Below, in pieces: positions 1 through 64,000 of a stretch of DNA of 64,000 nt. Position numbers and translations under genes: made by a program. Origin of the DNA: Bimuria novae-zelandiae CBS 107.79 (Eukaryota > Ascomycota > Dothideomycetes > Pleosporales > Didymosphaeriaceae); the NCBI GenBank assembly GCA_010015655.1, contig ML976665.1, positions 977,149 to 1,041,148 of the forward strand, written 5' to 3'. The notes beneath the pieces were generated by a model. The model ran no database searches. It saw nothing but the letters and a program-made list of their open reading frames with translations, and was not told the DNA's origin. The first letter of the stretch is position 1, and every line of letters begins with the position of its first letter.

Positions 1-3000
1 AGCTGTACACCCCCGCTTCCATCGCCGCCGATGTCCTCGCTATCGTGGCCACCCTCGCCGCTGCTAGTTTCTCGTGGCTCCAGCACCATCGATCGGAGCA
101 ACCGTCGGCTCTACTCGCGATTTACTTTGCCTGCGACTCCCTGCTCAGCGTCGTACGTACTAGGAGTCTATGGCTAATACCACAATCGACAAGACCGGCA
201 GTCTTGCAGACTCTCATCCTCCTCCAGGGCGTTGGCATCCTTCTCGTAGAGTCTCTTGGCAAGAAAGCCGCCCTGAGATCACCGGAGAAGTTTCAATCCT
301 CTGGTCCGGAACCTTTCACCGGGTTCTGGAATCTTGTCGGCTTTTCTTGGCTGCTCGGGACATTGAGGCGCGGCTATCACAGCATCCTTTCCGTTGATGA
401 CCTCCCGGACCTCGACTACCGCCTCGACTCGGTAGCTCTGCGTGAAAGACTAGCCAGTACCTGGTCCAAATGTATGCATATCTCTTGCTTCTGTCCGAAC
501 GAGGTGCAGCCTGACTAACGTGTGACGAAACAGACGACAAGACTCAAAAAGGCACTTTGCTCCTGGCATGCTTCCGCGCGTATGCTCCAGCCTTTCTATC
601 GGCAATCGTTCCACGTCTCATGTTGAGCGCCCTCAAGTTCGCACAGCCCTTTATGATTACCAAACTCATCCACTTCGTCGGCGACAAGAGCGCACCGGAA
701 TATTTTGGTCATGGCCTTATAGGCGCATATGCACTCGTATATTTTGGCATGGCTGTAAGGCTGAACTTGGCGTATCTTGATCTTACGTTGATCTGACTAC
801 TACAGATCTCGCAAGCGCTATTTGGATACATGACGTTCCGATTTCTCATCCGTCTAAGGGGTGGCCTGATAGCCCTCATCTACCAACAGACCGTCGAAGC
901 TCGAGCCGTTGACCTCGGGAGCATCAACGGTCTCACACTGATGGGTACCGACGTGGAGCGCATCATCCTCAATTTTCTTACCATACACGAGGTGTGGGCT
1001 TCGGTCATCGATATCGCCGTTGCTATATTCCTGCTGCAGAGGCAAGTGCTTCTCGCATGTCTTGTCCCGGCAGGTGTCACTTTCGGTAAGACATTTGTTT
1101 TCCGTAGTGATGTCTGGTATCCATCCGTGCTAAAGTATTGTAGTATTCGTGCTGGCTACATTCAAGTTTTCAGCTTTGGCCAAGGCTGCCCAACGGGCGT
1201 GGATCGAGAATGTTGAAAAGCGACTAGGGGTCACGTCTGTCATGATCGGGACCATGAGGACCGTGAAAATGCTTGGACTGAGCGAAAAGATGTCCAACAT
1301 CGTCAGCAACTTTCGTAGCGACGAAATCGACAGCTCCTCGAGATATCGCAAAATTCTCATCAGCATTATATTCCTTTGTGAGTGCCACGCCCTCTTATCC
1401 CACACAAAGAATGAACGCCGTAGCTGACTTTTTTTCGCTCAAAGCCGTCGTGCCGCAAAATCTGGCACCGATGCTCACATTTGCCGTATTTTACGCTATA
1501 GCGGCCGCGAAAAATGACAGCTCGATTCTTGCGGGAGAGGCATTCGCATCGCTGTCCCTTATTTCTCTGGTCACAGTACCAACCCTGACACTGATAAGAG
1601 CTGTTCCCGCCCTCATTCAGTGCTTCAGCTGCTTTGATCGGATTCAAGAGTACTGCAGCCAGCCTATTCGGCCTCGTCATCTACTGAGGAGTCCAAACTC
1701 TCACCAAACACTGTTAGGCAGTGATGACACAGGATCCGAGGTAGAACTGAGCACAGTACAATCGAGCCGTCTTCAGACAAATACCGAACAACCGCTCGTT
1801 TGTTTTCACAATCAGGAAGTCGCGTGGGAGAAATCCGGTTCTGCAACACTCAAGTCACTCCATGCGGAGATCCATGCGCGACGCTTCACAGTCATCCTTG
1901 GACCAACAGGGAGTGGCAAGTCGACTCTTCTGGAGACTATACTCGAGGAAACAGTCTCACTGTATGGTGATACTGATCGACGCTTCTCCACGGCTGCGTA
2001 CTGTGCACAGGTGCCATGGTTGGTTAATGGTAGCGTTCGAGACAACATCGTGGCTGACGCGGCGGGTCTCATAGATGAAAAGTGGTTTGCGACAGTACTT
2101 TGGGCATGTGGTCTGGAGAACGATATTGCAACACTCAAACAGAAAGATCTTACCCCAGTTGGAAGCAGTGGCAGCAATTTGAGTGGCGGTCAACGACAGC
2201 GCGTGGTGAGTAACATTCCTCAAAATCAATGACGTTGGTCGCTAACCAGCATACGCAGTCTTTGGCCAGGGCGATATATTCCAGGAAGAATATTATACTG
2301 CTAGACGACGTCTTCAGCGGAGTTGATGCCCGTAACACTGCACTTATATCGGAGCGCCTGTTTGGACGCCGGGGGCTTCTCCACAAAAGCCTGACCACTG
2401 TGATGCTAGTTACTCATGCCCGTGAGTGTGAAATCACATTCGAAAGAGAAAAAACGAGACTAACTAACTCAAATAGCATCACTGATATCCCTTGCAGACG
2501 ATGCTATTGTTGTGGAGGATGGCACCATCACCGAGTTTGGTCCCATTGATCAGTTGAGAGCATCAAACGGATACGTTACCCGGCTTCAACTCAAGACATC
2601 GGCAGACGCAAGCGAAATTGAGGTTTTCTCATCCGATCAAGGGCCTTCACATCCCGCAAATGACGCAGACGCGGCTGCTGCAGAAGGCCTCCTAGAGCTC
2701 AATGAGCAAGAGCATGATCTGAAGCGTCAAACAGGAGATTTTTCCGTCTACACATATTACTCCAGAGCTGGCGGCCATTGGACCGTCGCTATGATGCTGG
2801 CTCAGGTGGCTTTGTGGGTCTTTTGCATGGAATTCTCCGGTACGTTTCATTTCCGGAATCAATCTATTTCCAGAACCGATCGTGTGCTAACAATGGAAAC
2901 GCTCAGTCGTCGTTGTCGATTGGTGGACCGCCGCCAATGAAAAGATGCAGGGCCGCGGGAACAACGGGTTGTACCTGGGCGTATACATCGGCATTGGTGT

Positions 3001-4853
3001 TGTCGGCACGTGTTTCTTGTTCAGCGAGCTTTGGTAAGTTCACTGCACAAAGGTCGCCTAAGGAGCATAACTTAACTTGTTTTTAGGCTTTTGTTCATTA
3101 CGATCATATCAAGAACCGCCAAGCGCCTGCATGAGGATCTCCTTAACACGACCATGGGGTGAGTGGGAACATTGCGGCCCCGTATGACCGGACACTGACT
3201 TCGGCACCAGTGCGCCTTTGCGCTTCTTCCAGGAAACTGACACTGGCTCCATCATCAATCGGTAAGTCCCATTCCAATTCTATCTCGTTGCCACGACTCA
3301 CAACTTCAAGTTTCAGTCAGGACATGGAGCTTATCGGACTGGATCTCCCCACCATCGCTGCCAATTACATCATCTGTAAGTATTTGTGCCCAACACGCCG
3401 TGCACAAATTGCATCAACTAAAGAAATCCATAGCCGCGTTCGAAGTCGCCGCCAAGGTCATCCTCCTCGCCGTCTTTGCCAAGTACCTTTCCGCGACGCT
3501 TCCCTTGATGGTAGGAACCGTATTCTTCGTGCAGCGGTTCTATCTCCGGACATCTCGCCAGGTGCGGTTACTCGACATTGAAGCAAAAGCGCCCGTATAT
3601 CTGCATTTTCTCGAGACGACGAATGGCGCCAACACGATCCGCGCATTTGGATGGCAGCGCACGTTCAGGCAGAAGCTGCATGATCTGCTGAACCGGTCGC
3701 AGAGACCAGTGTATCTGCTCTATTGCATTCAGCAATGGCTTACCTTGGCATTAGACATCATCGTGGCAATACTCGCAGTCATCCTCGTTACGATTCTGGT
3801 CGTGTGGAGGGACTCATTCGATCCGGGAGCTGTTGGTGTTTCGCTCGTTACGATCATGACGTTCAACCAGAATCTAGCCATGCTCGTCAAGTTCTGGACT
3901 CAGCTCGAGACTTCGGTCGGTGCAGTTGGGAGGATCAAGTCGTTCATTGAGAAAACGCCGTCAGAGGAGACGGAGCTGGGAATACACGAGCCGATGGTTG
4001 GACCCGATGACTGGCCCACCCGGGGTGCGATCCGCTTCCAGAATGTGTCGGCATTTTACAAGTGAGTCGTCTTGCATTACTTAACCGCCTTTCTTCGCTG
4101 ACTGGTCTAGATCCGGCGGTCCCCCGGTCCTAAAAGACCTTTCCATCGCCATCGCAGCGGGCGAGAAAGTGGCCATCTGCGGACCCTCGGGCAGCGGAAA
4201 GACCTCATTCATACTGAGCTTGCTCCACATGATCAATTTCGAGGGCTCCGTCACTATAGACGGAGTAGAGACGCAGAACTTGGTTCCTTCTGAACTTCGC
4301 TCGCGCATCAACGTCATCCCGCAGGAGCCGTTCCTGTTGCCTGGATCGATACGGTTCAATCTCGACCCTCTAGGCCAAGTGCAAGACGAGATGGTTATCT
4401 GGGCTCTACGTCGCCTGAACATGTGGGATAGGGTACAGGACTGCGGCGGTCTTGATGCACAGACGTCGCTCTCGTCGTGGTCTGTGGGGGAGAGGCAGCT
4501 GTTGTGCCTGGCGAGGGCTATGGTTCGGCAGAGCAAGATCTTGATTCTGGATGAAGCTACAAGCAGGTACGTTTATCCTATCCTAGCGGGACGCTGCAGC
4601 ATTGGCTGACCTAAATGACAGCGTCGACGCCGTGACAGAATCGGTCATGCAAGACATCGTGGACACTGAGTTTTCGACACAGACTGTTCTCGTTGTCGTC
4701 CATCGGTTGCGGTATATCGAGAGGTTTGACAAGGTCGCTGTTCTAGAGAGAGGTGTGCTCGTTGATTTTGACACGCCCAACGCGCTGTTGGGCAAGGCGT
4801 CGTTGCTGGCTGAGATGTACAGGGCTGGACAGCAGGACAGAGGCTCGGAATAG
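1..4853 (+). CDS. ABCC/MRP-type full ABC transporter, 5' end outside window
   Basis: This is a multispanning membrane exporter of the ABCC (MRP-like) family, probably moving drugs, metabolites or conjugates with ATP. Fourteen exons can be joined in phase: <3-471, 534-754, 806-1085, 1144-1377, 1445-2205, 2259-2421, 2477-2839, 2907-3033, 3087-3158, 3211-3261, 3311-3375, 3434-4061, 4111-4567, 4622-4853. The order is N-terminal TMD0-like helices, TMD1, NBD1, TMD2, NBD2. NBD1 shows Walker A GPTGSGKST, Q-loop CAQVPW, signature LSGGQRQRV and Walker B IILLDD, with Asp in place of the catalytic Glu, which is usual for ABCC NBD1. NBD2 shows GPSGSGKTS, signature WSVGERQL and ILDEATS. All exons stay open, so the gene looks intact. 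The substrate cannot be told. The start codon lies left of base 1. Confidence 0.93.
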
Positions 4854-6270
4854 ATAGACAGCCATTGTACTTGGACCATGTTGCTAGATGGCGAAGAACA
4901 GGGCACGGACGTGCGCCGCTATTTGCCTCGGATTGGATCGAGGAAGGCGGAACCAAGCCAGTGGTGGTTTCTGTTATACTTGCACAATAGCGACATTCTC
5001 GCCGCCATTCGCGTCTTTGACATTTACTGCCTATACAATTGAGAATGTCTCTGCCCTTGGAAAGAACCCTGATTACAACGTATTCTGTTTTGTTAGGTCT
5101 TAGTTTAAAAGCAAAAACAATTTGCCTAATAAAGATAGTGAGCTAGTAATTCTAGCTGCACAATAAATACATCTATTACGGCTTTTAGTAACCAATAGAT
5201 CAGCTCTGCGATCAATTTCTATTGTTCACGAGAGCTGAGCCAAGTACTGGATGCGTAAGGAACCCTGACACGAGTGTTTAAATTCGAAAATATCAGTGTA
5301 AAGTCGCCAAATACATCCCGTGGCTGTGCTCGACCCTTCACAGTTTTATCATCACCGTAAAATAACCATATCTATCCCAGATTCTCTATCTATTAGCTAC
5401 TCCGCCACCGTATTGCATCCCAAGTCCACCCGCGCTATTATACCGCTATCTGGCTATATCTAATCCAACCCTTCCTTTCTTTAATAACCAGGCGCGACCC
5501 TGGCCAGCGACGAAGGCGGCAAAAGCGAAACGCCCGGCGGAGCGAGCGCGATGCGCTGCGATGGCAAGGGGATTTGTTAATACTGCGAAGGCATTCCTAT
5601 AGGAGTGAGGGCAGAGCAAATTGGAGATGTAGCAGTATTTTGAACTTGTTATGTTTTCAAATCTGATTGTCATTGTACGATGGCTATATCTATCGTAGAT
5701 TCTTCGTCTGTTTGTTATTCGCCCGTCGTGAGGGATCGTGAGTCTCCCCGCGCTACTGTATTGCTATCTAGCTGTGCCTGATCTAGATTAATCCTAGGGT
5801 AATGTAGAAGTGCTTAAACTAGTTAGGTTTCTAAATCTAATTGTTGCTGTATATCGTTATGTTTATTCTAGCTTCCCTATTAATCCACTATTCGACCGCT
5901 GCGACGCGTCCTGAGTCCACCCGAGCCACCGTATCAACACCTGGCTATACCTACAGTTTAATCACGGTTGCTTAAGTAGACTCTCTAGCCATTAAAGGTG
6001 GCTAGGTCCTCGAGAACTCGCCGCATACGTTCCGTCGCGATTGCCAGCCGAGTTAAAAGCCTAATTATCATTATACGATAGCTATGTCTATCCCAGCTTG
6101 CCTATCTGTCAGCTATTCGGCCGCCGCGACGCGTCCTGAGTCCACTCACGCTACCATATCAAATTGCAGGCTGTCTTTGATCCTCACCAATGACCTGAAC
6201 GGATTATACAACATATAGTAACTAGGAAACGCAATGAATATGGGACAACCCCGATTGATGGCCTCATTGA
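4854..6270. other. Gene-free AT-rich stretch with dispersed repeats
   Basis: No convincing reading frame is present between the ABC transporter stop and 6270. The sequence is AT-richer than the flanking genes and contains four degenerate copies of a repeat, listed separately. It may be mildly RIP-mutated repeat debris. Confidence 0.6.
5345..6165 (+). repeat. Four degenerate copies of a ~120-bp dispersed repeat
   Basis: Copies lie at about 5345-5460, 5666-5800, 5835-5960 and 6061-6165. The shared order of words is: a tail like ATTGTCATTGTACGATGGCT, then CTATCCCAG, CTATCTGTCAGCTATTCG, CCGCCGCGACGCGTCCTGAG, TCCACCCGCGCTACCGTAT and CTGGCTATAC. A fifth copy lies at 27601-27685 between SWF1 and RAP1. 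No coding potential or terminal inverted repeats were seen. It could be a fragment of an LTR or a non-autonomous element; I do not recognise the family. Confidence 0.6.
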
Positions 6271-6525
6271 GTAGCGCGGTGGCGTCGTACGAAACCGCAT
6301 CAGAAACCGCCTAAGCCGCCCGTGATTGTAGCGTCGGCAATGATGGATCCCAGTGACGGAGTGCGCGATGGCAAGAAGAAGCGCAGCAACCGTCCCAAGG
6401 ACCGTCGGAGCTCGCACGACGGGAGACAGTCGCACTTTGAGATGGTACTCGCGGAGATCCACGAGAAAGGTAAGGATGAAGCGAACGCTGCGTGGAGCCT
6501 GGAGGTAGATGACGAAGATATGTAG
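6271..6525 (+). other. Open frame resembling the acidic/basic C-terminus of a lost protein
   Basis: An 84-codon frame opens after a TGA at 6268 and ends at TAG 6523-6525. Its sequence is low-complexity: a KPP-rich start, a KKKRSNRPKDRR basic patch and an acidic end VDDEDM. It has no good start codon context and directly abuts the repeat cluster, so it may be the surviving 3' end of a gene truncated by repeats. It could equally be chance. I recognise no domain. Confidence 0.2.
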
Positions 6526-8944
6526 TTGACTATTTTTAGGATAGGAAGGCACGCCACGGCCTGTGAGAGATAGAGAGACCTGGGACAGCGGGGGGATGAT
6601 GGATGTGCAAGGATAGTATAGTCAACGGGAATGGGATCTGAAGAACGATACCAGCAATCTGTAGACTTGCAGACTTGATCCAAAGAAATTGAAAAAAAAA
6701 AAATGGGAAAAAATGGGAAAAAATAGACAACCTGCTACTTCAAAGAATTTTTAAATGAGAAGTTAAACGAGTGTGGTAGCATGAGAACAGCTCTACTTCC
6801 GAAGAGTGTCGAATGAGTGGCGGTGATAGCTGAGCGAACAAGATCGATGGAATGGATTCATTGATGGCGAAGACGAGGACGTTCATCCGTGGAACTGTAG
6901 ACGACAGAAGGATGATTTTACCAATTACGGAGCATGAAGCCAGGTCCAGCATTCTGTTGCCTGATCGTGGACGTACAATGTCAGCGAAGACTGCTCTATT
7001 GTGTTGTCTCAGTCCTTTGAGTTACCGCAGGATAGGCAATACAATGACGGATGCTGTTACACATCCATTGTGATCAAACAATGGACTTGAGATACTCGGC
7101 CTGTTGTCCCCGATATAGCTGAGCAATTGTAGAGTGATTGTTATGATCATCATCCTGAAGCGGGTAAGGGTTTCGGCGCCATACTGATTGGCAGACCAGT
7201 CCTTGTTGCTAGAACGATATGTACGTGATGGTCGGGTTAACTCTCTCCCCGGTGTGCCAGGACAGAATGGGTCTACTCGGAATATTGGGTCTGAGTTTCT
7301 ACTTCAGTTGGGCAAGTCCATAAGCTTGACACTTATTGTGCGGAGTGGTGAAACATGCGTTTTTGCCGCAAGAGCAGGATTTGGTCAGTGGCACTGCTGA
7401 TCAACGGATGCTAGCGTTCAGAAGAGGGTTCGGAAGCCACAGGATAAAGCTAGAGGAACTTTATTGCACATCGTCGTCAGTTGGAGCAACGGCCGATCAA
7501 TACCCCGCCCAAATTTCCTCTCAATAGTGCGGTGCATGGCCTTTGTCGCCCACGGTAAAGGAGCCGTTGCCGCGACGGGAGGGATGATGCTTGTTACGAT
7601 CCTTCCCAAACACCCAGGAACAGACTACCCCGGCCGCAGAAATCTCTGAGGGCTCTTCCGGACCTAACCGTGACTCCGGCTGGATGGGTGTGGCTGGCGT
7701 TCCTGGCAGCCCACGTTGTTCTTCTCGTGTTGACCGTGCCGAGCGAGGGCGATCGCGCGCTCCTGTGCGATGCATCGCGAATCTCGCTACCGCATCGACA
7801 ACGTGAAGGCTGCGTCTGTAACTTCATGTCTCGCTCGTTTGGTAACTCGAGATTGTCTCACTGCGCAATGTGCTCTTCGTGCAACTGGAAGCCATAGCCG
7901 CCAGTTATGGCGTCTATATAGCGCGTTTCAAGTGAGGAGTGGTGGTTGCTTTTCTGCTGTGTCGTGCGGTTACGCAACTGAATATATATGGTTGTCACGC
8001 TCCAATTTCCGACCATTGATGCCGTGGTGATACAGTACCTGTGGGAGGTCAAAGCAGCGCCAGAGTGAGCGTTGCGCCGAAATTTGCGTGTAAGCAGCTC
8101 CAGAGTCCATGGCAACGATCACGGGAGAGAGACTTTGGAAGGTAAGGCGGGCTGCAATCTCGTCTGCCACTGTAGTGTACGGTGTCACGGCATCCCCAAA
8201 GCGGTGCCATGTGAACGGAAGAATGGTGACAGTTTGTGGCCAGACCAGAAAAAGAAACCAAACATCAATATGATGGCAGATTTTGGCAACCGAAGTGGAG
8301 GAGTGCGCAGCTGGCGACGGAGCAATTGCGGCCGACCAACTCTAGCTTGTTGATTAACGTGCAGACGGGACGGCAGGCACGGGTTGCTGGAACAGCCCTC
8401 TGCGGCTTCCACGAGTGTCAAACGAGTCGCAGTCAGCCCGTCCCTCTCGCCCTACGACTCCCGTGTAACGGCGGCCAACTTGCCCTCAGCTTGACGTTGC
8501 GCGTCTCTTTTGGCGCGAGGAGCAGGTTGAAACACTTACATACTTCTGCTTCTAGCGTGTGCGGTAGGGATGCACGACGCCAGACGCAGGCCAGGCCGGG
8601 CCTGGAGGCGATGAAGCTGGGCGGCTCAGGAGCCGAGGGAGGGCTTAAGGATGGAGGATGACGATGGTGGAGCTCTCGCGCTGGGGTGTGTGGGCGCTGC
8701 AGGGAATAGAGGGCAGCAAAACCAGGAGGGCTGCTGGGTAAATGTGCTGTCCGTGCATCATTCGCAGAGAGGCATCCTCTCTCAGAAGCCCAGGAGTGCA
8801 TGCAGCAGCTGTCGTGACCTCCCGCAACCGCCATCGCAGCCGCCGCCGTCCCGCGTCCATAGGAGCGTTGCTCTTGCCTTGTGTAACCCCAGCCGAAGAA
8901 GGAACGGCCACCCGCGCCTTCCTTTGCCCAAGCGTGAGCCCCCC
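6526..8944. other. Intergenic region and STE20 upstream/5' leader
   Basis: No recognisable protein, RNA gene or repeat was seen. Short overlapping frames on both strands have no family resemblance. The last 300 bp (8651-8944) are GC-rich and stay open in the STE20 frame, so they are either the 5' leader or a longer N-terminus. Confidence 0.5.
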
Positions 8945-11708
<2,764 letters not shown>

Positions 11709-12913
11709 TTGCTTCTGAACGATTTCAGAATGCATCTCACAAAGGGCGGTACAGGCCCAGAGGCAACGCGAACCAGCGACCACGATGCGAGCTTGGAGGA
11801 AGTCCTCTCGACATGCTCGTATGCTCAATGGTATTGCCGAGCCCAAGATCTGTGACCGGAGGAGTCCACGGCACCGTGGACTATTCGCATGTACACCACT
11901 GCGAACTCACTTCCAGCATGAGCGGCCGCATAATCAGCATTCGTCCCAGAGAGCGAAAGTCCGTGCACGGCTCGAGGATCTCCTGCATGTAACACCGACG
12001 TGATGCTCATACCCTTTGCCTGTTTTGACGCATTTTGGTGGTGCTTTTTTTTTTCGGCGCGATATGTGTCAACATCTGGGCATGGTCGAGCACGATTTTC
12101 GTCCGGTAAAGGTGCACGTTTCATCTACTGGACCATTGGGCCGGTATACCTAGCGAATTACGCTTGGATAATACCTGGATCCTTCACTTCTTTTCCGGTC
12201 GCACGGTCATTGGTTGTTTATGGGCGTTTTCAGCAGGCGCTGAGATGCAGTATGGAGCGTTTTCCTTACTGGTCAGGTTTTGTTTTCGGCACAGAGGGTT
12301 CTCCGTGCTCGTGTGCATCTCAGAGAGGTTGCTTGACATGTCGGTGCTTCTTACATTACCCCATTCTGTTTGGTGTCTATACTTGGTGTAGCTTAAAACT
12401 CTATAGGAGTGGGGTTGGGCAGGCGGCTTGTTAGGATACAGAAAACTCGACCCGCAAATATCAACTGCCGAAGGGACACTTACGGTGGCCTTTTTCGCAG
12501 ATATACCACAACACAACCTTTGCACTGTGGTATTTGCGTTTCTTATGTTGAAGTGTTCAGTGTGCAGTGCGGGCAGCATGGACTTCGTATTCATGGACTG
12601 GCATCTGAAAAAGCGCCACGCACCTATTTTAGGGTGCCAATTGAACTTGTGTCGACGCGATGCTGATTCGATAATGGCGTCGAAGTGAAAGAACTTGCCC
12701 AGGTAGGGTCAGCAAGACGAGTACTGTGGCGCGAGAACCCCGCGCCACTCTAGCTTCGTCATCACTGGGCGCTGGGCACCTGGGCAGTTGCGTCAACCTC
12801 TACTCACGCAAGGCAGTTACGCCTCACGACATCTTCCCGTAAACCCTTCCTTTTCAACTTCCCACAGTTCTACAGGCCGTCATCTTCAACCCAGCGACCG
12901 CATAGAACTCGAA
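11709..12913. other. Intergenic region between STE20 and HSE1
   Basis: This 1.2 kb should hold the STE20 3' UTR and the HSE1 promoter. I see no reading frame with family resemblance, no RNA gene and no repeat. Confidence 0.6.
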
Positions 12914-14948
12914 ATGTTTCGCGCGCAGACGAACGCCTTTGATGATGTGGTGCTCAAGGCTACCGACGAGAATCTGACGAGCGAGAATTGGGAGTATATT
13001 CTTGTACGTTGTACCACTATGCGTGCTTTTGGAAGCTCATACAGACACTGCAATGCATGTTGAAGCAGCTGGGAAACTTGAAGCTCCATCATCGAGCAAG
13101 ACTAACTAGCTACCGTAGGATGTCTGCGACAAGGTAGGCGCATCCGACACAGGTGCCAAAGATGCCGTCGCCGCCATGATCAAGCGCCTCGCGCATCGAA
13201 ATGCCAACGTCCAGCTCTACACGCTCGAGCTTGCGAACGCGCTTAGCCAAAACTGCGGGATACAGATGCACAAGGAGCTTGCTTCGCGGAGCTTCACCGA
13301 TGCCCTGCTCAGACTTGCGGCGGATCGAAACACACATCAGCAAGTGAAGGCAAAGATCCTGGAGCGTATGGCCGAATGGTCGGAGATGTTCGCCAAGGAC
13401 CCGGATCTAGGCATCATGCAGGGTGCCTATGAGCGGCTGAAGTCGCAGAGTGCGTGGAATCAGCCCTGCTCATGTGGAAGTTGAACTGACGAGAACAGAT
13501 CCCAACCTACGTCCTCCCTCGAAACCACAAAAGACGCAGATTACCGACGTCGACCGAAAGAAGGAAGAAGAAGAGCTCCAACTGGCCCTTGCCATGTCGA
13601 TACGGGAGTCGAAAGGTGCCGCACCGATCGCAGCCACGTCGAATGCGCCGCAAGACTCTGCACAAGCATCAAAGTCCCAAGATGCCGCACCAGCACAGCC
13701 CGTCCCCGCAGGCACGACCGCAGCGACCGTCTCACGAGTACGAGCACTTTACGACTTTCAGCCTTCGGAACCAGGAGAGTTGCAATTCAGGAAAGGCGAT
13801 GTCATTGCAGTGCTCGAGTCGGTATACAAGGACTGGTGGAAGGGTTCACTGCGCGGTCAGACGGGTATCTTCCCGCTCAACTACGTGGAGAAGCTCCAGG
13901 ACCCTACACCGCAGGAGCTTGAGCGGGAAGCACAGATGGAGGCAGAAGTTTTCGCGCAGATTAGGAATGTGGAGAAACTGCTTGCGCTCTTGAGCACCAC
14001 GTCGCAGAGTGGAGGTGATGCTAGGGAGAACGAGGAAGTCACTGAGCTGTATCATTCGACGCTGGCCATTAGACCGAAGCTAATTGAGCTGATCCAAAAG
14101 TACTCCCAGAAGAAGGGTATGTATCATCTGAAGATTCGATGTCCCCAGACTAATACAATCCAGACGATTTCACACAGCTGAATGAAAAGTTCATCAAGGC
14201 GCGACGCGACTACGAATCGCTACTCGAAGCTTCAATGGCACAACCCCAACAACCCTATGGTGGCCGCCCGTACGGTGCATACAACGCTCCGCCCACAGCT
14301 GAGTATGCTGGCTACCCACCGACGTCGCCTCCACCGCAGCATTACGGCGGTGCACCGCAGCCGTCACAGACTCCTGCCCAACAATACCCTCCTGCGGCAT
14401 CAACCCCAGCTTTCTTCATGGTACCTCCAGGGCAGCAGCGTCCCCAACAGCAAACACCGAAACAGGAGCCCCCGGCCGATCCATACGCGCCACAGCAAGG
14501 AAGGATACCATCCGGAGGCCGCCCGCAAAGCTTCGCACCGCAAGAACTATCTACAGGTCACTACGACTCGCCAGTCAACCAGCGTCAGTCCTTCGCGCCA
14601 CCACAGGGCGGTCCCTCAGCACCCCAAGACTTCGCATACCCGCCTTCACAACCGGCGCCTCAAGCACCGCCTGGCTACCCGCCGAATAACGCTCCCTCTG
14701 CCCCGCAAAACCTTTACGACCAAGGGCCCTCACCCTATGCACCTGCTCATTCGCCGTCAGACCCATACTCGCAACCACCACAACAACAGCAGGGCTACGG
14801 ATACCCTCCGCAGCAGCCCAACCACGCGCCGCCCGCGCCGCCGGGAGCGGCGAGTAGTCCACCACCGCGGCAGAGCTATCTACCGTATAGGCCTGGTGGG
14901 CAGGCGCCGAGTGCACCGTCAGGAGGGGATGAAGGGTTCTACAGGTGA
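12914..14948 (+). CDS. HSE1: ESCRT-0 subunit HSE1 (STAM homologue)
   Basis: HSE1 partners with VPS27 at endosomes, binds ubiquitinated cargo and starts multivesicular-body sorting. Exons 12914-13003, 13119-13449, 13499-14116 and 14164-14948 join in phase to 607 residues. The visible order fits the family: a VHS domain at about 1-145, a ubiquitin-interacting motif around 163-178 (EEELQLALAMSIRES), an SH3 domain at about 219-276 (ALYDF ... WWKG ... GIFPLNYVE), a helical GAT-like core that binds VPS27, and a Pro/Gln/Tyr-rich C-terminal tail. The start ATG opens directly into the VHS sequence, and four family features in the right order make the assignment firm. Confidence 0.96.
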
Positions 14949-15907
14949 TTGTGAGGAAGTTCGTATAGCAGACGTGGAAGCAGAGGGGTTCTTGTATAAT
15001 TAACGCGATTGCATTTCAAAGGTCTTAAGATCGGGTTCGATTTGAGTTTTGCAAGATACCACAGCATGGGCTGACTATCGGTTTTCTGCGTACATATGAA
15101 ATTGTTCTTCCCTGACCTGGATGTGTGTACACTATTTGGGAGATCTTTAGACATGATGCTGTGGGTGATTTGTTTCTGCCCTTGAGCGCGGTAGTGTGGC
15201 CTGTGGTGTCGGCTTTCTACGACTTGCAACCGATCGGAGGTCCCGATCGGAGATGTTTCGGCGACGTGACTGCCGTCCATGCTTCCCTGATGGACAAGAG
15301 GGGTGTGCTGACGCCGCTGCTGTTCACGACTTTAGAAGCGGCTTATGAGATCCTGGCGAAAGACGTGGTCTGAGAGTCGTCTTATCGGGGATGAAAGGTG
15401 CCGGTGTTTACATGCATGTCCGTCCTGCGGGTGTTGGATGCGGGATGCTCACTGTGCAGCACTCCCTCACTCCCTCCATCCCTGGAAAGAGCCGAGAAAG
15501 AAGAACCGTTCAAACAAGTCATGTCTTCTATCTAGTACCTAAACACATATTGCGTTCAACATTCATGGTCGGGTTAGGGTGAGGATTTCTGTGCATTTCT
15601 CGGAGCGAACTGAGAGCCCCGCGACTTGTGGGGAGGGCACGCTTTCCCAATCGGGCGCCCACACAAACGCTCCCTCAGCCAATCGGCACCCGCGTGTTTG
15701 GCAGGCTCACTGTACAACCCACCGCTCTCTGCTTACTTACCGGCACCGCACGTTTTCTTATCCACATCCACTTCCCGGACGTACATACCTTTACTCTACG
15801 CCCCCGACACTCTGCTCTCGCACACTCCGGTCCCCCCGACGTCGCAAGCTTCACAGTAGTACGTTAGGTTTATCGAAGGGAAGGAAGAAAATAGAGTATA
15901 GGACACA
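14949..15907. other. Intergenic region between HSE1 and cytochrome b5
   Basis: No supported gene. The last 200 bp before 15908 are pyrimidine-rich, as is common in fungal promoters. Confidence 0.5.
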
Positions 15908-16612
15908 ATGGCCGACAAGGATTTCACATACTCGGATGTCAGCGAGCACTCTACCAAGAAGGATCTGTACATTGTGGTGCACGACAAGGTGTATAATGCG
16001 TCGAGCTTTGTGGATGAGCATCCGTAGGTGTTGCCCTCCTCACCCCCCGACCCTCCGCACTCTACCAGAGCGAGGTAATGGATGGATGTATTATTGATTG
16101 TGGATGGGTTGTGGGTAAGCAGAGGCTGACAAGTACACAGCGGAGGCGAAGAGGTCCTGCTCGATGTAGGCGGCCAGGACGCAACCGAGGCATTCGAGGA
16201 CGTAGGACACAGCGACGAGGCGCGCGAGATTTTGGAGGGGCTGTTGGTGGGCAAGCTGGAGCGGAAGGTACTTCCCCCCTCCCTCTTCACATCCTTTTCC
16301 TCACCTACATTTCATTCCCTTACCCCCATCGGCTGCCTACACCGCGACTTTATAAAATCCCACCCTCGAACCCCGCGCCCCCGGCACATCGCCGCAGCTT
16401 CCCACTATAAGCTTTGTATGTAGAGAGCAGATGTCTAACAGCGAGAACAGGAAGGCGATCCTAAGCCGAAATCCTACGCCCAGACCAACGCCTCCATCGC
16501 CAACTCTGAGGGTGCCTCTACGGGCGTCGGTCTCTACGCTATCGTGCTCATCGGCGCGGGCCTCGCGTTCGGCGCGTACAAGTATCTGCAGGCGCAACAG
16601 GGCGAGCAGTAG
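15908..16612 (+). CDS. Cytochrome b5, ER tail-anchored
   Basis: This small haem protein donates electrons to ER fatty-acid desaturases, sterol enzymes and some P450s. Exons 15908-16023, 16141-16267 and 16451-16612 join in phase to 134 residues, the usual size. The haem-binding core shows the HPGG motif at 38-41 (H38 axial ligand; the codon for its proline is split by intron 1) and the second axial histidine H62 in [10 protein letters not shown] short polar linker (about 82-103) precedes a C-terminal hydrophobic segment ([16 protein letters not shown]), typical of a tail anchor. The gene lies tail-to-tail with ENP2. Confidence 0.93.
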
Positions 16613-17061
16613 ACGCCCCGACATCTGGGCTACGACGAGTGCGGAATTGGGAGCTTCTTATAGGGGATGAGGGAGAGGGAGACAGATGGCCGGTGGTGTG
16701 GAGGGCGTATAATTTTGCGGGCACGCCCGGCTTCGATTGAGACAAGGACACGATTTAACATGGGAACGGGAGTGTTCTGCTTGGTAGCTGAGAATGGACG
16801 GGACGGAGAGGACGGGTTGATAGTGAATTCATAACACCATTTGCACCACATTATCTGTGCCTGACTGTTTTTCAATAAGATCCTTGGCGGCTACGTGCGG
16901 CAAGACATAGCACGCTCGAGTATCCCCATTGCGAACAATTACACGACGAGCGGTTGAGTCTAGACTAGGTCATTAATTCGCTTGAAGTATCCGAAGGGTA
17001 TCATTCAACAGCTGGACTACATCTACTACTTTTCCCTGCCCAGACCCACCACACTGGAGAT
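16613..17061. other. Convergent 3' intergenic region
   Basis: Spacer between the convergent cytochrome b5 and ENP2 stops. Nothing else is visible. Confidence 0.5.
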
Positions 17062-19399
17062 CTACATGCCCCTAAAAACATTATTGCTCGCGCTCCGCAT
17101 GCCCTTGTCCTTTCTCCGATCATGCCTCTGTCCCTGCGCACCATCCTTCTTCTTACCCTTTCCCTCAGGTTGGAACGTAATCTCCCGCTCACCCACCACC
17201 GACGTCGTTCCCTTACCAGTCGGTTTCTTCTCCTTGAGCTTCGACACTCGTGATCCGAAACTGCGATCGCGACTCGGCTCCGCCCTTCTAGACGACGAGG
17301 AGGAAACGACCATCTGCGGCTTCTTGCCCGACTTCTTGTACGACGACGTAGAGATGCGATTACTATCTATCTGGGGTTGCTTCTTCGCCTGTCTCGCTTG
17401 TCCAGCGTCGCTATCGTCAGAGTCCGACTCAGAGTCCGACGACCCGCGCCGCTCCTCGAGCGCTTCCTGCTCCACGGCGGTGAGGCCCTTGGGTATTCTG
17501 GTGTTCGTGGCGGGGTTGATAGCGTTGAACTCGTGGCTCTGCTCGTCGACTTCGAAGTCCTCGTCCTGGAATAGTCTTGCGAAACGCGGGTCGTTGAGTA
17601 CGCCCGCTTTCTCTTGTTCTGGCTCCGCGCCTTCGCCGACAGCCGGCGCCGTGGCCCCATCCGTATCGGCGCCGACGCCGGCGTCGAGCATCTCGTCATC
17701 GCCTCCCTTCTCCAGCACGCGTTTGGCGCGTCTCCGCTCGGCCTTGTCCTCGCGCTCAAGGATCTTCTCTGCCAGCTTGCGGTTGACTTTGACAGCGACC
17801 TTCTTGTTGCCTCGGATGCGGGATTCGCGTTCCTTTTGGATCTTCTCTTGGACGCTCTTTTGTCGCTGTTCCTGCCAGAGGTCAGGGTTCGAGATGAGGC
17901 GAGCTTCCTCGTACAGTTTCTGCCCGACGAAGTACCCGTGCATGTACGGTCGCAGGAGACTGGTCGTCCCGATGAGATGGTCGAGGTTGAGCTGGCGGAG
18001 CTGGTCCATTGTGAGGAACTTGAAGTTGTCGTAGACGTCACCTGCGGTAGACTTGTTGTATGAGTGTGGGTCGTTGGGATCTTCGGCCATCTCCTCAACG
18101 ATATTGTCGAGGAAGGTGCACCATCTGGGCGCGGGGCCGAGTTGGGGGATGAAGAAAGCGTGCTGTTGCTTGCCCTCGTTGGCGGTAAGGAGCATGCCGC
18201 TGTCTTTGCACCAGGCCACATTGTGCAGGTCCACAGAGGGTTCGACTGAGGTCCAGTGGGAACCGTCACGGGTGTCCCATATCTTGATGATGCGCTTGTC
18301 GGCGCTCAGGATCTTGGGATCACCGGGAGCCCGTGTAGAGTCTAGCCATATAAGGTCCTGAATTGGAAACGCTACAGAATAAAACGTTAGCTGGGTCTGG
18401 GGCAACGGGATATGGGTACGGAAATCTCACCATAGCCTTGGTCTTTTTTCAGCAGTGGCACGGGTGATCGTAGGTCATACAGCTGCACGATTCCGCTGGA
18501 GTTGCCCGTGGCTATTTCCAGACCTGATCGATGGAACTGTAACGCTGAGATCTCGGGTCGACCTTCCAATGCGTCATTCGGCGCAGAGAGTATGCCGACA
18601 CGGTTCCTTGATCGCGGATCCCAGAACTCCACCGTGCCTAGGCTCGTACCGAAGGCGAGCAAGTTGTGGCTGTCCTCGGCGATCGCGCCTACGTTCACGG
18701 CTCCAGCATTAATCCCACCCTGGAGAGATTTGGCACCGACTGAGGTCATGTCGTCGCCGCCCACGTCGACCTCGTAGCTCTTCATGAATCTTCCGACTTC
18801 CAAGTTCAGTCTGTAGACCTCGCCCGATCCTTCTTGATTGACACCAACGGACGGTATGAGGGCTTCCGCGGAGTGGCGGTCATACTGTAGATCTCTCCCG
18901 AAACGCGGTATTCGGGTGGAATAGTGAAGGCCACCTGCGGTGTGGAGCTCCACGGAGCGATCGGTCTGCAGGTGTACGGACTTGGTCCAGTCGGAGGACA
19001 GAAGCTGGAAGGTTTCGTTGAGGGTCTTCGTATGCCTTTCGAACGATAGCGCTAGCTGTGAGAGGTTGTGTACATGGATCTGAGGCCTGTAGGTGCCTGG
19101 CGACAGTTAGATGTATTCAGTTCAAGTCGTAGATGACGATAAAAGACCCCGACAGTCAGATCAGTCCGACCGAGGTCAAACGTACCAGTCGACATGATAT
19201 ATTCTCCATCTTCAGAGACCCGTACGCATTGGCTGGCCTCCTCGAACCCGAAATCTTGCAGTAATTCTACGCGCGACGCAAACGCGGCATCTTGCTTCAA
19301 ACTTCGCTTCCTTTTCCGCACTAGCCAGTCAGGCAGCGGTCGCGCCTCTGCGCCACTGATGGTGTAGACCGGGACTGCGGAGTCGTTGGATATCTTCAT
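17062..19399 (-). CDS. ENP2: Ribosome biogenesis WD-repeat protein ENP2 (NOL10 homologue)
   Basis: ENP2 is a nucleolar SSU-processome factor needed for 18S rRNA maturation. Exons on the minus strand are 19399-19186, 19096-18431 and 18371-17062; all phases agree and give 729 residues (yeast ENP2 is about 700). The N-terminal half is a WD-type propeller beginning VYTISG ... LPDWLVRKRKR, a hallmark start of the family. The conserved stretches LDSTRAPGDPKILSADKR and DNFKFLTMDQLRQLNLDHL follow. A NUC153 motif (NDPRFARLFQDEDFEVDE) sits at about residues 552-580, after a coiled, highly basic region. The C-terminus is Lys/Arg-rich, as expected for an RNA-associated protein. It is divergent from MED13, sharing about 710 bp of promoter. 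Confidence 0.95.
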
Positions 19400-20110
19400 G
19401 GTGAAGGTGAAGTGACCGCAGGAAAGTTGGCCGTCGCGTTGGCGGGCTGGTGGAGAAGAAGCGTTGGAAAAGCTCGTAAGTGTACCGTCGCTCCTGTATA
19501 ATGGTGGGTATTTCCATGCGGGCTCGATCGTGCAATCTACCGTACCGAACGGGCAAGGTATATGTGTGTGTGCGGCGAAAAAGCTGATGTTGAAACTGTG
19601 AAGATTTGTCCCACCATCGCGCAAGTCAAAAAGTTGGGGACCCGTGCGCAAGTGGGTCCACCACCTCCTCTCGGGATGGAGCCATGGCCGGCCGCCTTCA
19701 ACACCTCAGCATCGCGTGGGGACGTTCGACCTGCGCATCCCTGCCGATCCGTCGTCGCGCCGGTTTTTGACGTTGGCAAGCGGGCACATATTCCGCTGTT
19801 CGTATTCTCCTCACTGACGCGCCGCTCCTGTCTCCCCTGACAGCCTGTTATATCCGAATCGGGAACAAAGTGTGTTGCGCCATCTGCCGATTAGCTCGGC
19901 CAATATGGTCCAGCTGCGCGACACAGCGTGCCATGTCATAACCACCTCCCTCGAGTCCCGGAACCCCCAGTCGCGCCTTCCGTTACGGCCATAACCTCCA
20001 CACAGATCTCAGGGACACAGCGGTGTTGATGAAGGTACACAGCGCAAAGCCGGGATTGCACTTACGACACCAATACCACTTGAGCGTTCCATAGAGAGCC
20101 CGACTCTCTA
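19400..20110. promoter_or_regulatory. Shared ENP2/MED13 divergent promoter region
   Basis: The two start codons are 711 bp apart on opposite strands, so both promoters must lie here. A frame on the minus strand extends the ENP2 reading upstream (to 19651) but has no family resemblance. No clear TATA box was seen. Confidence 0.45.
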
Positions 20111-23100
20111 ATGGAATTTCTCAAGACCTGCAACACCAATGCGCAAGCTATCGTGCGTTCCCTGAACCCCGCCGTCTGTTCTGTGCTGACCTATTGTAGG
20201 GAGATTTTGAAGCCGTCGCATTCCAAGCCTTCTCAGTCGCGCGCAATCCCGCCCGCCAGTCGTCGACAACATTGGACTGGAACACGTCGGATGACATTCG
20301 GGCTGCCGAGGCCCAACTGCGTGAGGGAAACCACCTTGTCCTCCAGGATGCATCGCGGCCATGGTTGTGGTTGTTCTGGGCTGCTACTGCCGAACACGTG
20401 GGACAGCCGCCGCTCGATCTGCCGACACTGGACGACTACCGGTTCAACAGTGAGTGAAGCGCCCCACCCAATGTACACGACTAACAAGTCCAAGCGGAGC
20501 AATATGGCGTAGTGAAAGCGTCCGAGTTGGAACACCGAACCACGAGAAACGCTCGAAATACAGCCTTGTCTGCCTCTACCAGCTCTCCCGTGACCCCGCG
20601 ACCACAAAAGGGACTGCAGACTGGTACCTCCCAGTCGCAAAACGGTAGCCAGGCTGGGGCATCAGAACCGCAACAGCACGATGCTGTGGCTATCTATGGG
20701 CTGTTCACCGCTGCTGTGGTTGCTTTGGTTTCCTTCCGCCTAGTGAAAGACTACAACGCAGTTGCTTTGAATTACCGCACTTTTGCCTCGTCTTCTGCCG
20801 TCCAGCAGGACTCCGCTTCTCACCAGTACAGTAGACAAGCTCCTCTCCGACTTACTAACGTGGACGCAATTTGGGCCACCACAGGCACACTGGTGGTCTC
20901 GACTCTTTCGTTGACCAGGCCAGACGTTCACTGCTTAGCCGACACTTCCGCGGATGATGAACAGAATCGTCTCATAGGCAAATGCATTCGCGTCGCTCCA
21001 AATGGTACTCTCGCCAAGATCATGAGCTTCGCCGACCCTATAGACTCTATCGCCAATGATGCCAGCCAGCGTTTGCAACGAAAACGGGCCAAAGTCAGCC
21101 CTCTCGAAAGAGGCATCGAAAAGTGGAAGGCTAGCGTAACACGTTGGCTGGCATGGAAGGGCTACACTCTTGCATCCCTTGACAAGAAAAGTGCATGGGT
21201 CAGGATTCAATTTGCCCATCCCAGCCAGTCTGTGGCATCCAGTTCAGGCTTTTTTAGGCCGGCGCGAGAGGTCCTTTGGCCTCGGGCACTGTGCTTCCAC
21301 TTCGACGATGTGGAGGTGGAAGTGCACCCACCTACAGCCCTCGATGCACTGTTGATAAAAGAAAGTGATGCGCTGTCTTGGTTTGAAACCCCTGATTCCA
21401 AAGGCTTCGTCGATCCATTGGACCTTGCGCAGGAATGGTTTCTGGGGAAAGCAGAGCGCGACAAGATCCTGGAAGCTCAGCGTAAAGCCAAAAAGGCCGC
21501 AGAGGATGCTGCTCGAGCCAAGGAAGAGACCCGCAATACATTACCCTCGTCGCCCATATATGCTCGAGCTGTGGCGTACGGCGAACTTCAGAGCGTCAGC
21601 GGTGTGTACCCGACTCCACCTGATGGAGTTCTGCCGGGAACTGTGGCATCTTGTGGCGACACTCCGAGTGTTTCTGGTCTAGCTACTAATATCATCTTAG
21701 CACCTGGCGACAAGAATCCGGCAATCAACCTCTCCGGCCCCCAAGAATTCAATACCGACGACAGACCACACGAGTCTCCGACGTCGCCGGATGTGGCTAT
21801 GCAGTACGAGGACTACAATGCTGACAATCATGACGATCTTTTTGAAGAAATGGAAGAGGGTAATTTCGAGGAGGGGAATGGTGTGACTGACGCGGATTTC
21901 AACTTTTTCGACGACCCTGATGGGGACGATATCATTATGCACGATGCTCCACAAGTCGAGGAAACAGGGAAAGCATCTGAAGTGATGATCGAAGAGGATA
22001 ACGTGTTGGCGGCTCCTGAAGTCACTGTGAAGGATGAGCCACCAGATCCTATGGCTGCGCTGGAATTTGCTCTGGCTTCAGCATCCGCCAACACCGAACA
22101 GGAAACCCAAATCCAAGCTACGGAACAAGCCTCGTACAAGAAAGAATCTACGGCTTCGGAATGGGTGCAGAAACAGCCCAATCTTCCGGAACCAAATACG
22201 CAAGCTCTTGTTTTGACTACGAAGGCATACACTCCTCCGCTTAGCCCGCGTTTCATCGAGAAGACCTTGTTGCCTTCACCGGAAGAGAAGGCACCGCAAA
22301 ATCTGCCTCCCAGTCAGCACCGAGACAGTGTCTTCGACCCGCTCACATTCAACCGTAAGATGAGCCTTTCGGATGCCAAGTACAAAGAGGGCCGCTTTGG
22401 CTTTGCGGGCGAAAAGCCCAAATCGATAAATAAAAGAGATGAGACCCGACCAAAGAGTTTGCGCGATCTTCCTCTTTTGGCGAAACTTCGATATGCCATG
22501 GGTGTAGCCTCATCCAATCGCAATCTGATCAATTCACCGTCAGATGAATCTGACAATGACGATTCGGATGCAACAAGCGAATCCTTGTTAGATAGCGAGG
22601 ACGAAGTGGATGATGTCGCGCCCATGCCTTTCACGGGTAGTTTGATCATACCGACCAAGCGCAAGTTGCCTACTGAGAGTGTCGCCACCCCGCTTTCTGC
22701 TACTTCATTCGCCGATTCCTTTGATAGTGATTTCGGGGATTTAGTGGGACTCCAGACTGACGATTCAGCTCTGGTTGCCCTCGAACCAACGGCATGGGAC
22801 TGGGCGTTGGTGGATCACCCTCCGCCAACCGAGCGAGCTCCCAGCGGTACGCGGTGGGCTCTGCCCGTCTTTGCGCCTTCCTTCTCGTCGGTACCGAACA
22901 CGCCGACCTCGCAACCGGACTTGGCCATTAATCTCATCGACGAGAAGCCCATGAGCGGAAAAGACAGCATTGCAATTGCTCAGATGGTGACCCATCAGAT
23001 TGTGTCGGCGACATTGGATATCTTTCAAGAAAGCTCATCTGCCTTCTCTTTTGATGAACCGACCTCTGAGGCTCAATGGCATAGCGCAGTCAAAACCATC

Positions 23101-25026
23101 TTTCCAAGAGCGGTGGACTGCAGCGTGGCAGAGCTGGCGGCCGTCCAGGACGCGTTCCCAGACATGTCGGCTCAGATGAAAGGACCGCAGAGACCCCCAC
23201 CACGCAGACCAAACGAGACTGCTACCGCGCTCGGTCACCATATGGTCCAGCTGAATCCGCCATACGTCCGCGTGAGGCGTGCAGATACACTATGGGACTT
23301 ACTGCCTCCGGCCATTCCCTTCTGGGAGACACTGGGTCTTGGGCCCTGCAGCCCGTGCAAGAATGTCGTTGCATTTGGCATTTACCCTTACAGTGAGGCG
23401 TTAAAACCATGCGTGGCAAGCTTCCTCGACAACATGCAAATGGCATTCGACGGCTGCAAGTTGGGTAACCACGCACGAGTGGACACGGTAGACGAGTACG
23501 CCAGTGGCCTCGTCCCTTGCAAAATTACCGGCCAAGCGTCAGCGCGAACCATTTGCAAAGCCATGAGAGATACATGCGTGCAGCTGAGCAAAGTCCTGGC
23601 CACCAAACACGCACAGATGCGAGATAAGGACGAGTCGAAGATTGACGCTTTCGTCATCTACATGATAAACCCATTCAATCGACCTTCGGCCATTTGGGAA
23701 CTATGTTCTGCTTTCTGGGCTCTCTTCCAGTCTTACCAGCAAGGTCCACAAAGTCGGCCTGATCAGGTACAGAAACCTGACCTCGTGCTCCAGATTGTGC
23801 CAATCAGTTATATTGCTTCATGCGAGGCACCGGTCATTCTAGACGCGAGCATTTACGCGAACCTTGCACGGGAGGTGTACGACCGATGTCCACCAAGCGC
23901 ACCGAGCGAAGATAAGCTGCCGCTCAACATTTACTCGGCGCCATCATTGCAATTGGAAGAAACAATCCCGCGAAACATACAATTTAAGCTCACCGCAGAC
24001 ACACCACAGGATCTGATGCGGGAGAATTCATACATGCATATTGGCTACGCGATCAGTCTCGACGGGACGTGGGTGACTGCAGCCTGGAGCGATACCTGCG
24101 GGAAGTCTCAGACGGTTGTCTCCTACAATCTGGGGACGCGTCCGTTCACTGATATTGCCAAAGAGATTTGGCAGACTACCATCGAGATTCTTCAAGTGCG
24201 AAGAGTTACTTGGCGCGTTTGCATAGCGAAGGCGGGTGTTATGGAAAGGGAAGAGCTGGAAGCCTGGGTGTTTCTCGTCTCATGTCCTACAGTTCTCAGT
24301 CTTTTCACTACGCTTCTCACGGTCGACTCCGAACCACACCTCAAATTTACACCTCCAGTGCCACCAGGCAACGCCTCTGCGGTTGGTCAACCCTCAGCCA
24401 ATACACCAGACTCCACGCCTCAAGCCGGGGTGTCCCCTGAACAGGGCCTCACGCCAGCAGCAACGCCCGCTGTTGAAACGCCTGCGGACCCTACCTCCGA
24501 CCCCGATGCCCGCCTCGTCGACCTCACCGACGAAAGCTGGGGCATCATTCTCGCGCACCGCCTGCACAACTCACACTCGATCAACGAATACCGTCCAGCC
24601 CTTATCTCCGGTCTCCTCGTCAAGCGCGGCACCTCACCCGCTCATCCCGCTCCGCCTTCCTCCCCCGACCCGCTTCCAGGCCCTATTATAATCGGCGTAA
24701 ACATCCTCTGGATGGGTGCCGTGAACCCAACGCGCGCCGCTACATCGCCGTTTCCCTCGTCCAGTGACGGCATCTCTCCCGGCGGACAAGCGCAGAGCCC
24801 CGGTCCAGGCCAGGAGCCAAGGTACAACAGTTTGACGTGGACGCCCACTCCGCAGGCAAGGGCCGCGGCGGAGAATCTGATGAAGGAGGTGCTGGGACAA
24901 TTTCGCGGGTTGGGCACGCTGGCAAGGTTGAGGGGCGTGAAAGGGTCCAGGCATGGGGCTGTGCCGTGGCATGTGGCGGTCGCGTTGAGAGGGGTTAGGG
25001 GGTTGGTGAGGACGGTGCCGAATTGA
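20111..25026 (+). CDS. SSN2: Mediator kinase-module subunit MED13 (SSN2/SRB9)
   Basis: MED13 is the large subunit that docks the CDK8 kinase module onto core Mediator in the nucleus. Exons 20111-20152, 20200-20449 and 20495-25026 join in phase to 1607 residues. The first exon encodes only MEFLKTCNTNAQAI, and exon 2 continues GDFEAVA and later NHLVLQDASRPWLWLF, the characteristic Med13 N-terminal domain of ascomycetes. The middle is acidic, Ser/Pro-rich and presumably disordered. The C-terminal third is the conserved Med13 C domain, ending AVPWHVAVALRGVRGLV. Two tiny 5' exons are typical of this gene and would be missed by simple frame searching. Confidence 0.95.
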
Positions 25027-25267
25027 ATCTCTGCGAGGGTGGTATATGTGCATTTTTGGTGTATTGGTGTTTTGGGTATCTAATTTTTTGGATAGGGTTG
25101 GGACGGGATTGGGATATTTGTATCTTTGCAAGGCGTTCGGGATCTTGATGACCTTACTGGAAATGGATGGTCTATGAGGAATGGGATAGTAGCAGCGCGC
25201 CGTGCTTCAGCGTTACGATCTCACAAAATCAAATCGAGTATTAATCATATAATTCCTCGAGGGGGGT

Positions 25268-25883
25268 TTAGTTCTCAATTCCCAAATGATCAACCCTGTG
25301 CGTCTGGCTCGCTTTGATCTTTCCCTGACTCCGCGCTTGGCCTATTTCCCGCGCCTTCTCTCGCTTTGCACTGTCGTGCGTGGCGCCCTGCGCGTAGGCG
25401 GTGCCGGTGCCGGCTGCGTGGCCTGAGGCTGCCGCTGTGCACACATTTAGTACGACTTTCGTCATTTCTCACGGAGAAGAAGATTGGAAGGGTGGGAGAG
25501 TGGGATGGAAGGAAGGAGGGGAAGAAGATGGGAGGCGGACCTTTGTCGTGGGTATCTTCGATGCTGTGCTTCGACCCGTCGGGTGCGGTGTGCGTTTCTT
25601 TGCGCTTGGTCGAGGTGAAGGCGCCTGAGAGGGCGGCGAAGAGGTTGAGGTTTAGCCCGGCCTGTTCACTGGTCGTCAGGTACACTGGGCTGCACGTGAA
25701 ACGGAACTGAACGAAGATGTAGACGGCAAGGACAAAGAAGCACAGCAGGGAAAGGCGGCATACAGAAGCGCTCGCACTCGAATGGTGCTCCTCTGTCTCG
25801 ACGTCGCGCGCGTACTGCTCTTCCGCTTTGTGCTGCTGCGCTTGGTGCTGCTGTTGCTCTTTCTTGGTGACGGCGCGGGACAT
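25268..25883 (-). CDS. Small single-pass membrane protein, function unknown
   Basis: I do not recognise this protein. The ATG at 25883 sits in an excellent context (CCACC before ATG) and opens a Gln/Lys/Glu-rich hydrophilic start, then a hydrophobic segment (LSLLCFFVLAVYIFVQF) at about residues 45-61. Read as one frame it runs into low-complexity Pro/Ser/Phe sequence. A better model splices 25541 to 25434: it removes 106 nt with a TACTAAAT branch site, keeps phase and gives 169 residues ending DHLGIEN. The donor (GTCCGC) is unusual, so the 3' half is uncertain. The neighbours MED13 and SWF1 give no functional hint. Confidence 0.5.
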
Positions 25884-26180
25884 GGTGGGCAAAACGAAAA
25901 CAAAAGATGAAGACTGTGTTACGATAAACTAAGATTGAGCTACGGGAGTTGTTCTAAACTAGCGGGAAGCTGTACTCCCGCAATGTATATATATCGGCCG
26001 TGGTGTTGTGGTTGTGGTGCTGATACATGATGTCATAGTCGTTGCGGGCTGGGACGCGGGTGTAAGCGAACCGGTTTTCGAGCGTAGGGTGATGCATCCT
26101 GGGGACGATCTTGGACCCTTTGAGGGGCGTATTGCGCAACACGAGGACGTCGTGTGTTATCGCGCGATGAAGGGTTGGGT

Positions 26181-27538
26181 CTAGTGCGCGAGGATCTCGA
26201 GCAGGTTGTCCCAGAAACCCAAGTCGTAGACGTTCTCCACGTCCGCAAGATCCCATGTCCGCTCGAAACTGTCTTTGTCTGCAACGGCTTTGATCCGAGG
26301 CGGTAGGCTTGTGGGTGCCTGCCCGTTCGTTGTACGGACGAGAATGTGTCTACTTTCTGCCGGCCATGTCGTTGGCGGCTCTTCATCTTCGGGCGGGGTC
26401 TCGGGCGGAGTGGGTATCGGGTTTGAAGGAGACGAAGAATGCGCCGTGTCTCCAGGACCCACGCCTTTTGGACGATAGTCGCGCATTGTTTCTGGCTTGC
26501 GTTTGCCGAGGAAGACACTACCTTCTGCGATCTCGTCAACCCAGTCTGCCCATTTAGAGCTTTCATTCGTCGTCATGCCCGCGTAGACGAGGTAGAGCTG
26601 GTACCCGAGGAGGCCGAGAGGAAGAGGCCAGGTGAGGAGAGCGAGAAGCCCAACGCCTGCTGCGGAGACACCGCCTTCGTCAATGTATATGCTGACGTAC
26701 GTGAGGAAGTAGTGGAGTTTCTTCTCGCCGTGTGTACCCCAGCTGGAGGGATTGGACCCAGGACTGGGCCTGAATTTGTACCAGTGTTCATATCTTGCGT
26801 ATTGCTTCTCCACCCTGGGACCTAGGGCAAAGTATGCGAGGTAGGCGCCGTAGGCTAGTAAGATGGCCGTGGATAGTAGCAGAGCGAGGAACCACTTGTG
26901 ATTGCCGCGACCGACGCAATTGTTGACCCATACACAATGATGATCCGCTCGAGCGACACAGCTCTTGCATATGCTACAGTGCTTGCTGCGCGCCGGCTTG
27001 TTGAACTTGCACGTCCGGCATGCGTTGCCGGGATAGAACAGGATCCTGTCGTAAGGATAGTGGCGCATCTGAGCAGCATGGTTCAGCTCTGTAATTAGGG
27101 TCTCTGGGTTTCTTTTTGCGCACAGATACGTGAAGTAGTATGGCTGCGGTAGGAGCACGATGACGAGCAGTTTGTGGCGCAGAGGGAGCAAGCTCCAAAC
27201 GGCAGGTACGAAAAGACCGGCGGAAGCTGTGATGAGGCCGAGGAAGAAGACCATGACCACCGGGTGCTTCTCGTTCATGAGATAGTGGCCCAGACGGGCG
27301 CCGCCACTGGTAATGCGGCCATTCGTGAGGAGGACATCGAGCGTGCGGAGCGCGGACGGTATGCGGTGGACGAGCAGGCGGTGGCAGAAGCCAATAGGCG
27401 TGTTCCTATGGTAAGTCAGTATGCGCTATGCACGGGAAGATTGGCATACCTGAAAGCTGGCGTGCGGCCGAAGAAGGCAATAAAGGTCAGAACCGAGACT
27501 GTCACTGCGAAGGTGACTATGGTGCGCACGATGGTCAT
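26181..27538 (-). CDS. SWF1: DHHC palmitoyltransferase SWF1
   Basis: SWF1 S-acylates cysteines next to transmembrane segments (for example SNAREs) in the ER. Exon 1 is 27538-27450 and exon 2 is 27405-26181; the split AG|G arginine codon and the phases agree, giving 437 residues. The N-terminus begins MTIVRTIVTFAV and is a membrane segment. Two further hydrophobic stretches precede the Cys-rich domain (NACRTC at 157-162 ... CSICKSCVAR) with DHHC at 184-187, the active-site motif, then two more membrane segments and a cytosolic tail. The first exon is too short to show up as an independent frame. The ATG lies 275 bp from the divergent RAP1 start. Confidence 0.93.
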
Positions 27539-27812
27539 GGTGAAGGTAAGCCGGGATGTGCGCGCATGGTGGGGTAACGGCACTGGCTTTCACGCTCGTT
27601 ACAATAGCGGTGTCTACCGAAGTTGCCCTATCTGTCAACTATTCGTCCGTTCCATCACGTCTCGAGTCCACCGCCGCTGTTGTGAAGTGAATAAAGAAGC
27701 GAAGGCGGCGGATGCCAAGAACCCCGCGTGAACACGCGTTTGCCGACCAACGCGTCTACGACAACACGCCCTCTGCCGATCCACGCGTGAACCCCCACCA
27801 CATCGTCCCCAA
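27539..27812. promoter_or_regulatory. Shared SWF1/RAP1 divergent promoter
   Basis: Only 274 bp separate the two opposite start codons, so both promoters lie here. The space contains one copy of the dispersed repeat also found at 5345-6165. Confidence 0.5.
27601..27685 (+). repeat. Fifth copy of the dispersed repeat, in a promoter
   Basis: The words CCCTATCTGTCAACTATTCG, CATCACGTCTCGAGTCCACC and GCCGCTGTT match, in the same order and spacing, the copy at 6061-6165. By eye about four in five positions agree over 80 bp. No direct repeats at its ends were identified. Confidence 0.55.
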
Positions 27813-30116
27813 ATGGCCGCCCCGACCGTCTACGAGGGCGTCTCCGACGACGCCGAAATTCGCGGTCAGCTGTTTGCCGGCAAGAAGTTCTTCATCGCGC
27901 AACGCGTCATCTCTCGGCCCCGCTACATCGACTTGGTCAAGAGCAACGGCGGCGAGGTGGTGTTGCTAGAGAAGCAAGCCGACTACCTCATCGCCAATCA
28001 CCACCGCAGCGATTGTCCGCCTGGAAGCATTTCGTGTACCTTCATTGACAAGTCGATCGAGCGAGGCGAGCTTCAAGACCCAGAGGACCATCCGGCCGGC
28101 CCGCCGACGGGAACAGTGCGCGAGTCGGGCTCTCTGAGCAGACCAGTCAAGGGAACAAGGGACGCATTCACGCAACAAGAAGACACCTTACTCTACAAGT
28201 GGGTGCGCGACCAGGTGAATGCAGGGGGGCTTGCCAATGGAAATGAGATATACAAAGCCCTCGAGAAGAGGAAGCCGCGGCACACCTGGCAGTCATGGCG
28301 CGACCGCTATGTGAAGAGACTCCAATACATGCTCCCCTCCGCCTTCAACATCCCGGATAATGCGCCTCCATCGCCGCCTTCGGACACTCCCGCCGAGCCT
28401 GCGCCAACACCAGTGCGCACACACCCTAAGAAGCAGTCGGCGAGCAAGCCAGACGCCAGCACGACAAAAGCCAGCAGTTCGGATCGTGTCGATAGCGTCG
28501 ATTACACGGTGGAGGAGCTGACCACTGAAGGATTGTTTGATAAGAGAGATTGGGAGCACCTGTACGCTTTCGCAGACGACATCGACGCTGCTTCGGGCGA
28601 AGAATACCAAAAGGGCTGGCACGGCTGGGCCAAGGACCGACACCAGACGGCACGGCAGTGGAGACAATACTTTGAGAAGGTAGTGAGGCCACAGTGGCGA
28701 CAAGACCCGGTCGAAAAGCATGAAGAGATCAAGAGGCGTGTCGAGGAACGGATGGCGGAAGAGAGGGAAGACTCCCCTGAGCAAGATGAGTCGAGAGCTG
28801 GACCCTCCACTCCCACTTCGAAACCCCCGAACAAACGGAAACGTGACGACGCAGAGGACAACCGCTTCGAATCATTCCTGAACGATCGTCACAAGGGCAA
28901 GGCCTCTTCTGCCTACGTGCTCTTCGCGAGGGAAAACAAGTGGCAAGTATGGAATGAAGAGGAACCGGGACTTGATTATAGTACGTGGTACAACTTAGCT
29001 TGATTCGCGGTATCAGATTACTGACCTGATCATACAGCTGGCCTGCACGAACTCCTGATGTCTCGGTGGAATGCGCTGTCTTCTGAGGAGAAGGCACCCT
29101 ATATCGCCCGAGCAGCAGCTGAACATCCAAACCCGACAAACAACACAGTCACGCTATCTTCACAGGTATTTTTATCATCATCCACTGTGGTCAATGAGAC
29201 CCCGACGTACATTACTGAGGCGTATAAGAAGGCTTTGAATCAGCTGCGCGTTATAGTGGAACCATCTGTAGACGGACGAGATGGAACACCTCCTCCGACC
29301 AAGAGGCGAAAGAGCGTGTCGCCTGAGCTCGGTTCTCACACGCACCCGTTGAAGATTTCCTCTGCTGGATCGGACTTAGATGAGTCTGCGCAGGACGAAG
29401 AGACAAAGAATAGACCTGCCGGACAGGGCTTGGAGGACATCACAACCTCTGGACAAAACGTTGATAACAATGGCTCGGCTTCGCCAACCCCCCGTGCTCC
29501 ACGCTACAAGGCCGCATTCGACACACAGGCTATACTGTCATCACCATCTCAAGGGGCATCTCTAGGCCCAATTCCACCACCGCTTGACCTGAAGCAGCTA
29601 AGAGACCGGTCACGCGAGCAGGACGATAGCGACAAACTAGACTCCGACGCATCACAACACACCACCGAGTCCCTCGAGGAATTCAGCCAGCTCATCCAGG
29701 AGAACCCCCGTGGTTCCAGTCTAGCACCACTTTCACGCCCCCTAGAATCCCCAGCACTCTCTTCCCCGTCCTCTACCGACTCTGGCGACCCCGACCCACC
29801 ACTTGCCCTAGATGAAGTAGACGAGTATTTCGAGGAACAGCGTTCGCTGGGATTTTCAAACGATCACATTGCAGAGGCACTAAAACACACACGGTGGCGC
29901 CCAGAACTCGCGTCCGAAGTGCTCGAGGCATGGGCGAAGGAAGAGCCGTTGCCAACGAAAAGGGGCATTTGGAGCGACGAAGATGATGAAGATGTAGAGG
30001 GCGGTGATGGGATGGCTTTGGCGAGACTGGAGAGGCTACATACGATTGATGGCTGGGGCGGGATTACAGAGCGATTGAACTTTTTGACTAAGTATAGGGA
30101 TGCGAAGATGTCGTGA
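27813..30116 (+). CDS. RAP1: Telomere-associated protein RAP1 with BRCT, Myb, HMG-box and RCT domains
   Basis: RAP1 is a shelterin-type telomere protein. Exons 27813-28980 and 29038-30116 join in phase to 748 residues. A BRCT-like domain spans about 14-97. A Rap1-type Myb domain (FTQQEDTLLYKWVRDQVN ... TWQSWRDRYVKRL) spans about 115-172. A second Myb-like helix set (LFDKRDWEHLYAF ... TARQWRQYFEKVV) lies at about 240-296. An HMG-box-like segment (SAYVLFARENKW ... RWNALSSEEKAPYIARAA) at about 365-425 is split by the intron. The C-terminal about 100 residues (VDEYFEEQRSLGF ... RLNFLTKYRDAK) look like the RAP1 C-terminal protein-binding domain. Long acidic, Ser/Pro-rich linkers separate the domains. 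Confidence 0.9.
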
Positions 30117-30614
30117 GCGTGGACAGGTGGGTGTGAGGGGGGTTGGATTGTGGAATCTAGTATGAGTAAGTGATACCCAGAGAAAGAGAGCTTCAGTAAG
30201 AACGTAAAGTATAAAACGGGAATGTCCACTGTCTGCACGGCACATGCGTCCACCCGCCCGGGCCGGTATGTGGAAAGAGGCCACAAGCCTACTCAGGGTG
30301 GAAAGTGGCATGGCTAGAATTAGTGTGGGAAACATCGTGTGTTGGAGCGTGGGTGGGAGGTTGCTTGTAGTTAGGAGGGATGTGGGAGATAGCTTGTGTA
30401 TGGTTACCTACTCAACCCACACGTGATCACGCGATCTGGCAGCCTTGCCCGCACCTCTTCAAATGTTCCCTGCCCAAACCAACACACTCCTTCCACACCC
30501 ATCTGCCACCAGAATTCTCTCCAAGCTATTGCGTAGGCAAACCACGCAGACCGGTAAGTTCCTAAACATGCTAATCCGGAAACATTCAAGCACTGACAAA
30601 CTGCTCAAAGCACG
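30117..30614. other. Intergenic region between RAP1 and the MYND gene
   Basis: Both genes run in the same direction, so this holds the RAP1 3' UTR and the MYND promoter. No further gene is supported. Confidence 0.5.
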
Positions 30615-31716
30615 ATGGCGCCAAATACCACGGAGTGTTCTAAGCTCATCACTGGCTGCATTGCCTGCGGCAAGCAAAACGGCCTCCTGCAGTGCTCGCA
30701 GTGCAAAGTGGTGCACTTTTGTGGCCAGGAGCATCAGCGCAAGTACTGGCCCGAACACAAAATTGTGTGCAAGAAGATCGGCAAGGCGCGCAAGGAGCTA
30801 GAAGTGAAGCAGAAGAATGTACGTATCGATTTGGCAAATGATTAAGGAGAATGAAGCTGAGCTGAGTGCGTGCAGGCCCGAGATACGATGACGGATATGA
30901 TGGGCATTGATGCGGCGAGCATCATGGGCCGCAAAGCCGACGGCAACCATCGACGGGAGCAGCTGAGGTAAGTATTTCCGCACGAGCATGTGAGAGAAAG
31001 AGAGTAGCTTACACAATGACATTAGGCTGGCAGGGCAGATTCTCGAAATTCCCACCCACGTCGCCGTCGAGACTGCGCTCGACCACATGATCGACCTGCG
31101 CAACCTGCCAATTTCGTCGAACTGCGACGTTCTCGAGATGGTAGCCTCGTGCCTAATCCGTCTCGGTCGGGACTAGGAAGCATACAACTACCTCAAGCAC
31201 TGGATGTCGCGGTATACTGACCATGACATGCTGGAATCGCCTCAGGTCTTCGCGGGCAAGACTTCCACCGCGGCATTCCTGGCCCTGGCCTTCCTACTCA
31301 AACTTCGACTTATATGGGGCGTGGATTTTGCGAAAGACCACCAGTCCGACAAGGACACGGATCAGGCGCTCATCGACAGCATGCGCACCAACGGGCTCGG
31401 CACCCTCACGAAAGAAATGCTCGAATCCGGCGACTACGATGCTTACGAAGTCAAGCTCCACAAGCAACTCCGCGAGATTTTGGACATGGCGGAGGAGCTC
31501 GAACCGGGCTTCAGCGCGAAGCTGGCGACGGCGGACAAGGAGCGCGAGCCGAGGCGTGATGGATCGGGCCTGGAGACGCAGCTCTTTCGACACTGTCATA
31601 GGGCCTTCATGACAACGACAGCGGAGCCCTAGTTGCTGAGTGACTGGGTGGGGAACGAGCCTGACATCGACGGTGGAGTGGCGGGTGTGTTCAAGCGCAT
31701 ATGCGCTTTGGAATAG
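30615..31716 (+). pseudogene. MYND zinc-finger protein, broken by two in-frame TAG codons
   Basis: Exons 30615-30818, 30876-30967 and 31026 onward join in phase. The N-terminus is a MYND finger (CIACGKQNGLLQCSQCKVVHFC ... WPEHKIVC, residues about 15-52), a protein-interaction zinc fold. The downstream helical region resembles the extensions seen in fungal MYND proteins of unknown role. The frame is interrupted by TAG at 31174-31176 (in LGRD-stop-EAYNYLKHW) and again at 31630-31632 (stop-LLSDWVGNEPD); after each, protein-like sequence continues in the same frame to 31716. Both are explained by one C-to-T change in CAG (Gln). The gene is the last one before the RIP-degraded block, so RIP spreading is likely. 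It is either a fresh pseudogene or makes a protein truncated near residue 149. Confidence 0.75.
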
Positions 31717-32180
31717 TGTCCTAACGGCGATTGCGGACGAGGCGGAATTGCTATGGCATGCGTTAGGGGTCTGTCTTGCCCTACGACGGGTTATATGTGT
31801 GTGGCCCGAATGGTCATTCACATCTCCGGTCCAATCTGGTATACGGTTTCCCAATGTTCTCAATGAATGGAAGACTTGTCGAATTGAGATCATAATATTT
31901 GCCAAGCAAATGCCGAAACGCCACCCGAAGCGGCATGCGGCACTTGATACCCTATTCCAGTTTCCACCGCGTGAACCCACCTCGACTAGGAATTGTACGG
32001 CAGTCAAATTTTATCATTGAAGATGTTATCCCCTGCACCATCAACATCGCCCTGGCACGGGCCATCTTAGGATAGCCAATCAGCATTAAATACCTTAAAA
32101 CGCTAAATGTTTGTCGTGCTGTTAGCAATTCTTGTTTACTAGCTAAAACACCTATATTTAAAAATTCCTTATATTTAAAA
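31717..32180. other. Transition from gene space to RIP-degraded block
   Basis: Base composition shifts abruptly to AT-rich, CpA-poor sequence at about 32040-32100. No gene is seen. Confidence 0.6.
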
Positions 32181-32890
32181 CATGCCTAAAGAAGCGACGC
32201 TATTAAGTAATAATTTTAACTTTATTAAATATATAAAGTATAGTAAAAAAGCTAAAGATTTGCTTCATTTACTAACTAAGCTACTTCTAGACTAGAAACC
32301 GCTTAGAATTAGTAATTTACATACTTTTAGACGTACTCTCTTACCTAATAGTATAGATACTAACTCTCTAATTACTCTGTTAAACTTATTTTTAATGTAG
32401 AGGTCCTCGACCAAATCGCATACTATATAAATCAGCACGCTAAGAAGCTCCGTGATAAGTAGTCCTCGTCCAGTTGTCGTGGTTGGAAGCCAACGTCGCC
32501 GGCCGAGCTTTATACGTACTTCGCGATTGTCATATATATGGGCCTTTATAGAGAGCCCTCGCTGGCGAAGTATTGGCAGAATCTTCATGGCGCGGCACCT
32601 ACGCACAAGGTCAATATGTATATAGCACAGACGCGCTAGGAGCAACTCGATCGTTACCTGTACTACACTAACGTTAATTAAAGTTTTAAGTCTCTATTTA
32701 GCTATATTTAAGGCTTTTTTAAGATAATTTGTGAGCGCGCGTTTAAGTACTAGCGTTTAAAGGTCTACTTTTATATTAATAAAGTAAATATAAGAGTTAC
32801 TAGGCGCGCGTGCGAGGTTATAATAATTAAAATAAAGCTTACGCTAAAAGGCTTTAAAATCTAGTATTTGGTAAACAATAAAGTAATACT
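32181..32890 (+). pseudogene. piggyBac-like transposase relic (DDE_Tnp_1_7 type)
   Basis: Around 32450-32670 one frame reads WKPTSPAELYTYFAIVIYMG, then LYREPSLAKYWQ and EQLDRYLYYT, the conserved N-terminal part of fungal piggyBac-like transposases. A possible start (MPKEATLL) lies at 32181. Stops of the TAG/TAA type and loss of the DDE region make it non-functional. The terminal inverted repeats and TTAA targets were not identified. Confidence 0.65.
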
Positions 32891-32921
32891 AAACTAGTTA
32901 TTTTATATTAGAGGTTAAGGA

Positions 32922-33085
32922 TATAATAGGCTACGCCCAGTTGTTGCCTTAGATTCTTAACCCTTGGTTATACGAGCTCTAGATATATAAGTTTAACGCC
33001 TAAAGCTTAACTTTAAACTCTTTATTAAATTTATAAGTATTTATTTAGTATCTTTAGCTCCTTAAGCACCTAGCCCCTTATATCA
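32922..33085 (+). repeat. 5' LTR of copia element 1
   Basis: Starts at TATAATAGGCTACGCCCAG and ends ...CCTTATATCA; nearly the same sequence starts at 43250 and at 58828. The expected TG start has probably decayed to TA. Confidence 0.75.
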
Positions 33086-34259
33086 AATTTAATTACTTTT
33101 ACCTATCGCGGGATAAGTAAATTTTAAATATAATTATAAACTAAAGCTACAAAATAGCACACGAAGTTAAAGGACTGATATAAATAAATACTATAAAGGC
33201 AACGCCTAAACCTGCAAAAAGATAAAACCCTCCTTAATAAATACTTAACGCTAGCAAGACTATTTTTACTAAATATAAAAGTTATAAAAATAAGTATAAA
33301 ATGTTTTACTAAAAGTTTATATATTAGCGTAAATAACTATGCGCAGCAAGCTATTAGCTTATAAAAAAGTAATAGCTAAGGAAATAAAAGAATAGTTTCC
33401 CTATTTATAACTAAACTTTAGGTATTAAGAGTTAATAAGAACAAAATATGGTAGTTCTTAAATAAAATTAAAGTACTTGTTAACCTTTAGGATACTCTTT
33501 AAACTCTACTATAAAGAGTAAAAGAACTAACTAAAGAAATAATAAAAGAGTACTAAAACCCTTAATAATATAATAATACTTATTTAGATTATACTTAGGC
33601 ATTATTAATTTATTTACAACTATATATTATCTTTAATACTAATATGCTATTAATACGCGCGAGCTATTAATAACCCCTTTCTTGCCTTACTAGTACTCTT
33701 ACCTAAGAATCAACCTTCGCTTCTCTAGGACCAGCTATCCCTTAGAGACTTAATATAAGCTTATTAATAGCCGCTAGGTTTTATAATAAAAAAATATAAG
33801 AATTATATTAACTTAAAGCTTTCTAAGATTATCAGTTAACGCCCTTAACGCGAGCCTGTAATACGCCCCTTTAAACAAATTAGTATTAACTTTATATAAC
33901 TATAAAAAAAATAAGTAAAGCTTACTATAACGAGGATAAGTAGCTCTTAAACGCTATGTATTAATATAGTAAATACTATTTAGAAAAGACTTTTTATAAT
34001 AAGAAGAAGGAGACTCTTACGCGTGCTATTTATTAAATATTAGTATAAATACGTACCTAATATAACGCTATTATTATATATATTTATTTTAATAATAAGA
34101 AAGGTTTTAATAATTTTTAGAATATATTTAAAGTCCTAGGCATCGTAGTTAAGTCTTATATAGTTAAGGTAAAAGAAATAACTTGCCTTATCTAAAAGGC
34201 TAGTAATCTTATTATTTTAATATTTAAGATCTTACGAATTATAGTAAATTTTCCTAAAA

Positions 34260-35818
34260 CGCTAATAAATCAGCTATGCCTAATAGCTATATATATGCTT
34301 CATTAATTACTAATAGAAGTTACTAGTTAGAAAACACCCTATAAAGTTATATATAAGGTAAAGCCATCTCTAGCGCACGTAGTCGTTATTAAAGTAAAGG
34401 CTTTATTTTAACATATAAAGGTAGCTAAAGGTAATAAGCTTAAATTGCGAGCAATTACCAAATAGCTAGTTAAATATAAAGAAATAGATATCTTTTATGT
34501 CTAGGTCCTAGGAAGTAATAGGATTATTTAAACCTAAGATATTATTTTTTTATATAATAATAGTACTCTCTGATAAAATCTTAGCTTTTAACTGAGGAGC
34601 AATAATATATATTTACTATCCTTAATATTAACTTATTAGATAAAGAGGAGGACCTTATTATTAAGGAGATCTATTATAATATAATATTTAGTTAACCTAC
34701 GGCTAGGGATAATATTAAGGATTAAGAAGAAGAAGTTACTAGACTAGATAGTGCCAAAGAGCAGATTTATCAGGAGGCCTATGGATAATTACCCACACCC
34801 ATAGAGACACCAGTACCTAGCACTCATGATCGTTCCCAACCAAAAGGCTGAAGAGAGATTGCTCCTGGAGATACTACGCCAAACCGCCATTAGAACAATG
34901 CCCTAAGATAAATAAACCCTAGTATTACTATAAATAATATCGTTCTAGGGCCTTATCGTTAAGAAGGTAGTAGAGAAGATAATACGCTTAGGGACTACTT
35001 TAGTATACACGCGTCTCTATACTAGTAAATATTTATTATAGTAATTATATAACTACCCCTAAATAAAAAGTAAAACGTTTACTATATTTATCTACTATTA
35101 CTACTAAATAACTAGGCTAAAGTTAAATTCCGCCCTAATACTAATAAGTAGTTTACTATAGTAGATAAGGAGATTAAGGAGTAGCTTTATAAAAGTATAT
35201 TTAAAAGGATAAAAGATAATATAAAAGCTAACTTAGATACTAAAACTCTACTATTAATATAGGTTTTTACGTATACGTTTAATGCTAATAGCTACTTAAC
35301 TAGCTATAAGACTTAACTAGTCGTGAGAGGAAACCTATAGATAACTTAAGATAATACCTACACAGCTACCCTCGCGGCTCAAACGCTCCACTTCCTTATC
35401 GCTATTATGTGCGCCTTCGGACTCCTTGCCTACTAGTACGATGTCAAGAATGCTTTTCTCAACGCGTACCTAGCCCGACCGTGTTACGTCTGGACTCCAG
35501 ATGGGTTCCGAGATAGGCTAAGCAATATAATACGACTACGTCGAGCACTATATAGACCTAAGGATGCTCTAGCGCTATGGCACAAAAACCTAAAGAAGAC
35601 ACTTGTTAATTTAGGCTTTACGTAAGCAAAGGGTATCCCTTGCCTATTTACTAATAGTAAGCTAATATTATACTACTACATAAATAATATTATTATCCTT
35701 TTCTATAAAGGCAATTAGTAATATTATTAATAGTTTAAACGTAAGTTTATAAAATAATATAAGATATAGAGCTTAAGAGAACTAGGTTAGTTCCAAAAAA
35801 TATATATTATTAGAGACT
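34260..35818 (+). pseudogene. Copia element 1 integrase end and reverse transcriptase
   Basis: The integrase end is readable as KTPYKVIYKVKPSLAHVVVI and IAKGNKLK-like text near 34330-34450. The RT is readable from 35340 (LHFLIAIMCAFGLLAY-stop-YDVKNAFLNAYL), through DGFRDRLSNIIRLRRALYRP, to LFTNSKLILYYYINNIIILF, where the YVDD active site has decayed to YINN. Stops are TAA/TAG. The frame stops at 35818, where the gypsy element is inserted. Confidence 0.85.
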
Positions 35819-36270
35819 TGTTACGACCACGAACCCCACAAGGATGAAGAAGCCAGATAATTACGCCAAGAGAGTAATTATTAACGAAGTAGTAGAGTTA
35901 ACGGGACCTAACAGGGCGCGGGGCAGCTTAGTCAGCAGTTACGTGATAAAGTCCTGCATAAAGGGAAGTCCCATGGGACTATTATAGTCCCTGGGACTAC
36001 AGGGCCTTAGCGGGACTACGAAGAAGGAATAGGCTAGTATATAGTATGGCGACTTTCCTATTGTTGTTTCCTTCCTCGTAGTTAACTTATATATCTTCTG
36101 TGCGAGTACGTTCTCCTATACAGACTAATAGTTATCTTATTTATTATAACATTAGATTGTCTAGCCGCGCTAAGTGTCGCATTAACTTATACTACTAAAT
36201 AATCCATAAAGCACCACAATACCTTACCGCCCTAACTTAGATTAGAATAAGGTGTGAGAGCCTTATAACA
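35819..36270 (+). repeat. 5' LTR of gypsy element 1
   Basis: 452 bp, TG...CA ends, differs from the 3' LTR mainly by C/T and G/A changes. It is preceded by AGACT. Confidence 0.9.
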
Positions 36271-36291
36271 CTTTAACTACCCTATAGTATA

Positions 36292-37420
36292 ATGGCAGGA
36301 CCTAGTTCGACTACCGCAGCTCCGGCACCCAAGGAAAAGACCCTAGGAGAGATGGTTATCAAATAAGCAGCTCAGATAGCTTAGTTATAGGAAATTATTA
36401 ACTAGATAAGCGAAAAGATAAGCTAATGGGAAAATGCAAAACATCAACCAAAGGTCCCGAAGCCCGAACCCTATTTAGGAAAGGGTCACCCAGGAACGTT
36501 TCTAACCTAGATAGAACTATTCATCCGTTACAACCTAGGAAAGTTTAATATAGAATAAGACAAGATCTTAGTTACCTATATAAACATGCAAGATAAGGCA
36601 GCTGCGTAGGCTAGACTAATAATTAATAATTTCCTCGAGAATGGCAAATTAGAGGATTGTAGTTTAGACGCCACTAAAGACGCCTTTAAGAACTAGGAGT
36701 CTTTTCGCAAGGCCGTGAAAGGAATATTCGGCACTATTAATAAAGAATATTAAGCCAAAATACGCCTCCAGCGCCTACGTCAGGAGAAATTGGCGGTACT
36801 CTATACACTAGAGTTCAAACAGATCGTGGCAGAACTCGAAGAATGGGGAGAAGCCCCACTTATAATTACCTACTATAACGGACTAAAAGAATTAGTCAAA
36901 GACGAATTAGTCTACCAAGGAAAAGCAGACGACCTAGAAGAACTTATTAACAATATAATTAAAGTAGATAATTGCCTGTATAAACGCAAGCTAGAAAAAT
37001 AGCATGGTACTAGGCTACTTACTAGAAAAGAGAATCGATCTAGGCCCGCAGGAAGAGACTAGGACAGAGATGTTATTATAACTAATAAAGCCTAATAGTA
37101 CAAAAAGAAGAACAGTAAGGAAAAATAGCCGTATAGACTAAAAAAGAGTTACTAGGGCAAGAACGGCATCTCGCAGGAAGAGCGAGAACGGAGGTTTAAA
37201 AATAAAGCCTACCTTTAATATAGCAAGCTAGGCCACTTCGCCAAAGACTGCAACGATTAGGAAACTAAGGTTAATATAACTAACCTCCTACAAGTGGCTA
37301 TGGCCACCCTTACGCTGGTAGAAGCTAACGGAGTAGATCTTACGCAGGAGATTCCGGAGCTAATAAAAGAGGAAGAGGAACGAAAGACCCTTCCTAAGTA
37401 CCAGATCTTCTAAAAACTGG
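36292..37420 (+). pseudogene. Gypsy element 1 gag relic
   Basis: The frame opens MAGPSSTTAAPAPKEKTLGE at 36292 and is interrupted only by TAG/TAA. A 70-codon stretch at 36790-37002 is still open. A decayed CCHC zinc knuckle (YSKLGHFAKDC, first Cys lost to Tyr) lies at about 37216-37260. Gag would have formed the particle shell. Confidence 0.85.
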
Positions 37421-38239
37421 CTAATAATACCTGCTGGATGTGCAGCAGTTCGCTACATTAATCGTCTTAGTGTAAGGCAAAAGTAATTGTCTAAGGGGCA
37501 CACGCATGGGACGCCTACTAGCTAGCAGAGAAACTATAGGGGCGCCCAAAACAATACCTACGCCAGATTACGATACAGGAACGACATAAATATGCTAAAT
37601 AGTGGCAATGCACGCGTAGAGGATGCCGATAACACTCTAAGGCTAGAGTTAGGGCCTCCTATTTTCTAAGAGGTTTAGAATACTATAGGCTAAAGTAGAG
37701 CCAGTGCAGCGTGCCTAACAATTACTATAAGTACTTTTTAGCCTATTAGGCTAAGCACTATAAATAGAATAGTTAGCATTAATGTTTTAATATTACCTGT
37801 AAGCTACACAGGCGATAGAAGTTCGAAACAGGCTAGTTTCCTTAGGGCTTAGACCCTCGCGACACTAGCATAATAATAAGGAATATGTAGCTAGGAAAAG
37901 ACGCAGACCACTTATTAATTAGGTAAGAATAATATAACCTATAGTGCTTCGCACACCTAAGCCTGCAGGAAGAGGCAGCCTCCTTAGACAGCTGTCTAGG
38001 GCATAATGTATTAGCCTAGAACGAATGCCTTACTCTAAATTACCCGTAACATGGGAATCAAGGAGTATACAAATCTAATAAGATTAGAGAGACTTACGCC
38101 CTGTATTAATAGCGATATAAGTAGCACTAAATTAAGAAAGTCTCTAAGCTATCTAAGGTCTAGGACTAGATTAAGGAAGCCGACGCCAGTTAGCCTAAAA
38201 CCTTAAATAAAGGGTCTAATAATTTAAAAAACTAGATCG

Positions 38240-41200
38240 TTACTAGGCAACGAGCCACACTAGTAATAGTGTAATTATTATAGCTTATTAAGTAGACACT
38301 CGCTAAGTTAAAAAGCGCTTAATTAAAGACATTACGGTGCATGGACATCGTGTTATAGCACTAATTAACCTAGGGGCAAACGCGTGTCTAATCGCCCCGC
38401 GAGTAGTTAAGAAGTATAATATACTATATTATAACAAGAAAACACCGCTATAAATAGGACTCGCGGACAGGACCTAATCGCAAGAATACGGTAGCAATTG
38501 GCTACGCCTCAAGACGGCGCCAGTACAAGTTAACATAGAAGGCCTAGAGAGCCAACACGTCTTCACCATCGCGGAGATAGGAGACATCGAAGCCATCGTT
38601 AGATACGAATGGCTAGAACAACATAATCTACGAATAGACTAGATTAAACAAACAATCCTTCCCTGGGACCCACTAGCAAAGGCTTAGGCGAGCCCTGGTA
38701 GGAGGGAAACTCCCCAACCTTAGGCGAGAAAAAGGAGTTAACTATCTAGGATATAAGAAATATTAGTATGCAAGATAGATAGGATCTTAAAGTAATACCT
38801 AGGGCAGGTGCACTATATATAGGTCTAGGAAACTAAGATAGTCCTAGACAACCCTAGTCTACTAGAAGAATATAAGGAATTCGCAGACCTGTTTAAGGAA
38901 CACGACAAGACTGTTCTACCTAAACACAAGGAGTGGGATTACGAGATACTACTAGTAAAGGGAGCTAAGCTATAGCTAGAACGCCTAAGGCCCCTTACCT
39001 ACAAATAAGAAAAAGAGTTAAAAGAGCTAATATAGAAGAATCTACGCTTAGGGAAATAGCGGTCTAGTTAGAGTTCTATAGCCTTCCCTATACTCTTTGT
39101 TCGCAAAAAAGACGGCAGGCTATAACTTTGTGTGGATTATAGATAGCTAAACGCCGTGACGATTAAGAATTGCTATTTATTACTACTAATAACGGAGCTT
39201 ATGGATAGACTCCGAGGAGCTAAATACTTCACGAAATTTAACGTCCAGGATAGATTTTATAGAATTTGAATTGCGAAAGGGCACGAGTGGAAAATGGCGT
39301 TCCGCACATAATATAGCCTTTTCAAGTATATGGTTATGCCTATAGGGCTAACCAACGCACTAGCAACCTTCTAGGAGTTAATAAATTAAGTACTATATAA
39401 ATACTTAGACGTATTCTGCACGGCGTACCTCGACGATATCTTAATATACTTACACGGAACCTTGGAAGAGCACAAAGGACATGTACGCAAAGTACTATAG
39501 AAGTTATAAGAGTATTAATTACTCCTACACCCTAAGAAGTGCGAGTTCCATGTTACTGAGACGGAATATTTAGGATTTGTGATATCCCGAGAAGGTGTCA
39601 AGATGGACCCGAAGAAAATCGCGACAATAGAAGAATGGCCGCTACTATAATTAGTAAAAGATATCTAGTCTTTCTTAGGCTTTACTAACTTCTATCGCAA
39701 ATTTATTAGGAACTACTTAAAGACAACCACTCTATTAATAGAACTTATAAAGATAGGGAAATGGCGACCTTTGCAAAAGGTAGAAATAGCGGCTTTTAAG
39801 CAGCTTAAACGCCTATTCCTAATGGCACCCCTACAATAGATATACGACCTAGAGTGGTAATATCGCATCTACACGGATGCATTAGACTATGCGCTGGGGG
39901 CCATATTATTACAAGAGTGCGACAACGGCAAATAGAGACCCGTCTTCTATTACGCACGCAAGCTCTCAGGAGCAGAACTAAATTATAAGATTTATAATAA
40001 GGAGTTACTCGTAATTATTAACTATTTTAAGTAATAGGAAGCGCAGCTTAAAGGAGTAAAGCACTAAATAAAGGTTTTTTTAAATTACCTTAACCTTACG
40101 CGCTTTACAACCACAAAGAAGCTTAATTAATAACAGGCTAGATAGTTAGAATAGATAGCGGAATTTGACTTCTGTATTACCTATTTACTTGGCAACTTGA
40201 ACGCCGTAGCAGACGCACTTAGCAGGCGTTTAGATCTTATAGAAGAAGATAATAGAAGTAACTATATTATAATCCTAACTTACGCGAAGAATAGAACCCT
40301 TTACTATAATAAGACATAACTTGCGCTAGTACTAGAAGCACGGCGCGCGGATCTTACCTATTATAGGCTAGCTATAGAAGAGATATAGGATTATAGTAGG
40401 CTTAAGGATAAGGATCGCTAAGCGTATAATTTCTACTAAGCTACGAAATTAATAGCACGGGACTATTAAAACTATATTTAGATTAGCGAGCAGATAGCTC
40501 CGCTGCTAATTAAAAAACTACACAAAGATAAGAATTAGGGACACCTAGGGATTGCCAAAACGACGCGTCGAATCGCGAACGAATATGCTATTTCTAGGCT
40601 ACGCCAGGCGGTATAAAAGGTTTTAAGTAACTGTTTAGCCTGTTACAAGAACAAGCCTAAGAGACATAAGCCTTATAGCCTCTTACAACCACTACAGCCG
40701 CCCCTAAGACCATAGTTAAGCGTGATTATGGACTTTATCGTGAAGCTACTAGTATTACTAGCACTAGGGAACAAGGATCCCTACGACTTAATCTTAGTTA
40801 TAATCTATTAACTTACTAAGGAGTCGAGGTTTGTGCTAATTAGGGAAGCTATGTTAATAGAAGAACTAGCCTATATGGTAGAACAAGAACTAATATCACA
40901 GGTTAGACAACCTAACGAGTTTATCACAGACAGGGCCAAGATATTCACATTGTTATACTAGACCACGTTTATAGCTAAATTAGGGATTAAGCACAAGCTC
41001 ACGACGAGCTTCTATCCTAAAATAGATAGCTAAACTAAGTGAATAAACTAAACGTTAGAATAGTATCTCTAGATATATGTAAATAAGCTTTAAGACAACT
41101 AGGTTGAGCTGTTGCCAACGGCCCAGCTGGCATACAATAGCGCAAGATCGGCGACTACGGGGTACTCGCCATATTACGCCAACCATGGATGTGAGCCAAC

Positions 41201-41780
41201 GACTCACCAGGATCTATTAGACATCCAGAGCATTACAAAGAACGTAGCTAATAAGGCTAAACTTATATAGGACCTATATAAAATACTGCACGAGAATATT
41301 GCGCGACGTAATAAACAAATAGCGCGATAAGTAAATAAGAAAAGGATTATAAGACTAACTTTTAAAAAGGGGGATAGAGTCCTCCTCTCGCGAAAAAATT
41401 TTAAGACAACAAGACTAAGTAAAAAACTAAATAACCTTCGAAAGGGACTATTCGAAATCTAAGAGGTCAGGGGACTAGTTAATTTTAAACTACGGCTACC
41501 TATAGATACACGGATCCACCCGGTCTTCCACAAGTTATTGTTAGAACCAGCACCACCAGACGCCGAACTAGAAACCTAGCTCAAACTCGAAAATAAGGAG
41601 TACGAGGTCAAAGCTATTAGGGACCTATAAAAAATCGGGCGTTAGTATAAGTATCTGGTAAAGTGGGAAGGATGGCCAGAGAACCATAATACGTGGGAAC
41701 TAGTATAAAACCTCACGAACTACAAGACAGCGCTGGAGAGGTTCTACAAGGAATATCTAGAGGCGCCGCGATTAGATTAG
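38240..41780 (+). pseudogene. Gypsy element 1 pol relic (PR-RT-RH-IN-chromodomain)
   Basis: A protease-like stretch (ALINLGANACLIAP) lies near 38360-38400. The RT (39050-39620) reads SSIAFPILFVRKKDGRL, VDYR, KYFTKFNVQDRFYRIRI and YLDDILIYLHG, so the YxDD catalytic motif is still present. RNase H is at 39830-40040 (RIYTDALDYALGAILLQE), integrase at 40500-41300 (HLGIAKTTRRI ... ITDRAKIF ... VELLPTAQLAYNSA), and a chromodomain near 41640-41710 (YKYLVKWEGWPENHNTWELV). All stops are TAG or TAA. Confidence 0.9.
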
Positions 41781-41849
41781 CAAGAAACTTAGAAAAGTTA
41801 AAAGATATGGAAGGATTAAAAGAAATAAACAAGTTAGCCTATAACTAGC

Positions 41850-42306
41850 CTAAGTTAGCCTGTAAAGGTGCATGTAGTACTAGTTTATAAAAGCTAGTAC
41901 CCTTTAAATTCTCTTCCTATTACTCTAACGCCTTAATCGCATTAGCAACGCGTAAGTCGTGCTAGGTATAGTTATACTCCTTCTCTTCTATTTCTACTAA
42001 CTCTCGCTTAAGACGCGCGGTCTTAAGAGCAGCCTAAGCTTAACGCTCTTTTACTTAAAGAAGGGCAAGACGCTGTTCGCGCTTTTCCTTTTAAACACGC
42101 TCCTAATCCTTTTTAGGAATTTATAGACTATATTTAGTATAGGCAGCAAGACAGTCCGCATACTGCCTAGAGGTAGCGTTAATAAAATACTATAACTTCT
42201 TCTTCTAACAACGCTTATAACTAGACACTATCTCTAGGCCCTAAGCTTCCACCTTTTACGCACGAGCACGACGGGTCGCTAAGGACAAATAGGGGGTTCT
42301 TAGCAT
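41850..42306 (-). pseudogene. Degraded antisense reading frame between gypsy pol and 3' LTR
   Basis: Reading the minus strand from ATG 42306 gives about 145 codons in one frame without a frameshift. The only interruptions are TAA/TAG where Gln fits, and no TGA occurs. The text is protein-like and coiled, rich in Lys, Arg, Glu and Ala (for example YFINATSRQYADCLAAYTKY and KTARLKRELVEIEEKEYNYT). It does not overlap pol. It looks like an accessory gene of the element, read opposite to gag-pol. I do not recognise the family. Confidence 0.6.
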
Positions 42307-42454
42307 AGTTAGTAAGGCAAGGGGAATTAAGGAGAGGCTACGGCCTGCCTTAGGACGCGGGGGGACGCACTTTTATAGTAATTAGTATTAACGCGCTAAC
42401 GGCATAGTATAGCGAAGCAAGGTATTAGGACAATAACCTTAAAGAAGGGGATAG

Positions 42455-42906
42455 TGTTACGACCATAAACCTTATAAAGATAAAGAAGCTAGATAATTAC
42501 GCTAAGAGAGTAATTATTAACAAAGTAGTAGAGTTAACGGGACCTAACGGGGCGCGGGGCAGCTTAGTTAGCAGTTACGTAACAAAGTCCCGCATAAAGG
42601 GAAGTCCCATAGGACTACCGTAGTCCCTGGGACTACAGGGCCTTGGCGGGACTACAAAGAAGGAATAGGCTAGTATATAGTATGGCGACTTTCTTATTAT
42701 TATTTCCTTCCTCGTAGTTAACTTATATATCTTCTGTGCGAGTACGTTCTCCTATATAGACTAATAGTTATCTTATTTGTTATAAAATTAGATTATCTAG
42801 CCGCGCTAAGTGTCGCATCAACTTATACCACTAAATAATCCGTGAAGCACCACGATACCTTACCGTCCTAACCCGGATCGGAACAAGGTGTGAGAGCCTC
42901 ATAACA
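42455..42906 (+). repeat. 3' LTR of gypsy element 1
   Basis: 452 bp, starts TGTTACGACC, ends ATAACA, followed by the AGACT target duplication. Confidence 0.9.
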
Positions 42907-42911
42907 AGACT

Positions 42912-43249
42912 GTATAAAAGGTAAGATCTAAATAATTAAAAAACTTTTATATTATAAAGGTCTACTATAATTATAATCTCCTTTAAAAAAGCTAATATTA
43001 TAAGATCTCTTTACCCGAGTCTTATCTCCTTCTAAGTATAAATACACTTAATAAAAAGCACACCTGTCTATATTAGATTTTAGTTAGATACTTAGGTTTT
43101 ATTTTATACTTTACCTAGCCTAATATAGTAAAGTCGTACTGAATACTTGCCTGCTATTTAAATAATCCTAGCTAAAAGTATTTTACTACTATCAAGCCTA
43201 TATAGTAGTACTTACAAAATTTCTAATTTTAGGTAATTAGAGTAATAAT
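42912..43249 (+). pseudogene. Copia element 1, continuation of pol after the gypsy insertion
   Basis: Text such as AHLSILDF and FYFILYLA-stop-YSKVVLNTCLLF matches the region after the copia RT active site. It continues directly from the sequence broken at 35818. Confidence 0.65.
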
Positions 43250-43413
43250 TATAATGGACTACGCCCAGTTGTTGCTTCGGATTCTTAACCCTTGATTATA
43301 CGAATCCTAGATATAAAAGTTTAACGCCTAATGCTTAGCTTTAGACTTTTTATTAAGTTTATAAGTATTCTTTTAGCACCTTTAGCTCCTTAAGCACCTA
43401 GCCTATTATATTA
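43250..43413 (+). repeat. 3' LTR of copia element 1 (shared with a second partial copy)
   Basis: Begins TATAATGGACTACGCCCAG and matches 32922-33085 over its length. Confidence 0.75.
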
Positions 43414-43931
43414 AATTTAATTACTTTTACCTATCGCAAGATAAGTAAATTTTAAATATAATTATAGACTAAAGCTACGAAGCAGCACACAAAGTAAAAA
43501 AACTATATAGATAAATACAATAAAGATAATGCCTAGACCTATAAAAAATAGAATCCTCCCTAGCAAGTAATTAATAAGGAGTCCTAATAAATACTTAACG
43601 CCAGTAAGACTATCTTTACTAAATGAAGAAGTTATAAAAATATAAATAAGACCTTTTACTAAAAGTTCATATTTTAGCGCGAATAATTATAAGCAGCGAG
43701 CTATTAGCTTATAAAAAAGTTATAACTAGAAAGATAAAAGGATAGTCTTCCTATTTATAACTAAATTCTAAGTATTAGGAGTGAATAAAAACAAAAAATA
43801 AAAATTCCTAAGTAAGGTTAAAGTACTTATTAACCTCTAGAATACCTTCTAGACTTTACTATAAAGAGTAAAAAGACTAACTAAAGAAATCGTAAATAAG
43901 CACTAAGAATCCCAATAATATAATAATACTT
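43414..43931 (+). repeat. Partial second copy of copia element 1 internal region
   Basis: The sequence after this LTR matches the sequence after the first LTR (33086 to about 33580) for roughly 500 bp, then stops matching at about 43932. This suggests LTR-sharing tandem copies or an unequal recombination product, truncated by another element. Confidence 0.65.
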
Positions 43932-43970
43932 TTAAAAAACAGGAGGTATAAGTTAGCTATTAAAAGTAGA

Positions 43971-44144
43971 TGTCGCGGGAATTATCCCTTGTAGGTACCC
44001 TGATCGGAAGGATCCGGTGGAACGGGCAAACATAACACTAAATGCTTAGTATAAATACTGCTTATACAGCAACTTTTTATATGTTACTAATTAATTAATT
44101 CGATCTCTGAACTATATACTATCTAGCCTATTTTACCCTCTATA
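43971..44144 (+). repeat. 5' LTR of copia element 2
   Basis: TG start, preceded by GTAGA, about 174 bp. The near match at 51049 defines it. Confidence 0.85.
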
Positions 44145-45623
44145 GTTATAAGCCTAGCGTTTTAAGAATATAGGATAATTCTCCCTGCGTAATTAATTAT
44201 TAGATATATTATTTAGATGTTTTAATTTATTTAAATATTTCTTGCGTTGCTTTATTCTTACATAATAGAGCGCACCTTGTTTCTGCTTATAAGCACTTTA
44301 AGTAAAGTATATAGACTTTTTTAAAAAGCTCCTTTTCTCTTCTTTTATTACACTTGACCCCCTTTGCCCTTAGCAGTGGGCTAAAATTTATAATAAGCTT
44401 AGTAGAGCGCCCTCTTTAAACTTATAGGGGACTCCGCTCTCTTAGTAAGTATAGTGTACTTAACTAATTAGAAAAGCTAGCTAGTATAGCTTATATAGCT
44501 TAAGTTTTAGGCTATGTAACGAGGCGTTTAGGATTACGTTAATTTAGACGCCTTAATTACTAATAACTTAATAAAAATTACTCTTAAGCTCCTAGAGCTC
44601 TTACAACTCTTAGAATCATTTAATAATAAATATAATAACCTAAATAAGCTTAGTAAAGAATAGCCTAGGAGAGCAGCGCGTCGTGGCGCTTTTTAAAATA
44701 AGAAATATTCTAAAGAGCGTAAGAAAGGTTATGCTAATTGTTAAAATAAAGTCTTGCGCTAATAATAATTAGAGGTAGGCAACTATAAGGCGCGCTTGGC
44801 TAAGCACACCGCTAGAATATAGTAAGTATAGAATATATTTAATTAGGTAGTTAGGACTATTAATACGTAGCTCCTAATACCTGCTATAATAAGCATTAGT
44901 AACTAAGAAAGTTCTATTTTATAGGTAATTATATAATATCTTAAAGGGGAGCTTGCCTTATTAGATATAATAATACTTAATTAAATTTAATAGGAATACT
45001 GTATCTTGCTTAAATAAGATTACTAAGGAAGAATAAATCTAAAATAATAGTATAAGAAGTAGAGTGCTCTTTATATACTTGCCTTATAGTATAGGATCTT
45101 AAAGATTAAAGGAGAGATCGTGGTAATAGACTTCTTAAGCATTATAGTAAATAAGATAGCTCTTAAATAGGCTTAAATCTAATATGCTAATAATAAATAA
45201 TAGTAAATTCTAAGTAAGCGCCTACTTACCTTAAAGGAAGTTAGTAAAATCTTCTTAGCTTACTTTAATATATAAGTCTTAAGCTTAGGCTTTAAACTAG
45301 TAATTTTTATAACGCTTAGCGGATGGAGCACTCCTAAACCTAATAATAAAGCTAAAGAAGTACTATAGCTAAGCAAGCTAAAGGGCTACCTATATAAAGA
45401 AGGATTATATTACTAGCTATCTTAGGCTTATAAGCGTCTTAAGACTGCAGTAATAGGCTTATCTCTAGGTAGAGCTATTACGCTTTTTAAAGAAGATAAA
45501 GATAAGATCTTTACTTATTTTATACTCCCTAAGTACGCTAAGGTACGCGTAATAATTATAAAAAAAAAAAAAAAAAAACTCTACTATAACTAAGCGTACT
45601 ACTTAAGTTCCTTAGGTATATCA

Positions 45624-45803
45624 TGTAAGCAGCCCAGAGATATGTCACATGACGACACTAGTCTCATGAGTCAGCTCTATCTCTATATACGAGCCTCTGA
45701 TCACTCCATGTACACACAACAAAACACAGAACAACACACAGAGCAACTCAGACAATTACACACACAATATACTACCTTCACACATACCACCCACCTGCTT
45801 ACA
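45624..45803 (+). repeat. Young solo LTR, not RIP-mutated, inside copia element 2
   Basis: 180 bp beginning TGTAAGCAGCCC and ending CCACCTGCTTACA, with 9-bp inverted ends and a perfect TATCA duplication (45619-45623 and 45804-45808). It is rich in CA dinucleotides (ACACACAA, CACACAATA), which the host element has lost, so it arrived after the main RIP wave or is too short and rare to be targeted. A TATA-like CTATATACGAG is present. A 60-codon frame across it is chance. Confidence 0.8.
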
Positions 45804-46199
45804 TATCACTACTACTATAATTAACCCCTTAATTATAAGCCTGGAGAAAGTATCTAAAATTTATTTTATTATAAACTTTAATACTTACCCTCTCTCTAAA
45901 AGCACTATTTTTAATGATAGTTAAATTTTATACTTAGTAAATAACGTGTTAATGCTCGTGCTAGGCACCTTTAAAAAACCTAAAAAGTATAAAATAGTTA
46001 AAGCTAGTATAGCTTTTTATTTAATACTTAGAAGAGGTACTAGAGTAATAAAGGCGCTTTTTAAAGAATTAGATAAAATACGTGGTAATTTTACGCTCTT
46101 AGACGTTATAGTAGTAGAAGACTTTTATATAAATATTATTTTTAAAGCTTATATACATAAGAAGGGCGTTTAGTATTTTAGTCTTCATAACACGCTTTA

Positions 46200-49100
46200 T
46201 ATAGGAACGCTTAAGCATAGTATTATACTAGCTATACTTTATTACAAGTATAACCTTACTTTTATTAAATATAAGCCTTTTAATTATTATACTATAGTTA
46301 TAAGCGTGCTTCTTACTTATTATAAAATTATTAGCTCCTACGTTGCGCACGCTAGGACAGACACTTTAAAAATTTAGTACTAAAGAGTAGGCTACCTTAG
46401 GAAAGACGTTTTAGAAGCTTTTATTAAAAGAGTAAAAAACGTAAGAATATAAAGTATTTTAAAGAGATATTATAAGCACTGCGCTATTACACACGCGTTT
46501 TAGGTAGTATTTAGAAGGCTAAAGGAGCGCTTGCTATAACTATACTTTTAAATTTCTTAGGATCTATTTAACTATTTATTAGGAAGGCTTAAAGAGCGCT
46601 AGGTAATAACTCTAAAGTGTAACTATAGTAGAAAGCTATATACGTTTTACTTATATAATAAGTCTACTACGTAGATTTTTAACACTTAGAAAAGCTTTAC
46701 TAAGAGTATTTAAACGCGCTATAAGCTTAAGATTATTATAATATGTTAAGATAATAATATAGTAATATAACCTCTGAAAGGCAAAGGGCGCTGTAAAATA
46801 TAAGCTAAAAAATATAGTATTAAGATAGAAATAACGCCTTTATATACTTATAAGCCTAATAGTAGAGTAGAACGCGCTAGGCAGGAAGTAATTATATAAG
46901 TATTAAAAATAAAGCTTAGTATAAATCTACCTAATAAGCTATAGCCTAAAGTTATAAAAGTAGCTACTTACCTTATTAATATAAGTTTTGCTTTTTTATA
47001 AAGAATGCGCTTGCTAAATAAAGCGCTAAACTTTTAGTTTACTTAGTATTTTAAGTAGTATTAGCCTAAGCGTGTAAGAAGCACTTTAGCTAATTTAAGG
47101 CTAAATTGGAGTAGTATTTACGCATATAGCTATTACGTATACCCTTTAAATAAAGACTAAGTAGCTAGTTATTATAGGCGCGACTTTAAAATAAAGCTAA
47201 AGGGCTATATTAAATACTTAGTAAGCTATTAAGCTTCTAATATTTATAAAATACAGGTACTAGTACTTAACTAGGTTATTACCACGCGTAATATTACATT
47301 TAATAAAAGTTATTTATATTAAATAAAGGAAGATCGAGTAATTATATAAAAAGAAGTAATAAAGCTTACCAATATTTTTTATAAAAGTAAGCTAATTAAT
47401 CCTAAAATAGTTTTAAGGATCTTCCTAAGCGCTTTAGTACGTAACTTAAAAAGTAAATAAAATATAAAGATTAAGAAATATCTTTTAAGCACTAGCTTAA
47501 AGGCGTAGCTAATTAGGAGAGTAGGTCTTAAGATAGCCTACTAAAATAAATCTTAACTAATTAAGTAAAAGGTAAATAAGCTACTAGCTAGGCTAGTAAG
47601 TAGTTAAGAATTTATACGTAGCGCCCTAATTATCTAGGCCTTATAACACTAGAATACACGCCCGCTCTTGTGTATTAGCGCGACGACAATCATACTAGCA
47701 GCCTACAGAAAGTGCACTCTACTGGCAGAGCACGCCCGCCAGGATCGAGGCGATTGAGCCAACGAGAGCCACCGAGCTCCGTGGATGCCTCTCGAAGCGG
47801 TATACGAGACTCTGAGATACCAAACGAAGCAGAACCATCACACCCTGTACGAAGACGATACTAGCGCTGGGAATAGGGGCCTACTACGCGTTTAAGCTAT
47901 AGATAGCGTTACTAAGATCCTAATAATTATAGCATGCTAAGGGGTATTACGGGAAATAAAAATATATTTATAATAATTAAAAAGTCTACAATTAAGCGCT
48001 TAAATAATAAGTAATAGCTTAATTTCCTGTATTCCTTCCTTTTTAGTATTACAAAAGACTAGGAAACTTATAGGGAGCTTATTACTATAAATATAGTAAT
48101 TTAGACTATACTATTAAATTAGGTACTATTACTAATTCAAAAAGCTTATCTTCGTATAGGCAAGCTCCCCCCTTTACTAATAATATAGAAATAGCTCTTC
48201 TTTTATAAGTATAGGTAGCTCTTTAAAGAGGCTGCTGTTAAAGAGATCTCTACGCTATTAAAAATAAAAACTTAAAAAGAGGTTTTAAAAGATCTATTAA
48301 GAAAGCGCCCGCTCCTACTAAAGTAGGTTTTTACTTATAAGTATAATAAAGATAGTTTCTACACGAAGTGTAAAGCTTATATTATTATAAGAGGAAATCT
48401 ATAGTAGATTAACTTAAATTTCTCTACCTACGCTACTACGCTTACTACTAGGTCTTTTAAAACTACTATCGCGATAGTAGCTTAGTTTAATTTAAAATTT
48501 TTATAGTTTAACGTAGTAGGAGCATTTTTTAATACCTTTATTAGTAAGAGTAACCTAGTGCTTTGCGAACTTCTAGATAGGTTTAAAAAGCCTCGGATAT
48601 AGGTAAAGCTTAAGTAAGTATTATATAGCCTACGAGATTCGCTATTGCTCTAGTATTAGAAATTCTTAAGTACTTTATTTAAGATTAGGCTCTATGCTTT
48701 ATAAGAAGAGTCTTATTTATTCTTTAATAAAGAGCGTAGGATCTTTACACTATTTTACGTAGATAATATCCTTCTCCTATTTTATAGGGATTACAAGAAG
48801 GATGCTTTTAAGATACTTAAGTATATTACGAATAAGTACGACCTAAAGGAACGCGGCCTTATAAAGTAGTTTTTAAAAGTGCAGGTAATTAAGAATAGAT
48901 AAGCTAAGATAATTACTTTAGTATATAATACCTATATTAAGAAGATTGCGAAAAGGTTTAATCTAGCTAAAACTACGCGCTTCCTAAAGACGCCTCTACA
49001 ATTTATAGAGCTTATTAAGAACCTAGATAAAGCTTATAAATAAAGAATTAAGGCCTACTAAGAGCGTGTTAGCTTAGTGCTCTATACCGCGATTATATTA

Positions 49101-49690
49101 CGCTTAAATATTACATTTATAGCCTTAAAGCTCTTATTCTTCCTAACTAACCTAAGTAAAGATTATTTAAACGCTATTAAGCGTTTTATTATCTTTTTAT
49201 ATAATTCTTACTAAGAAGCTATACTCTATAAAAGCTCCTTAATTCCTAAGCTGCTTATATGCAGGGATGCATCTTTTGCTAATAACCTAAAAACGTGGTA
49301 ATTATCCTATAGCTACGTAGTAATGCTTTTTAGGGGTACGATCGCATAAAAAGCAGCTCGCTAACCTACTATTACTACTTTAATAATAGAAGCTAAGTTA
49401 ATCGCTCTTAAGCACGTGAGAAAAGAAGTAATAGCTTTATAGAGGTTATTTACTAAGCTTAAATTTATTTTAAGCGACGCCTAGAAGATCTACTATAATA
49501 ATAAATATATAATTAGACTAGTAGTAAGTAAAAATAAAAGAATTATTACTAGCCTGTGTTATATTAATATTAAGAACCTTTAGGTACGCTAGGAACATGC
49601 AAAAGGCTCTTTTAAAGTAGAGTACCTTAAAATAAGTAACATGCTTATAGATAGGTTAATAAAAGCGCTTTTAGAGTAATAATATAAATA
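46200..49690 (+). pseudogene. Copia element 2 pol relic (integrase, RT, RNase H)
   Basis: The integrase end reads TLANLRLNWSSIYAYSYYVYPL and IKYLVSY-stop-ASNIYKI near 47090-47260. The RT reads CKAYIIIRGNL, FNVVGAFFNTFI, VLYSLRDSLLL and FTLFYVDNILLLFYRDYKKD (YVDN for YVDD). Weaker RNase H text follows near 49230-49650. Stops are TAA/TAG. Confidence 0.8.
47640..47885 (+). other. GC-rich, RIP-spared island inside copia element 2
   Basis: About 240 bp with normal GC and many CpA sites lie between the integrase and RT relics. One plus-strand frame reads MPLEAVYETLRYQTKQNHHT and is plausible linker sequence of the polyprotein. Why it escaped mutation is unclear: it may be a gene-conversion patch, an insertion, or a segment absent from other copies. 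Confidence 0.45.
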
Positions 49691-50249
49691 TTTTAAGAAG
49701 AATAAAGTAGTAGATTATAAAGTATAAAAATTAAGAGTGTAAAGCGCTAGAGCACTATATAAGGCTCTTAACTACTTAGTTAATTATAAGCTTTATAAGC
49801 TACTTAAATAGCTTTATAGCACGAGCGCGCTTCTTAGTAATAAATAGTTTAATAATATTATTATTAGCAAGCTCTTCTTCCTCCTTATCGCTATTATGCA
49901 GATTAAGTATTACGCTTATAGTAATACGCGCCTTCTTTAGCTTACGCCCTTATAAGTAATTAGTATAAAAATTAAAGAGAGCTTAGAAAGATATATACCT
50001 CTAAGTTCTAGTTCTAGAGGAAAATAAGAAAATAAGTTATAATAAGTTTATAAGTAGAAGGGCTATTTTAAATAAGCGTAATTATAGAGTAAAGTAGTAG
50101 AATACTTATACTAAATAGTAAAAGTAGCTAGAGCTATAGCACTAATAATAGCTAGTTTTCGTAACACGCTTATAGCACTTACTATTAAAATATCCTTAAA
50201 ACGGGCTCTTAATATAGCTAAGATAAAACTTATTATATAACTTTTTTAT

Positions 50250-50640
50250 AATTATAATAAGTAGGTGTAGAGCAAAGATCTTTTAAGTTATATTACTTTT
50301 AAGATCGTAATTAAGAGTAGCTAGCTTAGGCTTAGGATTAGGCACAGGCTTAACTTTACTACCTTACTTAGTATTGCTAAAAGATAAAGGCGCGTAAGCA
50401 GATACTTTAGGTAGCCTACTACGCTTCTTAAAAACATAAATTAGAGCTACAGGAATAGTAATTTTTTAAAGCGTAGGACGATTCTTCGTGGCGCGCGCGC
50501 GCGTGGTAGTGGCTTGCCTAGAGACCTTCTTTCGCGAGGTCTTCTTAGTAGAGCTAGCCTATAAAGCGTGTTAGCGAATTACTAAAAATAATAGAAAGAG
50601 CAAGGGATCCTTAGAGCTTAGACGCTATAAGGGCGGGTTA
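50250..50640 (-). pseudogene. Possible antisense frame between copia element 2 pol and 3' LTR
   Basis: The minus strand reads ASSTKKTSRKKVSRQATTTR, ARATKNRP, then VSAYAPLSFSNTK and VKPVPNPKPKLATLNYD in one frame, interrupted by TAA/TAG only. The text is basic and Ser/Thr/Pro-rich. It may be an accessory frame or the remnant of a captured host gene. Support is weaker than for the gypsy antisense frame. Confidence 0.35.
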
Positions 50641-51048
50641 CTATAATAGCGCAGCGCTACTATCACACTATAATCTAAAAACTTACTATAATAGTAGCTA
50701 AGCAGGAACTTATTTTAAATATAAAAAAAAAAGTTAGCGCGTAAGAGCTTTAAAAAGTAAATAATTAGGTAATATAAAAAGTTTATTATATAACTTAAAG
50801 GAGAAAAATAATAGAGGGGCAAGTCTTTATTTCTTATAAGTGCGAACGCAGGCAGCGTGTATAGTTTAATACTAAGCGAGATTACGTACTATTGCTTAGT
50901 AGCGTGCTACTCTACTCTAATTAAATAGTGTTAGTTAACTACAATATCGCGCTTAAATAAAAAATACGCTTAACTAAGGCCTATAATTCTCCTAAAGAAT
51001 AGCTTAAAAGCTCGTAGTTAATATCTAGAAGCTTATTCAGCTAGAGGG

Positions 51049-51224
51049 TGTATTACGGGAATTATCCTTTATAGGTACCCTAATTAAAAGGATCTAGTAG
51101 AACAGGCAAATATAATACTAAATACTTAGTATAAATACTACTCTTATAGTAACTTTTTATATATTACTAATTAATTAATTCGATCTCCGAACTATATACT
51201 ATCCAGCTCGTTTTACCCTCCACA
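51049..51224 (+). repeat. 3' LTR of copia element 2
   Basis: Starts TGTATTACGGGAATTATCC, ends ACCCTCCACA, followed by GTAGA. Confidence 0.85.
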
Positions 51225-51229
51225 GTAGA

Positions 51230-54200
51230 CTAATAAGTAGAGCTACTAGAAAGATTAATAGTAGAGCTTATTTTCTACTAAGAAAGAAGCTACTATTCTA
51301 AGATCCTTAATTTAGCTAATTTTAATAGTAAATACTAGGATTATTACTACTTTAGGATAGTAATACGGTATAAGCTCCTAAAAAATAAGAACTAGCTTAA
51401 AAATATTCTTAAATATATTATTAGTTAATGAATAACACGTATAGCGAGAGTAGGATTTGCGTATCTAGACTACTATCTAAAATACACTAAAGCTAACTTT
51501 TAGGAGTTATTAGACTATAACTTTTATTACTACCTAGCTAAAGAAATCGCGCGTAACTATTTACTTACGATATAATAAAGAGACCTAAAAGTTTTATAAC
51601 TTTAACTTTAACTTTAATAACTACGCAATAGAGGCTATGGAGTATAATTAATATTTTTTTTTAAAAACTTATACTTTTAAAGCCTTCGCAATAACTTACG
51701 AAACTAAATAATTATAATAAATATAGATAATAATAAGGACCTGTAAGAGGTCTTAAAGCGAGTTAATAAGGTTAAAGAAAACCTTTTTTTTTTTAAAATA
51801 AATTATAGTTACTAAAGTTCTTTGCTAAGAGCGGGACGCTGGATAAGATAAATTAGAAATTTATCTAAGCTAACTTTAGAATGATATCTAGCTAATAAAG
51901 CTAAAATAGAAGACACTAAGCAGCGAACGGAGCTATAGGACATAGTTCTAGTAATACCTAGAAACGAGCCGTATAGGTAACGCGCGAGGTAATAGAAACC
52001 CGTAAGAAAAATAGTTTTTATTTTTATTATAGAGATACAGGACACCAGGTAAAGTAGTATAAACTTTTACTTATAATAAAGCTAGCACAAGTTCGCGCTA
52101 CTGCACTTATTATAAACGAATTCTTTAATAAAGAGTTTAATATAGCCTCTATTAATTTAAAAATCTAGATCTTCCTAGTAATAGTCGCCACTAGGAGGTA
52201 AAAGTAGCAAAATGATAAAAGATAAGTTTTAATAACTTTTAAAAGGTCTATCTAGACTTAATACTAGTAATAGTATACTTACTTATTAATAATATTGTAT
52301 TTATATTCACAATAATTAATGAAGGTTTTCTAACCTTAAATTTATATTAAAAAAACTTATAATAAAAGCCCACCTATAGCGCAAGAACCTACCCTATCTA
52401 TAAAAGGTTATTAGTATTAGAGGCATGAAACTCTGTATACGTAAAGTAGTCTAATTATAAGTAAATATTAATAGCTATATAGAACTAATATAATTATACG
52501 TCTTACCTAATAGTAAGTCGTATAATCTACCCCTTGACCTAATCTAAATAAATAAAAATATGGTTTAAGTAGCCCTAGTAAAAGAATTAATTTAGATTAG
52601 AAGTTCAGGCTCCCGTATCTATAACTAAAAAAGTAAAAAACTATTACTAAAGCCATAAAAGTTATAAGTTACAGCATTTATAGTCCTAAATTGACGTAAT
52701 TAACGCCTAAGAAATAAAGCCAAAGTATTTTTTATATTAATAAAAGATATATAGAAGGCGTTAACCCGCAAGCTAATAGTAAACCTATAAAAGCTACTAT
52801 CTAAAGCTTTTAAAGACTTATAGCGTATTATTTACAAGAAACAAACTGACAAGCTCCCCCTATACTATAGACCTAAAGTAGATCTTTTTATCCCTCTCGT
52901 GGAAAAAGATGGCGAGACCCTTGAAATCCCCTATAGTCCTCTATTTAATATGTCTCGTAAAGAATTACTTATCCTTTAAAAAGAGCTTACTAAATACTTA
53001 GATGAAATTTTTATTTAAGTAAGTAAGTCTAGCGCTGCTATCTTAGTATTATTTACTAAAAAATTTAGTAAAGGACTACGCTTTTATATTAATTATTAAG
53101 CCCTAAACGCTATTTTAAAAAGATCTAGTACCTTTTACTATTAATTAGTAAGACCCTTAGCTCCTTATAAAGGCTAAATAGTTTAATAAACTTAATATAA
53201 TCTAAGCCTTTTATAAGCTTTAAATAGTAAAATAGAAGGAATAAAAGATAGCGTTTAGAATCGAATTTAGTTTCTATAAGTAGCTAGTAGTTCCTTTTAG
53301 CCTAGCTAACGCACTAAGTGCGTTCTAACAGTATATTAACTAGGTTCTAAGGGAGTACTTTAATAACTACTACTTAGCGTATATAGATAACGTTCTTATC
53401 TTCTTTAGTAGTAGCTAAAAAGACCACGAAGAAAAAGTATATACTATAATTTAAAAGTTAGGGGCCGAAGGACTATATTTAAATATTAAGAAATTTAAGT
53501 TCTATATTAAAAAGAATAAGTACCTTAAATTTATTATAAAAGTTAATAAGGGCGTAAGTATAGACCTAAATAAAGTCTAGGCATTTTAGGAATAAGAGTT
53601 ACTAACTTTACTAAAGAGAGTTTAAAGCTTTATAGGCTTTATAAACTTTTATTAAAGATTTATATAAGACTTTTCTAGCATAGTAATCCCCCTTATAAAG
53701 CTTATTAGTAAAGGAGTAGAATTTATTTAGGGGTAAAGGTAGTAGCACACATTTATATTCCTAAAGATAGTATTTTATATAAACCCTACGTTAGCCTACT
53801 TTAATTCTAAATAAGAATTAGTACTAAAAGTAAACGCCTTTAGTTAGTTAACTAGAGGATACTTCTCTTAGCATAATAATAATAGGATTCTATGCCTAGT
53901 AGCTTACTTCTTAGCGCAAAATAGCCTAGTAGAATATAACTACGTTATCTATAATAAAGAGAAACTCGTAGTTAATAAATATATAAATTAATAAGACTAT
54001 ATATATTAAGAAGTAAAGCACCTTATAGTCTATACTAATAATAAGAACCTTACGTATTTTGCTACTAAATAAAGGTTAGATAAAAGACACGTTTAGTGGG
54101 CAGATATACTTAGCTATATTAATATAATATTTATATATAGACTAGGGTAAATAAACTCTAGGTTGGACGCTGTTTCATAAAGGGACTAAGACCTACTAAA

Positions 54201-56191
54201 GGATAATAAAGATAATAGATTAAAATTAAGGCACTTTCCGCTTTTTTAAAAAACTATTAAAAGAAATAGCCTAAAGTCTTCTATTCCTTAAATACCTACT
54301 ACTATAAAGGAATCTAACAATACAAAAATAGATAAAAACCTAGTGCTTAATTATCTAACACGTTCTAAACTATCTATATTAACCCTCTAAGAAGGCGATA
54401 ACCCTACTAAGCAACGCGAACAAGGCTTTAATACTATATAGTAAAAGATAGAACACGATAAAGATAGCGCGTATAGTAAAATAAAGGCCTATATTAAGAA
54501 TAGGCTTAGGAAGTTCGAGTCCAGGTAGAAGTTATTTATTAGTATTTTATAATATAGTATAGATAACTAAGGGTACCTATATAATAGATTAAGATAATAG
54601 GTACTAAATTTAGAACTTTTATAAATAAAGCTAATAGCGGTCGCGTATAGTTCCATAGCTTTAAGATACTTAGGATAAAAAAATATTTATTAAATTCTTA
54701 CTTAAGATTACTTCTTCCTAAGGACGTTTAACTAAGTAAGGCAGTACATTAAGAACTATAATATCTATAAAAGAACTAAATTATAAAGAAAAGCAAAACA
54801 GGGCCTGCTAAAGTCCTTATTATTACCTAAATAAAGATAAAAGGATATTATAACAGACTTTACTTTTACCTTACCTAAGAGTAATAGCTATACAAATATT
54901 ATAGTAATTATAGATAGAATTAGTAAGTACCCTAAGTTTATTAGTCTCTTAAACCTTAATATACCTATAGTTAAAATAGTGTTCCTTTAATACTAGGTAG
55001 TAGACTACTTCTTTTCCTCCTCTATTATATTAGACCGCGAGGGACAGTTCGTAAGCGAATTTTAAACTATACTTTATAAATAAGTAGGCATTGACTAAAG
55101 ACTATCTATAGCAAAGCTCCTAGAGACGAACGAGCAGATAAAATAAATAAACTCTATTTTTAAAGCTGACCTCTAGACATATTATAACTAATACTAAAAT
55201 AATTAAATAGAGTAGCTTTCTATAGCTTAGATAGCTATTTAAGGGTAAGAAGCTATATTAATAAAAGTTAGCCTATTTTTTCTATCCTATAGCTAGTATA
55301 TTAAACTAATTATAAACTTCGCGGTACGGAAATTAGCCTTAAAACTTAAAACTAATGTAAAAAGGCTATAAAGGTAATAATAAAAAAGTTTAAAAAGGTT
55401 CTTAACTTTACTTAGATAAGTATAATATTAGCCTAATTAGAACAAAAGCACCTATTAAACTATTAATATAAAAACGCTTTAATTTTAAAAGAAAAAGATA
55501 AGATATAGCTAAAGTATAAGGACTACCTTTACAACTAACGTCTAAGCAAGAAACTTAACTAGAAGTAAAAAAAGTTTATTCTAAAGAAGGTAATAAACTT
55601 TTACGTAGTAAAACTAAATATCCCGTCAAACATGCACCTAAGGTTCTACGTAGATAGGCTAAAGTTAGTCTCATGAAACCCTCTCCCTAGCTAAATTACT
55701 AATAACGCTTAGCCCGGAAAAATTATAATAAAAAAGACGGAAAAAGAGTATAGTATAGTTAATATATATAAAGAACGCTAGTCCTGTAAAGGTGTAAAAG
55801 TAGAATACCTAGTATAATAAAAAAACTACTTTTAAAAAACTTAGAAACCTTATAAGAGTCTTAACCAAGCTACTACGTTAGACTATTAAGAGAAGCTTAT
55901 TAAGCTATATTAAAATTATAATAAAAAACTCTTAACAGGATTCTATCGCGATATCCCCTAAATTATCTTTTATTAAGGCCTAAAGGAGGCTCTACGATAC
56001 CTGCCTCGCTAAGTTAAAAACCTAGCTAAATAGAGGTATCTAAAATAAGGGCAGGAATAATATTATTAAGGGATAAAATTAGGTATTAAGAAAGAAAGTT
56101 AAGAAGGAATTCTAAAAAAGTAACTTAAAAAACCCTTAAAACTACTAAAAATATAAGGGAACCAAATAATTCCGATAATAGTAAGGGATAA
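51230..56191 (+). mobile_element. Ty3/gypsy element 2, truncated, heavily RIP-degraded
   Basis: In order: gag-like sequence; RT (52850-53600; PYSPLFNMSRKELLIL, SSAAILVLFTKKFSKGLRFY); RNase H (about 53700-54130); integrase (about 54680-55330; TNIIVIIDRISKYPKFISLL, SSIILDREGQFVSEF); and a chromodomain (about 55740-55900; VKVEYLV-stop-stop-KNYF). Its left end is interrupted by copia element 2 and probably includes 43932-43970. No matching 5' LTR was found. The 3' LTR probably begins at 56192. Confidence 0.8.
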
Positions 56192-56302
56192 TGTCACGAT
56201 GCCTATATATACTATCCTATGCCTTGTAGTGATAGCTATCGTTACTCGTTCCTTTTGGGAATGTATGGTGGCGTGGTATAGGGCGACATACATTAACATA
56301 GT
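56192..56302 (+). repeat. Direct repeat, copy 1 (likely LTR start of gypsy element 2)
   Basis: Begins TGTCACGATGCCTATATATA and ends near ACATACATTAACATAG. The same ~110 bp recur at 56580-56690. It contains the palindrome core GATAGCTATC. Confidence 0.7.
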
Positions 56303-56351
56303 AACGATAGCTACCTGGCGCACGGAGTGGAGGGTTCGACTCCTATAAGCG
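56274..56351 (+). ncRNA. tRNA-like segment with pol III A and B boxes
   Basis: A box TGGTATAGGGC (56274-56284) and a perfect B box GGTTCGACTCC (56333-56343) are spaced 59 bp apart, with a T-arm-like stem (GGAG/CTCC) around the B box. No full cloverleaf could be folded by eye. It is perhaps a tRNA-derived fragment inside the repeat. Confidence 0.3.
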
Positions 56352-56579
56352 TCAGTCAGCCTAGCAAATTGCAAAGCGCAATTTTGGCATGCGCGCACAG
56401 TGTGTGCGCGGTGCCGCCGCTGCTGGAGGTCTAGTATATAGAAGCGAGTAGTCTAGCCTAGCCTAGACTTGTCTAGAGTGAGACACGGATGTGCAGGCGC
56501 GGAATGCGCACACTCTTATCGTAATAGATATACTCCATACTAGAGGACCTGGGGTCAGGTCCTTTAAGGAAGAGGATAT
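56303..56579. other. Low-RIP spacer between the direct repeats
   Basis: GC-richer than its surroundings, with CpA sites kept and local palindromes (GCGCGCACAGTGTGTGCGCG near 56390). It may be the body of the LTR. Confidence 0.4.
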
Positions 56580-56690
56580 TGTCATGATGCCTATATATAA
56601 CTATCCTATGCCTTGTAACGATAGCTATCGTTACTCGTTCCTGTTGGGGATGTATGGCGGCGTGGTATAGGGCGACGTACATTATAGATA
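56580..56690 (+). repeat. Direct repeat, copy 2
   Basis: Begins TGTCATGATGCCTATATATA and carries the perfect 18-bp palindrome TAACGATAGCTATCGTTA. Preceded by a purine-rich AAGGAAGAGGATAT. Confidence 0.7.
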
Positions 56691-58827
56691 ACCCTTATAA
56701 AAGAAGGGAGCCTTAGGAGCAAACTAAAGATAGGAAGGAAAAAGGAACTAGGTAAAAGCAGTATTTTTAAAGCGTCTAGCTTAGATCCCTAGCTTACTAG
56801 GTAATTAGTCTAGGCAGTTAGTTTACATAAAATCTTATAAAAAAAAAGGTAAAGAAATAAGGAGCAGCATACTTCTACTATAAAGCTTTAATAAATATTT
56901 AAGGATAGCTATCTACTTGCAACGTAACCTGCGCGAATACCTACGTATATAAATAAGAAAATAGGTAGCTATAGGATTATAGCGCCTAGTTAGTAAAGGC
57001 TTATTTGCCTAGAGGCTTATTATAATTTATACTTTAATATTTCTTAGAAATTCTTAAAGGTTTTCTACCTACCCCTTTTACTTAAGCTTAGCTAATAACA
57101 CCTTTTACTAATCCTTTTAAATCTAGCTTTTAATTTTACTAATTTTCTCGCTTATAGGTTTATTGCAGAGCTTATAAGATGCTTCTCCCTAGAGCGCATA
57201 CTATAGGCGGTTGCACTCTGTAGGCTTCCATTAATGCTGGCCATTTGCTCTACATGGGCACTTGTAGTTCGCATTAGGAGTGCACCCTCCGAGCGTAGCG
57301 TACATGTCTGCGTGCTTTGTTGTTTGGCCGAGCTACGCGAGCCAGCGAGCATATCCCTCTAGAGATAGAGTTGCTACTGCGCCTGGTCGCGATAGGTTAT
57401 TAAGCTCTCTCTAAGCCTACTTAGCATTGTATCGTAATACTAAGCGTAGGAAATTGTATCGGCGCAGGTCACTTAAAGGATTAATATTAGCGTATCTCTT
57501 AGTAGAGGCATATAGGAGTGCGTGTATAAGAAAGTAGTCTTAAATAAATTAAGTGCCTATAGGCCTGGTACGAAAGGATATAGAAAAGGTACTAAACTAT
57601 AAAGGCCCTAAGCTCCTCTAAATACACCTTTTCCTAGATGGCTAGCTAGCACATATCTGCCATAGGTTGACCGTTGGTTTGATAGATCCGAAATAGGTCC
57701 GAATTGGATCCGTAGTTCCCCATCGGTCTGATAGATCCGAAATTGGTCCGATACGGATGAGTGTCGGTTTTCGGATGATCTCGAATCCTGTCTTGACTGG
57801 CCAAGGATTCTCGTGTCGACGAGCGATTGTTCCTGTTACAGAAATCCTTTATTAGCAATGTACCCTTTATCTCTAGGAGATCTAGAAGCACAGCGTTGGC
57901 GTGTACGCGATTCCATTCGGATAGCCATTTAGTTGTGTCCGTTGTTCTGCTGCTTTGTGGACGTAAGGTAACCTCTTTATATATATATTATACCTGCTCC
58001 TTCCAGTTATTATTGTTTAGATAGAGATTATTCTTAAGTTCTTTTATTAGCGCCTATAGCGTCTACTAATTATTTAATTATAGTATTATAAGCTCTAGTC
58101 TTTAAAAATTAACTATAGTATAAACCTAGTTCTAGAGTACCTAAAGCTTTATTATAAGCTAAGTATAAATAGTAGACTTTAGCCTATAGTGCTTAAGCTA
58201 TTATATACGGGGCTTATTCCTAGCATTTAGGTCTAGTAACTCTAGAGCCTAGTTATATATATTTATCTACTTTGGAGCTTTAAAGTTAATATACCTTTAT
58301 ATCCCTTAAGCGTTCGTATAGTACTTAAGCTACGCGTTCTAAGATAGGAATAAGTTATAATTTATAAATTAGTTCCTTACTAAGAGCTTCGTAGAGGTTA
58401 TTATATAGTTAGGCTCTATTATAAGACGTAAGGTAGTAGGACATAAGCGTAAGGATAATAAGAAGGAAGGAATAGTTTACTACTATAATTATTAATTATT
58501 ATAAAGTAAGTATATTAGAAAGCGTTATAAAAATACTAGGCTTATAACTATTATATATAGTTAACATTAATTAGGGAGCTCGTAAACAAAGTTTATTAAG
58601 AAGAGGAAGTTCTCCTAAGACGCCTAACTATTTATAGGTTTAGGGGGATTACGTGTTTGGTTACTTAGCTACTTGGCGTAACAAGCTCTAGCGAGGAGCG
58701 AGTGAGCTTTTGCGACAGGTTTATAATAGTAAGAGAATTGCAAGTAAATAATGAAATAATCGCGAAGCTATATAGTAAGATAAGACGTAGCGATTTTTCT
58801 TTACCCCTAATAAAGGGAAGGGAGGTA
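56691..58827. other. Mixed AT-rich debris with two RIP-spared islands
   Basis: No intact gene. Two islands stand out. At about 57150-57470 the minus strand holds a 66-codon open frame of unknown family. At about 57640-57970 there is a non-RIP segment with two imperfect direct repeats of about 35 bp (57676-57712 and 57725-57758, core GATAGATCCGAAATNGGTCCG). A TATA-like run at 57977-57990, read on the minus strand, fits an LTR promoter. Confidence 0.4.
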
Positions 58828-59215
58828 TATAATAGGCTACGCCTAGTTATTACCTTATATCCTTAACCCTTAGTTATGCGAACCCTAGATATATAACCGA
58901 CGCCTAAAGCTTAACTTTAGACTCTTTATTAAATTTATAAGTATTCTCCTAGCCCCTTTGGCTCCTTGAGCACCTAGTGTAACGAGGTAGGCACGATCAA
59001 ACACGTGGCCTTCTCTCGCTTATAGAGGTTCCGGCTAGGCTAGGATCAAACACTAGCGCTAGTGGCTGACCCTAGCATATCCTATATATATTATACTATA
59101 CGAGTAATACTTGGCTTAAGTATTCTCGTGCGTACCTTTTGGTGCAGGTGAGGAAGTCACATAGTATTGGCTTAGTAAGCGGGGCGCTTACCTCATTACA
59201 CCTAGCCCCTTATAA
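58828..59215 (+). repeat. Solo LTR of the copia element 1 family, itself interrupted
   Basis: 58828-58977 and 59201-59215 together match the LTRs at 32922 and 43250. The 223 bp in between are a second insertion with target duplication CCTAG. Confidence 0.75.
58978..59200 (+). repeat. Short LTR-like insertion, 223 bp, with inverted ends
   Basis: Begins TGTAACGAGGTAGGC and ends GCTTACCTCATTACA, giving about 13 of 15 matching inverted terminal bases. It is flanked by CCTAG at 58973-58977 and 59201-59205. A TATATATTATACTAT stretch inside could be a promoter. A solo LTR is most likely; a small TIR element is the alternative. Confidence 0.75.
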
Positions 59216-59604
59216 TATTAGACTACACGCCATAAGACTTTACTAGTGTATATATTTGGCTTATATAAAGTTACCTAAAGTTAATATAGTTTATTATAAC
59301 TTTTTAAGGGGTAGTACTAGGATTTAATACTAATATAAGCACCTTTTTATTTATCTTTTATAAATTACATAATACTACGTCTATCTTTTTGCTTTCTTTT
59401 TCGTTTTGTAGCCCTAGATTATAACTTTCTGTAGTATAAAACAGTATTAGAATCTAAAAGGTATTAGCTATGTTATAAAGAAAACTAGTCTAGAGGCTAA
59501 AGTCTTGACAGAGTGATATACTTGCTTGTGTGATACACTTGCTTGTAAAGAAGATTATAATAAAGTATATAAACACTAATTACGAACTACATGTAACTAT
59601 TTAT

Positions 59605-59694
59605 AGCCGCGTGGCATAGCGGTTAAATGCCTAGAAAGCTTTAGTCTTGGCACGCTAAAGTACAAGTACGTGGGTTCGAATCCTACCGCCGTCA
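59605..59694 (+). tRNA. tRNA-like gene or pseudo-tRNA (class II size)
   Basis: A box TGGCATAGCGG (59612-59622) and B box GGTTCGAATCC (59673-59683) are perfect. A D-stem GCAT/ATGC and a T-stem GTGGG/CCTAC form. The acceptor stem (AGCCGCG with CGCCGTC) has two mismatches and the anticodon arm is poor; a strong CTTTAG/CTAAAG hairpin sits where an intron or long variable arm would be. It is either a decayed tRNA, a tRNA-derived SINE head, or an unusual tRNA. No anticodon is assigned. Confidence 0.4.
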
Positions 59695-60077
59695 CAATCT
59701 GCAAAGGCAATATTTAGTTTTAATGTTTGGGGACTTAGGTGTGGCTGATACTCTGCGTAGTGGCTAGTGCCGTGCAGCGCGACGTGATTAGTAAAAGGTC
59801 TTGGAACGGAATATTAATAATAATAATCGTACGTCGCGTTTTGACGAATTAATTAGATGTCTAGAATGGCATCCTAATGCGGACGGCTTGGCAAAAGTTG
59901 CCAAACAACTTCACCGTATAAGTAAGTCCACTTCGTCGTTCCTCCTTAGCGGACAATAAATAGCTTATAACACTAATCTTCTGTTTCTTAGGGAGTGGAA
60001 AATTTCATAGAAGTAGAGCTGGCAGAAAAAGGATTGCGGCGTCTGTAGTTACTTGGTATTCTCTACTCGCTGCCGCT
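59695..60077. other. Intergenic region downstream of the PEBP-like gene
   Basis: Normal-to-AT-rich sequence without a supported gene. A small hairpin TTGGCAAAAGTTGCCAA lies near 59888. Confidence 0.45.
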
Positions 60078-61169
60078 CTACTCAACAATAAGCACAGCAA
60101 TAGTCGCAGCTCCAATCAACCACCCCCAACCACCTCTCTCAACAACCCCTCCAGCACTCTTCCTAACCTCATCTAACAAATTTCCAATACTAGTGGAGTT
60201 TTTACCTCCACTCACGGGCCGGGTCTTGCTGGAGTTTTTACCTCCACTCACGGGCCGGGTTTTGCACTTGCGCTTCTTGCCCCGACCCTTGCAACTGCGC
60301 CTCTTCTGCGTATCCTCACTTCCGGCAACCACCTTCTGGCTGATCCACGGCTCGCCCAGCAACTCCGACGCCGCGGCCGGCGCGGCCTTGTCTGTTGTGT
60401 TGAATAGCAGCCGCATGGTGCCATCACCCGCGTCGATCTCGGGGGGCAGCTCCACGGTGGCGCCGTCGCGGGCAGTGCTAGGGATGAGTTGGTGAGAGAG
60501 GATGGCACCGAGGAGGGTGGCGCCAGAAGCGGAGGTTAGGTTGGTCGTCATGGTGCAGAGGGCCTCGGGGCCGGAGCAGCGGTCGATGTCAAAGAAAAGG
60601 AGAGCGTAGGTACCCCGGAGGCGGTCTGATGTGCCCACGCGAGCTGCGAGGATGGACTCTTTGTTACCTGGTAAGGATTAGTTTAGGATTACGAGAGGGA
60701 TAGGACTAAGGAGAAAATTCCTTAAAAGAGGCGTTTATTAAAAGGGTTCCATGTACAAGATAGAGACTCGTACGTAAGAGGTCCATATGCAAGGGACCAA
60801 TACTCCAAAGCCAAGTAACAAATCCTGGCGCATAACAAACCCATGCACAGAATATCGGTGCGTGGAAGACAGGTGCGGAAGATCTAAGACCATAGGAGAA
60901 AAACGTGCATAAAAGACCAAGGTACATAAAAATAATGCACAGGTCAGGCAGATCAAGGAGAAAAATTCTTGTGGAATAGTCTGAATAGAAATACACATAG
61001 TAAAAACCATCGTAATAGGAGAGAAAGACTTACCCTTAGCTGGGATACCAGGGCCGGTATTGCCGTTAACAGTAAAGAAGTTAACAGTAAGATTATTCAT
61101 AAACGGCTCCATTGCTGCGTGCACCAGACTGGACAGTATCAAGACAGGAAGGGCTATGATAAAGTGCAT
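60078..61169 (-). CDS. Secreted PEBP-like protein with C-terminal membrane/GPI tail
   Basis: Exons 61169-61034 and 60667-60078 join in phase (split Gly codon, branch-like CTAAAC before the acceptor) to 241 residues. An N-terminal signal peptide (MHFIIALPVLILSSLVHA) is clear. The core (LTVNFFTVNG, GTYALLFFDIDRCSG, ILSHQLIPST, ATVELPPEIDAGDGTMRLLF) resembles fungal extracellular phosphatidylethanolamine-binding proteins in order and spacing; this is a weak, by-eye match. It is followed by a very basic Cys-containing stretch (RRSCKGRGKKRKCK), a duplicated 12-residue unit and a hydrophobic C-terminus (GWLIGAATIAVLIVE), which suggests a GPI or membrane anchor. The ligand is unknown. Confidence 0.6.
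60193..60264 (-). repeat. Exact-type 36-bp tandem duplication in the PEBP-like gene
   Basis: GGAGTTTTTACCTCCACTCA and the following GGGCCGGGT occur twice in a row, coding twice for KTRPVSGGKNS. It is in frame and adds 12 residues to the basic linker. Confidence 0.8.
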
Positions 61170-62192
61170 TTTTGTTGGTAAGATAATCGAAAGAAAAAAA
61201 GAACAGGTAGATAATCAATAGACAAGATAAAGAATCAATCCGAATATGCCCTTAAACGGAGAGTGATAGCGCTCCTTTGTAGTTTTTTGCCTATCTCCCT
61301 TAGTATAGTACTGCCGTATTCATCAACGTCAGTATTCTCACTAAAATTCTATAACTGCATAATTCTAAGTCACTAATTAAGATAGCTAATGCCTTAGATA
61401 CGTTAAATATTTATGCAAAGACTTTAAAGTCGCGCTAATGTTTAGTTATATCTAGTTCCTGCCATAGTAATTACACCAGGAAGTCGAGGGCAAGTTTGAT
61501 AAAGAGATAGGTAAGTAAACGCATTAATGTTTCATCTACTATATCCTAAGCCGAATACCGACGCTGCTCCTAGGGATGTTGGGTCATGTTAATAACAGAA
61601 AAGGCTTCTAAGAGTATAGTCTCGGGTCGTTTAGCAGAGGTTTTTTACTTAGTAAGGCGGTTTTAGCGTGTCTTGTTTCAACGTGCATGATGTCTTATGC
61701 AAGTCTTAGCATACGGGGAGATCGTGCGTTCGCGCTACGTAAGAGCTTGTGTTTAGTAATGCAATTAATTGTTTAGTTATTCCCCACCTAACTAATTACA
61801 ACACTAAGAATAAGCTCCTTCCTAACACCTACGCTTACTTTACACTCTAAAGTACAATCTATAATATCATGCCATAATGCTTGGCGATGAAAGAGATAGA
61901 CTATTCGGCCTCGTGTGCACTAGTTTCACGGCACCATAGGAGACGGCCCAAAGTTCACGATAGTACTTGGCTGTTGAAGCTCAATCTGCAATGGGGGGAC
62001 GCAGGTGTGTATAAAGAGTAGAATCGTCGCTACCTATAGGAAAGTATTATAGCATTACAACTGCTTAGCTTCTTTTCTGCATACCTTCGCATGTTATCTT
62101 TTCTATAAGTCTAATCTTCTATCCGACTTCTTCTTTTTTGATCGACTTTCTATTTTTCAAACCTTCTAACACTACTAAAAAGAACATTCAAA
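61170..62192. other. Divergent intergenic region upstream of two secreted-protein genes
   Basis: The PEBP-like gene reads left and the repeat-peptide gene reads right from this 1-kb space. No other gene was seen. Part of it (about 61330-61870) is AT-rich and may be mildly RIP-affected. Confidence 0.45.
62008..62017 (+). promoter_or_regulatory. Candidate TATA box of the repeat-peptide gene
   Basis: TGTATAAAGA lies 176 bp before the ATG, followed by a pyrimidine-rich leader up to 62190; this fits a fungal promoter with a long leader. Confidence 0.4.
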
Positions 62193-62675
62193 ATGCGCGC
62201 CTCTACCGCTGCTGCCATCCTCGCCTTCACGGCTGGCATGACTTTTGCCGCTCCTGTCGCCGATCCCCGTGGCCGTGGCGGACGCATCGCGGGCGCACTC
62301 GAAGGTGCTGCTAATAGCGCCAGAATTGTCTCTAACGGGCTTTTGATTAACGATAGCCTTAACAAGCGCGAGGCTGAGGCTAAGTCTTGTGGCCGTGGCC
62401 GTGGCGGACGCGCTAGGGGCGCACTTGAAGGTGCTGCTAACGCCGCTAGAATTGTCTCTGACAGGCTTCTAATTAACGACAGCCTTAACAAGCGTAAGGC
62501 TGAGGCTGAGCCTCGTGGCCGTGGTTATAGTAGACGCGCTAGGGGCGCACTTAAAGGTACTGCTAACGCCGCTGGAATTGTCTCTGACAGGCTTCTGATT
62601 AACGATAGCCTTAACAAGCGCGAGGCTAAGGCTAAGTCTTGTGGCCATGGCCGTGGGCCGTGGCGGACGCGCTAG
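62193..62675 (+). CDS. KEP-type secreted repeat-peptide precursor (as it stands, 160 residues)
   Basis: The protein opens with a signal peptide (MRASTAAAILAFTAGMTFAA), then Arg/Gly-rich repeats. Each unit ends NDSLN-KR and the next begins EAEA, KAEA or EAKA: a Kex2 cleavage site followed by Ste13-type dipeptides, as in yeast alpha-factor. Released peptides would be about 36-40 residues: a Gly/Arg (often one Cys) head, then a helix-prone GALEGAANAARIVSDRLLIN part. This design is known for fungal KEP proteins (pheromones, dikaritin precursors, Rep1/Ece1-like peptides); the cores here are longer than dikaritin cores. In this window the frame ends early at 62673-62675 because of 7 extra nucleotides. 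No UstY-like (DUF3328) or other maturation gene is visible nearby. Confidence 0.8.
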   Translation: MRASTAAAILAFTAGMTFAAPVADPRGRGGRIAGALEGAANSARIVSNGLLINDSLNKREAEAKSCGRGRGGRARGALEGAANAARIVSDRLLINDSLNKRKAEAEPRGRGYSRRARGALKGTANAAGIVSDRLLINDSLNKREAKAKSCGHGRGPWRTR

Positions 62676-63352
62676 GGGCGCACTTAAAGGTGCTGCTAAC
62701 GCCGCTAGAATTGTCTCTGATGGGCTTTTGATTAACGATAGCCTTAACAAGCGCGAGGCTGAGGCTGAGCCTTGTGGCCGTAGTCGTGGCGAACGCGCTG
62801 GGGGCGCACTTGAAGGTGCTGCTAACGCCGCCAGAATTGTCTCTAATAGGCTTTTAATTAACGACAGCCTTAACAAACGCGAGGCTAAGGCTGAGCCTCG
62901 TGGCCGTGGCTGTGGCGGACGCGCTGGCGGTGCACTCGAAGGTGCTACTAACGCCGCTGGAATTGTCTCTAACGGGCTTCTAATTAACGACAGCCTTAAC
63001 AAGCGCGAGGCTGAGGCTAAGCCTTGTGGCCGTGTCTGTAGCGGACGCGCTGGGGGCGCACTCGAAGGTGCTGCTAATGCCGCCGGAATTGTCTCTAACG
63101 GGCTTCTGATTAACGACAGCCTTAACAAGCGCGAGGCTAAGGCTGAGCCTTGTGGCCGTGTCTGTAGCGGACGCGCTGGGGGCGCACTTGAAGGTGCTGC
63201 TAACGCCGCTAGAATTGTCTCTGATAGGCTTCTAATTAACGATAGCCTTAACAAGCGCGAGGCTAAGGCTGAGCCTCGTGGCCGTGGCCGTGGCGAACGC
63301 GCTGGCGGTGCACTCGAAGGTGCTGCCAACGCCGCTGGAATTGTCTCTAACA
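62240..63352 (+). repeat. Tandem array of nine 126-bp (42-codon) units
   Basis: The KR site recurs near 62365, 62490, 62616, 62749, 62876, 63002, 63128 and 63254, a 126-bp period except for one 133-bp step. The first unit follows the signal peptide directly and the ninth is cut off at about 63349. Differences between units are mostly substitutions. Confidence 0.9.
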
Positions 63353-63459
63353 TGTTGGTTCAGCACTTGGCGCGGTTCGGCAAATGGCGCACCCCAACCA
63401 AATCACGCAGTTTACAACACCTCGTTACTGAGCCATCCACAATAGCTAGAATATTCTAA
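62676..63459 (+). pseudogene. Out-of-frame remainder of the repeat-peptide gene
   Basis: From 62641 the repeat frame continues in another phase with five further units, all keeping KR/EAEA-type sites, until the last unit diverges after IVSN at about 63349. The terminal residues to 63459 are encoded by transposon sequence and have no repeat character. Confidence 0.75.
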
Positions 63460-64000
63460 TAATTCATTCAATTACTATATAAATTGCTGCGAAAAAGATG
63501 TACTACTGGAATTTCGCTGGAAGTTTAATATTGCGGCCACGGCGCGTTGTTGTTGTGGGTGCTGGATCACGCCCTATTTCATCACCCCTATCCCCCCTAC
63601 CCTCAGCAACCACCACACGTTGCTTTTTTTTCTGTTTTGGCGCTGCGGCAGGCTTTGAGACCTTCCTCTTTCCCTTTTGGGAAGTTTGTATAGCCTTTTC
63701 GGAGTTTTCTTTCTCCTGAATCCTCTGTTGTTGCTTAGCCTGTTTCTCCGCCGCGACCCTCTCCTTTTCCTCCCTTTTCTTAACCCTCAACCTTTCTCTC
63801 TCTTTCTTCTCCTGCAGGTTACGTAGCTTAGCTAAGGTTATTTCTGCCTTCTTACGCGCTTTTTCGAGTTCTACTTTCTCTTTCTCCTTATCTACAACGC
63901 TCTTGCGTACTCTAGCCTCCCTCAGCTTCCTCGGGGACCAGAAAACTGCACCACCGTGGTACTCCCTGCGTTGTTGCAGGTCTAGAGGCTTGCTCTTCTT
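63349..64000 (-). mobile_element. Fot1/pogo-type DNA transposon, left end, continuing beyond window
   Basis: The repeat-unit sequence stops inside GTCTCTAAC at a TA dinucleotide, the target of Fot1/pogo elements, and a new sequence starting ACATGTTGGTTCAGCACTTG begins, probably the terminal inverted repeat. The transposase lies inside on the minus strand. The other end is outside the window. Confidence 0.65.
63503..64000 (-). CDS. Fot1/pogo-type transposase, C-terminal part, intact
   Basis: The minus-strand frame is open from base 64000 to the stop at 63503. It begins inside LDLQQRREYHGGAVFWSPRK, then LREARVRKSVVDKEKEK, a long Lys/Glu/Arg/Gln coiled coil, SQKGKRKVSKP and the ending RGRNIKLPAKFQ. 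This is the conserved tail after the DDE domain of pogo/Fot1-class transposases in filamentous ascomycetes. No stop or RIP damage is seen in 166 codons, so the element may be recent or active. The DDE catalytic domain is outside the window. Confidence 0.8.
   Translation of the reverse strand, partial: KKSKPLDLQQRREYHGGAVFWSPRKLREARVRKSVVDKEKEKVELEKARKKAEITLAKLRNLQEKKERERLRVKKREEKERVAAEKQAKQQQRIQEKENSEKAIQTSQKGKRKVSKPAAAPKQKKKQRVVVAEGRGDRGDEIGRDPAPTTTTRRGRNIKLPAKFQ

Follow-up and report, generated by a model that had tools for sequence, protein, structure and literature searches.

Results and Discussion

The 64,000-nucleotide stretch of DNA analysed here (the window), from the soil fungus Bimuria novae-zelandiae CBS 107.79, contains a tandem array that resembles a fungal KEP (Kex2-processed repeat protein) precursor, a protein cut into many small secreted peptides. 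The question is whether this array is a working gene for a set of near-identical peptides, as was originally predicted, or something else.

Architecture of the array

The array is read on the forward strand from an ATG at 62193, which is followed by a signal-like segment. Tandem Repeats Finder (TRF) places a 126-nt repeat at 62267-63352 (8.6 copies, score 1514). Eight sites of the form AACAA[GA]CG[CT], encoding N-KR, are spaced by 126 or 133 nt and each is followed by [EK]A[EK]A, which bears out the predicted KR plus EAEA/EAKA/KAEA borders. The features are collected in Table 1. A signal peptide followed by about nine 42-codon repeats had been expected. The signal-like start and the approximate number of units stand, but the single open frame does not, as the 133-nt unit is frameshifted. 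The array is divided between two frames: the first ends in a stop at 62675, the second stays open between 62641 and 63459. The first frame contains three KR-closed units ahead of the frameshift, and so falls within the repeat definition of a KEP (at least three similar repeats of 8-100 aa between KR, KK, RR or RK sites).

Table 1. Positions of the array, its units and neighbouring features in the window.
Feature	Position	Strand	Remarks
Gene U (BU23DRAFT_596860), 241 aa	60078..61169 (exon 1 61035-61169, exon 2 60078-60668)	-	Both exons match P0002 exactly
Upstream region, 1,023 bp	61170..62192	.	Recurs partly or wholly at other loci (sequence matches)
Putative signal peptide, MRASTAAAILAFTAGMTFA	62193..62249	+	Cut site by eye; identical or nearly so in the six of nine loci with a readable 5' end and in P0001
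Unit 1	62250..62369	+	Starts APVADP-RGRGG (three X-A/X-P dipeptides); KR at end
Unit 2	62370..62495	+	42 codons; KR at end
Unit 3	62496..62621	+	42 codons; KR at end; KAEA
Unit 4	62622..62754	+	133 nt, frameshifted; first-frame stop at 62673-62675
Unit 5	62755..62880	+	
Unit 6	62881..63006	+	
Unit 7	63007..63132	+	
Unit 8	63133..63258	+	
Unit 9	63259..63349	+	Interrupted by the transposon at TA
TA-target DNA transposon with inverted ends, left part	63350..64000	.	Extends beyond the window; inverted ends and flanking TA by eye, probe matches

The gene does not end near 63352, where the originally noted range stops. A TA at 63348-63349 is followed by ACATGTTGG...; by eye, the inverted copy of this sequence ends roughly 2.1 kb downstream, next to a TA. 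There the array picks up again: the rest of unit 9 is followed by two complete units and a final degenerate one. The stretch between the two transposon ends contains an N run. A 168-base transposon probe (from 63353) gave 41 genome matches, with 40 of the 124 candidates scored. Of these matches, 36 begin at the first base of the probe, and five, including that in the window, are 100% identical along the full 168 bases. The element thus looks like a high-copy, recently active transposon that was inserted fairly recently.

Relatives of the array

The original prediction had suggested that the 42-residue unit be searched for relatives with conserved KR/EAEA spacing. Such sequences were found at nine loci in the genome, the window array among them, and in one protein, P0001, all from a single strain. 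The 42-residue query has 26 matches in the genome, and a codon pattern of the KR-EAEA/EAKA type has 27, compared with none for a reversed control. All of them fall in nine KEP-like loci: C10:1039-1043k (the window array), C10:392k, C14, C36, C53, C61, C65, C83 and C107. P0001 is an annotated orphan protein of the same strain, from a contig of 12,635 bases. Searches of the analysed genome assembly did not recover it; the locus counts, nine included, are therefore lower bounds.

The putative signal peptide is common to the six loci in which the 5' end can be read; none was found in the readable DNA of C36, C65 and C107. Several loci have N runs within or beside the array, and the right ends of the duplicated block vary between loci. 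The C83 copy has an uninterrupted 101-residue frame from its ATG, with two units. The C53 match has three stops, one of them in the first unit at a Leu codon, a position that a C>T/G>A change cannot account for. The C61 copy (L019 4000-4700) continues into unrelated coding sequence (HPDTL... repeats, which we take to be TPR-like), as if fused or rearranged. A TAG follows the last full unit in six of the eight loci in which that part is readable, and may be the normal stop rather than decay. No codon of the common unit (e.g. L018 5331-5456) is made a stop by C>T or G>A (0 in simulations). Stops at Gln-type positions are seen past the last full unit at several loci.

Around 5.8 billion proteins were searched by single query and by profile, and P0001 was the only relative found. 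These searches reach proteins of a limited length range that share short exact words with the query, and the profile search scored the 7,980 candidates sharing the most words. No homologue outside strain CBS 107.79 was found in these protein databases, and nothing credible was found in Pfam, NCBIfam or the PDB. Matches to the Pfam families DicB, YmcE and zf-RVT were rejected because they lie below the cut-offs of those families and on the repeat, and a PDB match to Sm D1 (E 0.018) was put down to Arg-Gly composition. Among the titles and abstract openings listed for B. novae-zelandiae, KEPs and repeat-induced point mutation (RIP), none describes the family; the name Bimuria is missing from the main text of two KEP surveys. 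Within the scope of these searches the array is undescribed, as had been claimed. Its KEP-like nature is likewise upheld. The support comes from P0001, from in-frame changes of length and from relatives with identical KR-EAEAEP spacing.

Possible coding constraint

An array of this kind could also be non-coding satellite DNA that is open by chance. Several frames of a GC-rich 126-nt array can be open, and the minus strand here has a 294-aa ORF. Several observations argue against this. The complete KR-to-KR lengths (n = 17, after removal of two intervals, one containing N and the other the transposon) take nine different values, and 16 of the 17 are multiples of 3, the exception being the 133 nt of the window. 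The putative signal peptide is conserved at six loci, and P0001 is an annotated protein. For the signal peptide plus first unit, the mean dN/dS is 0.51 over 15 locus pairs, and 0.71 over the ten pairs without the window, with the stop-bearing C53 copy (L020) included. When L020 is instead left out, the ten remaining pairs give, by hand, a mean dN of 0.033 and dS of 0.109. Divergence in the coding part (0.069) is close to that in the 400 bp upstream (0.077), as the satellite reading would have it; constraint on this region is thus modest at best, and we regard the signal for it as weak. Non-coding satellite DNA with random synonymous and nonsynonymous change had been named among the outcomes that would overturn the prediction; the multiples of 3, the shared signal-like start and the low dN relative to dS oppose it, and we consider a chance-open satellite very unlikely.

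Probable mutational decay of the window copy

We aligned 19 units from six loci and scored the changes against the majority. For the window locus, nine units were scored, including two beyond the transposon. They carry 109 differences, of which 97 are C>T/G>A, 8 are reverse transitions and 4 are transversions. The other five loci (10 units) have 74, divided into 37, 24 and 13, respectively. The majority reference contains the window's own units, which works against detecting an excess of C>T/G>A. By context, the window-locus changes fall at CpG (45), CpA (39), CpC (8) and CpT (5), for which 30, 13, 20 and 18 sites are available per unit. CpA and then CpG are the most changed per available site and together account for 84 of the 97. 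The bias extends to the upstream region of the window locus (12 of 14) and to its signal-plus-first-unit (7 of 7); in each of four other loci 6-9 of 14-15 upstream differences are of this type. The surroundings of the array are AT-rich, with a TpA/ApT ratio of 1.75 and a (CpA+TpG)/(ApC+GpT) ratio of 0.45; the corresponding values for the gene-rich part are 0.68 and 1.19. By the customary thresholds, the indices of the AT-rich DNA are of the RIP type. From 32001 to 59000 there is an AT-rich compartment (around 27-41% GC in 2-kb windows) with RIP-type dinucleotide indices, which adjoins the gene-rich block. Judging from the mutation spectrum, we infer RIP as the cause of the changes in the window copy.

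The variation among units could instead be selected diversity in a working array, with Cys, Lys and Ser variants giving a different active peptide from each unit. Across the eight in-frame units, 19 of the 42 residues are variable or depart from the reference, and diverse cores occur in other fungal KEPs (PMC7329392). The mutation spectrum leads us to reject this reading. The residues described as "sometimes Cys" and the EAKA/KAEA borders do occur in the sequence, but each is a CGT or GAG codon altered by a transition. The in-frame units (frameshifted unit excluded) contain eight Cys codons, seven in the window and one beyond the transposon; each of them reads TGT at a position where CGT is the family codon. 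In the units of the window locus we counted 44 nonsynonymous C>T/G>A changes. The expectation was 63 when L018 served as the reference (0 of 5000 simulations as low) and 51 with the majority reference (P 0.04). As these changes lie below and not above the mutational null, they give no indication of selected diversity; the array is moreover interrupted by a frameshift and a transposon. We consider a diversified working array highly improbable. In view of this deficit, some constraint may have acted on the window copy before or during mutation, or units may have been copied after mutation.

With its frame broken in unit 4, a transposon in unit 9 and RIP-like C>T/G>A changes, the array in the window is probably non-functional. 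In view of these lesions, the release of a near-identical peptide set from this locus is not supported; at most the first three units share a frame with the putative signal peptide.

Layout and predicted processing of P0001

The layout and membership of the family are evident at the sequence level, and the layout of P0001 is probably the working form. KR divides P0001 into five segments, three of which have the common body. The first has APVADP after the likely signal cut, followed by the common body. All four later segments open with EAEAEP-RGR; two carry the common body, one an unrelated body, and the last is a C-terminal variant, so that the bodies are of three kinds. The unrelated body (residues 106-143, KR-bounded) is acidic and contains Tyr under its EAEAEPRGR header. 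It was not found in the analysed genome, and its segment has a net charge of -5, EAEAEP counted in. The common peptide has an Arg-Gly head (net charge of +2 to +4 for two forms).

Kex2 cuts after KR and Ste13 trims X-Ala dipeptides, as in alpha-factor. Searching the genome for such enzymes gave a single P_proprotein (Kex2-type) match and three DPPIV_N matches, of which two are full-length. Trimming of X-A/X-P dipeptides by Ste13 has been described for KEPs (PMC6339444), and the three successive X-A/X-P dipeptides at the start of each P0001 segment agree with it. By analogy, we infer Kex2 cleavage and dipeptidyl trimming of the family precursors. The precursor would enter the secretory pathway, Kex2 would cleave past every KR, and Kex1 would take off the KR. 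A Ste13/DPAP-type peptidase would then strip three dipeptides (EA-EA-EP, or AP-VA-DP after signal cleavage). The predicted products are linear, RG-headed peptides of 32-38 residues, with a Gly/Ala/Leu/Ile-rich body in most. After RIP-like mutation, frameshift and transposon splitting, the window copy would yield the peptides of its first three units at most. Overall, we hold it to be likely that the window feature is a broken copy in a Bimuria-restricted KEP family, the working form of which, typified by P0001, would be processed in this Kex2/Kex1/Ste13-type manner.

Comparison with known systems

The family resembles the KEPs of PMC6339444 and PMC7329392 in its signal-like start, at least three repeats between KR sites, 25-50-aa class and Ste13-type X-A/X-P signature. 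It differs from them in that no relative was found beyond the strain (in the protein databases and survey main texts covered here), that it is multi-copy in transposon-rich DNA, and that its copies are broken, short or gapped. Ascomycete alpha-pheromone precursors share the EA-type spacer after KR; in contrast to these, the family is multi-copy, and its predicted peptides of 32-38 aa lie outside the 9-24-aa class (PMC6339444).

Dikaritins (ustiloxin type) are cyclic RiPPs whose precursors likewise combine a signal with KR repeats, and the genome has 53 matches to UstYa (DUF3328). Within 150 kb of the nine loci there is not one of these matches, and five of the eight contigs involved have no match at all, so a dikaritin-type precursor is unsupported and we rejected it on these positions. 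The common body also has no conserved Tyr; Tyr is present in one P0001 unit and one variant unit of the window. A cyclic dikaritin-type product is, in our estimate, extremely unlikely.

Surface-active or fibril-forming peptides like Rep1 of Ustilago maydis would share the precursor plan, in which Kex2-cut repeats give peptides (PMC8528282), and the P0001 peptides are 32-38 aa. Here the likeness to Rep1 is one of precursor plan. The common tail, calculated for one peptide, has a helical hydrophobic moment of 0.106 (P 0.62 against shuffles), and moments at strand angles give P 0.20-0.99; the tail differs from Rep1 in having no amphipathicity by this measure. We consider a Rep1-like role rather unlikely. 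The suggestion of antimicrobial or surface-active peptides is not supported either, since the tail moment is not above that of shuffles, and the same goes for an amphipathic antimicrobial peptide. The tail had been called helix-prone. AlphaFold2 without an alignment does place helices in three units of P0001, but with very low confidence (mean pLDDT 43), so helicity is at best weakly indicated.

The neighbouring gene U

Gene U, duplicated together with the array, lies head-to-head with it, 1,023 bp away. Its protein is of secreted type, with a signal-type start and a hydrophobic C-terminus. U sequence is found head-to-head within 5 kb of a KEP copy in four of the nine loci (window, C10:392k, C83 and C14), at a distance of 16 kb in C36 and of around 34 kb on C53. 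On C92, U sequence occurs but no KEP match. At C83 another insertion, with 29-bp inverted ends, lies between the gene U remains and the KEP copy (L018 2915-4747). Just two of the matched copies are intact, both on C10 (the second at C10:390k). Comparison of their exons 2 shows 7 differences in 588 bases, every one silent (dN 0, dS 0.048); the encoded protein is identical. Gene U thus looks constrained despite the broken KEP beside it in the window. It has no relative in Pfam or NCBIfam, and none outside this strain in the protein database (exon 2 query). A weak PDB match (E 0.023) was taken as chance. AlphaFold2 without an alignment gave a mean pLDDT of 41.

One could imagine a lineage-specific two-gene cassette, in which a KEP with a fixed KR-EAEAEP-RGR header and swappable bodies of opposite net charge stands head-to-head with U as a secreted carrier, anchor or immunity partner. 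Such a cassette would have spread via transposon-rich DNA, would be pruned by RIP and would serve antagonism between strains or neighbours. We consider this proposal improbable.

Implications

Known KEP-type peptides include pheromones and Rep1 fibrils. In Coprinopsis, knockouts of KEP-type peptides had no axenic phenotype, and it was proposed that they serve interactions with the biotic environment (PMC9769878). By analogy, our best guess is that the peptides of this family interact with the biotic environment; they would be active extracellularly, with other organisms or the hyphal surface as the most likely targets.

The variety within a tandem peptide array can be the result of C-to-T decay, and without paralogues the Cys and Lys variants seen here look like peptide diversity. 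Surveys of KEPs that use gene models of RIP-prone genomes should check for such decay. The present analysis adds an orphan KEP family in which the processing header is fixed and the peptide body is variable.
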